DNA of 64,000 bases from Dehalococcoidia bacterium (GTDB lineage: Bacteria > Chloroflexota > Dehalococcoidia > Lucifugimonadales > UBA3495): NCBI GenBank assembly GCA_012959605.1, contig DUCU01000032.1, positions 17,258 to 81,257 of the forward strand. The letters are read 5' to 3'. The position numbers were made by a program, and so were the translations under genes. Below the pieces are notes generated by a model. The model ran no database searches. It saw only the letters and a program-made list of their open reading frames with translations, and was not told the DNA's origin. Shown in pieces: positions 1-64,000 of the stretch. Positions within the stretch are counted from its first letter, which is position 1. Every line of letters begins with the position of its first letter.

Positions 1-214
1 ATCGGATCAAATACCGAGCCAGGGTAAACACACTTGTCACCGGCCAGTATCCTCCGGAATCTTTCCCTTCTCGTGATAAGGTTCATTATCACACTTTTAC
101 AGCTTTAAAATTCTGACCTTAAGACTTTTCGATGTTCTGGATTCAGACGGGCATGAACCCAGACTCAGGCTAGGATCGGCGGCGGAAAATCCGGCCCAGT
201 CTAGCATAAGCAAT

Positions 215-1111
215 TTGGAGCGCCCTCCATTGAACAATCAATCAGGGAATCAACTCGTTTTAGGTGTGGACTACAGCGGGGCCAAGTCAGATAAGAATAC
301 CTGGGTGACCCAGGGAACATTGAACGAAGGCGTTCTCACCCTGATTTCCTGCGAACGCACGCCACGAGCGGAACTGGCCACCCTGCTGGCATCTCTGCCG
401 AGTACTGTGGTAGCCGCTTTAGACTTTCCATTCTCAGTTCCCATGTCGTTTGCCAGCCAGTGGCTGCCCAAAGCCAGCACCATGCCAGAACTCTGGGACG
501 CTGCCGCGGCCATCGAGCTTTCAGATTTCATGACTCTGCGGGACGAATTTGTCGCCCAAAACGGTGAGCCCTACCGCCGGGGTGATTTTTATTTTCCGGA
601 GTGCTATTCCTGTCTCCATAAGGCCAACCCCAACATGGTGCCGATGACTTTTCGGGGCATGCAGATGCTGCATGACCTGTGGCAACAGGGTTGCCAGGTG
701 CCACCGCTCCCAGATAATCACAAAAACGGCCCCGTTCTACTGGAGTCCATGCCCGGCGCAGCCTTAAGGGCCTTTGGCCTGCCTTTCAAGGGCTACAAAA
801 AAGGCCGCTCCGCAGCAGAGCTCAGAAGTGAAATTCTCGGGGGGCTGGCCACTAAATCCGGGATTGAGATATCCAACCTGGCCGATTTCAGAGACGCGTG
901 CATGGAAAATGACGACTCTCTAGACTCCGTGGTTGCGGCAGTCTCTGCCTGTCTTTGGGCCAACGACTCGACACAGTTTCGGGTACCCAAATCTGGGCCG
1001 GGAGAAGCCACAAAGCGCGGCGGGACTCCGAGTCCGAACGAAAACGAACTGGAAACCGCGCGGCTGGAAGGTTGGCTCTACGCCCCGGTTTTTCTGACAA
1101 CTTCTGCTTAA
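215..1111 (+). CDS. DUF429-like / predicted RNase H-like nuclease family protein
   Basis: 298-aa ORF; N-terminal LVLGVDYSGAKSDKNTWV and AALDFPFSVP resemble DUF429 RNase H-fold proteins; TTG start uncertain (230 is an alternative). Confidence 0.6.
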   Translation: MERPPLNNQSGNQLVLGVDYSGAKSDKNTWVTQGTLNEGVLTLISCERTPRAELATLLASLPSTVVAALDFPFSVPMSFASQWLPKASTMPELWDAAAAIELSDFMTLRDEFVAQNGEPYRRGDFYFPECYSCLHKANPNMVPMTFRGMQMLHDLWQQGCQVPPLPDNHKNGPVLLESMPGAALRAFGLPFKGYKKGRSAAELRSEILGGLATKSGIEISNLADFRDACMENDDSLDSVVAAVSACLWANDSTQFRVPKSGPGEATKRGGTPSPNENELETARLEGWLYAPVFLTTSA

Positions 1112-1254
1112 ATCTAGTAACTCCCTTACCGACCAACCCACATAAGATATTGCCCAATCGCACTTCAGGTATTAAAGTGTGTCGGCCTAGCGTCGCTAAT
1201 ACTAGTTTATATCTGACGAGAAAGAGGCAATCCCTCCCATTTGGAGACTGCAAA

Positions 1255-1590
1255 TTGGCCATATTTCGGTTGTATACCAATGGCGACGGAAAAAGTCAGA
1301 TCGATGAGCTGGACCTGCCGTCCCACCCAGGACTGACTGAGGCAATTGATACGCAAGACATCTCCTTCCGAGAATGGGCACCCGGTCATTTCATTGACTG
1401 GCACCCAGCCCCCAGACGGCAATACATCATCTCCCTTTCGGGAACAATCGATGTTGGCTTGGAAGACGGCACCACTCACCGGTTTATGCCTGGTGACGCC
1501 CGTCTGGTAGAGGACACCAGCGGCAAGGGCCACACCACTCTGGTGTCGGGTGATGAGCCCGGTATCACCGCAGTTATACCCCTCGCTTAA
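1255..1590 (+). CDS. small cupin-like protein (paralogue 1 of 4)
   Basis: In-frame TTG at 1255 gives a protein co-linear with the next three ORFs; shared DWHPAPRRQY and PGDARLVEDTSGKGHTT motifs. Confidence 0.75.
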   Translation: MAIFRLYTNGDGKSQIDELDLPSHPGLTEAIDTQDISFREWAPGHFIDWHPAPRRQYIISLSGTIDVGLEDGTTHRFMPGDARLVEDTSGKGHTTLVSGDEPGITAVIPLA

Positions 1591-1632
1591 TTTTCATCAA
1601 TCCCATCTACTTTAAAAACACGGAGAGAACAC

Positions 1633-1971
1633 ATGGGAATCTACAGAATGTACACCGGCAACGACGGACAGACCCACATTGAAGAGACCAGTCTGGCCTC
1701 GCATCCCGAGTTGGCCGAGGCCGTCAAGACCACCACAATCAAATTCAGCGAAAACGAAGCTGGCCGCTTCATCGATTGGCATCCGGCGCCCCGCCGCCAG
1801 TATGTGATCTGCATCTCCGGGCAGATTGAGATTGGCCTGGGTGACGGATCCAAGCACCTGTTTGGTCCTGGTGACGCCCGTTTGGTCGAGGACACAACCG
1901 GGCAGGGGCACACCACCCTGACCGCCGGAAACGAACCCGGCATCACCTGCACTGTCCCCCTAGCAGACTAG
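1633..1971 (+). CDS. small cupin-like protein (paralogue 2 of 4)
   Basis: 112-aa ORF; RBS ggagagaac upstream; DWHPAPRRQYVICISG and PGDARLVEDTTGQGHTT. Confidence 0.85.
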   Translation: MGIYRMYTGNDGQTHIEETSLASHPELAEAVKTTTIKFSENEAGRFIDWHPAPRRQYVICISGQIEIGLGDGSKHLFGPGDARLVEDTTGQGHTTLTAGNEPGITCTVPLAD

Positions 1972-2083
1972 CCGGCTGGCACAGTCGGGTTTGTGCCTTT
2001 GGCGGGTGATTTTCGATAACCTTGCTTGGTCTCTGGTACTTGCATTCCGGAAACCAAATTCTTAACTTAGGGAGGACCCTTTT

Positions 2084-2425
2084 ATGCAAATAGTACGAGT
2101 TTTTTCCGGGGATGACGGCGAATCCCATTTCCAGGATGTCAGTCCCGAGGACTTACAGAGTATCGTCGGAAGGCTGGGCGAAGGAGATATCCAATTCAAC
2201 GACCGCCAATCGCCATCTTTTTCCGACTACCACACGGCGCCGCGCCGCCAGTACGTCATGCATCTTCTTGGCACTGCGGAGTACGAAACCGCAGACGGCA
2301 CCAAGCGGCAGATGCATCCGGGCGACGTCTTGGTGGCCGAAGACCTAACCGGCCACGGGCACATCGCACGCGGCTTGGGCGAAGGCCAACGTTTCATCCT
2401 AGCCATACCCCTGGCCGAAGCCTAG
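2084..2425 (+). CDS. small cupin-like protein (paralogue 3 of 4)
   Basis: 113-aa ORF with RBS gggagga; SFSDYHTAPRRQYV and PGDVLVAEDLTGHGHIAR. Confidence 0.85.
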   Translation: MQIVRVFSGDDGESHFQDVSPEDLQSIVGRLGEGDIQFNDRQSPSFSDYHTAPRRQYVMHLLGTAEYETADGTKRQMHPGDVLVAEDLTGHGHIARGLGEGQRFILAIPLAEA

Positions 2426-2488
2426 ACAAATACCAAGAGACCTAAACCAAACCCGGCCATTGATAATCAACGCAACTAGGAGGCAATC

Positions 2489-2833
2489 ATGAAAATCATC
2501 CGAGTATATTCCGGAGACGATGGCGAGTCCCATTTCGAGGACGTCACCGCTGAAGAGATGTCCACCATAGTCAACCGGTTGGGAAGCGGTGACATCACAT
2601 TGGGCCTGCGCACTTCCCCGTCATTCAGCGACTACCACAACGCCCCAAGGAGACAATACGTGGTCAATCTGTCTGGTACCGCCGAGTTTGAGTGCGCCGA
2701 CGGATCAAAAATCCAGATGGAGCCGGGAGACATCCTGGTGGCCGAAGACCTAGAAGGTCACGGGCACATCGCTCGCAGCCTGGGTGACACCCCCAGAGCT
2801 TCTCTGGCTGTGCCGCTGGCCGACCCCACCTAA
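2489..2833 (+). CDS. small cupin-like protein (paralogue 4 of 4)
   Basis: 114-aa ORF with RBS aggagg; SFSDYHNAPRRQYV and PGDILVAEDLEGHGHIAR. Confidence 0.85.
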   Translation: MKIIRVYSGDDGESHFEDVTAEEMSTIVNRLGSGDITLGLRTSPSFSDYHNAPRRQYVVNLSGTAEFECADGSKIQMEPGDILVAEDLEGHGHIARSLGDTPRASLAVPLADPT

Positions 2834-2863
2834 ACAGCGATCCAACCGCAAAGCGACTAATAC

Positions 2864-2895
2864 AAAGGGGCCTTCTAGTTTAGAAGGCCCCTTTT
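2864..2895 (+). terminator. rho-independent terminator after the cupin cluster
   Basis: aaaggggccttcta-gtt-tagaaggcccctttt perfect hairpin with T-tract. Confidence 0.85.
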
Positions 2896-2951
2896 AACAC
2901 GTCTTATAGATGCAACAACCCCTGTTGACGCCGGGCGTTGCTCACAACCCT

Positions 2952-3320
2952 CAGTCAACGGGTTGGCAGTAACTGACTGGTCATCTCCCGGGTTATCTCG
3001 TTTGCAGCCCACAAATTAAAATTCCGGTAGAGTTTTTCCGGAGCGCCCGGTTCTTCGGCAGTTGATTTGGGCGATGGTTCAGGCTCACTTTTTGAAGTGC
3101 CTGCCACTGGTCACAGGCGTGCATGAAGGGCAAGACCACGTTCACAGCCAGGTCTTTTGCCCTACCCCGACCCACGTAGGCCGGGCCGGACGCGCCATCG
3201 GCCAGCGGGCCGCTCGTTCCTTCCAAAGTTTTGCGAGCAGCCGTTCCGGGATTCTGCAGCCGCGGTCTTCGAAGATCATATGCAACGGGTATGAAACCGC
3301 CCCCACCCGATAGGCCATCA
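2952..3320 (-). pseudogene. remnant of a DUF2851-family gene (C-terminal part, frameshifted)
   Basis: Minus-strand translation gives GPAYVGRGRAKDLAVNVVLPFMHA in one frame and LYRNFNLWAANEITREMTSQLL in another; both look like the DUF2851 C-terminus; N-terminal part absent. Confidence 0.5.
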
Positions 3321-3471
3321 CTGGCTATAATTCACTATTTATGTAATTTTATAACTTACCGATTCATCTCACAATCCAACTATCTTATGCCTATAGGCTA
3401 TTGATGGCAGGAAAACTGCACGTCCGCTAGAATTACACTCGACTTTTCTAAAAATCCGACTAGAGGTTTAG

Positions 3472-4227
3472 ATGTCGACCAACCCTGATTCCAATCCCAC
3501 CAATTCAACTGGCCCACTAACCCTGACCTACTACGGCCACTCCGCGTTTCAATGGCAGACCGAGGCCGGATTCAAGGTGTTGACTGACCCCTACCGTAAC
3601 CGTTCCGACCGCTACTGGTTCACCAGGCAGTTTCCCGACGTGGAGTGTGACTTGGGTCTGATTACCCACGCCCATTTTGACCATGACGCCGCCGAGCGTT
3701 TGCCGGAGGGCGCATCCCTAATCAGGATCCCGGGAGAGTTTGCCAACCGAGATATGCAAATCCGCGGAGTGCAGGACATCCATTCTGGCCGGTCTGGGCT
3801 GCAGGGGTTTGTGAATATCATGTTCCGGCTGGAGACCGGTGGCATCAGTTTTTTGCACCTGGGTGACAACCGGGCCGACTGGCCCGGGGACGTCACGCGT
3901 GCAATTGGCGAGATTGACGTGCTGCTGGTGACGGTGGATGACTCCAACCACCTGCTGCAACCGGAAGAAGTGGATTCTCTGATCGAGCGATTGTCTCCAA
4001 AGATCGTGGTTCCCATGCATTACCAGATCCCAGGCCTCATGGCCGATGACACCGGATTGGAACCCCCGGAAAGCTGGATAGCCACCCAGCCTAGAGTGAA
4101 ACGGCTGGTTGGCGAGTCCGCGACTTTTTCAGCCCAGGAACTACCCTCTCAGACTGAAGTTTGGGTCTTCCAGCCATCTCCCGCATCTTTCACTAGCCCT
4201 GCTTTGGAACGGCCCGATAACCTGTAA
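3472..4227 (+). CDS. MBL-fold metallo-hydrolase (UlaG/UPF0173-like)
   Basis: 251-aa ORF; LTYYGHSAFQ, THAHFDHDAAERLP, LHLGDN, VVPMHY motifs. Confidence 0.85.
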   Translation: MSTNPDSNPTNSTGPLTLTYYGHSAFQWQTEAGFKVLTDPYRNRSDRYWFTRQFPDVECDLGLITHAHFDHDAAERLPEGASLIRIPGEFANRDMQIRGVQDIHSGRSGLQGFVNIMFRLETGGISFLHLGDNRADWPGDVTRAIGEIDVLLVTVDDSNHLLQPEEVDSLIERLSPKIVVPMHYQIPGLMADDTGLEPPESWIATQPRVKRLVGESATFSAQELPSQTEVWVFQPSPASFTSPALERPDNL

Positions 4228-4277
4228 ATCTATTAGTTAATCAGGCCCAGAACCTGTATTTAAAAAGAGCATAGAAA

Positions 4278-4304
4278 AAGCCCCGGCTGATGTAGCCGGG
4301 GCTT
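4278..4304. terminator. bidirectional rho-independent terminator
   Basis: aagccccggct-gatgt-agccggggctt between convergent genes, A-rich and T-rich flanks. Confidence 0.8.
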
Positions 4305-4334
4305 CTCTATTAACGCTAAGACACCGAAACCAAT

Positions 4335-5915
4335 CTAATCGGCGGCGTATTTTTCGCCTAGGGCGGTCTCCCAACGCAGGTAATTCATCATGTCGGCAAA
4401 GTTCCGCTCCGGGCCGGATGGTACAACGTCAGTTGGGGGTCTCATCACCCCGGACAGGCCCTGCTCCACGTCCAGCCCGGCCTGTCGCCAGGCAACCATC
4501 CCGCCGTCCAGAACTGATACGTCCTGGTAGCCTAGACCCTTGAGCGTAGCCCCGGCTAGAGTGGCATTTTGACCGTTGTTGCAGGTCACCGCGATGGACG
4601 CACTCTTGTCCGGTGCAACCTGCGCGATTTCCAGCTCCATGGAACCACGCGGCACCCAGCGGGCGCCCGGCACGTGGCCACCAGAGAAATCGGTGCTGAT
4701 CTCAACGTTGATGACCACCTCCGGTTTGGCGGCGTTAAACTCCTGGGGCGAAAGCAATTTCATCTGGCTCCGCGCAGCATCGAGACCGCTGGGCCCAGCA
4801 TCACCGGAACCGGTCTCCAACTCACGTCCGCTGGCAGTCCAGGCAACGGAGCCGCCGTCCACGGCGTAGACCTCTTCAAAGCCGAACTGCCGGTACCAAG
4901 AAGCGATGAACGTGGCCCTAGCCTTGCCATCGCACGAGAAGATCACCGGGCAGTTCTTGACCACCAGAACATCATCCGAACGCTGCACAACCTGTCCGCC
5001 GGGGAACCAGCGGAAACCGGGGATGTGCCCGGCGGTGTATTCCTGGGTGGTGCGCACATCGACGAAGTAGCAGGTCTTTTCTTCCCGGTCGTCCAGCATC
5101 GCTTGCACCGCGTCCACGTCCAGATAGCGAACGCCATCTTCTTCGGCCAACCGGTCAGCGTAATCTTCTGCAGCAGCCAGGCCCTCTGCCGACGGCTCCG
5201 GCAATTCTAGGCGGTCACCGCCAGTCTCCAGTTCGTACCCGGCCAGCAACCAACCGGAGGTACCGTTCTTCAAACCAAATATGTTGGTCAGGCCCATGCG
5301 TTGCAGCACCCTGGTGCCAATGACGCTGCGGGTGCGTCCGGCGCAGTTAACGATCACTGTGGTGTCCGGGTCTAGGTCTTTGGTGATGTCTGTAACGCGC
5401 AAGGCCAACTCACCACCGGGCACGCTGCGGCCACCAGGGATGCAGAAACGCTGGTACTCCTCGGGCGTGCGGGTGTCTAGAATCACCAGTTTGTCGCCGC
5501 GTTCAATGCGGGCGTGCAGCTCGGTTGCTTCAATCTCGGGAACGTGGTGTTCAACCTCCATCCTTTCCCCGAAATCCTTGCTGATTACGTTACTACCCCA
5601 CTCCGTGGGGAGTCCTTCCGTGCTCCACTGGTTAATACCCCGGTCCAAGACTGAAACATTGGTAAAGCCAATCTGTTCCAGGGTGCCGGCGGCCAGGGTA
5701 GCCCGGCGGCCATCGTCATCACAGACGATGATGTTTTCGCTCTTGACCGGCGCAGAGAGGTCCATTCTGAATTCCAACTCTTTACGGGGAATCAGGCTGG
5801 AGTCGGCGATGTGTGAACTGTTGTATTCGCCGGCCTCACGTACATCGATAAGCGCAAATTTAGTCTTGCCTTGCAGTAGGGCGTTCAGGTCTGAGGCAGA
5901 TATCGTGTTGACCAT
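4335..5915 (-). CDS. four-domain rhodanese (sulfurtransferase) protein
   Basis: Start MVNTISASDLN at 5915 with upstream aaaagga RBS; four rhodanese repeats each with a loop Cys (VCDDDGRR, NCAGRTRS, SCDGKARA, TCNNGQNA). Confidence 0.9.
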   Translation of the reverse strand: MVNTISASDLNALLQGKTKFALIDVREAGEYNSSHIADSSLIPRKELEFRMDLSAPVKSENIIVCDDDGRRATLAAGTLEQIGFTNVSVLDRGINQWSTEGLPTEWGSNVISKDFGERMEVEHHVPEIEATELHARIERGDKLVILDTRTPEEYQRFCIPGGRSVPGGELALRVTDITKDLDPDTTVIVNCAGRTRSVIGTRVLQRMGLTNIFGLKNGTSGWLLAGYELETGGDRLELPEPSAEGLAAAEDYADRLAEEDGVRYLDVDAVQAMLDDREEKTCYFVDVRTTQEYTAGHIPGFRWFPGGQVVQRSDDVLVVKNCPVIFSCDGKARATFIASWYRQFGFEEVYAVDGGSVAWTASGRELETGSGDAGPSGLDAARSQMKLLSPQEFNAAKPEVVINVEISTDFSGGHVPGARWVPRGSMELEIAQVAPDKSASIAVTCNNGQNATLAGATLKGLGYQDVSVLDGGMVAWRQAGLDVEQGLSGVMRPPTDVVPSGPERNFADMMNYLRWETALGEKYAAD

Positions 5916-6138
5916 ATCTATTTTCCTTTTGTTTTCTCTTTTTATGAGCGTACGGGCGGGAACTGCAGTCATCATGACCCGGGCCCATTTTAATTTCCCG
6001 CTAGCATAGCTACATCCACCTAAACAGACAAGCAATAAGGCAAATTTGTGGGAGGGTCAGGTCCGACTATGTCGAGAGTCTCGACGAAGTCGGAGGTGGC
6101 GGCCGCGCCAGCCATGAGGAACTCAACCTCCCCACAGC

Positions 6139-6219
6139 CTGTCATCCTGAGGAGTGAAGCGACGAAGGATCTTCCAAGCTGAAATCGAGCAGGCCCTTGG
6201 GCAAGCTCAGGGTGACACT
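6139..6219. repeat. dispersed intergenic repeat fragments
   Basis: ctgtcatcctgaggagtgaagcgacgaaggatct and cccttgggcaagctcagggtgacac resemble common bacterial dispersed intergenic repeats; a related copy lies at 54905-54943 on the opposite strand. Confidence 0.5.
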
Positions 6220-6319
6220 TGAGGAGTGCGTCTCCAGACTTAGAATTCGGGTCTCTGCACGTTGGTTTCGGGCACGGAAATCCGAATTCCAAGGGTGGAA
6301 TTGGCCCAATGACGCCAAC

Positions 6320-8593
6320 CTAAACTGACTCAGCCGCGCGCAGCGCCTCCGAGTCCACTGTGTACTCGTCTGCGTCCCGGCCTTGAATCGCGGCCAGAAC
6401 CCGTTCCGCCGACAGAGGCAAGGTTTTGATTCTGACGCCAACGGCATCAAAGATTGCATTCGCTATTGCCGCTGGCGGGCCAAACCCCGGTGATTCCGCC
6501 ACCGCACGCGCACCAAACGGCCCATCAGCACTGGGCACTTCCACCAAAATGTTCTCAATGTCTGGCATATCAACAGACAAAGGCATCAGGTAGGTTGCCA
6601 AAGACGGGTTCCTGATCTGCCCAGTCTCTTTGTCAATCAAGATTTCTTCACTGAGCGCACGACCGATGCCCTGCACCGCGCCGCCTTCTAGTTGGCCCTC
6701 TACACCCATTGGATTAATGGCCTTGCCAATGTCCTGGGCCTGCACGAACCGTGTCACCCGCACCTGCCCGGTCTCCCGGTCAACAATGACCTCTGCGGCT
6801 TGGGCGTTGAACACCGGCGCATAAGGCAGGCTGGACAGGGATGCGATGCCAATGATTGGCCCGCCTCGGGAAGTGAGGCTCATACGGGCCAATTGACCCA
6901 GATCCAGTGACTGGGGCGGGTTGTCTTGAACGTAGACCGAACCGCCAGCGCACTCCAAGGCGTCGGCTTGCACTCCAAGCCAGTCAGCCGCCAAGTCCAG
7001 CAGCTTGGCCTTGGTGTCTTCAGCAGCGTTCTGCACGGCGCGGCCCTGGCTGTAGACGATACGGCTGCCACCGCTGGGGCCAGTGAATGGGGCCATGTCG
7101 GTGTTTCTCTTAGCAACTACTACTTGTTCCAGTCGCAGACCCAGCGATTCAGCCGCAATCTGGGCCAACGATGTATCACTGCCGGATATGTCCACCGAGC
7201 CGGTGAGCAAGCTGACGGTGCCGTCTTCGTTAACGCTGATGGAGGCGGTAGACGGGCCGCTGCCGCTGCGCCATTCGCCAACCGCGATACCCACGCCACG
7301 GCCCTCTTCCATTTTCTTGGGCAGACCCATCCGTTCTTTGACCGCCAAGATAGTTTCCATGAGGCCGTTTACTGGGATGGTTGAGCCATTAACAGCAGTG
7401 TCACCTTCGCTCAACGCGTTCTTGATTCTGAATTCCATGGGGTCTATACCCAGTTTGTGGGCAATTACGTCCGTATGAGACTCGGTGGCAAAGTTCATAT
7501 CAGCCACGCCCGAGGCCCGGTAAGAGCCCACGTAGAGCTTGTTGGTGTACACACCGTAGCTGCGCAGCTTGAAGTTGGGGATGCTGTAAGCGCCCAGACC
7601 GTGGCCAACCCCGGCATTGGGGCCGGCACCCAGATAGGCGCCGACATCGAAAACACTCCTGGCTTCACGGGCCAGAATATTGCCGTCGTTGGTGACTCCG
7701 GTCTTGAGATAGATATTCGTCTCGAGCCTTGGGCCGTTCAGGGTGAAGGCCTCTTCCCTGGTGTTAACCAGTTTGACCGGCTTGCCGGTCTTGATGGCCA
7801 GCATCGCTGGAAAGCCTTCTAGAGCCAGGCGCAATTTTGCGCCAAACCCCCCACCCATCTCCATTGCTGTCACCTTGATGTTGCCGATGGACATCTCCAA
7901 CACAGAGGCGAGTTGGGAGCGGACCTGATACGGACCCTGGGTCGAAGCGTAGATGTCCAAGCGGCCATTGGCTTCAACGTCGGCCACACAGGCCATCGGC
8001 TCCAAGAACCCCTGGCTGATGGGCTGAGTGTGGTAGGTCTCCTCAATAATCACGTCTGAATCTTTGAAGCCCTGTTCCACGTCGCCTCGGTCAGAGTCCA
8101 GCATGGTGCAGTTGTTGCCGCCCAGAGCGAAGCCAAAACCTTCAAAGTCTTCCAGGTCCGTGTGAACGTCCACAGATTTGCCAGAGATGGCTTGCAGAGG
8201 GTCGACCACGTGTTTGATATCTTCGTATTTGATCTCGATAAGACCAATGGCTTCGAGGGCGGTGATTTCGTCATCGGCGGCCACTGCGGCCACGGGTTCG
8301 CCGATGTAAAAGACCTCTTCGCGGGCCATGATCCGCCGGTCTTTCAAAGCACCGGAGCCGAACCGGACATCTGGATAATCACTACCGGTGATGACACAAC
8401 GCACCCCGGGCAAAGCCTGTGCCGCTGTGGTGTCGATGCTCACAATCTTGGCGTGGCTGCGGGTGCTGGTCATGATCTTGCACATGAGCATGCCGGGCAG
8501 GTAGACGTCGCCGGCGTAGGTGGCCCGGCCGGTTACCTTATCCATCGCATCCACACGGATGGAATTTTTACCGATCGCACTAAGTTCAGCCAT
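6320..8593 (-). CDS. xanthine dehydrogenase family protein, molybdopterin-binding subunit
   Basis: 757-aa ORF; DKVTGRATYAGDVYLPGML, GGGFGAKL, SYRASG; operon with 2Fe-2S and FAD subunits. Confidence 0.93.
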   Translation of the reverse strand: MAELSAIGKNSIRVDAMDKVTGRATYAGDVYLPGMLMCKIMTSTRSHAKIVSIDTTAAQALPGVRCVITGSDYPDVRFGSGALKDRRIMAREEVFYIGEPVAAVAADDEITALEAIGLIEIKYEDIKHVVDPLQAISGKSVDVHTDLEDFEGFGFALGGNNCTMLDSDRGDVEQGFKDSDVIIEETYHTQPISQGFLEPMACVADVEANGRLDIYASTQGPYQVRSQLASVLEMSIGNIKVTAMEMGGGFGAKLRLALEGFPAMLAIKTGKPVKLVNTREEAFTLNGPRLETNIYLKTGVTNDGNILAREARSVFDVGAYLGAGPNAGVGHGLGAYSIPNFKLRSYGVYTNKLYVGSYRASGVADMNFATESHTDVIAHKLGIDPMEFRIKNALSEGDTAVNGSTIPVNGLMETILAVKERMGLPKKMEEGRGVGIAVGEWRSGSGPSTASISVNEDGTVSLLTGSVDISGSDTSLAQIAAESLGLRLEQVVVAKRNTDMAPFTGPSGGSRIVYSQGRAVQNAAEDTKAKLLDLAADWLGVQADALECAGGSVYVQDNPPQSLDLGQLARMSLTSRGGPIIGIASLSSLPYAPVFNAQAAEVIVDRETGQVRVTRFVQAQDIGKAINPMGVEGQLEGGAVQGIGRALSEEILIDKETGQIRNPSLATYLMPLSVDMPDIENILVEVPSADGPFGARAVAESPGFGPPAAIANAIFDAVGVRIKTLPLSAERVLAAIQGRDADEYTVDSEALRAAESV

Positions 8594-8595
8594 TG

Positions 8596-9078
8596 TTATT
8601 CCTCCGACTCTTGGTTGGTGGCTTTAACGGCCACCAATACCGATTCAATGACCTTGGTGTACCCCGTGCAGCGACACAGGTTTCCGCCCAGCGCGTGTTT
8701 GATGTTCTCTTCTGACGGTTCTTCGCCGCTCTCAAGAAACCCCACGGTGGAGAGGATGATTCCTGGCGTGCAGTAACCGCACTGGAGTCCGCCGTGCTCA
8801 ACGAATGCCTTTTGCACCGGATGCAATTCCTGTCCGTTGGCGACACCCTCAATGGTGATGACTTCTGCGTCATGGGCGGCGTGGGCTAGCACCAGGCAGG
8901 AGCAGACCGGTTTGCCGTTCAGCAGCACCGTGCACGCCCCGCAATCGCCTTCGTCGCAACCCTTCTTGGTGCCGGTCAGTTGCATTTCGTCCCGCAGGGT
9001 GTCCAGCAGAGAGTAATAAGGTTCAACCAAGGCCTGTCTCAGTTCGCCATTAACTGTGATTTGCAGTTGTTTTTTCAT
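8596..9078 (-). CDS. (2Fe-2S)-binding protein, CoxS-like small subunit
   Basis: CDEGDCGACTVLLNG and CGYCTPGIILS...CRCTGYTKVIESV. Confidence 0.95.
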   Translation of the reverse strand: MKKQLQITVNGELRQALVEPYYSLLDTLRDEMQLTGTKKGCDEGDCGACTVLLNGKPVCSCLVLAHAAHDAEVITIEGVANGQELHPVQKAFVEHGGLQCGYCTPGIILSTVGFLESGEEPSEENIKHALGGNLCRCTGYTKVIESVLVAVKATNQESEE

Positions 9079-9103
9079 AATTATCTTCTCGGTTTAACGC
9101 GCC

Positions 9104-10027
9104 TTAGAACGCGGCCTGTACCGTTAGCCTCCGTTGTTCGTTAAAGGTCAGAGGTCCACTGGTGGCGGCGTTGAATGCCTGCTCCAGTGTCCGGCGAGTC
9201 AGCACACCAACTATTTCTTTGCGGTGTTCTGCTGAGCCGCGGATATCGTCGATGGGTCTGACGCCGTCACGGGCCAAGTTGGCGGCAGCGATTAACAAGT
9301 CCTGAGTTAAGGCCTGGCCTCGCAAAGAATCCTCGGCAGAGTAGGCACGAATGGGAGTCGGAGCCACGGCGCCCAATGCGATGCATGCCTCCGCGCAGGG
9401 ACCGTTGCGCCCGTCGAGGGAAACCAGCGAGGCCACCCCAACGGTCGCGATGTCCATGGCCCCTCTGGGGCTGTGTTTGATGTAGTGGGAGCCGGTGTTC
9501 CTGGCGGGCACTGGAACTCTGACCTCGGTCAGCAGTTCGCCGTGTTGCAGCACTGTTTGACCCGGTCCGGTGAAGAATTTGTCCAGTGCGACCGCCCGTT
9601 CGCCATCAGCGCCAACGATCTTGCACTCGGAGCCGAACACCAGCAGAGCAGGGATCATGTCTCCGGATGGAGAGGCGTTACAGATGTTCCCGCCTACCGT
9701 GGCCAGGTTGCGCACCTGCACGCCAGCGAATGACGCCGCTGCCACCGCCAGGGCTGGGTAGTACCGACGCACCGCCGCGTGTTGTTCAATGGCCCGAATC
9801 GTGGCCAAAGCGCCGATGCGCAGACCATTGCGACCGCTGTAGGTAATCCGGCTCAAGCCGGCCACCCGCTGAATGTTGATCACATGATCCGGGTTCCAAA
9901 CGCCAGCACGCCAGCGCACTAGAAAATCGGTGCTGCCAGCCACGATGCAGGCGTTTTCACCGTGACGCTGGAGCATGGAGATAGCCTGACGCACTGTCCT
10001 GGCTTCTAAATATTCAAATCGTTTCAT
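9104..10027 (-). CDS. FAD-binding subunit, CoxM-like
   Basis: MKRFEYLEARTVRQAISML start at 10027 with RBS; AGSTDFLV and ATVGGNICNASPSGD motifs. Confidence 0.93.
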   Translation of the reverse strand: MKRFEYLEARTVRQAISMLQRHGENACIVAGSTDFLVRWRAGVWNPDHVINIQRVAGLSRITYSGRNGLRIGALATIRAIEQHAAVRRYYPALAVAAASFAGVQVRNLATVGGNICNASPSGDMIPALLVFGSECKIVGADGERAVALDKFFTGPGQTVLQHGELLTEVRVPVPARNTGSHYIKHSPRGAMDIATVGVASLVSLDGRNGPCAEACIALGAVAPTPIRAYSAEDSLRGQALTQDLLIAAANLARDGVRPIDDIRGSAEHRKEIVGVLTRRTLEQAFNAATSGPLTFNEQRRLTVQAAF

Positions 10028-10204
10028 TTTTATTCCCTTTCCCCGGGTTATGTCATTCCAGGTGAGTGTAGTCACGGGCGGTAAAGGCTGTCAACGAAAC
10101 AAGCGCAGCCGCGCTCCGAAGATTCGACTTTGTTAGAATGACCTCTAAATCGCGATTTGATTAAAACTAAACACCCGAACTAAACACCAGGACTAAATAA
10201 GAAT

Positions 10205-12262
10205 ATGGACGACTATTCCGTTGCAGTGGACGTGGGTGGGACATTCACCGACATCGTTCTCTGCAACCTGACCACCAACGAACAGATGGTCCACAAGACG
10301 CCATCCACTCCGGACGACCCCAGCACCGGATTTCTGACCGGCCTACGTGAGGTACTCTCCGCAAATTCGGTTGAGGCATCCCAGGTCAAGCACGTTTTTC
10401 ACGGCACGACTATTGCCACCAACGCCATCCTGGAAAACAAGGGCTCACCCGTAGGCCTGGTCGTTTCGGATGGGTTTAAGTTTGTTCTTGAGATCGGCCG
10501 CCACGGCACTCCCAGGCAGGTGAACCCGCAGTCATGGGTCAAACCAGACCGTCCGGTTCGCCCCAGGGATATAGTAGAGGTTCCTGAACGGGCCGGGTTC
10601 GGCGGCGAGATTCTCACTCCGCTGGACGAACAAGCCGTCCGCCACGCCGCCCGTAAGTTCCGGGCCGATGAGATTACGTCCATTGCCGTTTCTTTTATCC
10701 ATTCTTATTCCAACTCCGACCACGAAAATCGGGCCAGGGAACTGATCCTGGAGGAATACCCCAGCGCCCAGGTCTCCCTGTCATCTGAAGTGCTGGCCGT
10801 TTTCCGGGAATACGAACGCACCATGACCACGGTGTTGAACGCCTACGTCATGCCCCGGGTGAGCAGCTACATTGGCAACCTGGAAAACTCCCTGCGAGCC
10901 AACTCTGTTGACTCGTCTTTCTCCATCATGAAATCCAACGGCGGCATGATCGGCGCCGAAATTGCCATGCGTCAGCCGGTGCACACGGCCCTTTCCGGCC
11001 CCGCTGCCGGTGTCATGGCCACCCTGCAAATAGCCAAGAACACCAGCGTAAAGAATTCAATTTCGTTTGACATGGGCGGCACCAGCACGGATGTTGCGCT
11101 ACTGCAAGACGGAAACCCCACCCTTAACTTGGCGGGGCGGCTGGGCACCTGGCCCATTCAACTACCCATGCTGGACATCGCAACCATTGGTTGCGGTGGC
11201 GGCAGCATCGCCAATGTCTCGCCCTATGGCAGCCTCACGGTGGGCCCCGCCAGCGCCGGTTCGGTGCCTGGCCCCGTCTGCTACGGCAAGGGTGGCACTG
11301 CGCCAACCGTGACCGACGCCAACATCGTTCTGGGTCGTATCAACACCCAGATTGCCGGTGGGTCACTCCCACTGGATGCCGATGCCGCGACCAAGGCCGT
11401 CCAAGAAAAGATCGCCGGCCCGTTGAACATGGATGTGCACGCAGCGGCCAGCGGAATCCTGAGCATCGCCAACAACACCATGGTCGGCGCCATTCGCAAC
11501 GTCAGCGTTGAGCGCGGCCACGACCCCCGCGAGTTTGCCCTGGTCGCCTACGGTGGGGCTGGTCCAATGCATGCCATCGACGTGGCCAACCTGCTGGGCA
11601 TCAACCAAGTAGTTGCCCCGCTGCATCCAGGAATCGCCTCAGCCTATGGACTATTGGTAGCTGAGTTGAAGAACGACTACGCCCGAACGTCACTGCAAAC
11701 ACCGCCGGATTACGACCCAAACGGCATGGAGCGAATCTACTCGGAGATGGAATCGGAAGGACGCGCCTGGCTTGCTGAAGAGGGTGTGCCAACAGACGCG
11801 CACGTTTTCTCCCGGTGGGCTGATGTCCGGTACGAACATCAAGGCTCTGAGGTGACTGTCGACTTTGGTTCAAAAAAGGTAACCAAGGAGACCATCGACG
11901 AGGTGGTTAAGGGATTCCACGCCCTCCACGAACAGCTTTATGGGTTTTCTTTGGACCAGCCGGTGGAGTTCGTGACACTCCGGATGACTGCCTCAGGTGA
12001 TGTGGGCTCGGTGGAAATGCCCAAGCGCCCCGACAACCTGGTCACTCCTGAAAAAGCCATCGCCAGCCAGCGTCCAGTGTTCTTTGACGAGGCTGGTGGC
12101 TTCGTCGATTGCAACATCTACGATCGCGACCTGCTGGCTCCGGGTTCCAGCATCGATGGCCCCGCAATCCTGGAGGGCATGGACTCCACAGTGCTGATCA
12201 ACCCAGGCTGGGCCGGGAAGATCGACGAATACGGCAACTGCATCATGCGGCCAACCAAGTAA
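10205..12262 (+). CDS. hyuA: hydantoinase/oxoprolinase family protein, subunit A
   Basis: 685-aa ORF; VAVDVGGTFTDIVL, HGTTIATNAILE, SGPAAGVMATL, DMGGTSTDVALL. Confidence 0.93.
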   Translation: MDDYSVAVDVGGTFTDIVLCNLTTNEQMVHKTPSTPDDPSTGFLTGLREVLSANSVEASQVKHVFHGTTIATNAILENKGSPVGLVVSDGFKFVLEIGRHGTPRQVNPQSWVKPDRPVRPRDIVEVPERAGFGGEILTPLDEQAVRHAARKFRADEITSIAVSFIHSYSNSDHENRARELILEEYPSAQVSLSSEVLAVFREYERTMTTVLNAYVMPRVSSYIGNLENSLRANSVDSSFSIMKSNGGMIGAEIAMRQPVHTALSGPAAGVMATLQIAKNTSVKNSISFDMGGTSTDVALLQDGNPTLNLAGRLGTWPIQLPMLDIATIGCGGGSIANVSPYGSLTVGPASAGSVPGPVCYGKGGTAPTVTDANIVLGRINTQIAGGSLPLDADAATKAVQEKIAGPLNMDVHAAASGILSIANNTMVGAIRNVSVERGHDPREFALVAYGGAGPMHAIDVANLLGINQVVAPLHPGIASAYGLLVAELKNDYARTSLQTPPDYDPNGMERIYSEMESEGRAWLAEEGVPTDAHVFSRWADVRYEHQGSEVTVDFGSKKVTKETIDEVVKGFHALHEQLYGFSLDQPVEFVTLRMTASGDVGSVEMPKRPDNLVTPEKAIASQRPVFFDEAGGFVDCNIYDRDLLAPGSSIDGPAILEGMDSTVLINPGWAGKIDEYGNCIMRPTK

Positions 12263-12285
12263 TCGCTTCATAGGAACTTTAACCC

Positions 12286-14115
12286 ATGACAAGTACTGAT
12301 AACAAATTAGTCGTTGACCCGGTGACACGACAGCTGATTCGCGGCTCGCTCCGGGCCGCCAGACTGGAATGTGAACTGCTCATCGAGCGCACCGCCATGT
12401 CCGCGTTCATTCGCGAGAAGAAGGACTACCAGGTCAATTTTCTAGACCGCAACGGCCACGAGCTGTTTGGCGACGCCATGGGCAGTGACATGCTCGGTTG
12501 TGTCTGGGATTTTTACCCGGTGGAGGGCATGGCCCCCGGCGACCTGTACTGGTACAACGACCCGTACATGTCCAAGGGCAGCGTCACCCACACTCCAGAT
12601 ATGACTTTCTTGGCCCCGGTGTTCTTTGAGGGTGAGCCAGTTGCTTACTGCCATTCGTTCGCCCACTTCTGGGATCTGGGCGGCTCCCGGCCTGGCAGCA
12701 TCGGCCCGGCCAACACGGAGATATTCCACGACGGTACTCTCGTCCCACCGATCAAGATCGTTGACCAAGGCAAGCTGAACGACGAGGCCTATCGGATCAT
12801 CCTCAGAAACTCCCGCTACCCAGACCTGTTGGAGGGCGACACTAGGGCCCTCATGGCTGCGGCTAAGCGTGCCCAAGAACGCCTGCTGGAGATGTTTGCG
12901 CGCTTCGGCAAGGAGACTACTCTGGCCGCGCTGGACGCCGACCAAGTCGACACAGCCAAGATGGTGCGGGAGAAATCTCGGGAAATCATCCCTCAAGGCA
13001 GTTTCAGTGTCAGAGATTACATGGACCACGCCGGTGTCAGTGACCGTTGGTACTCGTATCACGTGAAGCTAACACGCGAGGGCGACCGGATCACACTGGA
13101 CGCCACCGCCAGCGACGACCAGGCAGACGGTTCCATCAACTTCCTGGCCAGTGACGGCGCTCTGGCAGCCTACTTCGGCCAGTATTTCCATCAGTACGAC
13201 ACATCGCTCTTGTCCAACCACGGCCTGGTGTCGGCCATCGACGATGTTCAACTCAGGCAGGGCAGCATCCTGCAGCCAGACTGGCCCGCTGCGTTGGGTT
13301 GCCGCGCCCACACTTTCACCAAACTGAAGAGTTCTGTGCGGGCGTTGCTGGCTGAGGCGACCGACGGCAAGGTCATGGCCGGCTCGGCGGTCTACGTGAT
13401 TGCCTACTGGCGCATGAAGGACTCAGAGACGAATAGCTGGCTGCTCTGCACCGACGGCATCGCAGTGGGCCACGGAGCGCGACCGTTCGCCGACGGCCTG
13501 GACGCGATTTACAGCCGACACAACGAAAACTACCCCGGCGAGTTCATGGAAATGGAGTACCCGCTGCGCATGGAACGCTATGCCATCTCCATGGACTCGG
13601 GCGGCCCTGGCAAGCTTCGCGGCGGCTGTGGCATCATCCGAGACGTCCGCATACTGGCCGATGAAGGCACATTCGGACTTCGGGTGGAGAACAACATCTT
13701 CCCAACGTGGGGCGTGAACGGTGGCATGGGCGGCGGCACCTCAAGGGTGGTAATGAACCCCGGAACGCCTCAGGAGAAAGAGATCAGAGCCTTTTCCGAT
13801 GACAACATCTGGAAAAAGGGAGACTTGGTGCGCGTATATACCGCCGGTGGCGGCGGATGGGGCGACCCCTTCGAAAGAGAAACAGACCACGTACTAAACG
13901 ACGTTCTAGACGGTTTTGTCAGCGTGGCTGCGGCTCTAGAGTCGTATGGCGTAGTCATTGACTCGAACACGTTGGTAATCGACGAGCGCGCCACAACCGC
14001 AAAACGGCGAGAGCTGGGAGCATCGAGGGGACCAACAAAGTTGTTCCATCGCTTTGAATACTTCGACACCGCCGAAGAAGAGCTGGAATGGGTGGAGAAG
14101 AATATCCCTCGGTAG
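12286..14115 (+). CDS. hyuB: hydantoinase B/oxoprolinase family protein
   Basis: 609-aa ORF directly downstream of hyuA; ERTAMSAFIREKKDYQ, GDLYWYNDPYMSKGSVTHTPDM, GGPGKLRGGCG. Confidence 0.93.
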   Translation: MTSTDNKLVVDPVTRQLIRGSLRAARLECELLIERTAMSAFIREKKDYQVNFLDRNGHELFGDAMGSDMLGCVWDFYPVEGMAPGDLYWYNDPYMSKGSVTHTPDMTFLAPVFFEGEPVAYCHSFAHFWDLGGSRPGSIGPANTEIFHDGTLVPPIKIVDQGKLNDEAYRIILRNSRYPDLLEGDTRALMAAAKRAQERLLEMFARFGKETTLAALDADQVDTAKMVREKSREIIPQGSFSVRDYMDHAGVSDRWYSYHVKLTREGDRITLDATASDDQADGSINFLASDGALAAYFGQYFHQYDTSLLSNHGLVSAIDDVQLRQGSILQPDWPAALGCRAHTFTKLKSSVRALLAEATDGKVMAGSAVYVIAYWRMKDSETNSWLLCTDGIAVGHGARPFADGLDAIYSRHNENYPGEFMEMEYPLRMERYAISMDSGGPGKLRGGCGIIRDVRILADEGTFGLRVENNIFPTWGVNGGMGGGTSRVVMNPGTPQEKEIRAFSDDNIWKKGDLVRVYTAGGGGWGDPFERETDHVLNDVLDGFVSVAAALESYGVVIDSNTLVIDERATTAKRRELGASRGPTKLFHRFEYFDTAEEELEWVEKNIPR

Positions 14116-14131
14116 GGCGCAGGCAACGAGC

Positions 14132-15274
14132 CTAGGGCAGCCTCTGAAACTCGTGCTCGCAGTTCTTGATTAGAGACTGGGTTAGAGCGTCCCACTTGCC
14201 CAGGCAGATGCTTTCCAGAACCAGATTTCCGGCGGCGTTAATAATAAATGTGCCGGTACCCTGTCCGTCTGGCGCAACTTGGTTAGCGCCGTCTGCCGTC
14301 AGTTCAACATCCCCAGTGGCCACGTCAAAGGTGTAGAAGCCCCAGTAGTCTTGGTAGTTGCCATAGGGGTTGACGGTCACGGCAAACTCACCACTAGACG
14401 TGGTAACCAGGCGGTTGACGTTGTCGGTATCCAACCCGGTCCATATCCCAACCAATGGGTTCTCTTCCGCCGAGTAAACCGTAACTGACTTCGTAACTAC
14501 AAACGCGCCAACGTCGGCGGTTACCGTGAATTTTGAACCAACGGGCGCGCCGTCGCTGATGGTCACCATACCTCTTTCGACCTCAATGCTCGCATCTGTA
14601 GATGGACTGACCGACCACTCCACCTGGGTTACCACCCCAAACAACTCGGCGCACCGCAGGCAAGCTGGACCGACGAGCACCATGCGAGATGATTCACCAT
14701 CCTGCATATCATTTTGCCCGACCATCACCAGACTCGTAGCCGCGAATTCGATCTCGTCTAAGGCCAAGATACGCCTGCTGACTAGTGAGTAGTACCAAGC
14801 CATTGGCGGGCCGCTCTGCAACAGAGCAACCGGTAAGGGAGCCATGTTGAACTCCAAGACATCGGCCCCGGCAACAACCAGCACACTGGGCTGAAAACAA
14901 CCGTAGGCAACATATTTGGGAGTGACAATGACCGTGTAATCGCCGTCAAGCATGTTGGGAAGTAGATATACGCCTAGCAAATCAATGTTTACGGTCAATC
15001 TGGAAGGATCCAACGTTTCGGTGTAGGTTGTCCCTCCGAGAGGTTCCAGCGTAAAGGTTCCGCCTTCTAAGAAGCTGGTACTGCTGGAAAACACTTCACC
15101 GCTAATGTCATAGGCGGGGATGGTGGGAGTCAGAGTAAATGGGATAGGAGTCGATTGAATGGGAAACGGGGTTGATGTGGGCGGAACCGGAGTGGAGTCT
15201 TCACCCCCTCAGGCGACAATCAAGACTACGATTGACCCCAATAACATCAGTACAAATAGTTTCAAATCCATCAT
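14132..15274 (-). pseudogene. putative lipoprotein gene interrupted by an in-frame TGA at the lipobox Cys position
   Basis: Open frame 14132-15094 continues upstream in the same frame to RBS GGAGGAAG and ATGATG: MMDLKLFVLMLLGSIVVLIVA-[TGA 15211..15209]-GGEDSTPVPPTSTPFP... Confidence 0.65.
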
Positions 15275-15310
15275 CCCTCGCACTTCCTCCCTTGATCCTG
15301 GATATTAAAT

Positions 15311-15340
15311 TGCCCCGGCCATAAATGGCCGGGGCAAAAT
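15311..15340 (-). terminator. rho-independent terminator downstream of tRNA-Ile
   Basis: gccccggcca-taaa-tggccggggc hairpin followed (minus strand) by a T-rich run. Confidence 0.75.
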
Positions 15341-15351
15341 GTTATACGTAA

Positions 15352-15428
15352 TGGTGGGCCTGGATGGACTCGAACCAACGACCTCGGTCTTATCAGGACC
15401 GCGCTCTAGCCGCCTGAGCTACAGGCCC
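15352..15428 (-). tRNA. tRNA-Ile (anticodon GAT), CCA encoded
   Basis: Minus strand GGGCCTGTAGCTCAGGCGGCTAGAGCGCGGTCCTGATAAGACCGAGGTCGTTGGTTCGAGTCCATCCAGGCCCACCA folds as a cloverleaf. Confidence 0.96.
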
Positions 15429-15546
15429 ACATTGTGGGTCATGGCGAAAAGCCACTTCAGGATTATAGCGACTGGTGTGGGTAGCGGCAAGCTAAATCAT
15501 GAAACTTCAATTTCCCCCAAAACGCCTAAGCCGACTGCGACTGGGC

Positions 15547-16833
15547 TTACCCAGGCCCGTCAGGGCCGTCTGGTGTTCCCATGGGGCTTTCTCCACCGCC
15601 TGGGGGGGGTACGCCGCCAATGTCGGGGCCCTCTTCTTCAGTTAGAGGGAATTCTTTGGGAGGTCGGACTGGACGGGAGGGGCGGGACGGAGAGGGAGTT
15701 CGATTTGCGGGAGTAGCAGTTGCGCCGACCATGTCAGGCGTAAATCCGTCTGGGAACTGTAGCGTGCGCACCGGGTAGCTGATGACGATGCCTTCTTCGC
15801 GGAATTGGCGGTGCAGGTTCTTGATCAAGGCCGACTGCAAGTTAAAGCTGGCGAGCCGGTCACGAGCCTGCATAAACAGCCAAAAGTCCACGTTGGACTC
15901 ACCAAAGGCGTCGAAGGCAAACCATGAGCCGTAGGCCCGGATTGCGTTGCGGTCATTCGCTACTAGATCGTCCATCACACCTCGGCTGATGTCTTCAACA
16001 TGGTCAAGGTCACTCTCGTAGCTGACGCCGCAGGTCACATAAACGTTGACCGCCGGAACGGGTTGCTGGTAGTTGGTGATGATCGTCTCGGCGAAACGGG
16101 CGTTGGGCACCACCACCAGGTTGTTGCCCCAGGTGCGGATGCGGGTGCTCCGCCAACCAACCTCCACCACGTACCCGGCCATGCCGCTCTCAAGCTCTAT
16201 GTAGTCTCCCGTGGCGATGACGCCCTCGGTCATCACGTAGGTACCGGCGAACAGGTTGGCCAGAGTCGGCTGAATCGCCAGGGCTACGGCCAAGCCTCCC
16301 AAACCAAGACCGGCGATCAGGGGGCTGATGTTGATGTCCATCACATCCAAAACCAGCAGCGCGCCGATGCCGTAGATTACCACGCCGCCCACCCGGCGTA
16401 TCAGCGGGAAGAGCCGGAGATCCACCACATGGTTGGCGCGGGTGGACAGCGACGCGAGATACCAGTCGATGGCGCTGGAGAGCAAGCCGGCCACCACCAA
16501 TATGCCGATGACCACGCCAACGGCGCTGGTAATAGTGTCGGTTCTAGCTTGCTGCCCGCCGGTCAGGTCCAGTCCGATAGTCAGGCCGAGGTAGACGCCC
16601 AGCGTCACGATTCCCAAAGAGAAAGGCCAACGGACTGACTTCACCAAGCGGGAGTCCAGGTCAGTGGGGGTCCATTGGGTGAATTTTAATATCAGAGGAA
16701 AAAGTAACTTGTGGAACAAAATTGCGACCACGAGGCCAATAGCAACGATAACGACAGCGGTGGCCGGATCCAACCACTCGGGGTCGCCCAATCCGAAACG
16801 GGCCAATATGGGTTCCATCAAGTTGGACTCCAT
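15547..16833 (-). CDS. mechanosensitive ion channel (MscS family) with Pro/Gly-rich C-terminal tail
   Basis: Multiple TM segments; GLGLGGLAVALAIQPTLANLFAG and DYIELESGMAGYVVEVGWRSTRIRTWGNNLVVVPNA; start 16833 or 16818. Confidence 0.92.
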   Translation of the reverse strand: MESNLMEPILARFGLGDPEWLDPATAVVIVAIGLVVAILFHKLLFPLILKFTQWTPTDLDSRLVKSVRWPFSLGIVTLGVYLGLTIGLDLTGGQQARTDTITSAVGVVIGILVVAGLLSSAIDWYLASLSTRANHVVDLRLFPLIRRVGGVVIYGIGALLVLDVMDINISPLIAGLGLGGLAVALAIQPTLANLFAGTYVMTEGVIATGDYIELESGMAGYVVEVGWRSTRIRTWGNNLVVVPNARFAETIITNYQQPVPAVNVYVTCGVSYESDLDHVEDISRGVMDDLVANDRNAIRAYGSWFAFDAFGESNVDFWLFMQARDRLASFNLQSALIKNLHRQFREEGIVISYPVRTLQFPDGFTPDMVGATATPANRTPSPSRPSRPVRPPKEFPLTEEEGPDIGGVPPPGGGESPMGTPDGPDGPG

Positions 16834-16911
16834 TAAAAGGGGCGTTCTTAAGCTAAATGCGCTGCGTTCTCGGGCGGTTAACACTCGATTCCAGCGTCGA
16901 GATTATAACAT

Positions 16912-17733
16912 TCAGGCTCGGTTGCCAGGCTCGGCATCGCCGCCATTCTGTAGCCGATTTAGCAGCAATGGCAAGATCTCTCCGGACGGCCCATTAAGGA
17001 CAATGTCACACCAGGGCGTGAGCGAGGTCTCATCAGGGTTGATTTCGATCAGTGTGGCACCCAGTTCCTTGGCGACAATCGGCAGTCGGGCCGCCGGGTT
17101 GACCGTACCGGAGGTGCCCACCAGCAGCATGCAGTCACAGGTCTCCGCCTGTTGACGGCAGGCCAGCAGCACTTCTGCAGGGATTGGCTCGCCAAACATG
17201 ACGGTGTCCATCTTGATGATGCCCCCACACTTGGTACACCTGGGTGGCAAACTGTCGAAATGATAGCCGTCTCTGGGTTGCCGGTCAGCGCAATCGAGAC
17301 ACCGCAGCCAGGTGCGGTTGCCATGGATCTCCAGCATGTTCTGGCTGCCAGCAACACGGTGGAGGTTATCAACGTTCTGTGTGACCACGTACTGCAAAAA
17401 ACCCTGCTGTTCCATCTCAACCATGGCATAGTGCCCCGGATTGGGCTTGGCCTGATCCACGGCCACTTTCAACTCGTAGGTCGGATCTCCGGGACGGTCT
17501 TCGTTGCGAAAGCGGGCTTCCCACCACTCCTGCGGGTCACGCAGAAACTCCTTGTACGAAAGATTGGTTGGCTCGCCGTACTTGGTCCAGAGCCCGCCCG
17601 GCCCGCGAAATGGAGGAATTCCACTCTCAACAGACAGTCCCGCGCCCGCTAGAGCAACAACATGTTTCGAGAGCCGGATAAGCGCAGCGGCTTGGTCCAG
17701 TGAATCAGAGAGTTCTTCAGTTAGCTTCAGCAT
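16912..17733 (-). CDS. Sir2-family NAD-dependent protein deacylase
   Basis: GAGLSVESGIPPFRG, TQNVDNLH, IHGNRTWLRC..C, CTKCGG zinc motif, GTSGTVNPAA. Confidence 0.95.
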   Translation of the reverse strand: MLKLTEELSDSLDQAAALIRLSKHVVALAGAGLSVESGIPPFRGPGGLWTKYGEPTNLSYKEFLRDPQEWWEARFRNEDRPGDPTYELKVAVDQAKPNPGHYAMVEMEQQGFLQYVVTQNVDNLHRVAGSQNMLEIHGNRTWLRCLDCADRQPRDGYHFDSLPPRCTKCGGIIKMDTVMFGEPIPAEVLLACRQQAETCDCMLLVGTSGTVNPAARLPIVAKELGATLIEINPDETSLTPWCDIVLNGPSGEILPLLLNRLQNGGDAEPGNRA

Positions 17734-17809
17734 GATTAGTTGGCTATATTAACCGTGCCGAGCCTTGCTGAGAAGAGTTTGTGTTAACGGAGATTGGAAA
17801 GGGGTTCGG

Positions 17810-18475
17810 CTAAGAAGAGGGGAAGGCCTCACGACCAAGCAGGGGAACAAAGCGACAGGGACCGAGCATTCGGATTGATATTCCCTCACCGGTCCGCAGC
17901 ACGCAGACCAGTTCCTGACGCTCCAGGTCACCCACCGGAGCAACCATGCGTCCACCAACGGCTAGCTGACCGATGAGCGATGCGGACAGTCTTGGCATGG
18001 CCGCCGAGACGACGATGGCGTCGTAAGGTCCACGCCAAGAGCAGCCTAGGTAATTAGAAGAGTCTTCAACAACGATATTCCGGTACTCAAGCTCACTAAG
18101 AGTCTCCCGAGCTCTTTCGGCGAGACTCCGGACTAATTCAACGGTCACGACGCTGCCCTTGGGGACCATCTCGGCCAGAACCGCCGCTTGGTAGCCAGAA
18201 CCGCCGCCCACTTCCAACACGCGGTCATCGGGTTGAAGACGGAGAGCCTCGGTAATCAGGGCGACTATATACGGTTGGGAGATCGTTTGACCGGCGCCGA
18301 TGGCCAGAGGGGTATCACGGTAGGCGAGGGGCCGCTCGTTGATTGGAACAAAGACATCTCGTGGCACGCGTTCCATAGCTCTCAGGACGGGAATCGCCCT
18401 AATCTTGCGGCGCAGATTGGAGAATAACTCATTTCGGTCGGAAAGGAGCTTCTTGTCCAGTTCTCGTTCCAACAT
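17810..18475 (-). CDS. pcm: protein-L-isoaspartate O-methyltransferase
   Basis: MERVPRDVFVP, GAGQTISQPYIVALITEAL, DRVLEVGGGSGYQAAVLAE. Confidence 0.92.
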   Translation of the reverse strand: MLERELDKKLLSDRNELFSNLRRKIRAIPVLRAMERVPRDVFVPINERPLAYRDTPLAIGAGQTISQPYIVALITEALRLQPDDRVLEVGGGSGYQAAVLAEMVPKGSVVTVELVRSLAERARETLSELEYRNIVVEDSSNYLGCSWRGPYDAIVVSAAMPRLSASLIGQLAVGGRMVAPVGDLERQELVCVLRTGEGISIRMLGPCRFVPLLGREAFPSS

Positions 18476-18696
18476 TGACCTGAATATAGCATTACATAAC
18501 TGGTGTAATACATAGAATTGCAGCCACGTATTTAGCATTATCGTTGGGCTTGATTTGGGAGCGATTGACTGCAACAAACCCGTATGCTAACTTTGATTGA
18601 TTGGTGAGTTAGAAACTTAGGTTTTTTTAGATTTTTATAGGTTTTCTGCAGCAAAACCCACTAAAAATCCCGTCAAACCCTCAGGATTGATTAATT

Positions 18697-19335
18697 TTGG
18701 TAGAAGCTCGGACAGTTGACAATCAAATAGCAGATAAATCTCAATGGCTTTCCCTGAGAGACGCCTGCCGCCTGCTTAATGTCAGCAATACAACACTGCG
18801 TCAGTGGGCCGACAACGGCTACCTGAGAGTCTACCGAACACCCGGTGGCCACCGACGGTTCCTACGCACTGATGTGGATTCGTTCGCCAATGCGCCCGAG
18901 CAGGCCCAGGAACACGGGCGGGAAGATGCCATTGAAGGCTCAGCTCTCCGCAAGATTCGCCGCCGTCTCAGTCGGAACGATGTCCTGCAACAACCCTGGT
19001 ATCAGAGCGTGGAGGAAGAGGGCAAGGTTAGGATGCGACTCTTCGGACGCCGCCTGCTTTCACTGCTACTTCAGGAGTCAGGGGCCCGCCGTCGCCGACT
19101 GGAACTGCTGGAAGAGGCCCATCTTTTAGGCCGAGAGTACGGCACGGAGATGTCTGAGAGGGGCGTAACCCTAAAAGACACCATTGAAGCGTTTGTATTC
19201 TTCAGGACCATGGTCCTGGACTCTACCAACCCCGGCACCTGGGCCAAGATCATTGAGGCCGCAGACCGAGTACTGGTTGGAATGGCGGATTCATACGAAG
19301 ACACAGGCGAAGAACCTAACAAAACCACGGGTTAA
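18697..19335 (+). CDS. MerR/excisionase-type HTH transcriptional regulator
   Basis: WLSLRDACRLLNVSNTTLRQWADNGYLRVYRTPGGHRRF; TTG start; lies upstream of the tetrapyrrole operon. Confidence 0.8.
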   Translation: MVEARTVDNQIADKSQWLSLRDACRLLNVSNTTLRQWADNGYLRVYRTPGGHRRFLRTDVDSFANAPEQAQEHGREDAIEGSALRKIRRRLSRNDVLQQPWYQSVEEEGKVRMRLFGRRLLSLLLQESGARRRRLELLEEAHLLGREYGTEMSERGVTLKDTIEAFVFFRTMVLDSTNPGTWAKIIEAADRVLVGMADSYEDTGEEPNKTTG

Positions 19336-19457
19336 AACCACGTTTCAAAGTCAGATAATCGACCCAACACCAATATAGAACCAACGTAGCCCCTAGCTAC
19401 CAAATATCCAATTTACCAAGAGAACTTACTCAAACACACAGGAGGATCAAGACAGCT

Positions 19458-20552
19458 ATGGACATCATCGATCGAAAGCTGTTGAACATGATTCAATCGC
19501 CATTCCCCATGGTTGACCAACCGTATCAACAACTGGGTGAAGAGGTTGGAGTCAGTGAACAAGAAGTCATTGACCGGTTGACCGAGTTGAAACGGACCAA
19601 TGTGCTCCGTCAGATTAGCGCAATTTTCGACACACGGCGCCTGGGATTCAAGACCACACTCGTGGCCGCAGCCTACGAGCCAGACCAATTGCACCAGGCA
19701 GCAATGGAAATCAACAAGCACCCCGGCGTTAGCCACAACTACGCAAGGGAAGGCTCTTACTACAACCTATGGTTCACCCTAGCCGTGCCACCGGAACACG
19801 ACCTGGCGGCCACCGCGGGATATATGGCCCGCAAGACTGGTGCCCTTGAACAAAGATTGATGCCCACCAAACGGTTCTTCAAAATTGGTGTCAACTTTGA
19901 CATGGTCAACAAGAAGGGCTCTTCATTCAACTTTAGTCCAGACGATGTTAAGGCCGACAAAGGTGATGCTAAAGCAGGTGGCGAAAACGCCGCCGACACA
20001 GGCGCCGCCGATTCCTGGAACCAGGCCGTCCCCGTTACTGATTTCGAGAAAGACGCCATTCGCGGGATGCAAGAAGACCTAGCACTGGTCCCTCGCCCTT
20101 ATGACGACACCGCCAAAAATCTGGGCCTCACAACCGAGGAGTTGTTTGCCCTAGCCAAAGACTTCCAAGAGCGCCGCATAATGCGCCGTTACAGCGCCGT
20201 GCTGCACCATCGCCGTTCCGGCTTCAAGGCCAACGCGATGATTGTATGGAAGGTACCGGAAGACCGGGCTGAAGAAGTCGGTCTGACCATGGCCGCTCAC
20301 AACGCAGTGACCCACTGTTACGAGCGACCAACATTCCCAGACTGGCCCTATACCCACTTCACCATGGTCCATGCGACTACGCCCGAAGGCTGTGAAGAGA
20401 TCAACAATGAGATCAGCGAAGCCACCGGTATCACCGAACGTTTGGTGCTCTATAGCACACGTGAATACAAGAAGACTCGGGTGCGCTACTTTGTACCTGA
20501 CTATGACGAATATCTAGAAGTGGAGAAGCCTGACGCCGTAATTACGACTTAA
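19458..20552 (+). CDS. AhbA/AhbB (NirDL)-like siroheme decarboxylase fusion, two Lrp/AsnC-type halves
   Basis: Two tandem halves: MDIIDRKLLNMIQ...GVSHNYAREGSYYNLWFTL and FEKDAIRGMQEDL...VTHCYERPTFPDWPYTHFTMVH; first gene of the tetrapyrrole operon. Confidence 0.85.
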   Translation: MDIIDRKLLNMIQSPFPMVDQPYQQLGEEVGVSEQEVIDRLTELKRTNVLRQISAIFDTRRLGFKTTLVAAAYEPDQLHQAAMEINKHPGVSHNYAREGSYYNLWFTLAVPPEHDLAATAGYMARKTGALEQRLMPTKRFFKIGVNFDMVNKKGSSFNFSPDDVKADKGDAKAGGENAADTGAADSWNQAVPVTDFEKDAIRGMQEDLALVPRPYDDTAKNLGLTTEELFALAKDFQERRIMRRYSAVLHHRRSGFKANAMIVWKVPEDRAEEVGLTMAAHNAVTHCYERPTFPDWPYTHFTMVHATTPEGCEEINNEISEATGITERLVLYSTREYKKTRVRYFVPDYDEYLEVEKPDAVITT

Positions 20553-20630
20553 TTCAAAATCCCGGGCGATGCCATGGTTCTCTAGCGTAAACGCCTTGGT
20601 TTGAGTCAAAAACCTAGCATTTACCACTCC

Positions 20631-20676
20631 AGCCGTTATAACGGCTTATCCCAAAAACCTGGCTGGTGCCAGGTTT
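20631..20676. promoter_or_regulatory. palindrome plus hairpin upstream of precorrin-2 dehydrogenase
   Basis: AGCCGTTATAACGGCT perfect 16-bp palindrome (20631-20646) and aaacctggc-tggt-gccaggttt hairpin (20655-20676). Confidence 0.45.
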
Positions 20677-20692
20677 CAATACAAGAGGAATT

Positions 20693-21454
20693 ATGCCAAC
20701 TTTTTATCCTGTTTTCCTGAACTTGACCGGGCGGAGGTGCGTCATCATTGGCGGCGGACAGATCGCCGAGGGCAAGATTTCCAAGCTGCTCGATTCGGGC
20801 GCCAAAATCATCGTCATCAGCCCGGACGCGACCCAGGGCATCCGTGGTTTCGCCGAGCGCGGCCAGATCGAGTTTGACCTCCGCAAGTACCAAGAGGGTG
20901 ACCTCCAGGGCGCGTTCCTGGTCATCGCCGCCACCAACGACCGGGTGGTCAACCAGGAGATTTTCGAGGAAGCCGAGAAACAAGGCATCCTGCTTAACGC
21001 TGTCGACGACATGCCCCGCTGCTCGTTCATCGCTCCGTCCATCGTGGAAAAGGGTCCGGTGACCGTGGCAATCTCCACCGGCGGCGCCAGTCCCGCTCTG
21101 GCCCGCAAGCTTCGCGAGAAGATGGAAGTTTCTTCCGCCCTGGACTGGGCCGACGCGACCGGTGTGTTCTCCAAGGCCCGTCAGATTATCAAGGACAAAC
21201 AGATTGCTGTAGACCCACAGCGATGGCAGTGCTGCATGACCGACGAACTCCTGACCATGATCCAAGCTGGCCACGAGAACGAGGCTCTGGATCTGCTGAT
21301 GGACCTCATGTTGGGAAAAGACTCCAACGGTAAATGCTCCAATGTGGCTGAATGCGTGGACGGTGGCTGCCAGATCAGAAACACTCAGACTGTCAACGTA
21401 GAATTGAACCTAAACGGGAACCAAGACCGCATGGCCCAGACCGCGGGGGACTAG
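20693..21454 (+). CDS. precorrin-2 dehydrogenase/sirohydrochlorin ferrochelatase-like (bifunctionality not assessed)
   Basis: MPTFYPVFLNLTGRRCVIIGGGQIAEGKISKLLDSGA; VIAATNDRVVNQEIFEEA; RBS agagga. Confidence 0.92.
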   Translation: MPTFYPVFLNLTGRRCVIIGGGQIAEGKISKLLDSGAKIIVISPDATQGIRGFAERGQIEFDLRKYQEGDLQGAFLVIAATNDRVVNQEIFEEAEKQGILLNAVDDMPRCSFIAPSIVEKGPVTVAISTGGASPALARKLREKMEVSSALDWADATGVFSKARQIIKDKQIAVDPQRWQCCMTDELLTMIQAGHENEALDLLMDLMLGKDSNGKCSNVAECVDGGCQIRNTQTVNVELNLNGNQDRMAQTAGD

Positions 21455-21458
21455 CCGC

Positions 21459-22445
21459 TTGACTCTCAGCGAATCAGAGGACAATTCAAACGATTCAGAT
21501 TTGCGGGTTGGCCCGGCACTCAAGGTTGGCAGCCGCGGCAGCGCCTTGGCTCTGATCCAAGACCACGTGGTGATTGGCCGGTTAAAGGCCAATAGCCCAA
21601 ACCTTAACTTCGAAGTTGATACCGTCCGGACCCGAGGCGATGCAGATCAGACTTCCCGTCTGGCCGGCATGGGTCTGGGCATCTTCGTCAAAGAACTTGA
21701 AGACGAACTACTCAATGGGAAACTGGACATCGCGGTACACAGTCTCAAAGACATGCCCACTCTACTGGCTGATGGCCTGGTGCTCGGCGCGGTATTGTCC
21801 CGAGAAGACCCCAGGGACGTGCTGGTAAACCGGTTTGGCGTTCCGCTGGATAGCCTCGAGAAGGGAACTCGCATCGGCACCAGCAGCCCACGCCGCGCCG
21901 CCCAACTAATGATGTTTGCCCCCCAGGTGGAGATTGTCTCCATCCGTGGCAATGTGGAAACCAGGCTCAGAAAATCCCAGGGTGATGAGGCAGACGGGGC
22001 CATCTTGGCTGCCGCCGGCCTGATTCGACTGGGACTGGCCAACCAGGTCACCGAGTATTTGTCGGCCACCAAGTTTGTGCCACCTCCCGGCCAGGGCATC
22101 CTGGCTGTGGAATGCAGGGCCGACGACCATCACATGATGAACCTGCTGGCAGCAATTGACGATGCTGACACCAGGTACGAGGCCACCGCAGAAAGGACTT
22201 TCCTAGAGCGACTTGGGGGCGGTTGTAGCGTGCCGGTGGGCGCATTCGCCCAATGCACCGGCGACACCATGAATATGACCATCTTCATGAGTACCGAAGA
22301 TGGGGAAAAGAATTTTACATCCGAAGTAAATGGTCCAAAGACAGAACCCCTGGCCCTAGCCACTGAAGCCTTCCGCATCCTTGAAGAAGAGGGAGGAGCG
22401 GATCTGGTAGCCGTGGCCCGAGAAAACCAGTCGTATCAAGCGTAA
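21459..22445 (+). CDS. hemC: hydroxymethylbilane synthase
   Basis: KVGSRGSALALIQDHVV, VHSLKDMPT, RIGTSSPRRAAQL, RGNVETRLRK, LGGGCSVPVGA. Confidence 0.96.
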   Translation: MTLSESEDNSNDSDLRVGPALKVGSRGSALALIQDHVVIGRLKANSPNLNFEVDTVRTRGDADQTSRLAGMGLGIFVKELEDELLNGKLDIAVHSLKDMPTLLADGLVLGAVLSREDPRDVLVNRFGVPLDSLEKGTRIGTSSPRRAAQLMMFAPQVEIVSIRGNVETRLRKSQGDEADGAILAAAGLIRLGLANQVTEYLSATKFVPPPGQGILAVECRADDHHMMNLLAAIDDADTRYEATAERTFLERLGGGCSVPVGAFAQCTGDTMNMTIFMSTEDGEKNFTSEVNGPKTEPLALATEAFRILEEEGGADLVAVARENQSYQA

Positions 22446-22497
22446 TTATTCGCCCTCATGGGCATTACCCATATCCGGCGTTATTAAGGGACGGAAA

Positions 22498-24024
22498 TTG
22501 ACCGGTAAAGTTTATCTGGTGGGCGCCGGACCCGGCGACCCCGGACTGATCACCGTTAAAGGAATGAAGGTGTTGCAGGAGGCCCAAGTGGTCGTCTACG
22601 ACCGCCTTGTAGACCCTGCACAGCTTAAATTCGCGTCCAAAGACGCGGAGATGATCTTTGTTGGCAAGGCCAGGGGCCGCCAGCAACTGACCCAACCCGC
22701 GATCAACCGACTCCTAGTGGACAAAGCCGCCCAGGGGCTGAACGTGGTTCGGCTTAAGGGCGGAGACCCATTCGTGTTTGGCCGTGGCGGCGAAGAAGCC
22801 CTGGAACTAAAGAACAACGGACTGTCCTTTGAGGTTGTTCCAGGCGTGACTTCAGCCATCGCAGCCCTTGCCTACGCGGGCATTCCGATAACCCATAGGG
22901 GCATCTCCACCACCTTCACCGTTGTGAGCGGCAGTGAAGACCCCGCCAAGCCAGAATCCACCATACCCTGGGACGTTTTAGCCAAGAACGGCGGCACCCT
23001 GGTGGTGCTGATGGGCTGGAAATCCCTGGAAACGATCCTCTCTACCCTGGAAGCGAACGGCCTTCCGCCAACTACCCCCGCAGCCCTGGTGCAATGGGGA
23101 ACCTGGAGCGAGCAGAAAACGGTCACTGGCAACATCAAGAACATCTTGGAACTGGGCACGGCCGCTGGTCTCACCGCGCCTGTAATTACCGTCATCGGCG
23201 ATGTGATCAACCTGCGGGAAGATCTGTCCTGGTTCGACAAACGGCCACTATTTGGCAAGCGCGTGTTGAACACCCGCTCACGCTCCCAGGCATCAAGATT
23301 ACAGACCCTGCTGGAGCAAGCCGGAGCTAACCCTCTGGAACTGCCAACCATCGAGATTGGCCCGCTGGCCGACCACACAGAACTGGACGCCACACTGGAA
23401 CAATTAGCCGACTATAAATGGGTAATCTTTGCCAGCGCCAACGCCGTGGAGTCGGTCTTCGAGCGCCTGGCCCTACAAGGCAAGGACGCCCGTGCCCTGG
23501 CCGGGACTACCATTGGAGCCATCGGCCCAGCCACCGCACAGGCCTTGGCCAACCGGGGTATCACCGCTGACTTCGTGCCCAACCGTTCAATCTCAGAAGA
23601 GATTCTCAAAGAACTCTCAGACCGTGATTGGAACGGTGTCTCGGTCTTGCTGCCCGCAGCGGACATTGGCCGTGACGAACTGGAAAAGGGGCTGGCAGCT
23701 ATGGGAGCCACAGTTAAGCGTCTGGCTGCCTACCGAAATGTCCCGGTTGCAGGCATCAGCGACCTGGCTAAACAAGCTTTCATCGACGGCGTGGATGTCG
23801 TAACCTTTACCAGTTCCTCCACCGTGCTAAACCTGGTGGACATGCTGGACGGCGACCTGAAAACCCTTGAAAACAGCTTTATAGCTTGCATCGGCCCAAT
23901 AACCGCCGCCACCGCACGGGAACTGGGTCTTAGAGTGGACCTGGAAGCGATAGAACACACTGTTGAAGGTCTGGTGGACGCACTGACCAACCACTTTGCC
24001 GCTGGCGAAGTTTCCCACGCTTAG
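22498..24024 (+). CDS. uroporphyrinogen-III C-methyltransferase / uroporphyrinogen-III synthase fusion
   Basis: VYLVGAGPGDPGLITVKG, VVRLKGGDPFVFGRGGEE, then C-terminal HemD-like domain (GKRVLNTRSRSQASRL, VIFASANAVESVF, VVTFTSSSTV). Confidence 0.95.
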   Translation: MTGKVYLVGAGPGDPGLITVKGMKVLQEAQVVVYDRLVDPAQLKFASKDAEMIFVGKARGRQQLTQPAINRLLVDKAAQGLNVVRLKGGDPFVFGRGGEEALELKNNGLSFEVVPGVTSAIAALAYAGIPITHRGISTTFTVVSGSEDPAKPESTIPWDVLAKNGGTLVVLMGWKSLETILSTLEANGLPPTTPAALVQWGTWSEQKTVTGNIKNILELGTAAGLTAPVITVIGDVINLREDLSWFDKRPLFGKRVLNTRSRSQASRLQTLLEQAGANPLELPTIEIGPLADHTELDATLEQLADYKWVIFASANAVESVFERLALQGKDARALAGTTIGAIGPATAQALANRGITADFVPNRSISEEILKELSDRDWNGVSVLLPAADIGRDELEKGLAAMGATVKRLAAYRNVPVAGISDLAKQAFIDGVDVVTFTSSSTVLNLVDMLDGDLKTLENSFIACIGPITAATARELGLRVDLEAIEHTVEGLVDALTNHFAAGEVSHA

Positions 24025-24071
24025 CAGACCGAGTATTAGTTCTTAATAGCACCCCAGGAGGATAGGACGTC

Positions 24072-25055
24072 ATGACCAGCTTCCCAGACTCACGGTTGCG
24101 CCGCCTGCGCGGTAGCGAGTCCATGCGCAACATGGTCAAAGAGACCCGCTTGACGGTTAAAGAGTTCGTCTACCCATTGTTTGTTGCCCACGGCTCAGGC
24201 GTCAAAGAAGCCATTGAGCCCATGCCCGGCCAATTCCAAATGTCCATAGACGTTCTGTCTGAGGAAGTTGGCGAGGCTGCAGAATTGGGCATCCCATCCG
24301 TCCTCCTGTTCGGGTTGCCTGCTGAGAAAGACCCGCTGGGCCTAGAAGGCTACGACCCTGAGGGCATCGTTCAAGAAGCAGTTCGCATGATCAAGAAAAA
24401 CCATCCCAAGATGATGGTGGTCACCGATGTCTGTATGTGTGAATACACCGACCACGGCCACTGCGGCGTAATCGAGAACGGCAAAGTCGACAATGACCAA
24501 ACCCTGGAACTATTGGGCAAGACCGCCGTGTCCCACGTCCAAGCCGGAGCCGACCTCCCTGCGCCATCAGCGATGATGGACGGTCAGGTTTGGGCCATTC
24601 GCCAGGCATTGAACGCCAACGGCTACGATGACATACCAGTCATGGGCTACGCGGCCAAGTATTCCTCCGGGTTCTATGGCCCGTTTCGAGAAGCCGCTGG
24701 ATCAACGCCCCAGTTTGGCGACCGCAAGAGCTATCAGATGGACCCATCCAACGCGCGTATGGCCATGCGCGAGATTGAAGCCGACGTCGCGGAGGGTGCC
24801 GATATTGTGATGGTAAAGCCGGCGCTGTCGTACTTGGACGTGATCCGCCAGGCCAAAGACCGATTTGATCTGCCCCTGGCCGCCTACAATGTGAGCGGCG
24901 AATACTCCATGATCAAGGCCGCAGCCTCGCTGGGCTGGGTCGACGAGAAAACCGTCACCATGGAAGTGCTGACGTCCATCAAACGGGCCGGCGCAGACAC
25001 GATTTTGACCTACCACGCCAAAGAAGTAGCCAAATGGCTCAAAGAGACTGAGTAG
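24072..25055 (+). CDS. hemB: delta-aminolevulinic acid dehydratase
   Basis: RRLRGSESMRNMVKET, DVCMCEYTDHGHCG, MVKPALSYLDVI, RBS caggagg. Confidence 0.97.
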   Translation: MTSFPDSRLRRLRGSESMRNMVKETRLTVKEFVYPLFVAHGSGVKEAIEPMPGQFQMSIDVLSEEVGEAAELGIPSVLLFGLPAEKDPLGLEGYDPEGIVQEAVRMIKKNHPKMMVVTDVCMCEYTDHGHCGVIENGKVDNDQTLELLGKTAVSHVQAGADLPAPSAMMDGQVWAIRQALNANGYDDIPVMGYAAKYSSGFYGPFREAAGSTPQFGDRKSYQMDPSNARMAMREIEADVAEGADIVMVKPALSYLDVIRQAKDRFDLPLAAYNVSGEYSMIKAAASLGWVDEKTVTMEVLTSIKRAGADTILTYHAKEVAKWLKETE

Positions 25056-25089
25056 TCTTTTAACTCCCAATATTTAATCAGGACGCTGC

Positions 25090-26376
25090 ATGCAACTTAG
25101 CAAATCAGAAGCACTATTCGCCGAGGCTCAGAAATATATCCCCGGCGGCGTTAACAGCCCGGTGCGTTCATTTAACGCCGTGGGCGGCACTCCGCCATTT
25201 ATCGCACGAGGAAAGGGATCCAGAGTCTGGGATGTGGACGGCAACGAATACATCGACTACCTGGGTTCCTGGGGACCGTTGGTACTAGGACACTCCCACC
25301 CGGCGGTTGTGGAAGTACTGATAAAGACCGCCGAGAGCGGGACCAGCTTCGGCGCTCCCGTAGAACAAGAAGTTGAACTAGCCAAGATGATCTGCGCGGC
25401 ACTGCCATCGGTGGATTCAGTCCGTTTGGTCAGCTCTGGAACTGAGGCGTGCATGAGCGCCATTCGCCTGGCCCGTGCCTTCACTGGCCGGGACAAAATC
25501 ATCAAGTTCGCCGGGTGTTACCACGGCCACGCCGACGGCCTGCTCGTCAAAGCAGGCTCGGGCGCATTGACCCATGGTATCCCCACCAGCGCCGGCGTTC
25601 CGGAATCCTACGCCAGCGAAACCTTGGTCGCTGAATACAACGACATTGAGTCGGTTGAGAAATTCTTTGCCGCCAACCCGTCCGGAATCGCCGCCGTCAT
25701 CACCGAGCCAGTGGCCGGAAACATGGGCGTGGTACCACCCGCACCGGGGTTCTTGGAAGCTCTGAGAAAGGTCACCCAGGACAACGGCGCACTCTTGATC
25801 TTTGACGAGGTCATCACCGGATTCAGGGTCGGCCCCAACGGCGCCCAGGGTCTGTTCAACATCACGCCAGACATCACCACCATGGGCAAGATCATTGGCG
25901 GTGGACTTCCGGTAGGAGCCTACGGCGGCCGAAAAGAGATTATGGAGATGGTTGCTCCGCTTGGCCCCATGTACCAAGCTGGCACACTATCAGGCAACCC
26001 TCTGGCGGTGAGCGCCGGAATTGCAACGCTGACCGAGCTAAGCAAGCCGGGCGTGTTCGAGCGAATCGACGGCCTGGCACAGCGGTTGACCCAAGGCGTC
26101 ACAGCAGCTTTCCAGAAGGCCGAGATACCCGCAACCATCAACCGGGTCGGCTCCATGTTCACCGGGTTCTTGAATCCGGGACCAGTGGCCGGGTTGGCCG
26201 ATGCCGAGAATTCAGACACCGAGATGTACGGACGCTATTTCCACGCGATGCAAGAACAGGGCATCTACATCGCTCCGTCCCAGTTCGAGGCTGGTTTTGT
26301 CTCTACTGCCCACACTGAGGCAGACATCGACGCCACCATCGCCAAGGTCACAGCAGCGCTACGCAGTCTCAGCTAA
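25090..26376 (+). CDS. hemL: glutamate-1-semialdehyde 2,1-aminomutase
   Basis: [55 protein letters not shown]. Confidence 0.97.
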
Positions 26377-26402
26377 GACCCGACCCCAAACAAGCAAAAC
26401 GC

Positions 26403-26439
26403 AAAAAGGCTCTCCTGATGTAGCAGGAGAGCCTTTTTG
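26403..26439. terminator. bidirectional rho-independent terminator
   Basis: aaaaaggctctcctg-atgtag-caggagagccttttt between convergent hemL and sodN. Confidence 0.85.
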
Positions 26440-26461
26440 ATTGCCGTTATTTAGTGGCGGT

Positions 26462-26932
26462 TTAGGTGCCGTAGCGGGCAGCGGCGTTGGGGTCGCTGTA
26501 CTCTACGCCCTTGGTAGCCCAGAATGCGGTGCCAATGGCATCAACAGTAGAAACCAGTTCCTCGCATTTGGCCATGTCGACGTTCTGCTTGCACTGTCCG
26601 GCCAACTTCAAAGCGGCGTTGAACGTGCCGTGCAGGTCAAAGCCGTCGGGAGTGTTCGGCCAGCCGTAGTCGGCCCAAAGAACGGTCAGCTCGTGCTTGA
26701 CCACTTCAGCGTGTTCTTCTTTGACCGTGATGTAGCGGGCGATCTTGTTGACGTAGTCCTGATAGGCTCCGGCGTCACTGGCGTCGGGACGCTCCAGCGT
26801 CTGAAGCCTTAGAGTCATTTTCTGAACGGTCTGGGCGGCTATCTTAGCCGACAACGGTTCATAGATCCCGCATGGGACGTCACAATGTGCTTGCGCGATT
26901 CCTGGCTTGAACCAGCTTATTAGGTTAAACAT
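26462..26932 (-). CDS. sodN: nickel superoxide dismutase
   Basis: 156 aa; Ni-hook motif HCDVPCGIY after a short leader MFNLISWFKPGIAQA; helical-bundle body. Confidence 0.93.
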   Translation of the reverse strand: MFNLISWFKPGIAQAHCDVPCGIYEPLSAKIAAQTVQKMTLRLQTLERPDASDAGAYQDYVNKIARYITVKEEHAEVVKHELTVLWADYGWPNTPDGFDLHGTFNAALKLAGQCKQNVDMAKCEELVSTVDAIGTAFWATKGVEYSDPNAAARYGT

Positions 26933-27211
26933 AGCAGCCTCTCCTGACTACACCTGATTTTTTGCAAGCATCAGCGTAATCAAATTCTGATAGCTTCGCA
27001 ACCCCTGACTGCCGTTCAAATCCCTTTCTTTCACCCCTAGCCCAGGCTCGCCACGCCAGCCATCTTGTATCCACTTAGTATAGGCACTTATAATTGCTCA
27101 ATTACGCACCCATAGCTAGTGGTGCCCCAACTCTATTTTGCCAATATACCGGCGCCCGTTTTATTTCAAAGATCAGGTTCAAAGACGAGGCGGCGCCCAG
27201 GAGATGACCCA

Positions 27212-28909
27212 GTGGCGACAGCACCAAAAACCGCCAGGCCCGCTCACATGAAACACCGCAGCAGTGAGCTAACCGGAGACCCGCAGCGGGCGCCGGCTAG
27301 AGCAATGTTGATGGCCATGGGGCTAACCCAGGATGACCTGCAAAAACCCTTTGTTGCCATTGCCAACCTAGCCAGTGACGTTACCCCGTGCAACGTGCAC
27401 CTGGACCGGTTTGCTCAGGCCGCGAAAGAAGGTGTCCGCGCCGCCGATGGCGTGCCATTTGAGTTTGGCACCATCACTGTAAGTGACGGCATCTCCATGG
27501 GCACAGAGGGCATGAAAACATCTCTGGTGAGCCGTGAAGTCATCGCCGACTCCATCGAGCTGGTTACATTTGGCGAGCGCATGGACGGACTGATTACCGT
27601 TGCCGGTTGTGACAAAAATATGCCCGGTTGCATGATGGCTTTAGGGCGTTTGAATGTGCCAGGTCTGTTCATGTACGGCGGATCAATCATGCCTGGCCAG
27701 TTCAAGGGCCAGGACGTGAACATTCAAGACGTATTTGAGGCTGTTGGCTCTTACGCCAAAGGCGATATGACTCTGGAAGATTTGACCGCATTGGAATGCG
27801 TTGCCTGCCCCGGTGAGGGTTCTTGCGGCGGGCTATTCACCGCCAACACCATGTCTACCTGCATCGAAGTGATGGGTATGTCACTACCAGGTGACGCCTC
27901 CGCTCCGGCCATCGATCCTCGCAAAATGGGAGAGGCCAGAGACGTAGGCCGCACGGTGATGCGCCTGCTGGAAGAAGACCTGCGTCCCCGCGACATCATG
28001 ACCAAACAGGCATTTGAAAACGCCATCACGGTGGCGGTTTCCATGGGTGGATCAACCAACTCGGTACTGCACCTGATCGCCATCGCCTATGAGGTCGGTA
28101 TCGAACTCACCCTTGAAGATTTTGACCGCATCAGTCGCAACACACCCTATATCGTAGATATGAAACCGGCCGGAAAATATTTGATGGCCGACCTCAGCCG
28201 CTACGGCGGCATCGCCCTAGTTATGAAGCGGTTGTTGAATGCCGGGCTGCTGCACGGTGACTGCATGACAGTAACCGGTAAGACCCTGAAGGAAAATATT
28301 GAGTCTGTACCGACCATTGACGACCAACCCGTCGTTTATCAAATAGACAATCCACGCAGCCCCACCGGAGGACTGGCAATATTGAAGGGCAATATCGCCC
28401 CCGACGGCGCTGTTATCAAGGTCGCCGGGCATCAGGAAAAGGTATTTGAGGGACCGGCTCGGGTGTTTGATCAAGAGCCGGCCGCGTTCCAGTCCATCCA
28501 GCGCGGTGACATCAAGGCTGGGGACATAGTAATCATCCGTTATGAAGGCCCCAAAGGCGGGCCGGGCATGCAAGAGATGCTGTCCGTGACCGCTGCCATC
28601 GTGGGCCAGGGACTGGGCGACGATGTTGCCCTAATCACCGACGGGCGCTTCTCCGGAGCGTCTCACGGACCCATGGTCGGCCACGTGGCCCCTGAGGCTG
28701 CAGTGGGCGGTCCTATAGCACTGATTAACGAGGGTGACATCGTCACGTTGGACATCCCAGGGCGCAAACTAAACGTAAAACTCACAGACGAAGAACTTGC
28801 GGAACGAAAGAGTAAGTGGCAGCCCATTCCGGCCAATTATACGAGTGGCGCACTTGCCAAATATGCCAAACTGGTCTCTTCTGCCTCACTGGGAGCAGTG
28901 ACGCACTAA
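27212..28909 (+). CDS. ilvD: dihydroxy-acid dehydratase
   Basis: ORF opens at 27119 but AGGAGATGACCCAGTG places a GTG start at 27212; [48 protein letters not shown]. Confidence 0.95.
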
Positions 28910-28960
28910 CAACAGCTGACAATCGGGTCGATGCAATTTATCGACTCTAGCATGTAGAAC

Positions 28961-29179
28961 ATGCAATCGAAACCAAAGAACGACAACGACTTGGAACTTG
29001 AATCAATTGCGGCCTTACAGGCGGAGGGCCATGTCCGGCTGACGGATATGGCAGGCCCTCTCAGACGCCGCCTGTCGGAACAAACCGGGCGACCGGCCCA
29101 ACCAACTCCATTGGTCGTCCGAATTTCTGTTGCGCTAGCTGGGTCAGCCGCAATTGGGCTGTTGTTTCTAGTGGAATGA
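28961..29179 (+). CDS. small hypothetical protein with C-terminal TM segment
   Basis: 72-aa ORF with C-terminal hydrophobic segment VVRISVALAGSAAIGLLFLV; fits between ilvD and the malic enzyme gene. Confidence 0.45.
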   Translation: MQSKPKNDNDLELESIAALQAEGHVRLTDMAGPLRRRLSEQTGRPAQPTPLVVRISVALAGSAAIGLLFLVE

Positions 29180-29240
29180 ACTGGTTGATTTAGCAAAAAT
29201 CTTCGCGCTTGAAGCCACCAATTTTGGGAGATGCGTAAAC

Positions 29241-30395
29241 ATGGCTACAGAATCCAGGGACTATGGAAAAGAAGCGGTCGATCGGCATCGAGAAACAAGG
29301 GGCAAGGTCAGTATCGCGCCAAAGATGAAAGTTGAGACGCTGGATGACCTGTCCATTGCCTACACTCCCGGAGTGGCTACGGTATGTATGACCATTCACG
29401 CCGACAAATCAGAGTCTTACCACCTCACCAACCGGGCCAATACCGTGGCCGTGGTGACCGACGGCTCCGCCGTTTTGGGACTGGGCAACATTGGGCCTGA
29501 AGCCGCCATGCCGGTTATGGAGGGCAAATCCATCCTGTTCAAGGGATTGGCCGACATTGACGCCTTCCCCATCTGCTTGGACACCCAAGATACCGACATA
29601 ATCATCCAGACCGTGCGGGCCTTGGCTCCCAGTTTTGGTGGCATCAACCTGGAAGATATCGCCGCGCCTCGCTGTTTTGACATCGAAGATGCGCTACAGG
29701 ACCTCGGAATTCCGGTGTTCCACGATGACCAACACGGAACCGCCATCGCCGTGCTGGCCGCAGTGATTAACGCCCTGCTAGTAACCAACCGCAGGATAGA
29801 AGACACCAAGTTTGTATTCGCGGGAGCGGGAGCGGGTGGAATTGCATCCACAAAACTGCTCCTGGACCACGGCGCCAAACACGTAATTTTGGTCGACAGT
29901 ATCGGTATCATCTCCCGCGACCGGACCGACCTAACAGCGGTTAAATCTGCCATGCTGGGCACCACCAACCTCGACAATCTCTCTGGCGGCATCGCTGATG
30001 CAATGCGCGGCGCAGACGTATTCATTGGTCTGGCAGCCGGTGACATGATTAGCCCCGAGATGGTCACATCAATGGCCAAAGACTCAATAGTCTTCGCCAT
30101 GGCTAACCCCATTCCGGAAATTTGGCCGGACCTAGCCAAGGCAGCCGGAGCAGCGGTGGTCGGCACAGGACGCAGCGACTTCCCCAACCAAGTGAATAAC
30201 AGCCTGGTCTTCCCCGGCGTTTTCCGGGGCGCATTGGACTGCCATGCCACCAAAGTCACCACCGAGATGAAACTGGCGGCGGCCCAAGCCCTGGCGGCCA
30301 TGATCGTGGAGCCCACTGCGGAAAACGTCCTTCCCTGGTCTCTGGACCCAGAAGTCGCCCGAACCGTTGCCAAAGCAGTTTCCGATGCGGCCTAG
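29241..30395 (+). CDS. NAD(P)-dependent malic enzyme
   Basis: SIAYTPGVATVC, GSAVLGLGNIGPEAAMPVMEGK, FHDDQHGTAIAVLAA, FAMANPIPEI. Confidence 0.95.
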   Translation: MATESRDYGKEAVDRHRETRGKVSIAPKMKVETLDDLSIAYTPGVATVCMTIHADKSESYHLTNRANTVAVVTDGSAVLGLGNIGPEAAMPVMEGKSILFKGLADIDAFPICLDTQDTDIIIQTVRALAPSFGGINLEDIAAPRCFDIEDALQDLGIPVFHDDQHGTAIAVLAAVINALLVTNRRIEDTKFVFAGAGAGGIASTKLLLDHGAKHVILVDSIGIISRDRTDLTAVKSAMLGTTNLDNLSGGIADAMRGADVFIGLAAGDMISPEMVTSMAKDSIVFAMANPIPEIWPDLAKAAGAAVVGTGRSDFPNQVNNSLVFPGVFRGALDCHATKVTTEMKLAAAQALAAMIVEPTAENVLPWSLDPEVARTVAKAVSDAA

Positions 30396-30404
30396 CGGCC
30401 ACCA

Positions 30405-31994
30405 ATGACGTCAAAGCCTTCCCGGCCTGCTACACGCGTCTCGGTTGAGTCCCTGGATCGGTTCCGGGCCAACCTACAATCTCTGGTTGCCGAGAAGGCC
30501 AAGAAGCTGCCGAGCCTTCGCTACTGCGACCTCCGTATCGAGGTTCGAGAAGAGAAGGGCGCTCTGGCGGAGAACGGGGCCGAGAAGGCAAGCTCCGAAG
30601 ACTACACTTTTGATTTCGGCGTTAGGGCCATTGCCGGGAGACGCACCAGCGCCTCTGGTTATTACGGTCGAGTTTTGGGGACCACTGATCTCGATCGGCT
30701 AGAAGACGTGGTTTGGGACGGCATCAAGCAAGCCTACAACCGAGCTCGAGCTAGCGCCCGTGAAAAATCGCGGGCCATGGGCTGTTTTCCAAACTTGGGG
30801 AGCAGCCTCACCGCTGGTGACCTGGCTATCGTGCCAGTCCACCAAGACACCATCCCAGCCATCTACTCATCTGATCCAAGGCAAGTCCCTCTTGGCGACA
30901 CAATTGCGATGGCCGTGGACGGCTGCAAAGCTATGCAGAGCCAAGGGAGTAACATCGTTTACTCGGCCGCATCAGCGTCGACATTCTTGCTCCGGGAACT
31001 GTTTTTCAGCTCCGACGGCGCAGACATTGACCAGAGTTTCGCCCAGACAGAAGGATTCGCCATCTCCATCTGCAGCGGTGAGCACGGCAATTTTGAACTG
31101 TATGACTTCACCGGCCACCAGCGCGGCTGGGAGGTTTTAACAGACGGCTACACCAAAGGGCCCATCGTGCTGCCGAACTTCATAGACTTCTGCAAGAAAC
31201 TGGGCGCAGACGCGGTGGAAGTGTCCGCTGCACCACCGCTAAAACCACCGGACAAAGAAGTAACGGTCGTCACCAACCCGCACTTTAATACCCTACTGAT
31301 CCATGAAGTCGTCGGTCATCCATCCGAGTTGGACCGGGCATTGAAGTATGAAACCGGTTATGCGGGACGCTCCTGGTTCTTGAAGGACATGCAGGACAAC
31401 CAACTGGGCAAGCAGATTGCTTCGCCAATGGTCACCGCCTACTCGGACCCAACCATGGAGGGCTACGGCTCTTTCAAGTACGACCATGAAGGAACCCCAG
31501 CCCGCCGCGCCTACATCCTCAGAAACGGCGTATTGGAAGAGTTTCTGAACAACCGCCAGACAGCCGCCATCATGGGGGTAGAGTGCAACGGATCGGCCCG
31601 CTCCACAGAAGCTCAATTAGTGCCGTTGATCCGTATGACCAACACCATCTTCGGCCCTGGCGAACAAGACCCTCAGAGCATCATCTCTGAGGTTGAAGAC
31701 GGGTATTACATCGACGGACACCGGACTCCTTCAATCGCCGAGTCCAGAGAGAACTTCCGCATCACAGCGGTCAAGGTCTATGAAATTAAGAACGGCCAGT
31801 TGGGACGGCTATACCGAGACGGCGGTATAACGTCGGACAGCCGAGACTATTTTATGTCAATCGACGCGGTGGGCAATGACCTGCGGGTGAACCCCATACC
31901 CAATTGCGGCAAGGGACAGCCCATGCAGGCCAAGCGCATGAGCAACGGTGGGCCCACTATGAGAGGAGTCGCTCGTTTAACTGGCCCAGGCTAA
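30405..31994 (+). CDS. tldD: TldD-family metallopeptidase (catalytic subunit type)
   Basis: LLIHEVVGHPSELDRAL (HExxxH) and TldD-like C-terminal region. Confidence 0.9.
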   Translation: MTSKPSRPATRVSVESLDRFRANLQSLVAEKAKKLPSLRYCDLRIEVREEKGALAENGAEKASSEDYTFDFGVRAIAGRRTSASGYYGRVLGTTDLDRLEDVVWDGIKQAYNRARASAREKSRAMGCFPNLGSSLTAGDLAIVPVHQDTIPAIYSSDPRQVPLGDTIAMAVDGCKAMQSQGSNIVYSAASASTFLLRELFFSSDGADIDQSFAQTEGFAISICSGEHGNFELYDFTGHQRGWEVLTDGYTKGPIVLPNFIDFCKKLGADAVEVSAAPPLKPPDKEVTVVTNPHFNTLLIHEVVGHPSELDRALKYETGYAGRSWFLKDMQDNQLGKQIASPMVTAYSDPTMEGYGSFKYDHEGTPARRAYILRNGVLEEFLNNRQTAAIMGVECNGSARSTEAQLVPLIRMTNTIFGPGEQDPQSIISEVEDGYYIDGHRTPSIAESRENFRITAVKVYEIKNGQLGRLYRDGGITSDSRDYFMSIDAVGNDLRVNPIPNCGKGQPMQAKRMSNGGPTMRGVARLTGPG

Positions 31995-32090
31995 TCAAGG
32001 CTATGAGAGGCGTGGCTCGTTTAACAGGATCCGGCTAATCAAGGCTATGCGGGGCGTCGCTCGCCTGACCGGCCCCGGCTAATCAAGTCG
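31959..32090 (+). repeat. three tandem 44-bp imperfect repeats spanning the tldD 3' end
   Basis: Units begin at 31959, 32003 and 32047; each reads ATG...TAA as MRGVARLTG(P/S)G*; unit 1 is the true tldD terminus. Confidence 0.95.
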
Positions 32091-32104
32091 AATTTGAGGA
32101 ATTC

Positions 32105-33169
32105 ATGACGGCAGCAGTAATAGTAATCGGCATAGTCGCACTGTTATCCACAGCGTTGGCTATTATCCTCATGCTGCGCTTACTCAAATCTCAAGAAAGC
32201 CCAAAAAACGAAGCGAGCGCCCTTGGCCACCAAGTGGGCGAGATTCGCCAGGGTATAGACAAGGTCAATGAAGCCATCCAGAACCTGAACATTGACCGCG
32301 CCAAGCAGTCAGAGAGACTGGAAACCATGCTTTCCAGCCTGAATACAAGCTCGTCAGCCCTCCAAAACATCCTGGCCAACACTCAAGTTCGAGGCCAATG
32401 GGGTGAGCGGATGGCCGAAGACGTTTTCCGTCTAATCGGCTTTGTGGAGTCGGTGAATTACACCAAACAGAGCACCACTGCCGACGGCAGTTCCAGACCG
32501 GATTTCACCATATTGTTGCCAGATAACAAGAAGCTCAATATGGACGCTAAATTCCCACTAACCAACTATATGAAGCTGGTGGAAGCTGAGTCTGAAGCAG
32601 ACATCCAAGAGCACAGCCGCTCTTTCCTGCGGGACGTGCGAGACCGTACCCGAGAAGTCATTGGCCGAGATTACATTAACCCTGAAGACAATACCCTGGA
32701 TTACGTGCTCGTTTTCATCCCCAATGAGTCCATGTTCCATTACATCCAACAGCACGGGGCAACGCTGGTGGAAGAAGCGCTGCGAAACCGGGTGGTGCTC
32801 TGCTCACCCATCAGCTTGTTCGCCATTCTAAGTGTGATCCGCCACGCCTTGGACAACTTTGCCATTCAACAGGCATCCAACGAGATCCTTTCAGAGTTGG
32901 CCAGCTTTGACCGGCAATGGGAGCGATTCACCGCCCAAATGGACCTGGTGGGCAAGCGTTTCGAACTGGCCCAGAAGGGGTTCGAAAACCTGGCCGGGAC
33001 TCGACGTCGCGCGCTTGAAAGGCCGCTCAGCCGCATCCAAGCCATCCGTCAGCAACGTGGAATCCCCGACGCCGCGCCATTTGAAGCTCTGGGGGAAGCT
33101 CTGGACGAACCGTCAGAATCAGACGAAGCATGGGCGTTGCAGGAAGCTGAGTCGCCAGATGAAAAATAG
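32105..33169 (+). CDS. rmuC: DNA recombination protein RmuC
   Basis: N-terminal TM then coiled coil; NTQVRGQWGERMAEDVFRLIGFVE, LNMDAKFPLTNY, YVLVFIPNESMFHYI. Confidence 0.93.
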   Translation: MTAAVIVIGIVALLSTALAIILMLRLLKSQESPKNEASALGHQVGEIRQGIDKVNEAIQNLNIDRAKQSERLETMLSSLNTSSSALQNILANTQVRGQWGERMAEDVFRLIGFVESVNYTKQSTTADGSSRPDFTILLPDNKKLNMDAKFPLTNYMKLVEAESEADIQEHSRSFLRDVRDRTREVIGRDYINPEDNTLDYVLVFIPNESMFHYIQQHGATLVEEALRNRVVLCSPISLFAILSVIRHALDNFAIQQASNEILSELASFDRQWERFTAQMDLVGKRFELAQKGFENLAGTRRRALERPLSRIQAIRQQRGIPDAAPFEALGEALDEPSESDEAWALQEAESPDEK

Positions 33170-33223
33170 CCCTCGAAAGAATCCCCCTCCAGCCTGGACC
33201 ACTCGCCAAAAGGACCGACCAGA

Positions 33224-34798
33224 GTGCTATCCCTAGCCAGCCTGCGCCGCGCAGTGAAGGACGCCCTGTCTTTTGCCTCGTCTCAGCCTGACGTGATTGA
33301 GGTTGAGGTCTTTGCCTCGGCTGGGGCCAACCTCACGGTCCGGCTCAATTACACCTCCCATATTCCAAGTAACGGCGTGGAAGAACCCAAGTCCACCGAG
33401 GGTTATGGCCTGGGCATCAGGGCCACTTTCCGCACCCCCAATGGCATCAAAACCGGCTTTGGCAGCGAGCCCACAGACCTCTCCGTGGCCGGCGCAGAAC
33501 GGGCGTTAGAAAAAGCTCATGCTGGCGCGGTTGCGGACGCCGAGTTTGTGTCACTGCCAAAGCATGATTCACCCCAACAACCAGCATTGAGGGACCAAGA
33601 ACCACTGGCCAACTACAATCCCGCGTTGATGCGCATCGGCGGCAAGGGTCTGGTGGACGCAGGCTGGAGCATGATGCACCGCGCGTTGGACACCTTCCAG
33701 TCATCGGAAGACCTGATGGGCCTGGCCGGCTCCGCAGAAAAAATGTCTGAACTTGGCCTGATTTTGGGCGGCGACGTGGTTATGCTTCAAGACCGCATGG
33801 CGATTGGCTCAACCCATATCCCCAAAATTCAGACCGAGCAGAACACCCTGATTATGTCATTTGCCACAGCCATGATTGAGACCCAAGCCAGCAAAGGCAG
33901 CGGCTGGTCAGTGGGTAGTCAGCTCGCCGATTTCACCGGGGAAGCCGCCGCGGAGGCCGCGCGTAACGCCATCGCATCGATGGATGGCGAACGCATTCCC
34001 ACCGGCGAGTACAACGTAATCCTGGGCCCCCAGGCAGTGGCCGAGATACTGGAATGGGTACTGATGCCGGGCCTGTCTCTGGACATGTTCTTTGCCGGCG
34101 CATCGCCGTTCATGGGCAAGCTGGGCCAGCTGGTAGCCTCAGAAGACTTTAACCTCTATGACGATGGCGCAGCCCCAAACCTCCCTACTTCCAAGTCCAT
34201 CACCGATGAAGGTCTGCCTACGGGATGCACCGATCTGATTCGCAACGGCAAACTGTCAGGCCTGTTGTCTGATTATTACAATTACCAACGCATCCTGAAT
34301 GACGCCACCGGACGGGAGAAGCTGGGAACCAACCCCACAAGCGCCTTGGATATGATTTCCCCCCGCAACGGGTTCCGACCTGGCAACGGCGGTGGCCGAA
34401 ATTTTGCATCCACGCCCGGTGCAGTCTCCACCAACCTGGTGATTGAGGGCAACCGGGCCAACACCCAAGAAGAATTGCTGCAACTGGTGGGCAACGGTGT
34501 CTACATTGGTCGTATCTGGTATACCTACCCGGTAAATGGCACCACCAGCGGCGATTTCAGCGGAACGATTATCGGCGATTCCTACCTGATCAAAGACGGC
34601 AAATTCGCCGCTCCGCTGAAACCCAACACGGTACGCATGAACGACAATGTGCTCCGGCTGATCAACAACATTCTGGGCATTGCCTCCCAACACCGGGCCA
34701 CGGTGCGCTGGTCGTCGGATCAGGTGACCTGGGCACCCGAGATCGCGGTATCCGGTTACGGCCTGGAAGAGATTTCCGAATACATGGAGGGCGTCTAA
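33224..34798 (+). CDS. tldE: TldE/PmbA-family protein (non-HExxxH paralogue)
   Basis: TldD/PmbA fold features, GEYNVILGPQAVAEIL, CTDLIRNGKLSGLLSDYYN; GTG start; overlaps the next gene start. Confidence 0.85.
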   Translation: MLSLASLRRAVKDALSFASSQPDVIEVEVFASAGANLTVRLNYTSHIPSNGVEEPKSTEGYGLGIRATFRTPNGIKTGFGSEPTDLSVAGAERALEKAHAGAVADAEFVSLPKHDSPQQPALRDQEPLANYNPALMRIGGKGLVDAGWSMMHRALDTFQSSEDLMGLAGSAEKMSELGLILGGDVVMLQDRMAIGSTHIPKIQTEQNTLIMSFATAMIETQASKGSGWSVGSQLADFTGEAAAEAARNAIASMDGERIPTGEYNVILGPQAVAEILEWVLMPGLSLDMFFAGASPFMGKLGQLVASEDFNLYDDGAAPNLPTSKSITDEGLPTGCTDLIRNGKLSGLLSDYYNYQRILNDATGREKLGTNPTSALDMISPRNGFRPGNGGGRNFASTPGAVSTNLVIEGNRANTQEELLQLVGNGVYIGRIWYTYPVNGTTSGDFSGTIIGDSYLIKDGKFAAPLKPNTVRMNDNVLRLINNILGIASQHRATVRWSSDQVTWAPEIAVSGYGLEEISEYMEGV

Positions 34799-35601
34799 TG
34801 GCTAATGGAAATATCAAGTTCGAAAAAATGGACGACGTGGGCATCATCACGCTGGACCGCCCAGAGTCCAGAAACTCCCTCACTCCAGACATGGTCGACG
34901 AGATGGGAGAAGCGATAGAGGCCTGCAAGCGCAACGATGTCCGGTCAGTACTACTCAACGGGACCGGCGCTGCGTTCTGCTCCGGCGCCGACGTGAAAAT
35001 GTTCGTCGAAGTGCTGGATAACGGCGGCCCAGAGGGCCTGCACCAGCACATCAGCACCATGGCCGATGCACTCCACACCAAGGTGGTCCTGGGTCTAAGG
35101 AGACTGGAGAAACCGGTGGTAGCAGCGATCAATGGAGTGGCTGCCGGCGCCGGTTTCAGCCTGACACTCGGCTGTGACATCCGGTATGCCGCCCAAAGTG
35201 CCCGGTTCTTGATGGCCTACGCCAACATCGGCGCAACGGCTGACGGCGGCTCAACCTACCTGCTGCCCAGATTGGTCGGCTCTGGCCGGGCAATGGAGAT
35301 ATATCTGGCCAGCCAGCCGATCAGTGCGCAGATGGCCTTGGATATGGGTCTCGTCAATCAGGTTGTGGAGGACGAACACCTGTTTCGCCACGCCATGGAA
35401 ACCGCCGTCAGGTTGGCTCAAGGGCCCACGCTAGCCTACGGAAAGGTAAAAGCCCTGTTCGATCAGTCTTGGGATAAAGACATCGAAACCCAACTGAACG
35501 CAGAAACAGAAGCTCTAGCTAACAGCGGACTAACTGCCGATTTCCAAGAGGGAATCAAGGCCTTCGCCGAGCGACGCCAAGCCAGGTTTCAGGGCAAGTA
35601 G
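34798..35601 (+). CDS. enoyl-CoA hydratase/isomerase family protein
   Basis: LDRPESRNSLTPDMVDEM, AAFCSGADVKMFVE, KPVVAAINGVAAGAGFSLTLGCDIRYAAQSARF. Confidence 0.95.
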   Translation: MANGNIKFEKMDDVGIITLDRPESRNSLTPDMVDEMGEAIEACKRNDVRSVLLNGTGAAFCSGADVKMFVEVLDNGGPEGLHQHISTMADALHTKVVLGLRRLEKPVVAAINGVAAGAGFSLTLGCDIRYAAQSARFLMAYANIGATADGGSTYLLPRLVGSGRAMEIYLASQPISAQMALDMGLVNQVVEDEHLFRHAMETAVRLAQGPTLAYGKVKALFDQSWDKDIETQLNAETEALANSGLTADFQEGIKAFAERRQARFQGK

Positions 35602-35610
35602 GCTCAGTCC

Positions 35611-38112
35611 CTACTCCAGTTCGGCTACGGTGATGCCGTCGCCGCCGGCCCCTTCTCCGTCCTGGGCTGAGATCACCAGGGGGTGACCGCTTAGGTACTC
35701 TCGGATGGCTGTCCGTAGCGCCCAAGTGCCTTTGCCGTGAATCAAGCGTACAGAACTGGCCCCGTCCAAAGATGCGTCGTTCAGGGCGTTATCCACCCTG
35801 CTCAGGGCCTCGTCAACTCGCATACCGCGCAGGTCTAACTCCGGACTCGGGCCACGCCTAGGCGCTCTACTAGAAGAGCGGCTCAGGTAGACACCCTGGG
35901 CGGCCGCAGTAGGGTCCGCATCCGCCTTTCGTTCTAGTTGGTACACCGGAATCTTGGCTCGCATAGTGCCTAGCAGAACTTCGATCCGCTCCTGGCTGTC
36001 GGCCGCGGAGATTACCTCCACTGGCTGGGCAATGCCACGGATGTAGACTCGATCCCCTTCCTTGAGCGTTTCCTGCCACGGTGTCCTTTCAACGTCGATG
36101 GGCGACCAGGACGTAGAGTCCAACTCACGTTGGACCTCTTTGATTTCATCACGGTGGGCCTGCATCTGCTGTTTGGTCTCTGTTTCAGCTCTGGCAGCGG
36201 CTCTAACACGTGCTTCAGCATCCTGGCGCATCTCGGCGGCTTCCAAAGTGCGTTCTGCCCTGGCCAATCGGTCCAATATCCCACCGATGCGACTCTGAAG
36301 TTCTTGGCGCGAATCCTCAACCAAATTGGCTTTGGCTGATTCTACGTCGGCCAATTGGACGTCAAGCTCCCGTTGTTTTCGTGCCGAATCTGCCCGAGCA
36401 ATCTCGGCTTCCTGCCGCAGTTCCTCAACCACCCGTCGCTCTTGCTGTAACTCTTGCAGGAGACCTTCAGTAGCCTGCTCCACTGGAGAAATGCCGGTGC
36501 GGGCATCGTCGATTACTTCCTGGGGCACACCCAATCTCGCGGCGATGGTCAGCGCATAGCTGCGGCCCGGCAGGCCCAGCGTTACATGATAGGTGGGTTC
36601 CAACGTGGTGGGGTCAAGGTCAACGCTTGCATTGACCATGCCCGGCTGCTCCTGCACAAACCTGGCCACACCACGGTGGTGGGTGGTGCCAACGACAAAC
36701 GAGCCAATCTTCTGAAAATACCGGAGCACAGCACTGGCTAAGGCCGAGCCCTCTTCCGGGTCGGTGCTAGTACCAAGTTCGTCCACCAATACCAGGGAAT
36801 TAACGGTGGCGCGGGACATGATTCCCTTCAGGTTGGTGATGTGCGAGCTGAATGTGGAAAGCGACTCCGAGATGCTCTGCTGGTCGCCAATGTCCGCGTA
36901 GATGCCATCGAACCGGGGGAAGTGGGCTTCTTCTGCAGGTACGTGCAGACCAGCCTGGGCCATGATGGCCAGCAGACCCACGGTCTTCAGGGTGACCGTC
37001 TTGCCACCGGCGTTGGGGCCGGTAATCAGCAACACCTCTTGGTCTCGGTCCAGGTCGATGCTGACCGGCACTACGTTGCCAGTGAGCAGGGGGTGTCGCG
37101 CCCGAACTAGCCTTAGACGCCTGTCTGAAACTTCTTGTTCTGAAACCCAGGGCGCAACAGCTTTAATCACCTTGGAGTAGCGGGCCTTGGCAATATCCAA
37201 ATCAAGTCTAGCAATCTGGTCCAGCGTCAACATGAGATCTTCGCCGGACAGGCCAACCATGCCGGACAACTGCCGCAGCACCCGTTCAACTTCTCGGTCT
37301 TCGGCCAGCCGGGCTTCACGCCAGCGGTTGCCCACGTCGATGGCCGGCATGGGCTCTACGAACACCGTGGCTCCGCTGTCGGAAACATCATGGACGATGC
37401 CCGGCACCCGGTAACGCATCTCTGCTTTGATCAGCAACACCATGCGGCCGTTGCGCTGAGTTATCAAGGCTTCTTGGAGTACATCGACACGCTGTAGGCG
37501 GCGCAGGTTGCGCTCCATGATGTCGTTCAGTCGATTCTGGGCGTTGCGAGCGTCCTGGCGCAGGTTGTGCAACACGGGGCTAGCGTTATCCAGCACCTCT
37601 CCAACCGGACTGATGGAACCGGAAAGTGTGCGTTCCAAGTCGCCCAACTCAGGGATGCTCTCGCCAATGCTGGCCAGCAGCGGAATCTCTTCGTGACGGC
37701 TGAGCTCTGTGCGGTCGAATCGGGCGGCGCGGAGCAATTCCCGAATGGCAAACAGTTCATCGCCGCGTAGCAGTCCACCCAACAAGGCCCGCTGGAGAAT
37801 CTCTCTAAAGTCCTGGTCCGGCCCAAACTCCAAGCCGCCGCCATCGTCCAAATATTGCTTGGCCTCGGATGTCTCCTGCTGCCTGGTGGCAATATCCAAC
37901 AGATCAAGCGTCGGCGACAGAGACCGCGCACGCTCGGCGCCAACCACCGTGTGGGTGTGATTGACTAATTGCTCGCGGACTTTATCGAACTCCAACAGCC
38001 GCCCGGCAAAGTCAAAGCCGCCCAAATCTGTGTTCAGAGTGCGCGTCTCTCGCCGAATCGTAGTCTCCGGAGGGTTATTCATTTCAGGCATTTCAGCTTC
38101 AGTGTCGTTCAA
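35611..38112 (-). CDS. mutS2: endonuclease MutS2 / ribosome-associated MutS2 with C-terminal Smr domain
   Basis: 833 aa; Walker A ITGPNAGGKTVTLKTVG, LVLVDELGTSTDPEEGSALA, Smr LDLRGMRVDEAL and IHGKGTWALR; TTG start with in-frame ATG alternatives at 38091 and 38082. Confidence 0.96.
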   Translation of the reverse strand: MNDTEAEMPEMNNPPETTIRRETRTLNTDLGGFDFAGRLLEFDKVREQLVNHTHTVVGAERARSLSPTLDLLDIATRQQETSEAKQYLDDGGGLEFGPDQDFREILQRALLGGLLRGDELFAIRELLRAARFDRTELSRHEEIPLLASIGESIPELGDLERTLSGSISPVGEVLDNASPVLHNLRQDARNAQNRLNDIMERNLRRLQRVDVLQEALITQRNGRMVLLIKAEMRYRVPGIVHDVSDSGATVFVEPMPAIDVGNRWREARLAEDREVERVLRQLSGMVGLSGEDLMLTLDQIARLDLDIAKARYSKVIKAVAPWVSEQEVSDRRLRLVRARHPLLTGNVVPVSIDLDRDQEVLLITGPNAGGKTVTLKTVGLLAIMAQAGLHVPAEEAHFPRFDGIYADIGDQQSISESLSTFSSHITNLKGIMSRATVNSLVLVDELGTSTDPEEGSALASAVLRYFQKIGSFVVGTTHHRGVARFVQEQPGMVNASVDLDPTTLEPTYHVTLGLPGRSYALTIAARLGVPQEVIDDARTGISPVEQATEGLLQELQQERRVVEELRQEAEIARADSARKQRELDVQLADVESAKANLVEDSRQELQSRIGGILDRLARAERTLEAAEMRQDAEARVRAAARAETETKQQMQAHRDEIKEVQRELDSTSWSPIDVERTPWQETLKEGDRVYIRGIAQPVEVISAADSQERIEVLLGTMRAKIPVYQLERKADADPTAAAQGVYLSRSSSRAPRRGPSPELDLRGMRVDEALSRVDNALNDASLDGASSVRLIHGKGTWALRTAIREYLSGHPLVISAQDGEGAGGDGITVAELE

Positions 38113-38115
38113 TTA

Positions 38116-38871
38116 TTACCAGTCCATACCCCAAACTCGGCTCTCATGTAGCGTGCTACCCAAGTCATCCAGGGTGTCGCGCTTGGGGTCTCGGATGTTT
38201 AATCTTCTCTTCAGCGTAATATCTTTGTATTCGTCCATTCGAGGGCAGACCTTCAAGAAGCCGTTCAGCGTGAATTTCTCTCCACCCAACACCACGTGGT
38301 CCAACTCTCGGGCCACGGGCTCAAACTGGGCGCGAATAGATTCGCAGACTTTCACGTACAACCGCCGCATCTGCCCTTCTCTGATGCGGGTGTAGCGAAG
38401 CTGTGATGTCCCGCCGGCGTGGTGCTTGCCCTTAACGTAGCGGGAATCTGTCTTGGAACTTTCCAGGTCTGCGCCGCAATAGACGGCCACAGAATATCGT
38501 CCCAGCCGCACTAGGACCACCCCAACGGTGCGTTCAGTGTCCAACAGAGTCCAGAGCGGCTCCTCGTTCCATCTATCATGCAGGCTGCTTTTCAGCACCG
38601 GAAACGGCGGGGCAATGACCAGTGTCCGATCTCCAGCACGCAGCCCAACCAGACCGCAGCCATTATCCTCGGGGGTGCCGCCCAAGCGGGACAACCGTTC
38701 TTTCCATTCGGCAGAACCAGCGGCATCGCCCGGACGCAGATAGATAGTCGATGCAATTTCACCGTCACGCGGTTTACGCACGCCCAGCAGATTGCGCAGC
38801 CGTTCTTTGGTCAGCCAGTCTCCATTGAGGCTCGCCGCAGGCGTGGCAGTCCTGTTTTTAGCTTCGCTCAT
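38116..38871 (-). CDS. VLRF1-type (acVLRF1-like) peptidyl-tRNA release factor domain protein
   Basis: VGVVLVRLGRYSVAVYCGADL followed by SRYVKGKHHAGGTSQLRYTRIREGQMRRLYVKV, resembling the eRF1-like catalytic loop of VLRF1 proteins; 3 nt upstream of mutS2. Confidence 0.8.
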   Translation of the reverse strand: MSEAKNRTATPAASLNGDWLTKERLRNLLGVRKPRDGEIASTIYLRPGDAAGSAEWKERLSRLGGTPEDNGCGLVGLRAGDRTLVIAPPFPVLKSSLHDRWNEEPLWTLLDTERTVGVVLVRLGRYSVAVYCGADLESSKTDSRYVKGKHHAGGTSQLRYTRIREGQMRRLYVKVCESIRAQFEPVARELDHVVLGGEKFTLNGFLKVCPRMDEYKDITLKRRLNIRDPKRDTLDDLGSTLHESRVWGMDW

Positions 38872-38980
38872 ATTATTCTGAGGATTGTATCACTGCCGCC
38901 TCTTTCGCCGGAACGCCAGCAGTCTTAGAATGGCCTCACCACTCAGATCCCCGACTGAAAAACCGACGGAGAAACCTGCA

Positions 38981-39781
38981 ATGGCCACAGACGACAATTG
39001 GACCCTGCTTCAGCGCCGAGACAAGGTCTTGGAACAATTGGAAGAATCGCATCGTATTCTTCACGAATCCCTAGAAGGAATCGATCCGGAGGAAGCGTTT
39101 TTGGGCTCCCGATGGTCGGTCTGGGAGGTGCTGAACCACCTGGACACCGAGAACTATGTTGATGCTTTGGAGAAGATTTCTTCGGGCGCGATGGACATGC
39201 TGCCGCCATTTGGCAGCCGCAAGGAAAAACTCAAAGAGGACATCGCCCACCTGGATGAGAATTTTCAGCGGTTTAAGGCGTTGGTCGCCGGGCTAACGGA
39301 AGAACGCATGGTCCAACCGGTTGTGCCGCCGAATCCGGAAAACAATTATCCTGGACTAACATTGCTAGAGCTGATGGAGAGGTCATCAGGCCACGAAGGC
39401 TCCCACGCTCGGCAGATCGTGGAGACTCGCAAGTATGTGACCGCTTTCGGCGCCAAAGAACGGACCGTAACATTTATTGCCCTCGACCCGCAAAACCCAG
39501 ATAATTTGGGAGTTTCCACCGTTGGGTTGCTGAAATATGCCGACAATGTGGCCGGCGCTCCTGAAGCCCTGGACGCAATCAGAAATTTTGCCACCGGAGC
39601 AGAGTTAACCCTGGACGGCAAAAACACGGTGGAAATCATTGCACGCCTGGGCAGGGACACCCGCGCCGGGCTCTGGAACGTGGTATGCACTATTGGCAGC
39701 CCTTCTGAATCTCACCTGGAACTCTTGCAGGTTGCCGAGAAGTACTGCGACAAAGTGGTCATCATGCAGGCAAGCCAGTAG
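38981..39781 (+). CDS. DinB-like N-terminal domain fused to an uncharacterised C-terminal domain
   Basis: WTLLQRRDKVLEQLEESHRIL..SRWSVWEVLNHLD..GHEGSHARQI resembles the DinB/YfiT helical fold; residues ~150-298 not recognised; start 38981 with upstream ggagaaa (38930 is an alternative). Confidence 0.65.
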   Translation: MATDDNWTLLQRRDKVLEQLEESHRILHESLEGIDPEEAFLGSRWSVWEVLNHLDTENYVDALEKISSGAMDMLPPFGSRKEKLKEDIAHLDENFQRFKALVAGLTEERMVQPVVPPNPENNYPGLTLLELMERSSGHEGSHARQIVETRKYVTAFGAKERTVTFIALDPQNPDNLGVSTVGLLKYADNVAGAPEALDAIRNFATGAELTLDGKNTVEIIARLGRDTRAGLWNVVCTIGSPSESHLELLQVAEKYCDKVVIMQASQ

Positions 39782-39918
39782 CGATTGACGCCGGACCGTT
39801 TGCCCCGGCAAACCAGGTTTGCTACACTGTCGCCGTACTTTCGGCCCGTCTCTGATTTAGCCTGGTTTTGAGCCTGGCAAGGTGGGCAGAATACAATCTA
39901 CGTCAGATAGGAGCCACC

Positions 39919-40539
39919 ATGATTTACGAAGTGCGTACCTACGTCCTAAAACCCGGCAGCGTCGCCACTTTTGAAGAGAACTTTGCCGCCGCGTTGCCGC
40001 ACCGCGAGAAATATTCCAAATTGGGAGCCTTCTGGCACACCGAGATTGGCCCGTTGAACCAGGTAATCCACGTGTGGCCTTACGAGAGCATGGAAGAGCG
40101 GAACAGCATCCGCGAGGAGGCTGGCAAAGACCCCAGCTGGCCGCCGAAAAATGACCCCGACATGTACGTGAGCATGAACTCAGAGATTTTCAACCCGGCC
40201 CCGTTCATGCGACCGCTGGGCGGCAATCAGGCCCTGGGTTCCATCTACGAGATGCGCTCTTACACCTACAAAGTTGGCAGCATCAACAAGGTCATCGACA
40301 TTTGGGCCGACGCTGTGCCCGCCCGCGAAGAGTTCTCCCCCTTGGCCGCCGCCATGTATACCGATGTGGGCGGACTGAACAAGTGGGTCCACATCTGGGC
40401 CTACGAAGACCTTGATCAGCGCAAGAATGTCCGCGCCGAAGCCATCAAGACCCCAACCTGGCCGCCGCCCACTCGGGAGTTCTTGGTCAGCCAAGAGAAC
40501 AAGATCATGGTCCCGTCGTCCTTCTCACCAATGCACTAG
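39919..40539 (+). CDS. NIPSNAP family protein, duplicated domain
   Basis: MIYEVRTYVLKPGSVATFEENF and YEMRSYTYKVGSINKVIDIW; RBS tagga. Confidence 0.9.
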   Translation: MIYEVRTYVLKPGSVATFEENFAAALPHREKYSKLGAFWHTEIGPLNQVIHVWPYESMEERNSIREEAGKDPSWPPKNDPDMYVSMNSEIFNPAPFMRPLGGNQALGSIYEMRSYTYKVGSINKVIDIWADAVPAREEFSPLAAAMYTDVGGLNKWVHIWAYEDLDQRKNVRAEAIKTPTWPPPTREFLVSQENKIMVPSSFSPMH

Positions 40540-40611
40540 GCCGGCGGCGAGCCGCGTTTTGTTCGGGCAAGTGATCTAACAATTCGTGATTGGTCTTCCA
40601 AAGAGTGCAAC

Positions 40612-40651
40612 AGGAGGCTCTGCCGATATACCGTGGCAGAGCCTCCTTTCT
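40612..40651 (+). terminator. rho-independent terminator
   Basis: aggaggctctgcc-gatataccgt-ggcagagcctcctttctctt. Confidence 0.8.
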
Positions 40652-40670
40652 CTTCCTGAGAAAGATTCCC

Positions 40671-40806
40671 GTAGGGGCGGGTTTGTAACCCGCAATGCTT
40701 GGGTAGGCCATTTCCAGATGATCCAAGCAGCTCGCTCGTTGGCTTTGGTTTATCTTGCTGAAAATGACTTGTCGAGACTGAGGGCGGGTTACAAACCCGC
40801 CCCTAC
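40671..40806. repeat. MITE-like element with 23-bp perfect terminal inverted repeats
   Basis: gtaggggcgggtttgtaacccgc (40671-40693) is the exact reverse complement of gcgggttacaaacccgcccctac (40784-40806). Confidence 0.8.
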
Positions 40807-40854
40807 GCCTGCATCATCACTTTGAGATATTGAAATAGCAGCACAAGAATCTTC

Positions 40855-41586
40855 ATGACAAATTTTGATGAACAATTGGAAGAACTGGTCACGGCCAACC
40901 GCATATTGGCGCGGGAGGGAGTGGTAGACGCCTTTGGCCACGTGAGCATCAGACATCCGGAGCACCCGGACCGATACATCTTGTCCCAATCCCGCGCGCC
41001 AGACTTGGTGAATGTTTCTGATCTTATGGAGTACACCCTGGAGGGCGACCCCCTAGACCAACAGGGCCGCACAATGTACTCGGAACGTCCGATTCACGGA
41101 GGCATTTACGAGGCCCGTGACGACGTTCTGGCCATTGTCCACAATCACTCGGCAACGGTGGTTCCATTCACCGTTACAGACACGCCGCTGCGGCCAATGT
41201 TTCACCTGGGTGCCCTCATTGGGCCAGAACTGCCGGTTTGGGACATTCGCGATAATTTCCAGGACACCAGCATGCTGGTCGCCACCATGGACCAAGGTCG
41301 AGACCTGGCCCGCTGCCTGGGAGACTGCCGTGTTGCCCTCATGCGGGGTCACGGCTGTGTAATTACAGGCAAGTCCATCCGCGAGGTAGTGATGGCTTCA
41401 ATCTATCTGCAGGTCAATGCCGGGCTGCTGCTTGAGTCGTTGCGACTGGGCGATGTTAAATACATGACGCCAGGCGAGATTGAACTTATGTCGGAAGGCC
41501 AGATGCGCCCCACCGCCCAAGAACGGGCCTGGGAATACTGGGCCAACCGCGCCGGACGAAGAAAAGACGGGGATAAAAACGCCTGA
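40855..41586 (+). CDS. class II aldolase/adducin family protein
   Basis: NRILAREGVVDAFGHVSIRHPEHPDRYILSQSRAPDLV; HNHSATVVPF; RGHGCVITGKSIREVVMASIYLQ. Confidence 0.93.
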   Translation: MTNFDEQLEELVTANRILAREGVVDAFGHVSIRHPEHPDRYILSQSRAPDLVNVSDLMEYTLEGDPLDQQGRTMYSERPIHGGIYEARDDVLAIVHNHSATVVPFTVTDTPLRPMFHLGALIGPELPVWDIRDNFQDTSMLVATMDQGRDLARCLGDCRVALMRGHGCVITGKSIREVVMASIYLQVNAGLLLESLRLGDVKYMTPGEIELMSEGQMRPTAQERAWEYWANRAGRRKDGDKNA

Positions 41587-41598
41587 GGGAAACGATTA

Positions 41599-42000
41599 AT
41601 GGTACCTGAGCCCGAACCAGAGATAGTAGAAGAACTGAAAGCCGCCAACCAGCGGTTTTATGACGCGTTCTCCGACCTGGATATATCTGTCATGGACCGG
41701 GTTTGGGAGGACTCCACGCGGGTGGTCTGTGTCCATCCTGGATGGACTCCTCTGATCGGATGGGAAGCTGTGCGCATGAGCTGGGACCGTATCTTTCAGA
41801 ATTCTAACCTCATGCAATTCCAAGTCCGTTATCTGAACATACTCGTCGAGGGCGATTTCGGCAGCGTCACCTGTGTTGAAGTCATCACCAGCGTGGTCGC
41901 GGGAACAGCGTCCAATTTCAGCACCTTTGCGACCAACGTTTTCGTCCGCCGTGATGACGGCTGGCGCATGGTCGCCCACCACGCTACTCAGTCAGCCTAA
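41599..42000 (+). CDS. SnoaL/NTF2-like fold protein
   Basis: AANQRFYDAFSDLDISVMDRVWEDSTRVVCVHPGW...WRMVAHHATQSA. Confidence 0.88.
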   Translation: MVPEPEPEIVEELKAANQRFYDAFSDLDISVMDRVWEDSTRVVCVHPGWTPLIGWEAVRMSWDRIFQNSNLMQFQVRYLNILVEGDFGSVTCVEVITSVVAGTASNFSTFATNVFVRRDDGWRMVAHHATQSA

Positions 42001-42191
42001 ACCAACCGTACAATGCCCCGGGAATTAGTCCCCTCTCGCCGCAACCCGCACCGGCTTAACTGCCCGGGGTTTTCCCCAACTGTTAAGATAGGCAGTGCTA
42101 CCCCTCTCCCAATCATGAGCAGATTGTGCCCAGCCGCACAGGGCAGTTAAAAGGGCTGAAAGCGCCACAGAATTTAAAAAGGACACCCATC

Positions 42192-43442
42192 ATGGCTCCA
42201 GATCCACTGTCATTGACAAAGACGGAACGAAACCTTTGGTCAGCCATTGTCGCTGAGGCTTTGGCCCACTTGAAATATAACGCCTACGCCCACCGAGCCC
42301 TGGAAGAGGGTCACCCGGAAGTGGCCCAAGTCTTCCAAGAAGTGGCCGGCGCCGAGACCATCCACGGCATGAACCACCTGCGGGTTTCGGGCGCTCTGCA
42401 CACCACCCAGGTCAACCTCCGCACGGTGACCGAAGGCGAATCCAAAGAATACAGCACCATGTATCCCAAGATGATCCAGGATGCATTGGACGAGGGCCGC
42501 CAGGACGCCGCAGATTCATTTGCCTTGGCCATGGACCGTGAACGCCATCACCTGGAAGTGTTCACCAATGCCTTGAATTTGCTGGACGCCAAGACGGAGG
42601 CCATTGCTGCTGCAGGCCTAGAACCGGTAGTGGCATCATCGTCCAACCCGGTATCCGCCACTGGATCGGCTCCTGGCAGCGCGCTCACCATCGACGACGA
42701 TGGCATAACCATGGGGGATTACGTAAGCGCGGCCACAGAGATCGACCGAGAACGCTGGCGCGTGGCCCGGCTGGGAAGATTGCGTGAGGTGGTCTTTGGC
42801 GCCCAGGACGGTCTGTTGAGCACAGTGGCATTGGTCACCGGAGTTGCCGTTGCTGTAGAAAACCAGACCACTGTGTTGGTCGCCGGCTTGGCTGCAGCGC
42901 TGCCAGGCATGCTTTCAATGGCCACTGGAGCGTTTTTAGGCTCCCGCGCAGAGCAGGATGTGCAGAGGGCAGAGATTGCCCGTGAGGCCTTAGAGCTTGA
43001 GGAAAACCCGGCTGAGGAGTTGGCCGAGCTTGTGGTGCTCTACCAGCGAGAGGGTAAGACCTATCAGGAAGCGAGGCACCTGGCCGATGAGATATCCCAG
43101 GATAAAGACCTGTGGCTGCGTACACTGGTAGAGAAAGAACTGGGAATCAGCCCCGACGATACCACCAACCCCATGAAAGACGCCCTCACCATGGGAATCG
43201 CTTTCATATTGGCAGCCATCATCCCTATCCTGCCCCATTTCTTCATGGAGGGCGGAGCGGCCATCAGCGTGTCCATCGCAGCCGCGCTCACAGGCTTATT
43301 CATCTTGGGCGTGGGCAAAGGCCGGTTGGTGCAGCGTTCACCGCTGCTGCAAGGACTGGAGATACTGGCCATTGGGGCGATATCTGCCGGGGTCGGCTTC
43401 GGCCTGGGCGACCTGATCCCCAGGATTATCGACCTTTCCTAA
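42192..43442 (+). CDS. ferritin-like domain fused to VIT1/CCC1 transporter (MbfA-like)
   Basis: N-terminal ERNLWSAIVAEALAHLKYNAYA..AGAETIHGMNHLR ferritin-like helices; C-terminal LREVVFGAQDGLLSTVALVTGVA and GAFLGSRAEQDV VIT1 signature. Confidence 0.9.
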   Translation: MAPDPLSLTKTERNLWSAIVAEALAHLKYNAYAHRALEEGHPEVAQVFQEVAGAETIHGMNHLRVSGALHTTQVNLRTVTEGESKEYSTMYPKMIQDALDEGRQDAADSFALAMDRERHHLEVFTNALNLLDAKTEAIAAAGLEPVVASSSNPVSATGSAPGSALTIDDDGITMGDYVSAATEIDRERWRVARLGRLREVVFGAQDGLLSTVALVTGVAVAVENQTTVLVAGLAAALPGMLSMATGAFLGSRAEQDVQRAEIAREALELEENPAEELAELVVLYQREGKTYQEARHLADEISQDKDLWLRTLVEKELGISPDDTTNPMKDALTMGIAFILAAIIPILPHFFMEGGAAISVSIAAALTGLFILGVGKGRLVQRSPLLQGLEILAIGAISAGVGFGLGDLIPRIIDLS

Positions 43443-43446
43443 AAAC

Positions 43447-44358
43447 TTAGCCATTCACCTTGGAGAGCAATCCTCGAGCGGCGGTGATGAAATCGACTGG
43501 GTTGTCGCCCTGGACCAAATGGCCGGCGTTTGAAATGGTCTCGGTGGTGCAATCGACCATTACCTCACCCATCTTTGCCAGAGTTTCCTCGGCAAAGATG
43601 TCGCTGCGGTCGCCCCTAAGTACCAACGACGGACAATCCACCGCCTGCACACATTCCCACAGCTTTTCCACGGGCCAATTGGGGTCGGATCCCATGCGAC
43701 TCCGGTTCTTGGTCGCCGGGTCCCATTTCCAAGACCATTTGCCGTCTGAAGTCTGGCGGATGCTGTATTTGAGCGCCCCAAGAACCTGCTCTTCCGTGCG
43801 GCCGGTATATTCTTTGATGCGGTCAGCAAATTCTTGGAAGCTGTCCAAATCGTTGGGCAGTTCACGGAAATTTCGAATCCGGTCTTGGCCTTGGCGTTGG
43901 GTTTCGGGTCCGGTGTCCACAATAGTCAGAGACCGCAGTGTCTTGGGGTGTCTGGACGCCCAGATGAAGCTGTTGCGACCGCCCATAGAATGGCCCATCA
44001 GGTTAAAGTCGTCCAATCCAATGGCCTCGATTACGCCGTCCATATCAGCCTGCATAGAGTCCAAGGAGTAAATGCCGTCCTCGGCCCAGTCTGTATCGCC
44101 GTGGCCGCGTTGGTCCACCGCAATCACATGGTAGTCGGGTGACAGGTTCAGGCTGATAAAGTCCCAACTGTGGGCCTGCTGGGAAACGCCGTGGAACATC
44201 ACCAAGGTGGGCTTGGAAGAATCACCCCACTCCAGGTAGTGAAAATTCAGTCCGTTGGCCTTGACCGTCCGGTCTACAGGCTCGTTCTCCTCAGTAAAGG
44301 GGACACCCATATTTCTTGCTGCTTGGTATAAGGAAAGCCCCAGTGAGTGGGAAGCCAT
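43447..44358 (-). CDS. alpha/beta fold hydrolase
   Basis: ATG at 44358 with RBS GGAGGAAAAAAC; VMFHGVSQQAHSWDF, GHSMGGRNSF, HLVQGDNP. Confidence 0.95.
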   Translation of the reverse strand: MASHSLGLSLYQAARNMGVPFTEENEPVDRTVKANGLNFHYLEWGDSSKPTLVMFHGVSQQAHSWDFISLNLSPDYHVIAVDQRGHGDTDWAEDGIYSLDSMQADMDGVIEAIGLDDFNLMGHSMGGRNSFIWASRHPKTLRSLTIVDTGPETQRQGQDRIRNFRELPNDLDSFQEFADRIKEYTGRTEEQVLGALKYSIRQTSDGKWSWKWDPATKNRSRMGSDPNWPVEKLWECVQAVDCPSLVLRGDRSDIFAEETLAKMGEVMVDCTTETISNAGHLVQGDNPVDFITAARGLLSKVNG

Positions 44359-44520
44359 GTTTTTTCCTCCGGTCAAAGTCCAAAACTATGATAAACCGAG
44401 TGTCAAGATTTAAGGTCGCAAAGCGCCTAAAATGATACTCAAGAAGATGCGGCATTCACTTTCCAGGTGGCTAATGATATTATTAGACGGTTGCGATTCG
44501 TCACTTCTCGCATCAACCCT

Positions 44521-44606
44521 ATGTGCACTAATTCCCAAAGGTTAGCCGTAGCCCTTCTGGCCCATGCGCACTAATTCCTAAATATTGGCCGCAGCCCTTC
44601 TGGGAT
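44521..44606 (+). repeat. 43-bp imperfect tandem duplication in the rplY leader
   Basis: atgtgcactaattcccaaaggttagccgtagcccttctggccc / atgcgcactaattcctaaatattggccgcagcccttctgggat. Confidence 0.8.
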
Positions 44607-44640
44607 TCTGAAGTACAAATATACCGGAGACCATCGTCCC

Positions 44641-45285
44641 ATGACTACGAACTCAGTCCAGATTGAACTAAATCCCAGAGAACTAATGGGCAAAAAGGTA
44701 GCGCGCTTGCGCCGCGTCGGAATTGTCCCTGTCCATCTTTACGGACCCGGAATGGAGCCTCGGTCACTACAGTGCCAAGCCTCCACTCTAATCCGGACAC
44801 TGGCCACTGCCGGTGGTGCCACACCCATCCACATCACCATCCAGGGTGAGTCTGGCACGCATTTGGCCTTTGCCAGAGAGATTCAGTGGGACCCGATGCG
44901 CGACGACCTGTTGCACGTCGACCTGCTGGCCGCAGACATCAGCAGGCCGGTAACCGCCCAGGTTCCGATTATACTGACTGGCGAATCTGCCGGCGCACGC
45001 TTGGTCAATGGCACAGTGATGCAACAACTGCGCACTGTGGATGTCCAGGCATTGCCCCTGGAGATGCCAAACCAGATTGAAGTTGATCTAGCGATCATGG
45101 AAAACGCCGACTCGGTGATCCGTGCCAGTGACCTGGCGATTCCTAGTTCTGCCACACTCTTAACCGATGCCGAAGAGCTGGTGGTCAGGATTGAGCTTCC
45201 CAGAGTCGCAGAAGAATTCACCGCAGCCGAAGGCGGAGCCGAAGAGAGTGGAGACGCCCCTGCCGAAGAATCATCCGAGGAGTAG
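44641..45285 (+). CDS. rplY: 50S ribosomal protein L25/general stress protein Ctc
   Basis: 214 aa; RELMGKKVARLRRVGIVPVHLYGPG; acidic C-terminal tail. Confidence 0.92.
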   Translation: MTTNSVQIELNPRELMGKKVARLRRVGIVPVHLYGPGMEPRSLQCQASTLIRTLATAGGATPIHITIQGESGTHLAFAREIQWDPMRDDLLHVDLLAADISRPVTAQVPIILTGESAGARLVNGTVMQQLRTVDVQALPLEMPNQIEVDLAIMENADSVIRASDLAIPSSATLLTDAEELVVRIELPRVAEEFTAAEGGAEESGDAPAEESSEE

Positions 45286-45372
45286 ACTTCGGAACCAGTC
45301 GACTTTCAGCTTGATCCATAGTCCCGTCCGGGTAAACAAGTCAGTTCTCCAGGTCGGAATCGCTAAAGAAAT

Positions 45373-45426
45373 AAAAACGCCGGAGGAGCAAATCCCGCAT
45401 GCGGGGAGGCCTCCGGCGGTTGTTTT
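45373..45426 (+). terminator. rho-independent terminator (nested hairpin)
   Basis: cgccggagg...cctccggcg enclosing cccgcatgcggg, followed by gttgtttt. Confidence 0.65.
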
Positions 45427-45438
45427 GGAGATAGGAAA

Positions 45439-46209
45439 ATGTTCCTGACCTATGTTGGAGAATCCGGACTTACCGGCACAACGGTCAATGACCCATCCCA
45501 AGGACACCAGATCTACACGGGGCTTTTCATCCACGAGAGCCAGTCAATCTCGGTAAACGGCGAGTTCAACGCCCTGTGCCGCCGCCATTTTGGCGCGCCG
45601 CTGGGCGAAGAAGGCGCACCAAACGTCATCCGACCGGTAGACCTCTACCAAGGATTGGGCTATTTCTCCTCCTGGACTCCGGCCAAGAGAAACGAACTGA
45701 TGCAAGACTGCCTGGGTATCATGATTCGCCGCGAGACACCGGTAATCACCGCCTACATCAACAAACAAGAGTTCATCGACGCCAGAGCAGCCGGGAACGA
45801 TGATTACATCAACAGGTGGGATACTCCTACAGGCCCACTGGTGAATAAATTCTTCTTTGCAATTGGTATGTTCCTAGACGAGCTCAACATGTCCAGCCTA
45901 TCCGGCGACGACATCATGGACGGCACAGTACCCATCGCCAACCATGCCTTGGTCATGGCCCAAAACGGGGCCTCACTGGAAGCTAAGTTCATGGCCGAGT
46001 TCCTACGGTCTGATGAGGGCATCGACGCCACCGGGTTAATCGATGACATCTGCTTCGTGGAATCGGCACGCTCCGTTGGCAATCAGTTGTCCAATCTGGT
46101 CGCCTACTTCGTCCGACGTTGGCTCCAAAATCCGGAACGTCCCCATCCTTACTTCGACGGCCTCCGGGAAAACAAGGTGATTCAAGTCATTTACCCTGTC
46201 AACATCTAA
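45439..46209 (+). CDS. DUF3800-like protein
   Basis: N-terminal FLTYVGESGLTG and C-terminal CFVESARSVGNQLSNLVAYFVRRWL resemble the DUF3800 acidic motifs. Confidence 0.75.
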   Translation: MFLTYVGESGLTGTTVNDPSQGHQIYTGLFIHESQSISVNGEFNALCRRHFGAPLGEEGAPNVIRPVDLYQGLGYFSSWTPAKRNELMQDCLGIMIRRETPVITAYINKQEFIDARAAGNDDYINRWDTPTGPLVNKFFFAIGMFLDELNMSSLSGDDIMDGTVPIANHALVMAQNGASLEAKFMAEFLRSDEGIDATGLIDDICFVESARSVGNQLSNLVAYFVRRWLQNPERPHPYFDGLRENKVIQVIYPVNI

Positions 46210-46224
46210 AAACCGGTAGCCTGA

Positions 46225-46680
46225 TTACGGGACTCGCACCAACCGCCGCAGGAACGCGCTGAGCAGGTCCACGGCCACCACCAGAATCAGGTACCACAGG
46301 ATGATTAGCGCCACATCGGTGTACTGGAAGAAGCTAAGACTAAGCCTGAATTCTCTGCCTAGGCCACCCGCGCCGACGAATCCCACCACCACAGTGGTGC
46401 GAATCACCACCTCCCAGCGGTACAGCAGGTAGGTGAGGAACTGGGGCATGGCCTGGGGGATAATCCCATAGGCCAGCATCTGCAGATTGCCCGCCCCTGC
46501 GGAACGCAACGCTCGTGCCGGCCCCGGGTCCATGTTCTCCACTACCTCGGCCGAAAGCTTGCCCACGATGCCGTAATTGTGCAGCCCCAGGGCAATGGCT
46601 CCGGGCAGTATCCCCGGCGACAGAAAGAACACGATCACCATGGAAACCCAGTGGGACCGCCGGCCAGTCCAGGCCTCCTA
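46225..46680 (-). pseudogene. C-terminal remnant of a PhnE-like phosphonate ABC transporter permease
   Basis: SHWVSMVIVFFLSPGILPGAIALGLHNYGIVGKLSAEVVENMDPGPARALRSAGAG...FVGAGGLG; in-frame TAG near 46680; no N-terminal half or phnC/phnD partners. Confidence 0.75.
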
Positions 46681-47013
46681 GGCGTGGACTCAAGTAAACC
46701 CGGCGTTTGGATTCCTCATGGGAATTTGGTTTGTGGCTGTCACATCAAAAAGATTAATAGACTATATAAAGACAGTCAAATACAGTGGAGTCTATATTGC
46801 CCTTATCAGAGACCAAAACGGGCGTGCTTGGCCGGGCGATTCCTTTACAACAATTTGGCACGGCATTACAATCGCTAGTCAGAGAAAACGACGTATTTCA
46901 CTGCTTTCTCTAACTATTTCACCCGATTAAACCTACAGATTAAATCAACTGGTTTAACCTGCAACCCATTTCAAACAGCCCGCCACCAAGCCGGCCGGGA
47001 CCTACAGGATTTG

Positions 47014-48543
47014 ATGCCAGACCCAGAAGACATTCTAATGGCCAATCGGGCCACCAAGCTCGAACGTATCCGCGGCAACGGCATCGACCCGTATCCTGCC
47101 CGTTTCCACCGCTCCTACGACACCGCCACCGCCACCACACTCTTCGAAGAACTGGAGAACGCTGAGCCAGCCGACGAGAAGCTTCAGAATGTCACCCTGG
47201 CCGGTCGTATCTCTTCCATGCGCACCATGGGCAAGGCGGCGTTCGTAGACCTGAGAGACGCTTCCGGAGTTATCCAGGTTCTCATGCGTCAGAACAATCT
47301 CAATGAGGGATTTGAGCTAATCAAGGACTTGGACTTGGGCGATCATTTGGGCGTGCGCGGCAATCTGATGCGCACCCGCACCGGCCAAGTCACCATCGAC
47401 GCACTGGAACTCACGGTCACCGCCAAAGGTATGCGCCCGCTGCCGGAGAAATGGCACGGCCTGAGGGACGTTGAAACACGATATCGGCAGCGCTACCTGG
47501 ACCTGATCGCCAACCAGGACGAGATCATGCCGATCTTTGTCCTGCGCAGCAACGTAATCAGCGGTATCCGCCGGTTCCTAGACGACCGGGGCTTCTTGGA
47601 AGTGGACACTCCCATTCTGGTCCCCGTGGCCGGCGGCGCCCACGCCCAACCTTTCATCACTCACCACAACGCCTTGGACCAGCAGCTTTACCTGCGCATC
47701 GCTACTGAACTCTATTTGAAGCGCCTAATCATCGGCGGCTTCGACAAGGTCTATGAGATTGGCCGGGTCTTCCGGAACGAGGGTATCGACCAGGACCACA
47801 ACCCAGAGTTCACCTTGCTAGAGAGCTATGAGGCCTACGCCGACTACAATGATGTGATGGACATGGTTGAGCAAATGGTCTCAACCATCTGTAAGGCAGT
47901 CAATGGCACCACCAAGGTGACCATCGGCGATGAAGTCATCGACTTTGAGCCGCCGTGGGCGCGGGTCAGCCTGCGTGAGGAACTCGAAAAACGCAGCGGC
48001 ATCAAACTGGAAACCGTCAATGATGAAGAACTCCGCAAGAAAGCGTCAGAAATTGGAATCGACACCGTGGTGCTGGAGAGTCGCGGGCGGTTGATTGACA
48101 AGTTGCTGTCCACATTTGTGGAGCCAAACCTGATCCAACCAACCTTTGTCCTGGACTACCCGGAGGAGATGTCCCCGCTGGCCAAGGCCAAGCCAGACAC
48201 TCCCGGATACGTGGAACGGTTTGAAGCCTTTGCCTTTGGCATGGAGATCGCCAACTCCTACAGCGAGCTGAACGACCCGGCAGTGCAACGGGCGCGATTT
48301 GAAGACCAGGCCCGGATACAGCAACTATTCGAAAACGAAGACGTCGACCGACAAGACGATGACTTCCTCACAGCCATGGAATACGGCATGCCCCCCACCG
48401 GCGGCCTGGGCATCGGCATCGACCGGCTGGTGATGCTGCTCTCAGGACAACCATCGATCCGCGACGTGCTGCTGTTCCCCCAGATGCGGACACTGCGCAC
48501 CGATTCAACAGAAAAAGAGCCGGAAGAAGAAACAACGGAATAA
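47014..48543 (+). CDS. lysS: lysyl-tRNA synthetase (class II)
   Basis: RIRGNGIDPYPARF, GRISSMRTMGKAAFVDLRD, RYRQRYLDLI, GGAHAQPFITHHNALDQQLYLRIATELYLKRL, GLGIGIDRLVML. Confidence 0.97.
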   Translation: MPDPEDILMANRATKLERIRGNGIDPYPARFHRSYDTATATTLFEELENAEPADEKLQNVTLAGRISSMRTMGKAAFVDLRDASGVIQVLMRQNNLNEGFELIKDLDLGDHLGVRGNLMRTRTGQVTIDALELTVTAKGMRPLPEKWHGLRDVETRYRQRYLDLIANQDEIMPIFVLRSNVISGIRRFLDDRGFLEVDTPILVPVAGGAHAQPFITHHNALDQQLYLRIATELYLKRLIIGGFDKVYEIGRVFRNEGIDQDHNPEFTLLESYEAYADYNDVMDMVEQMVSTICKAVNGTTKVTIGDEVIDFEPPWARVSLREELEKRSGIKLETVNDEELRKKASEIGIDTVVLESRGRLIDKLLSTFVEPNLIQPTFVLDYPEEMSPLAKAKPDTPGYVERFEAFAFGMEIANSYSELNDPAVQRARFEDQARIQQLFENEDVDRQDDDFLTAMEYGMPPTGGLGIGIDRLVMLLSGQPSIRDVLLFPQMRTLRTDSTEKEPEEETTE

Positions 48544-48545
48544 CA

Positions 48546-49835
48546 ATGCTTTCAATCGAACACATACGAGAGAACCCGGATGAGGTACGCGCCGCCCTCA
48601 AAACCAGAGGGGAGGACGACTCCATCACGGAGGTTCTTGAACTGGATACGGCAATTCGCGCGACTATCACCGAACGCGACAACCTCAACGCGGAACGAAA
48701 CCGGGTCAGCAAGGAATTGGGCCAGGCGCGCTCCCAAGGGCAAGAAGTCTCAGAAGAGGCCAGGGCCCAGATGCGGGAGATTGGCAACCAGGCCGATGCC
48801 TTGAACGAGAAAACCAAAGAGATGGGCAACCGGATGGGCGAATTAATGCTCACACTACCAAATCTGCCCCAGTCTGGCGTGCCGGTGGGCGAAGATGAGA
48901 CCGGCAGCATCATCATCCGCCAAAACGGCGAGCCGCCCGTCATGGACTTTGAACCCAAGCCCCACTGGGACCTGGGCGAAGAACTTGGCATCATCGACTT
49001 TGAACGCGGCACCAAGCTGGCTGGAAGTCGGTTCTACAATCTGGTGGACTACGGCCCCAAACTGGAACGCGCGCTGATCTCCTTCATGCTTGACCTCCAC
49101 ACCAACGACCACGGCTACACAGAGATTTCCCTGCCGGCAGTGGTGAAACGAGAAATCATGGAAGGCTCCGGCAACCTGCCCAAGTTTGCCGACAATCTCT
49201 ACCACGACGACGAAGATGACCTCTGGCTGATACCCACCGCCGAGGTCCCCATCACCAACCTCTACCGGGACGAGATTATCCCGGCCAACACCCTGCCACT
49301 CAAATACGTGGCCCAGACTCCTTGCTTCCGCCGTGAAAGGGCCTCTGCGGGACGAGATACACGCGGCATCAAACGGGTGCACCAATTCAACAAGGTTGAG
49401 ATGTATCAGTTTGTGGAGCCTGAGACCTCCAATGACGAGCTGGACAAACTCGTGGACCACGCCGAGGACGTATGCCGCAAGTTGGGGTTCACCTACCGGG
49501 TTTTAGCCCTCTGCACCGGTGATATGGGCTTTGCGTCTTCCAAGACCTACGACATTGAGGTCTGGGCCGCAGGCTGCCAGGAATGGCTTGAAGTCAGCTC
49601 CTGCTCCAATTGCACCGACTTCCAAGCCCGGCGATCCAATATCCGCTACCGTTCTGAAGAGGGCGGCCGCCCCCGCATTCCCCACACGCTGAACGGCTCC
49701 GGCCTGGCCCTGCCCCGTGTCATGATTGCCATCATAGAGAACTACCAGCAGCCAGACGGGTCGGTGGTTATCCCTGAGGTGTTGCGTCCCTACACCGGGT
49801 TTGATGTGATTCCGGCCAAAAAGGCAACCATCTAG
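48546..49835 (+). CDS. serS: seryl-tRNA synthetase
   Basis: MLSIEHIRENPDEVRAALKTRG, TAEVPITNLYRDEI, TPCFRRERASAGRDTRGIKRVHQFNKVE, EVSSCSNCTDFQARR. Confidence 0.97.
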   Translation: MLSIEHIRENPDEVRAALKTRGEDDSITEVLELDTAIRATITERDNLNAERNRVSKELGQARSQGQEVSEEARAQMREIGNQADALNEKTKEMGNRMGELMLTLPNLPQSGVPVGEDETGSIIIRQNGEPPVMDFEPKPHWDLGEELGIIDFERGTKLAGSRFYNLVDYGPKLERALISFMLDLHTNDHGYTEISLPAVVKREIMEGSGNLPKFADNLYHDDEDDLWLIPTAEVPITNLYRDEIIPANTLPLKYVAQTPCFRRERASAGRDTRGIKRVHQFNKVEMYQFVEPETSNDELDKLVDHAEDVCRKLGFTYRVLALCTGDMGFASSKTYDIEVWAAGCQEWLEVSSCSNCTDFQARRSNIRYRSEEGGRPRIPHTLNGSGLALPRVMIAIIENYQQPDGSVVIPEVLRPYTGFDVIPAKKATI

Positions 49836-49918
49836 CTCCCGTAATCAATCAACAAGACGATGAAGTCATAGTTGAGGAGATTGAGAGCGAAGAACTTGAT
49901 GCTACTCCGGAGCCAACT

Positions 49919-50458
49919 TTGACGGCTGACCCAACTGCAACACCATCGCCAATTACCGAAACTCCGTCAGATCAAGGCCTGGCAAACCTCACCGGGGTTC
50001 AGGTAGACGCCGCCCTGACCCGCTTCGCCTTTATTGAGGAATGGGATTACACAGATAAGAACAAAAGCATCGGACCGGCAGTGGATCACTTCCATTTCGG
50101 GTTTAGCCACATCTTCTCCAGGGACCCGATAATTCCTTGCGCTGACAGCAGTAACTGCAAAATGGAGGCAGAATCCCACAACCTCAGCATCCGCAACGCG
50201 TCTGCACATGAATCTCAGAATGAAGCCTACTTCATTGACAGGCACGACCACCTTTGCATTACGACCGCAATCAAGACAGACGTAGTCCGGGGTGCCAAGG
50301 TGTCGATCTCAGGCACTCGAGATTTCCGGTTGGAGAAGTTCCGTGAGAACGGCATAATAATCCCCATCGACGAACCCTGCGATGGCTTCTCGAATGTCGC
50401 AGTCCACGACGAGACGCTGCGGCTCTTCAATTCAATAATCAATTTCCTAGCACAATAA
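49919..50458 (+). CDS. hypothetical protein, possibly a 5'-truncated secreted/lipoprotein
   Basis: Pro/Thr-rich linker then globular domain; frame is open back into the serS 3' end with no signal peptide or clear RBS; TTG start only. Confidence 0.45.
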   Translation: MTADPTATPSPITETPSDQGLANLTGVQVDAALTRFAFIEEWDYTDKNKSIGPAVDHFHFGFSHIFSRDPIIPCADSSNCKMEAESHNLSIRNASAHESQNEAYFIDRHDHLCITTAIKTDVVRGAKVSISGTRDFRLEKFRENGIIIPIDEPCDGFSNVAVHDETLRLFNSIINFLAQ

Positions 50459-50525
50459 TCCCCTTAGACAGACGACCCTCCGTGGGCTAGAATGCCTGCA
50501 ATCTGATTCAGGCTGGAGGTTGACC

Positions 50526-51335
50526 ATGTCGGGAATTTGGCCCGGTGAGACCCAGTGTGTAGTGCTGCTTGGCTTTGACATTGACGGGGTATCGTCCTGG
50601 TTAAACCGTGACCCGTCGTTTAAAGACCACCCAAGCCTCATGTCCATGGCCGAATACGGTCCGTCAGTCGCTACTCCAAGAATCTTAGACATGCTGGACG
50701 CCCACTTGGTCCAAGCCAGCTTCTACGTGCCGGGATACGTGGCCGAGACCCACGAAGAAATGGTCGCTGAAATCTTCCGCCGTGGCCACGAGATTGCCCA
50801 TCATGGCTATATGCACGAACCGCCGTCCAGCCTCACCCGCGAGCAAGAGATAGACGTCATCGAGTCCGGCATCCGCATCCTCAGCGGGATCACCGGCGAG
50901 CAACCGTTGGGCTACCGTTCCCCAAGTTGGGAGCTTTCGGAGCATTCCCTGGAGTTACTGACCGACCACGGTTTCATCTACGACAGCAGCCTGATGGGAG
51001 ACGACGCACCCTACATAGTCGAGTCTCCAACCAACGACAAATCCCTGGTTGAATTGCCCGTGCACTGGTTGCTGGACGATGCGCCAAACTTTGTCTACGC
51101 GCCGGTGGCCAACCGGCTTGGCCCCATGCGAAACCCGGACGAGGTCTACCAAACATGGGCCGCTGAATTTGAAGGACTCTACCGATACGGCCGGGCCTTT
51201 ACCCTCACTATGCACCCTCAGTACATCGGGCGACCCGGTCGGCTTCTCATGCTGGAACGGTTGATTGAACACATCAAGTCGTTCCCCAACGTGGAATTCA
51301 TGCGGGCCATAGACGTGGCCGAGATGTGGCGGTAA
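50526..51335 (+). CDS. polysaccharide deacetylase family protein
   Basis: FDIDGVSSWLNRD, ATPRILDMLDAHLVQASFYVPGYVAETHEEMV, GHEIAHHGYMHEPP, GYRSPSWELSEHSLELL. Confidence 0.93.
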   Translation: MSGIWPGETQCVVLLGFDIDGVSSWLNRDPSFKDHPSLMSMAEYGPSVATPRILDMLDAHLVQASFYVPGYVAETHEEMVAEIFRRGHEIAHHGYMHEPPSSLTREQEIDVIESGIRILSGITGEQPLGYRSPSWELSEHSLELLTDHGFIYDSSLMGDDAPYIVESPTNDKSLVELPVHWLLDDAPNFVYAPVANRLGPMRNPDEVYQTWAAEFEGLYRYGRAFTLTMHPQYIGRPGRLLMLERLIEHIKSFPNVEFMRAIDVAEMWR

Positions 51336-51372
51336 ACCGCTAACCCTAGTATTCGGATGCTGGAGATGACCT

Positions 51373-52464
51373 ATGGATTACGGGATCGGGATTCCTTCAT
51401 ACATCGACGCTTGGCGTGAGGTTCAAGCGGCCGAGCAAGCAGGGTTCACCCATGCGTGGTTCTACGACTCGCAACTAATCTACAGCGATGTCTACGCAAC
51501 GATGGCCCTGGCCGCACAAAACACCACCCGCATCAAATTGGGCACTCTGGTGTCAATTCCAACCAACCGCATCGCACCGGTGACCGCCTCGGCGATTGCC
51601 ACCATTAACAAGTTAGCGCCGGGCCGGGTTATCTTGACCATGGGCACTGGCTACACGGGTAGAAACACCATGGGGCTGCCGCAGTTGTCCGTGCAACGCC
51701 TGAGGGAATACACCCAACAGGTGATAGGCCTTCTCGCCGGTGAGGATGTGCTCTTCCGGGAGGGTGACAAGGAGCGATGGGTCCGCTTGATCCACGCTGA
51801 CCACGAAGATTTCATCAACATCAAGGATCCGATTCCCGTATTTGTTGCCGCCAATGGTCCAAGGGCTCTGGGGGTTGTCGGCGAGCTTGCCGAAGGCTGG
51901 GTGACGACTCTGCGAGCCAGGACCGACCTGGCCGACAATTATGCGGCGATTAAAAAGTCGGCAGCCCAATCAGGCCGCAGCACCGACAAACCGTATACCG
52001 TGGCGCTGAGCTACGGATGCGTACTGCGAGAGGGCGAATCCCTAAGTTCTGAGCGAGTGCTGGCTCGTGTTGGTCCAAGTATCATGCCTGGAGTGCATGC
52101 CCAGTGGGAGGCCAAGTACGGCCCGGGGGCCAATCTGGGAATGAGTCCCGATTCCGAGGTGGCCGACACCTATGAAGGCTATCTCCAAGAGTTTGCCTCA
52201 ACCCACGGCACGCCGTCTGACCGTCTCTACCTGGACGCCCACCGAGGACACATGGTCTTCCTAAAACCGGGCGAGGAGCAATTCACCACTCCGGAACTCA
52301 TGGCCCGGTCTCTGACTGGCACTGGGCCTGAAATCATCGAAAAGCTGGAGCGAATGGAAGCCACTGGGATAAATAACGTGGCAGTTTCCGTGACCAATGC
52401 CGAAGGCGCACGTGACCTGATCCAAGACTTTGGTCGTGAAGTAATCGCCAAGCGAGAAAAGTAA
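51373..52464 (+). CDS. LLM-class (F420/FMN) flavin-dependent oxidoreductase
   Basis: EVQAAEQAGFTHAWFYDSQLIYSDVYATMALAAQNTTRIKLGTLVSIPTNRIAPVTASAIATINKLAPGRVILTMGTG. Confidence 0.93.
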   Translation: MDYGIGIPSYIDAWREVQAAEQAGFTHAWFYDSQLIYSDVYATMALAAQNTTRIKLGTLVSIPTNRIAPVTASAIATINKLAPGRVILTMGTGYTGRNTMGLPQLSVQRLREYTQQVIGLLAGEDVLFREGDKERWVRLIHADHEDFINIKDPIPVFVAANGPRALGVVGELAEGWVTTLRARTDLADNYAAIKKSAAQSGRSTDKPYTVALSYGCVLREGESLSSERVLARVGPSIMPGVHAQWEAKYGPGANLGMSPDSEVADTYEGYLQEFASTHGTPSDRLYLDAHRGHMVFLKPGEEQFTTPELMARSLTGTGPEIIEKLERMEATGINNVAVSVTNAEGARDLIQDFGREVIAKREK

Positions 52465-52561
52465 GTCACCATCCAGTAATTCGGGACTGGCAACTTCTTG
52501 CCAACATGCAACATCAGAATTAACATGGGTGCAGATTCGCCCGCATCTTCAGGAGCATAAA

Positions 52562-52864
52562 ATGCCTAAAGTTCATGACCGCGGCGGTTGGCCCAACGAA
52601 GACCCCATCGACCAATCCGAGCACGAGATGGAGGAATGGGAACGCAAGGTGGACGCACTCAACGGCGTGCTGGGCGACCTGGGCCTCAAGACTTCCGACC
52701 AACTACGTCGGGCCATCGAGAGCATGGACCTGGCCACCTACGAGTCTCTGGCCTATTACGAAAAATGGACGGCCGCCATGGAGATGCTCCTGGTAGAGCA
52801 GGGTGTGATGACCACCGCAGAGATTGACGCCAAGATGGAAACCCTGAAACAGGGGCAAGCATAG
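52562..52864 (+). CDS. nitrile hydratase beta N-terminal-like subunit (ScnB-like)
   Basis: MPKVHDRGG...WERKVDALNGVLGDLGLKTSDQLRRAIESMDLATYESLAYYEKWTAAMEMLLVEQGVMT. Confidence 0.82.
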   Translation: MPKVHDRGGWPNEDPIDQSEHEMEEWERKVDALNGVLGDLGLKTSDQLRRAIESMDLATYESLAYYEKWTAAMEMLLVEQGVMTTAEIDAKMETLKQGQA

Positions 52865-52866
52865 TC

Positions 52867-53163
52867 ATGGCCCAGTCTCCATCTGCCAAGTACAAACCAG
52901 GCGACCAAGTGCGCATCCGCGTGGGCGTTCCGCCAACCCATTTCCGGACCCCGGAATATGTGCAGGGGAAACAGGGCGAAATAGAAACCTCTTGGGGGGC
53001 TTACCCCAACCCTGAGGGCCTGGCTTACGGCGGCGACGGACTGCCGGCCCAGCCTCTCTACCTGGTTAAATTCGCCCAGACCGACCTATGGACCAACTAC
53101 GAAGGCGCAGCAAAAGACGCCCTGTTACTAGACATCTACGAAAACTGGCTAGAGTCGATTTAA
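52867..53163 (+). CDS. nitrile hydratase beta C-terminal SH3-like subunit (ScnA-like)
   Basis: YKPGDQVRIRVGVPPTHFRTPEYVQGKQGEIE...PLYLVKFAQTDLW, typical of the beta C-terminal barrel. Confidence 0.82.
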   Translation: MAQSPSAKYKPGDQVRIRVGVPPTHFRTPEYVQGKQGEIETSWGAYPNPEGLAYGGDGLPAQPLYLVKFAQTDLWTNYEGAAKDALLLDIYENWLESI

Positions 53164-53216
53164 ATCAAACAGACCCAGCTAAACAAAATAATTAGGCTGA
53201 TTCAGGAGAGCATCCC

Positions 53217-53840
53217 ATGGCTGACAACGGACACTCCCACGGCGACAACGCAGAATATTACGCACTACGGGCCGAGGCTATCCAAGCACTGCTGATTGAG
53301 AAGGGCGTCTGCACCATGGACGATATTATGACCATGGCCGACAAGATTGACTCTCGCTCCCCCGCCGACGGCGCTAAGGTGCTAGCCCACGCCTGGGTTG
53401 ACCCGGAATACAAAGCCAGGCTCCTGGCCGACGCCGAGTCTGCCCTCCTAGAACTAGGCTATGACTTGCCGGAGACGGCTCCCAAACTCACGGTTTTAGA
53501 GAACACGGACGACGTTCACAACATGGCCGTTTGCACGCTATGCTCCTGCTACCCCAGGGCCATCATTGGCCGACCACCCGCCTGGTACAAAGGCCTGGCC
53601 TACCGCTCTAGGGTCGTCGTTGACCCACGGGGTGTGCTGCAGGAGTTTGGCACGGAGCTTGATGAGGACGTGCAAGTCCGAGTGATCGACAGCAGCGCCG
53701 ACTACCGCTATTTGGTCCTGCCCAAGCGCCCCGCCGGGACTGAAGGTATGAGCGAAGAAGACCTGGCCAAGTTGATCACCCAAGAAAGCATGATTGGGGT
53801 TGGTTTGGCTCTGACGCCGGAGCAAGTTAGCGCCAGCTAG
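53217..53840 (+). CDS. nitrile hydratase alpha / thiocyanate hydrolase gamma-like catalytic subunit
   Basis: Metal-binding VCTLCSCYPRAIIGRPPAWYKGLAYRSRVVVDPRGVL; CTLCSC is the Co-type motif. Confidence 0.92.
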   Translation: MADNGHSHGDNAEYYALRAEAIQALLIEKGVCTMDDIMTMADKIDSRSPADGAKVLAHAWVDPEYKARLLADAESALLELGYDLPETAPKLTVLENTDDVHNMAVCTLCSCYPRAIIGRPPAWYKGLAYRSRVVVDPRGVLQEFGTELDEDVQVRVIDSSADYRYLVLPKRPAGTEGMSEEDLAKLITQESMIGVGLALTPEQVSAS

Positions 53841-53859
53841 CAATAATCGCCGTAAACCA

Positions 53860-53894
53860 AAAAGTCATTCCAGATGCTATCTGGAATGACTTTT
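53860..53894. terminator. bidirectional terminator
   Basis: aaaagtcattccagat-gct-atctggaatgactttt between convergent genes. Confidence 0.85.
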
Positions 53895-53924
53895 GTTTTT
53901 GCTGTGGTGACCCTGTAATCCGTA

Positions 53925-54734
53925 TTAGTCGGGTCTATCCAGCATCTGTTGGGGAATCTGTCCCAGCAGAATTTCAATGCCAGGCCTGGCCACGTCGTTC
54001 CCAAGTCCGATATGTAGCGGCGTAATAGATATGCAGTTGCTCTTGATGGCCGCAATGTCGCTGTCCGGATGGGGTATCTCGGTGCTGGGTTTGTTCCTGG
54101 AGATCCAGTACCGCTTCTCTGGCCCAACGTTCTCGGCACGAACGTTTTCCCCCCAGGACCGGCCACCCAAACTGGTAACTCGCACGCCGGCCACCTGGTT
54201 CATCTCGATCTTCGGGATATTAACGTTCAAAAACAGGGTGTCGCCGGTGTAGTCCACAAATTTCTCGGCCAGCGGCTTGAGGATCTTCTCGGCAATGTCG
54301 TACTTGGTGTTGGTCACCGCCGCCACGGAGATGGCAATCGTGTTTATACCGCGCACGAAGCTCTGTATTGCACCACCCACAGTCCCCGAGACCATCACGT
54401 CATAGCCAACGTTGGAGCCGGCGTTCACTCCGGACACGACCAAGTCTACATTTTCAACCAGACTCTCTAAAGCCAGGATGCAGCTATCGCCGGGCGTGCC
54501 TTCCACTGAAAACGCGCTCACCGGGTATAAGCCATCGCCCTCACCCTGAAATTCTTGTCCGACTGTCCATTCGCCTGCTTTGACCGGCGCATGGAGGGTT
54601 AAACACGCCCCCACACCGCTCTGTTGACGGTCGGGCGCAACCACGACGACCTCACCAACCTGCCGCAGTGCCCGGGCGGCTGCCCAAATGCCTGGAGCAT
54701 TGATCCCGTCATCGTTTATAACCAGTATTTTCAT
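53925..54734 (-). CDS. surE: 5'/3'-nucleotidase SurE
   Basis: MKILVINDDGINAPGIWAAARAL, VVAPDRQQSGVGACLTL, VSGVNAGSNVGYDVMVSGTVGGA. Confidence 0.96.
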   Translation of the reverse strand: MKILVINDDGINAPGIWAAARALRQVGEVVVVAPDRQQSGVGACLTLHAPVKAGEWTVGQEFQGEGDGLYPVSAFSVEGTPGDSCILALESLVENVDLVVSGVNAGSNVGYDVMVSGTVGGAIQSFVRGINTIAISVAAVTNTKYDIAEKILKPLAEKFVDYTGDTLFLNVNIPKIEMNQVAGVRVTSLGGRSWGENVRAENVGPEKRYWISRNKPSTEIPHPDSDIAAIKSNCISITPLHIGLGNDVARPGIEILLGQIPQQMLDRPD

Positions 54735-54768
54735 GTGTCTTTTATGCCTAGACCGTGTATTTATCAAT

Positions 54769-54788
54769 AATAATGGCCGGCCATTATT
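54769..54788. promoter_or_regulatory. 20-bp perfect palindrome upstream of surE
   Basis: AATAATGGCCGGCCATTATT. Confidence 0.45.
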
Positions 54789-54904
54789 TTATCAGGTGCT
54801 TTTTCCAAACACAAAAGGGACGCGTCAGGTTACGTCACAATATCAGTCATTCCGGGTAAAAGGCCGATTTCGTGCAATTGCGTGGAGATCTGCCGCCAGT
54901 AATG

Positions 54905-54943
54905 AGAATCTTCGTCGGCCTGCGGCACTCCTCAGAATGACAG
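54905..54943 (-). repeat. dispersed intergenic repeat fragment
   Basis: Minus strand CTGTCATTCTGAGGAGTGCCGCAGGCCGACGAAGATTCT, related to 6139-6175. Confidence 0.5.
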
Positions 54944-54966
54944 GCGTTGGCGGGATCACGCTAATA

Positions 54967-55001
54967 AAAAAAGGGCACCCCACTTATGTGGGGTGCCCTT
55001 T
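54967..55001. terminator. rho-independent terminator downstream of the CoxSLM-like operon
   Basis: aaagggcaccccac-ttat-gtggggtgcccttt with flanking A-run (T-run on minus strand). Confidence 0.85.
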
Positions 55002-55024
55002 GTGAATGCTACCTTGTCGGTTGC

Positions 55025-55912
55025 TTAGTTGTGATGAGCAAAGCCTGTGGCGTGGTAGATCGCATGTTTCAGCTCGATGGCCGCCATGGCTTGGCGGTAT
55101 TCAGCCGAGGCGAAAACATCTCCAAAGACGTCAGAACCCAAATCGTTATGGATCAGGCTTGTCGCCGCGACGATGTTCTCTTCGTTCAACTCTTTCCCGA
55201 CGAGAGCTTGTTCGACAGAAGGCCCGCGTGTGGGAATTGGTGTGAACCCGCCTACCGCTACTCTAGCGGCAGTGCAGATGTTGTTCTCCACGGTCACCAC
55301 GATTCCAGCGCCCACCACGGCAAAGGACGTGGCCGGATGGGCCATTTTGGCGTACTCGGCATGCTGGTTGGCGGCCAAGACCGGCATCTCGATGGTTGTG
55401 AGAATCTCATTCTCTCCCAAGGCCGTCTCGAACGGACCAAGAAAGAAATCGTCGGCAGACACGGTTCGGGAACCGCCGCGCATGATGCCGCCAGTTCCCT
55501 GGATGGTGAACTTGGCGTCCATTACCTTCAGCACCGTGGGCAGGTCTGATGCAGGGTCCGCGTGGGAGATGTTCCCGCCGATGGTCCCTCGGTTCCTCAC
55601 CTGAGGATCACCGATGCCGTACGCCGTTTCCCAGAGGATACCGGCATTGTCTTTTACGTCATGTGAGTCGGCGATCTCTGCGTGGGTGGTGAGAGCGCCG
55701 ATGCGCAGGATGCCGTTTGCGACGGATATCCCCCGCATTTCCTCGATTCCGCCAATGTCGATCAGCATCAGAATGCTGGTCAGGCGCAATTTCATCATCG
55801 GCAAGAGACTGTGGCCGCCAGCAATGATCTTGGCGCCGGGGTTGCTAGCTAGAAGCTGGATGGCTTCTGAGACGGAACTGGCTTTCTGGTAATCAAATTT
55901 TGTTGCAAACAT
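55025..55912 (-). CDS. FAD-binding subunit, xanthine dehydrogenase/CoxM family
   Basis: FDYQKASSVSEAIQLLASNPGAKIIAGGHSLLPMMKLRL; GTIGGNISHADPASDLP. Confidence 0.95.
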   Translation of the reverse strand: MFATKFDYQKASSVSEAIQLLASNPGAKIIAGGHSLLPMMKLRLTSILMLIDIGGIEEMRGISVANGILRIGALTTHAEIADSHDVKDNAGILWETAYGIGDPQVRNRGTIGGNISHADPASDLPTVLKVMDAKFTIQGTGGIMRGGSRTVSADDFFLGPFETALGENEILTTIEMPVLAANQHAEYAKMAHPATSFAVVGAGIVVTVENNICTAARVAVGGFTPIPTRGPSVEQALVGKELNEENIVAATSLIHNDLGSDVFGDVFASAEYRQAMAAIELKHAIYHATGFAHHN

Positions 55913-55915
55913 CGT

Positions 55916-58267
55916 TTAGCTCCCCTGTTGCTGGCGAATGGCCCGCCAGACTTTTTCCGGGGTTAGTGGCATTTCCAGGCTGGTGATGCCCAGTGGTCGC
56001 AGAGCGTCGATCACCGCGTTGTACACGGTAACCGTGGAGGCGATGGCCCCAGTCTCACCGATACCCTTTACGCCCAACGGGTTGTGGGGCGACGGCGTTT
56101 CGGTGCTAAGCACTTCCATGTTTGGCAGTAGGTGTGCCCGTGGCAGCGCGTAGTCGACCATGGAGCCAGTTATCAACTGGCCATCGTCGTTGTAGACCGC
56201 GCCCTCCCACAGAGCCTGCCCAATGCCTTGTACAACTCCGCCGTGAACCTGGCCTTCAACAATCATCGGGTTTATTTGAGGACCGCAGTCGTCGCCGGCG
56301 ATATACCGCCGAATTACGATATGTCCGTTGTCGGCATCTACATCTACCACTGCCAAGTGGGTGCCGAAAGGGTAAACGAAGTTTGGCGGGTCATAGAAGG
56401 CCGAAGCCTCAAGACCGGGCTCCATTCCTTCCGGCAGGTTCCAGGCCACGTTGGCCATGGTTGCCAACTCCTGGATTGACTTGGTCTGGTCTGGAGATCC
56501 CTTTACGGTGAAATGGCCGTCGACGTATTCAACGTCGGCCTCCGCGGCTTCCAGCAGGTGGGCTGCCAAGAGTCGGGCCTTTTCTTTGATCTTTCGGGCC
56601 GCGAGGACCATGGCCGCCGCGCCGACTGCTGTGGTCCGGCTGCCGTAGGTTCCCCAGCCCATGGGGGTGTTGCTGGTGTCGCCGTGGACGATGGAAACAT
56701 CGTCCACATCAACGCCTAATTCGTCAGATATTATCTGGGCAAAGGTTGTTTCCTCTCCCTGACCGTGGGGGGAGATTCCGGAGTAGACATTGACCTTTCC
56801 GGTGGGATGGAACCGCACAATCGCGCTCTCCCACAGACCACCACCGAAACCAACCGCACCAGCGACCTGGGAAGGGCCAAGGCCGCAGATTTCGGCATAG
56901 CAAGTAACACCGATGCCCATGTAATGGCCGCTCTCCTGCAACCTGGTCTGCTCTTGGCGCAGGGCCTGATAATCGGCCTGGCCTAGAACCATGTTCAACA
57001 GCGGTTCGTAGTCGCCACTGTCGTAGGTGATACCGCTGGCAACGTCGTGTCCGTCTTCAAACTTGGGTATCAGGTTCTTCCGGCGCAGTTCAACGGGGTC
57101 AATACCCAGCTCGACTGCCAACAGGTCAACCAGTCGTTCCACCAAGAAGGTGGCTTCCGGACGACCCGCACCGCGGTAGGCATCCACCGGAGTAGTGTTG
57201 CTGAACACGCCGTAGACGTCGGCTTTGGTGGCTCCAATGTCGTAGGCGCCAGAGTAAATCAGCCCATGCAAAATGGTCGGCACACCGGGGCCGGCAGTGG
57301 AAAGGTAAGCCCCCATACCGGCGTAGATCTTGGTCCGGATGGCCGTGATCTTACCTTCTCGCGTCGCTGCCATCTCCACGTACTCAACATGGTCGCGGCC
57401 ATGGATGGTAGACAAGAACCCCTCGGAACGGGTGGCGGTCCACTTGACCGGGAGGCCCAACTGCATGGAGCAGAAGGACGCGATCATCTCATCGGCGTAC
57501 ATGGGAATCTTGCTGCCAAACCCACCACCGACTTCAGTAGCAATAACCCGTATCTTATGCTCGCCAATACCAGTGACCAATGAAGCCAAAAAGCGGCAGA
57601 TATGAGGATTTTGACTGGTGCTCCAGAGAGTCAATTCCCCCGTGGCTCTTGTCCAGCTAGCCACTGCAGAGCGAGGTTCCATGGCGTTGGGAATCAACCG
57701 TTGTTGGATGATTTTGTCTTTAACAATCACATCGGCAGCTTCAAATGCGACATCGGTGTCGCCGCCTTCGGCCACCCAGTGAAAGGCCTGGTTATTGGGT
57801 GCGTCTTCGTGCAACTGAGGCGCGCCCGGCTGCATCGCTGCTTCAGGGTTGGTTACCGCCGGCAGCGGTGAATAATCAACGTTAATCAATTCCAGGGCAT
57901 CTTCTGCCTGGTATCGGTCCTCAGCCACCACCACGGCCACGGCGTCACCCTGATAGCGGGCCACATCTTTAGCAATGGATGGGTGGGCGACAGCCACCAA
58001 GTCTGCTCCCGGCGGAACCCAGGCGCAGGGGATGGGATTCAACACGCCGTCCGTATCAGCTCCGGTATATATCGCCACCACCCCTGGCGCTGCGGCCGCT
58101 GCGGAGGTATCTACACTATTAATCTTGGCGTGGGCGTGGGGACTGCGAAGGATGGCTGCGTAGAGCATCCCCGGAAGTTGAACATCGTCTGTGTAGGTTG
58201 CGCCGCCGGTGATTAACCTTGGGTCTTCACGGCGACGTATACCCGATCCAAATATTCTTGTCGTCAT
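55916..58267 (-). CDS. xanthine dehydrogenase/CoxL-family molybdopterin-binding subunit
   Basis: 783 aa; RREDPRLITGGATYTDDVQLPGML, GGGFGSKIPMYADE, AYRGAGRPEATFLVERLVD. Confidence 0.95.
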   Translation of the reverse strand: MTTRIFGSGIRRREDPRLITGGATYTDDVQLPGMLYAAILRSPHAHAKINSVDTSAAAAAPGVVAIYTGADTDGVLNPIPCAWVPPGADLVAVAHPSIAKDVARYQGDAVAVVVAEDRYQAEDALELINVDYSPLPAVTNPEAAMQPGAPQLHEDAPNNQAFHWVAEGGDTDVAFEAADVIVKDKIIQQRLIPNAMEPRSAVASWTRATGELTLWSTSQNPHICRFLASLVTGIGEHKIRVIATEVGGGFGSKIPMYADEMIASFCSMQLGLPVKWTATRSEGFLSTIHGRDHVEYVEMAATREGKITAIRTKIYAGMGAYLSTAGPGVPTILHGLIYSGAYDIGATKADVYGVFSNTTPVDAYRGAGRPEATFLVERLVDLLAVELGIDPVELRRKNLIPKFEDGHDVASGITYDSGDYEPLLNMVLGQADYQALRQEQTRLQESGHYMGIGVTCYAEICGLGPSQVAGAVGFGGGLWESAIVRFHPTGKVNVYSGISPHGQGEETTFAQIISDELGVDVDDVSIVHGDTSNTPMGWGTYGSRTTAVGAAAMVLAARKIKEKARLLAAHLLEAAEADVEYVDGHFTVKGSPDQTKSIQELATMANVAWNLPEGMEPGLEASAFYDPPNFVYPFGTHLAVVDVDADNGHIVIRRYIAGDDCGPQINPMIVEGQVHGGVVQGIGQALWEGAVYNDDGQLITGSMVDYALPRAHLLPNMEVLSTETPSPHNPLGVKGIGETGAIASTVTVYNAVIDALRPLGITSLEMPLTPEKVWRAIRQQQGS

Positions 58268-58269
58268 GG

Positions 58270-58734
58270 TTAGCTCCTCATTACTTCGGCGGCTGCCTGG
58301 ATCGACTTAACGATGTTCTGGTAGCCGGTACAGCGACAGATGTTGCCCTTTAGTCCATCGCGGATTTCATCGTCAGATGGATTAGCATTTTTCTTGAGCA
58401 ATTCCATCGTGGTGATGATCATTCCGGAGGTGCAGTAGCCGCATTGCAGGCCATGATTGTTCCAGAACGCCTCTTGCACCGGGTCTAATTCACCGTTATT
58501 AGAGACGCCTTCGATAGTCGTAATCTCACTTCCATTGGCTTGGACTGCCAGACAGGTGCAGGATTTAACCGTCTTGCCGTCCATGCTCACCACACATGCG
58601 CCACATTGGCTAGTGTCACAGCCAATCTTGGTGCCCGTCAGCCCCAGATCGTCTCTGATGAAATGAACTAGCAGTAAGCGTGGATCTACGTCTTTTTCTT
58701 GGACTTTTCCGTTTACGGTTAGCTGAATATTCAA
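58270..58734 (-). CDS. (2Fe-2S)-binding protein, CoxS-like
   Basis: [52 protein letters not shown]. Confidence 0.96.
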
Positions 58735-58993
58735 GATTGCTCCCTTGCGTGATGAATAAACGGTATATAAATGCCTTGGCCAGGCGTGGATTAAGCTCAG
58801 GCGGCAGAAGTGCCCAGAGTATATACTTGGCCAGATACAGCGTCAACGGCCTGTAGCCAGGCATGGATTCACGGCTGTAGTTGCGCAAATATTAGGCTGG
58901 CACTATCATTTTATCTGCGTCTAATTCACGGAGCCTAAATCCCCCGTCCTTTGGCTTTGATTTAAACCAAGCTCCAAACGGCCAATATTAAGG

Positions 58994-60307
58994 ATGACAA
59001 TGTTCCCTCAGAGTGTTTTTCCCGATAGCGCTGAAGTCGACTCGCAAGGCGAGCTGATTCTGGGCGGCTGCAAGGCCAGCGACTTAGCCGCAGAGTACGG
59101 CACCCCGGTGTACGTGCTGGACGAAGACACCCTACGGGCTCGCTGCCGCAGCTTTATTGATGAGTTTCGCAAGATTTACCCCGCCACCAGCGTCTCTTAC
59201 GCCTGCAAGGCCTACATCAATCCCATCTTAGCCAAACTATTTTTGGAAGAGGGCATGGGCTTTGACGTTGTATCCGGGGGTGAGTTAGCCACCACGGTCA
59301 GCGCGGGAATCCCCATGGATGAGGTCTATTTTCACGGCAACAATAAAACCCCTCAGGAGCTTGAAGAGGCGTTGGAACACTCCATTGGCTGGGTGGTTGT
59401 GGACAGCTTCCACGAGATTGAACTGCTGGACCGATTGGCCGGAGAGGCTGGAAAGACCCAGGACATTCTCATCAGAGTATCTCCGGGCGTTGACCCTCAC
59501 ACTCATGAGTACACCACCACCGGCATATTGGACTCTAAGTTTGGCTTTTCGATTCAGACAGGCCACGCTGCCGAAGCCATCCGTTTGGGCTTGGCCGCCA
59601 AGAACCTGAATCTGCACGGCCTGCATTTCCATTTGGGCTCCCCGATCTTTGAGTTGGAGCCGTACCGCGTGGCCGTTGACCTGGTGCTTAGATTTGCCGC
59701 CCAGTTCCGCGAAGAAGGACTTGAGCTGCAGCGTTTCAGCCCTGGTGGCGGGTTCGCCATTAGCTACAAGCGTGAGGATGAGCCACCCGCAGTGTCCGAC
59801 TACGCCGAGGCGATTATCTCCACTATGACGGAAACCTGCCAAGACCTAGGCATGGAACTACCGTCTCTGGTGATTGAACCTGGCCGGGCGATCATCGGAC
59901 CCGCCGGTGTTGCTCTCTACCGCGTTGGGGCGATTAAAGACGTGCCAGGTGTTAGGAAATTCGTCAGTGTTGACGGCGGCATGGGCGACAACATTAGGCC
60001 CGCGCTCTATCAAGCAGAATACGAAGTCCTTGCCGCCAACAAGGCCAATCAGGAGCTGGTGGAAAAAGTAACTATCGCCGGCAAGTACTGCGAATCTGGT
60101 GACCTTCTGGCCACGGACGTGATGATGCCTAAGCTGGAGGCTGGTGACCTGCTGGCAATACCTGCCGCCGGCGCCTACTGTCCCTCCATGGCCAGCACCT
60201 ACAACATGAACCCAAAGCCGCCAATGGTCCTGGTCAAAGACGGCAAAAGCCGCCTGATTCGCCGCAGAGAGACCTACCAAGATTTACTACACCTCGACCT
60301 GGTATAA
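58994..60307 (+). CDS. lysA: diaminopimelate decarboxylase
   Basis: YGTPVYVLDEDTLRARCR, VSYACKAYINPILAKLF, HGLHFHLGSPIFE, VIEPGRAIIGPAG, YCESGDLLA. Confidence 0.96.
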   Translation: MTMFPQSVFPDSAEVDSQGELILGGCKASDLAAEYGTPVYVLDEDTLRARCRSFIDEFRKIYPATSVSYACKAYINPILAKLFLEEGMGFDVVSGGELATTVSAGIPMDEVYFHGNNKTPQELEEALEHSIGWVVVDSFHEIELLDRLAGEAGKTQDILIRVSPGVDPHTHEYTTTGILDSKFGFSIQTGHAAEAIRLGLAAKNLNLHGLHFHLGSPIFELEPYRVAVDLVLRFAAQFREEGLELQRFSPGGGFAISYKREDEPPAVSDYAEAIISTMTETCQDLGMELPSLVIEPGRAIIGPAGVALYRVGAIKDVPGVRKFVSVDGGMGDNIRPALYQAEYEVLAANKANQELVEKVTIAGKYCESGDLLATDVMMPKLEAGDLLAIPAAGAYCPSMASTYNMNPKPPMVLVKDGKSRLIRRRETYQDLLHLDLV

Positions 60308-60402
60308 ACCTGACTCATAGTGTCCTTGCGTTGTATTAATTGGTAGAATTCAGGTTGAATACAATATCCTTCAGTTTATAATCAAGTGGAAAGCAGGTTT
60401 TT

Positions 60403-61422
60403 ATGTGGACCATCTTTGGTCAAGATCATCTGCTCAAACGGCTTGAGCCAAGCCTCAAGCAACGGCGGCAGTCCCACGCCTACCTGCTGAGCGGCCCATC
60501 TCATGTGGGCAAAATGGCACTTGCCACTAATATGTGCCAGGCCGTAAATTGTTTAGACGGATTCGGTGAGCCCTGCGGTTCTTGCACACAGTGCACCAGA
60601 ATAGCCCAGGGGCATCATTCCGACATCCGAATTCTGGCTCCCGGCCAAGGTGAAGAAGGCCGGTCTGCCAAAACTATGATTGGCATCAACGAAATAAAAG
60701 AAGCACTGCGCCGCGTGCACTTAAACCCTTACGAGGGTTCCACAAGCGTAGTGATTATAGATGGCGCTGAATCCATGAGCGACGATGGCGCCAATGCTCT
60801 GTTAAAAACCCTGGAAGAACCGCCCCCGCAGGTCATGTTCCTGCTACTCACAGCCAATGAAGACGCCGTATTGCCCACGGTCCGATCACGCTGCCAAACC
60901 ATGATCTTGGTGCCGTTACCCAAAGACAAGATGATCGAACGGCTGGTCACCGATCACCAAGCAACGCCAGAGTTGGCGGAACAATTGTTCCGCCTCTCAC
61001 GGGGTTGTCTTGGTTGGGCCATTGGCGCGTTGGAGAATTCGCAGGTATTGGAACAACGACAAGCAGACCTAGAGAAGATCAAAGAAACCCTGGATGCGGG
61101 ACTGGAAACCCGTTTCACCTACGCCAACGAAGTTGCCTCCCTATTTGGCACCGACCGAGATGCCGCTAAGGACTTATTGGCCCTTTGGCTCCGTTGGTGG
61201 CGGGACCTTCTCTTAATCAAAGAGGGCGCGGAAGAATTTCTCCATAATTCGGACCACGCGGATTCCTTAAGGAACCAAGCGTCAGGCTTGAGCACGGCAG
61301 AAATCGTGCAGTTTATCAACCGGCTGATGCAAACGTTGTCGAATCTAGATAGTAACGTCAGCCCACGTCTGGCGATGGAAGTTTTAATGCTGAATCTACC
61401 AATTGAAGCAGGCCAAGTATGA
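60403..61422 (+). CDS. holB: DNA polymerase III subunit delta'
   Basis: IFGQDHLLKRLEPSLKQRRQSHAYLLSGPSHVGKMALA, CGSCTQC, GANALLKTLEEPPPQVMFLLLTA. Confidence 0.93.
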   Translation: MWTIFGQDHLLKRLEPSLKQRRQSHAYLLSGPSHVGKMALATNMCQAVNCLDGFGEPCGSCTQCTRIAQGHHSDIRILAPGQGEEGRSAKTMIGINEIKEALRRVHLNPYEGSTSVVIIDGAESMSDDGANALLKTLEEPPPQVMFLLLTANEDAVLPTVRSRCQTMILVPLPKDKMIERLVTDHQATPELAEQLFRLSRGCLGWAIGALENSQVLEQRQADLEKIKETLDAGLETRFTYANEVASLFGTDRDAAKDLLALWLRWWRDLLLIKEGAEEFLHNSDHADSLRNQASGLSTAEIVQFINRLMQTLSNLDSNVSPRLAMEVLMLNLPIEAGQV

Positions 61423-62234
61423 CCCAAGTTGTGGGCGTACGCTGGAGAGAAGCAGACCCGGTGAGCTACGCCACTGCAGAAGATTTCACCCTGCCAATGA
61501 AAAGCTACGTGGTTGTGCAGATGGAGAAATCCCAGGAATTAGCCAGGGTTTGCCGCGATAGCAAACAATTGGTGGCCTGCCTCCCCGATTCGGGCCTCGG
61601 AATGCGCGTCGTGCACAGGGCCCACGGCCGGTGACCTTGGCCGCTTGCAACAGAACCGTGAATCTGAAGAAGTGACCTTCAAGATTGCCCGTAAAAAGCC
61701 AGGGAATTAAACATTCCCATGAAGATCGTAGGCGCACATTACACCTTTCACCACTCTCGCATGGTGGTGACATTTGGCGCAGAGGGTCGGGTCGACTTTC
61801 GTCCGTTGATCCACGCATTGAGCTCAGCTACCGGTGGCCGAGTCGAATTGCGGCAGGTTGGCGACCGAGACATCGCCAAGCTGACTGGTGGAATTGGCCG
61901 TTGCGGAAACGAACTATGTTGCGTCAAATGGATAGACAAATTTGAATCCGCATCTGTTCGCATGGCCAAAGAACAGTCGCTGCCCATCAGTGCCGAGGGG
62001 CTTGCCGGCGCCTGTGGTCGACTGCGATGCTGCCTGCGGTTTGAGTACGACCAATACCGCCAGGTCAACAAGTTGCTGCCTAAGATTGGGGAATTGGTGG
62101 GGACGCCTTCAGGAGCAGCCACAGTAATCGTGGGACACCGGATGAAAGAAACAGTATCGGTCCGCTACGACGATGACCGGGTGTTGGAACTACCCCTGGC
62201 AGAAGTTGTCGCGAACCAACCTTCACGCAACTAA
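61419..62234 (+). pseudogene. ricT: RicT/YaaT (PSP1 family), interrupted by two compensating single-base frameshifts (possibly assembly error)
   Basis: N-part VVGVRWREADPVSYATAED; middle in +1 frame DLGRLQQNRESEEVTFKIARKK; C-part ELNIPMKIVGAHYTFHHSRMVVTFGAEGRVDFRPLI..GGIGRCGNELCC; overlaps holB by 4 nt. Confidence 0.85.
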
Positions 62235-62238
62235 AAGT

Positions 62239-62859
62239 TTACTCGTTGGTCCCGTCTCTTATGGACCAGGGGATATAGAGCTTCCATTCTTCCAAGATCA
62301 CCCTATTCTGTAGTATCAGATAGGGGTTGGGGTCTGGAGCTCTCGGCGTTGTACCCAACCTCATTTTAGCCTCATCCGGAGTGCGCCCTGCTTTGTGCAG
62401 GTTGCAGCCGTTGCAGGCCGCCACCACATTCTCCCAGGTATTCGCGCCGTGCTGACGCCGGGGAATAACGTGATCCAGCGTTAGATCCCGGGGTTTCTTA
62501 CCGCAGTACTGACAGGTGTACTTATCACGCAGAAAAACTTCCTTCTTGGACAGTTTCCTGGGTAGAAAGGGCCGCTTAACCATGTAGTCCAACCGAATGA
62601 TCGAAGGGGCGTCGATCTCTCGATCCACGGTGTGGAGATATCCGGGGTGGTTCTCGAGTAATTCGGCCTTTCCCTTGGTAACCAGGACAATCGCGCGGCG
62701 AACCGTGCAAATGTTCACGGGGACGTAATTCAGGTTCAACACCAGTACTGGCGCTCGGATTAAAACGTCAACGTCCACCGCCTCCGCAACTCCATCTTCT
62801 AAAGTGTCGCGGACTGCGCCATTCATCAAGGATCGTTTTATTTCCGCCTGTTTTACCAT
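62239..62859 (-). CDS. HNH endonuclease
   Basis: CQYCGKKPRDLTLDHVIPRRQHGANTWENVVAACNGCNLHKAGRTPDEA. Confidence 0.95.
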   Translation of the reverse strand: MVKQAEIKRSLMNGAVRDTLEDGVAEAVDVDVLIRAPVLVLNLNYVPVNICTVRRAIVLVTKGKAELLENHPGYLHTVDREIDAPSIIRLDYMVKRPFLPRKLSKKEVFLRDKYTCQYCGKKPRDLTLDHVIPRRQHGANTWENVVAACNGCNLHKAGRTPDEAKMRLGTTPRAPDPNPYLILQNRVILEEWKLYIPWSIRDGTNE

Positions 62860-63106
62860 GTCGGCCGGCTACTGGTCCTCCCGCGTCTAGACTAAGGACC
62901 CTCCTGGAAGCGTCCAGAAGAGCGATAGGGGGAAGTGCCACCCGGATGTCACCGGGGCCACCATAAATGCGCACAAGGCGCGCTACAAACCCAACCTGAT
63001 TAAAGGCTATCGGGGAGCCTGCTGGCCAACATAGTAGCACATAGAGTTGGCCGGGTTATTTGAATTTAAAAGGCCCGGCAGAGGTTATCTGTCAGCGGCC
63101 CGGCCT

Positions 63107-63619
63107 TTACTGTGTCAGGTTTTCCAATTCATCGTCCCAGTCACCCGGGAGAATTCCGACGCCTCTGATTACCACGTCAAATTGGTCGGCCAAGAATGTA
63201 CCTAATTTAGACTCGTCAATGTCCACTTCCAAGTCTTTGACCGGGTATTTTTGCACTGCGGTAAGAACCCCAGAGAGCAGCAGGAAACCGATTAACACGC
63301 CCACGGCCATTCCGGCCATGCTGTTAACCAAGCCAAACAGCGGAATGATGCCAAGTATGGACCGGGCCATAAAGTTCAGGATTCCACCAATGATGAACAG
63401 CACCCCGAAGACCAGGACGAACCCGGCCACGGTCTGGGCGTTTTCGTTATCGGTGACAACGGAGAACATGCCGCCAACCGAATCGGCGATGCGGCTGGAG
63501 AGTGCCAGACCGATTACCAGGGAAACAAGCGGTACAAGAACCCCCATCAGACCCTTGGAATAACCCCAAAGGGCTGTGACTCCCCAAACGACAAGGATGG
63601 CGAAATCAATCCAGTTCAT
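63107..63619 (-). CDS. CvpA family membrane protein
   Basis: MNWIDFAILVVWGVTALWGYSKGLMGVLVPLVSLVIGLALSSRIADSV. Confidence 0.88.
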   Translation of the reverse strand: MNWIDFAILVVWGVTALWGYSKGLMGVLVPLVSLVIGLALSSRIADSVGGMFSVVTDNENAQTVAGFVLVFGVLFIIGGILNFMARSILGIIPLFGLVNSMAGMAVGVLIGFLLLSGVLTAVQKYPVKDLEVDIDESKLGTFLADQFDVVIRGVGILPGDWDDELENLTQ

Positions 63620-63692
63620 AAAACTTCACATTACGCGAGAGATAATTGCTAAGCCGAGTGTAGCACGAGGGGAATCTGGTCCGACAAGGAGA

Positions 63693-64000
63693 TTAAGGGT
63701 CAGATGCGACCGCGTTTCGGAGTCCAATCAAAGCCACCAATGCTAGCAATCCTGACATGTATGAGCCGATAACGTCGCTAGGCCAATGGACGCCCATGTA
63801 AACCCGGGACATCCCCATGCCAATGATAACCAGAATAAGTGCGGCTTGGATTATGCGCCTAGCCAGAATCGGTTTTACCCACAACCCAACGAGATAAATC
63901 AGTACACCGCCCAGAATTATGGCTAACAGTGAATGGCCGCTGGGAAAACTCAAGCTAGACTGAACCGGTTCAAAAATCTGGTGGTCGGGCCGGGGCCGGT
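63693..64000 (-). CDS. PAP2-superfamily phosphatase, N-terminus beyond the window edge
   Basis: Frame stays open to 64000: RPRPDHQIFEPVQSSLSFPSGHSLLA...GMSRVYMGVHWPSDVIGSY contains the RP, PSGH and SRxxxxxHxxxD motifs. Confidence 0.93.
   Translation of the reverse strand, partial: RPRPDHQIFEPVQSSLSFPSGHSLLAIILGGVLIYLVGLWVKPILARRIIQAALILVIIGMGMSRVYMGVHWPSDVIGSYMSGLLALVALIGLRNAVASDP

Follow-up and report, generated by a model that had tools for sequence, protein, structure and literature searches.

Ghost copies of the tldD 3' end in a SAR202 genome and their possible origin from diverged alleles

The repeated tldD end and its codon pattern

The window analysed here, a stretch of 64,000 nucleotides, belongs to a 2.81-Mb MAG of 134 contigs from SAR202 (Chloroflexota), with SAR202/Dehalococcoidia MAGs as its closest named relatives. 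This genome is labelled G000, and the labels G001-G010 stand for congeneric genomes. The forward strand of the window carries a TldD-family gene (30405..31994; ORF of 529 aa; Pfam PmbA_TldD_3rd, E 4.9e-43), orthologues of which are present in nine other genomes of the genus. The next gene on the same strand is rmuC (32105..33169; Pfam RmuC, E 7.6e-62), which adjoins tldD in congeners too and is followed by a second TldD/PmbA-family gene. The end of tldD is repeated as an array of three head-to-tail 44-bp units at 31957-32088, spanning the last 12 tldD codons plus TCAAGG. On the forward strand, unit 1 (31957..32000) is the functional, in-frame 3' end of tldD and encodes MRGVARLTGPG and a stop, followed by TCAAGG, unit 2 (32001..32044) is a ghost end reading MRGVARLTGSG and stop, and unit 3 (32045..32088) is a ghost end reading MRGVARLTGPG and stop. 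A forward-strand spacer of 22 nt (32083..32104) separates the stop of unit 3 from the start of rmuC. TRF reported a period of 44 bp, 3.0 copies and a score of 178 for the array, the identity between the 44-bp units is 80-86%, and both unit junctions are identical, AATCAAGG being followed directly by CTATG. An earlier note on this DNA had described three tandem 44-bp copies of the tldD 3' end; its sequence and coordinates were reproduced, with the best register lying 2 nt upstream of the ATG-based one used there. A degenerate 11-codon pattern of the tail occurs at three places only in the 2.81-Mb genome, namely in the three units, and a search of viral contigs with the tldD tail pattern gave zero matches.

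The differences between the units follow the tldD reading frame. Units 1 and 3 differ at eight nucleotides of the 36-nt ORF, all of them synonymous (aga/cgg, gga/ggc, cgt/cgc, tta/ctg, act/acc, cca/ccc), and at two further positions beyond the stop. One of the six ORF differences between units 1 and 2 is non-synonymous (P to S), as is one of the nine between units 2 and 3. Read in the other two frames, each pair of units would show 4-7 amino-acid changes. When the same number of substitutions as between units 1 and 3 was placed randomly, the unit 1 peptide was kept in at most 2.5e-5 of the trials. A fairer null model allows only synonymous change in the gene copy and free decay of the neighbouring ghost; it expects 52-57% non-synonymous differences, against which the 0/8 of units 1 and 3 has a p of 0.001-0.003 and the 1/6 of units 1 and 2 a p of 0.06-0.10. 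Hence, units 1 and 3 are unlikely to have diverged in place as a gene and its neutral copy, and the array fails the prediction of neutral tandem duplication that differences should be blind to codon position. The note's view of the variation as coding-constrained, including the synonymous changes between units 1 and 3 and the single P-to-S change in unit 2, is upheld by these results.

The distance to rmuC bears on which of the three units was there before the others. From the tldD stop to the rmuC start there are 22 nt in G003, G004, G005 and G010, and in the window the same distance is found for unit 3. The spacer behind unit 3 is identical to that of G003 at 13 of 22 positions (shuffle p 2e-4), compared with 9 and 10 matching positions for the sequences that follow units 1 and 2. 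Unit 3 is thus probably the resident, ancestral tldD end, and because it holds the ancestral distance to rmuC, units 1 and 2 represent added material.

Two other sets of repeats in the window were noted. At 44518-44603 two 43-bp direct repeats (36/43 identical) lie in an intergenic region upstream of a gene at 44641; no coding frame is evident and the repeats are perhaps regulatory. The region 955-2833, with a duplicate at 1390/1768, holds a run of small paralogous ORFs with FIDWHPAPRRQY- or FSDYHxAPRRQYV-like motifs, which were classified as complete tandem paralogues and not as ghosts.

Gene-end copies in congeneric genomes

The tldD end can be read in ten genomes of the genus, and three of them, that of the window, G009 and G001, have extra copies of it. 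In all readable congeners rmuC directly follows tldD, and no element was found at tldD in any relative. The ghost of G009 (RGVARLTGPG and stop) and its gene end are distinguished by five codon changes, stop included, each of which is synonymous, and the ghost is not a tandem duplication, because the sequence behind the gene is unrelated to that behind the ghost. The 63-bp copy in G001 seems to be an ordinary tandem duplication that has decayed, rather than a ghost; its changes are mostly non-synonymous, with 2, 4 and 1 mismatches by codon position, and hence plain tandem duplication happens at the tldD end as well. The earlier note had named randomly substituted copies in relatives as evidence against its interpretation; such a copy exists in one relative, G001.

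The sister of the window genome, G007, has a single tldD end and no extra copy. Its tldD (L040/L012) has lost the usual stop and continues as SLSGNQRI into sequence that is spacer elsewhere, up to a later stop. G000 and G007 are joined in the trees of tldD, rmuC, the second tldD-family gene, ilvD, malic enzyme and an enoyl-CoA hydratase gene, and they form a sister pair throughout in separate analyses of the tldD halves and the neighbouring genes. A distant donor for tldD was considered and found unsupported, the tldD tree being in agreement with those of its neighbours; the donor would therefore be a close unsampled lineage, or the tail alone was exchanged. A working tldD end equal to unit 2 or unit 3 was found in no strain among the congeners compared.

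Further ghost ends were found at a binding-protein gene (G000:C19), an SDR gene (G009), a gene ending in RIDRTVN and stop (G001:C30), ilvD (G005, G002) and a gene of 623 aa (G001:C26). The ghosts of the binding-protein and SDR genes show the same codon bias as the tldD ghosts. Moreover, where the binding-protein gene encodes isoleucine, its ghost encodes valine, the usual residue in the genus, which is what a real allele should show. All ghosts are short, about 24-104 nt, and their homology covers the coding tail and ends at or just past the stop codon; a separate core is not visible.

The clearest cargo lies behind ilvD. In G006, ilvD is directly followed by a ribbon-helix-helix antitoxin-like gene, while in G005 and G002 it is followed by a UbiE-type methyltransferase gene, an ilvD ghost and then the antitoxin-like gene of G006; the ilvD junction is common to the G002 and G005 assemblies. 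Judged from these sequences, the polarity is clear, with an empty site in G006 and filled sites in G005 and G002. Among the congeners, the interval after ilvD is empty, or holds the antitoxin-like gene, or the methyltransferase gene, ilvD ghost and antitoxin-like gene together (L136 G005:C159, L199 G002:C45, L137 G006:C55). At G001:C26 (L174, 7367-8390), an insert of about 920 bp that contains a HicB-like gene stands behind the 623-aa gene and is followed by a 104-nt copy of the gene's end with 95% identity. No integrase was found in the inserts at ilvD and G001:C26.

Other repeats were set apart from the ghosts. Plain tandem duplications of gene ends also exist at thrC of G000 and at one gene of G002. 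At the thrC end (L161, G000:C18, 18809) a diverged copy follows with a 15-nt insertion (KPSMFAFEVTLGEEMFKEAK and stop), and it looks like a tandem duplication rather than a codon-biased ghost. The first scan also let through noncoding repeats in L146 and L169, which were later rejected as ghost candidates, and a match to MEITLAVHQ at +738 in G003:C34 was excluded as doubtful.

The comparison of gene 3' and 5' ends drew on 1715 predicted genes in 2.09 Mb of sequence from the genus. Only 3' ends gave codon-biased ghosts; the matches at 5' ends were tandem paralogues or unbiased repeats, and all larger ones, considered as candidate ghosts, turned out to be tandem paralogues. The ghost scans select on amino-acid identity and hence favour synonymous pairs; in a repeated, amino-acid-blind test the bias was weaker, with 20/34 mismatches at third codon positions in short-offset 3' duplications (7 genes) and 11/32 in short-offset 5' duplications (4 genes). 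A lean to third positions is thus seen in the 3' set only, and the numbers are small. Three of the seven short 3' duplications in the genus lack a codon bias. In about 0.25 Mb from other genera, a sample of little power, codon-biased ghosts were not found. It is conceivable, though we regard it as quite unlikely, that the 3' gene ends of this genus are entry points for small DNA pieces, with the incoming piece restoring the frame by its own gene end and leaving the old end behind, through an undescribed 3'-end-specific mechanism.

Origin of the ghost ends

The explanation to which we give slightly better than even chances, on the basis of the sequence comparisons, is that units 2 and 3 are non-functional scars, i.e. 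3' ends of diverged tldD alleles left by recombination, with unit 3 as the resident end. Recombination with a diverged allele would put a new tldD end and a few nucleotides past its stop ahead of the last ~38 nt of the resident gene; the new end would take the reading frame and the old resident end, unit 3, would become a ghost. A second, out-of-register exchange at this junction would displace unit 2, the end that had come in first, from the frame and bring unit 1 into use. The ghosted ends would have been functional until recently, either in this lineage or in one of its alleles, and related events elsewhere in the genus may have carried cargo such as the methyltransferase gene at ilvD (G005 and G002) or the HicB-like gene in G001. 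We infer that homologous recombination was the agent, that the events took this order and that close relatives were the donors. The earlier note had proposed ghost ends arising by successive replacement of tldD. Its core, that the units are copies of diverged-allele ends and not decayed slippage duplicates, gains support from the synonymous-only differences between units 1 and 3, the position of unit 3 and the independent ghosts in G009 and at other genes, whereas the replacement of tldD itself does not, given that G000 and G007 are sisters in tldD and five neighbouring genes. Two independent replacements also fit less well than one founding event and an out-of-register exchange, since the junctions are identical.

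Several observations do not sit easily with recombination between alleles, among them the lack of codon bias in three of the seven short 3' duplications and the absence, from the congeners compared, of a strain with a working end equal to unit 2 or 3. Identical junctions are also what plain tandem duplication gives, and the tldD tree, congruent with those of its neighbours, gives no sign of its own that an allele was replaced. ComEC was detected in five of the 12 genomes, which do not include G000 or G009, and six of the 12, again not G000, gave a full-length DprA domain; the entry of DNA therefore lacks an explanation, although assembly gaps are a possible reason for the missing proteins. Furthermore, exchange of alleles alone does not predict that all ghosts are short; long ghosts may be absent through deletion of long direct repeats. 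Altogether, an allelic origin of the ghosts is supported, and the mechanism proposed for it is tentative.

For the window itself, the strongest rival is an array that arose by plain tandem duplication and whose ghost units were later overwritten, without insertion, by gene conversion from the tldD ends of other strains. The exact head-to-tail 44-bp period, the identical junctions and the plain gene-end duplications at tldD of G001, thrC of G000 and the G002 gene all agree with such a history, but conversion tracts covering little over 36 nt would be needed, and tldD of G009, the binding-protein gene, SDR and ilvD stay unexplained, with their differing following sequences or cargo in between; we see it as possible but rather improbable. 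Still less probable, and in our view unlikely, are attachment-site scars of lost integrative elements that inserted at gene 3' ends and restored the end in an SGI1- or CIME-like manner. Such elements would account for the restriction to 3' ends, the restored gene ends, copies of 24-104 nt and the cargo at ilvD and G001:C26, and tyrosine recombinases exist in all genomes of the genus; however, the inserts seen hold no integrase, at least six unrelated genes would have been targets, the homology stops at the stop codon, as coding conservation predicts, and not at a visible fixed core, tldD has no element in any relative, and its tail sequence was not found in the viral contigs searched.

An artefact was also considered, because the sequence comes from a MAG and the three units resemble alleles, so that alleles of co-occurring strains could have been concatenated during assembly. 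Yet the array junction AATCAAGGCTATG, which is present twice, matches no single-copy tldD end seen, and ghosts recur in other assemblies, including the ilvD junction shared by G002 and G005, making this very improbable. Translation and selection of the units as 11-aa mini-ORFs is barely plausible, and the earlier note had also held it to be less likely: ATG, stop and codon-constrained differences are intact in all three units, but the internal ATG is lost in both the G001 and G009 copies, most congeners have no extra copy, and AAGG stands just 2 nt ahead of the ATG. An RNA element is disfavoured, because neither an RNA family nor an unusual structure was found.

Significance and comparison with known systems

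If recombination between diverged alleles is the true origin, the history of allele exchange and of gained genes in uncultured bacteria would be readable from ghost gene ends as from fossils. A single scar would reveal where and in which direction an event took place and which allele was resident, where whole-gene trees show nothing. The ghost scan is simple to apply to any genome, and it could serve to quantify recombination in lineages about whose gene exchange little is known. Should the bias towards 3' ends persist when more genomes are sampled, a mechanism will be needed for it. In a partial search of the literature, which does not prove absence, we found no account of gene-end scars that are short, allelic and free of cargo.

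Among known systems, insertion with long target duplication (Nobusato et al. 2000) was reported from H. pylori and, as far as PMC1643837 and PMC3031569 describe it, involves DNA that lies in or beside a gene, is flanked by direct repeats of the target and has no transposase of its own, which the cargo at ilvD and G001:C26 fits. An insert between target repeats that is absent in a relative is seen at ilvD, and at tldD of the window the insert consists of units 1 and 2 alone. The window units (44 bp, 80-86%) fall short of the near-identical duplication of about 100 nt or more that belongs to this system, and only G001:C26 comes close to it (104 nt, 95%). In contrast to that system as described, the short copies here (24-104 nt) occur at the 3' ends of genes and are allelic, with synonymous differences, instead of identical, and several sites have no cargo. 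The minimal mobile elements of Neisseria (Saunders and Snyder 2002), in so far as PMC2649163 presents them, are small cassettes without mobility genes that vary between the same two conserved genes. The interval between ilvD and malic enzyme resembles one, with alternative cassettes after ilvD and none seen between tldD and rmuC; however, the tldD site is without cargo, and such elements are not defined by ghost ends in that account. Homologous recombination within the flanking genes would be expected of their exchange, and here the two tldD halves and the neighbouring genes gave one and the same sister pair, G000 and G007. Cis-mobilizable elements (CIMEs) and the accretion of att sites (PMC7563491) also yield copies of gene 3' ends that flank decayed cargo, and serial copies are possible, but here there is no integrase or relic of one, no common core is visible, and the targets are many and unrelated. 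Of these systems, insertion with long target duplication and minimal mobile elements come closest to the ghost ends, and CIMEs are a formal alternative.
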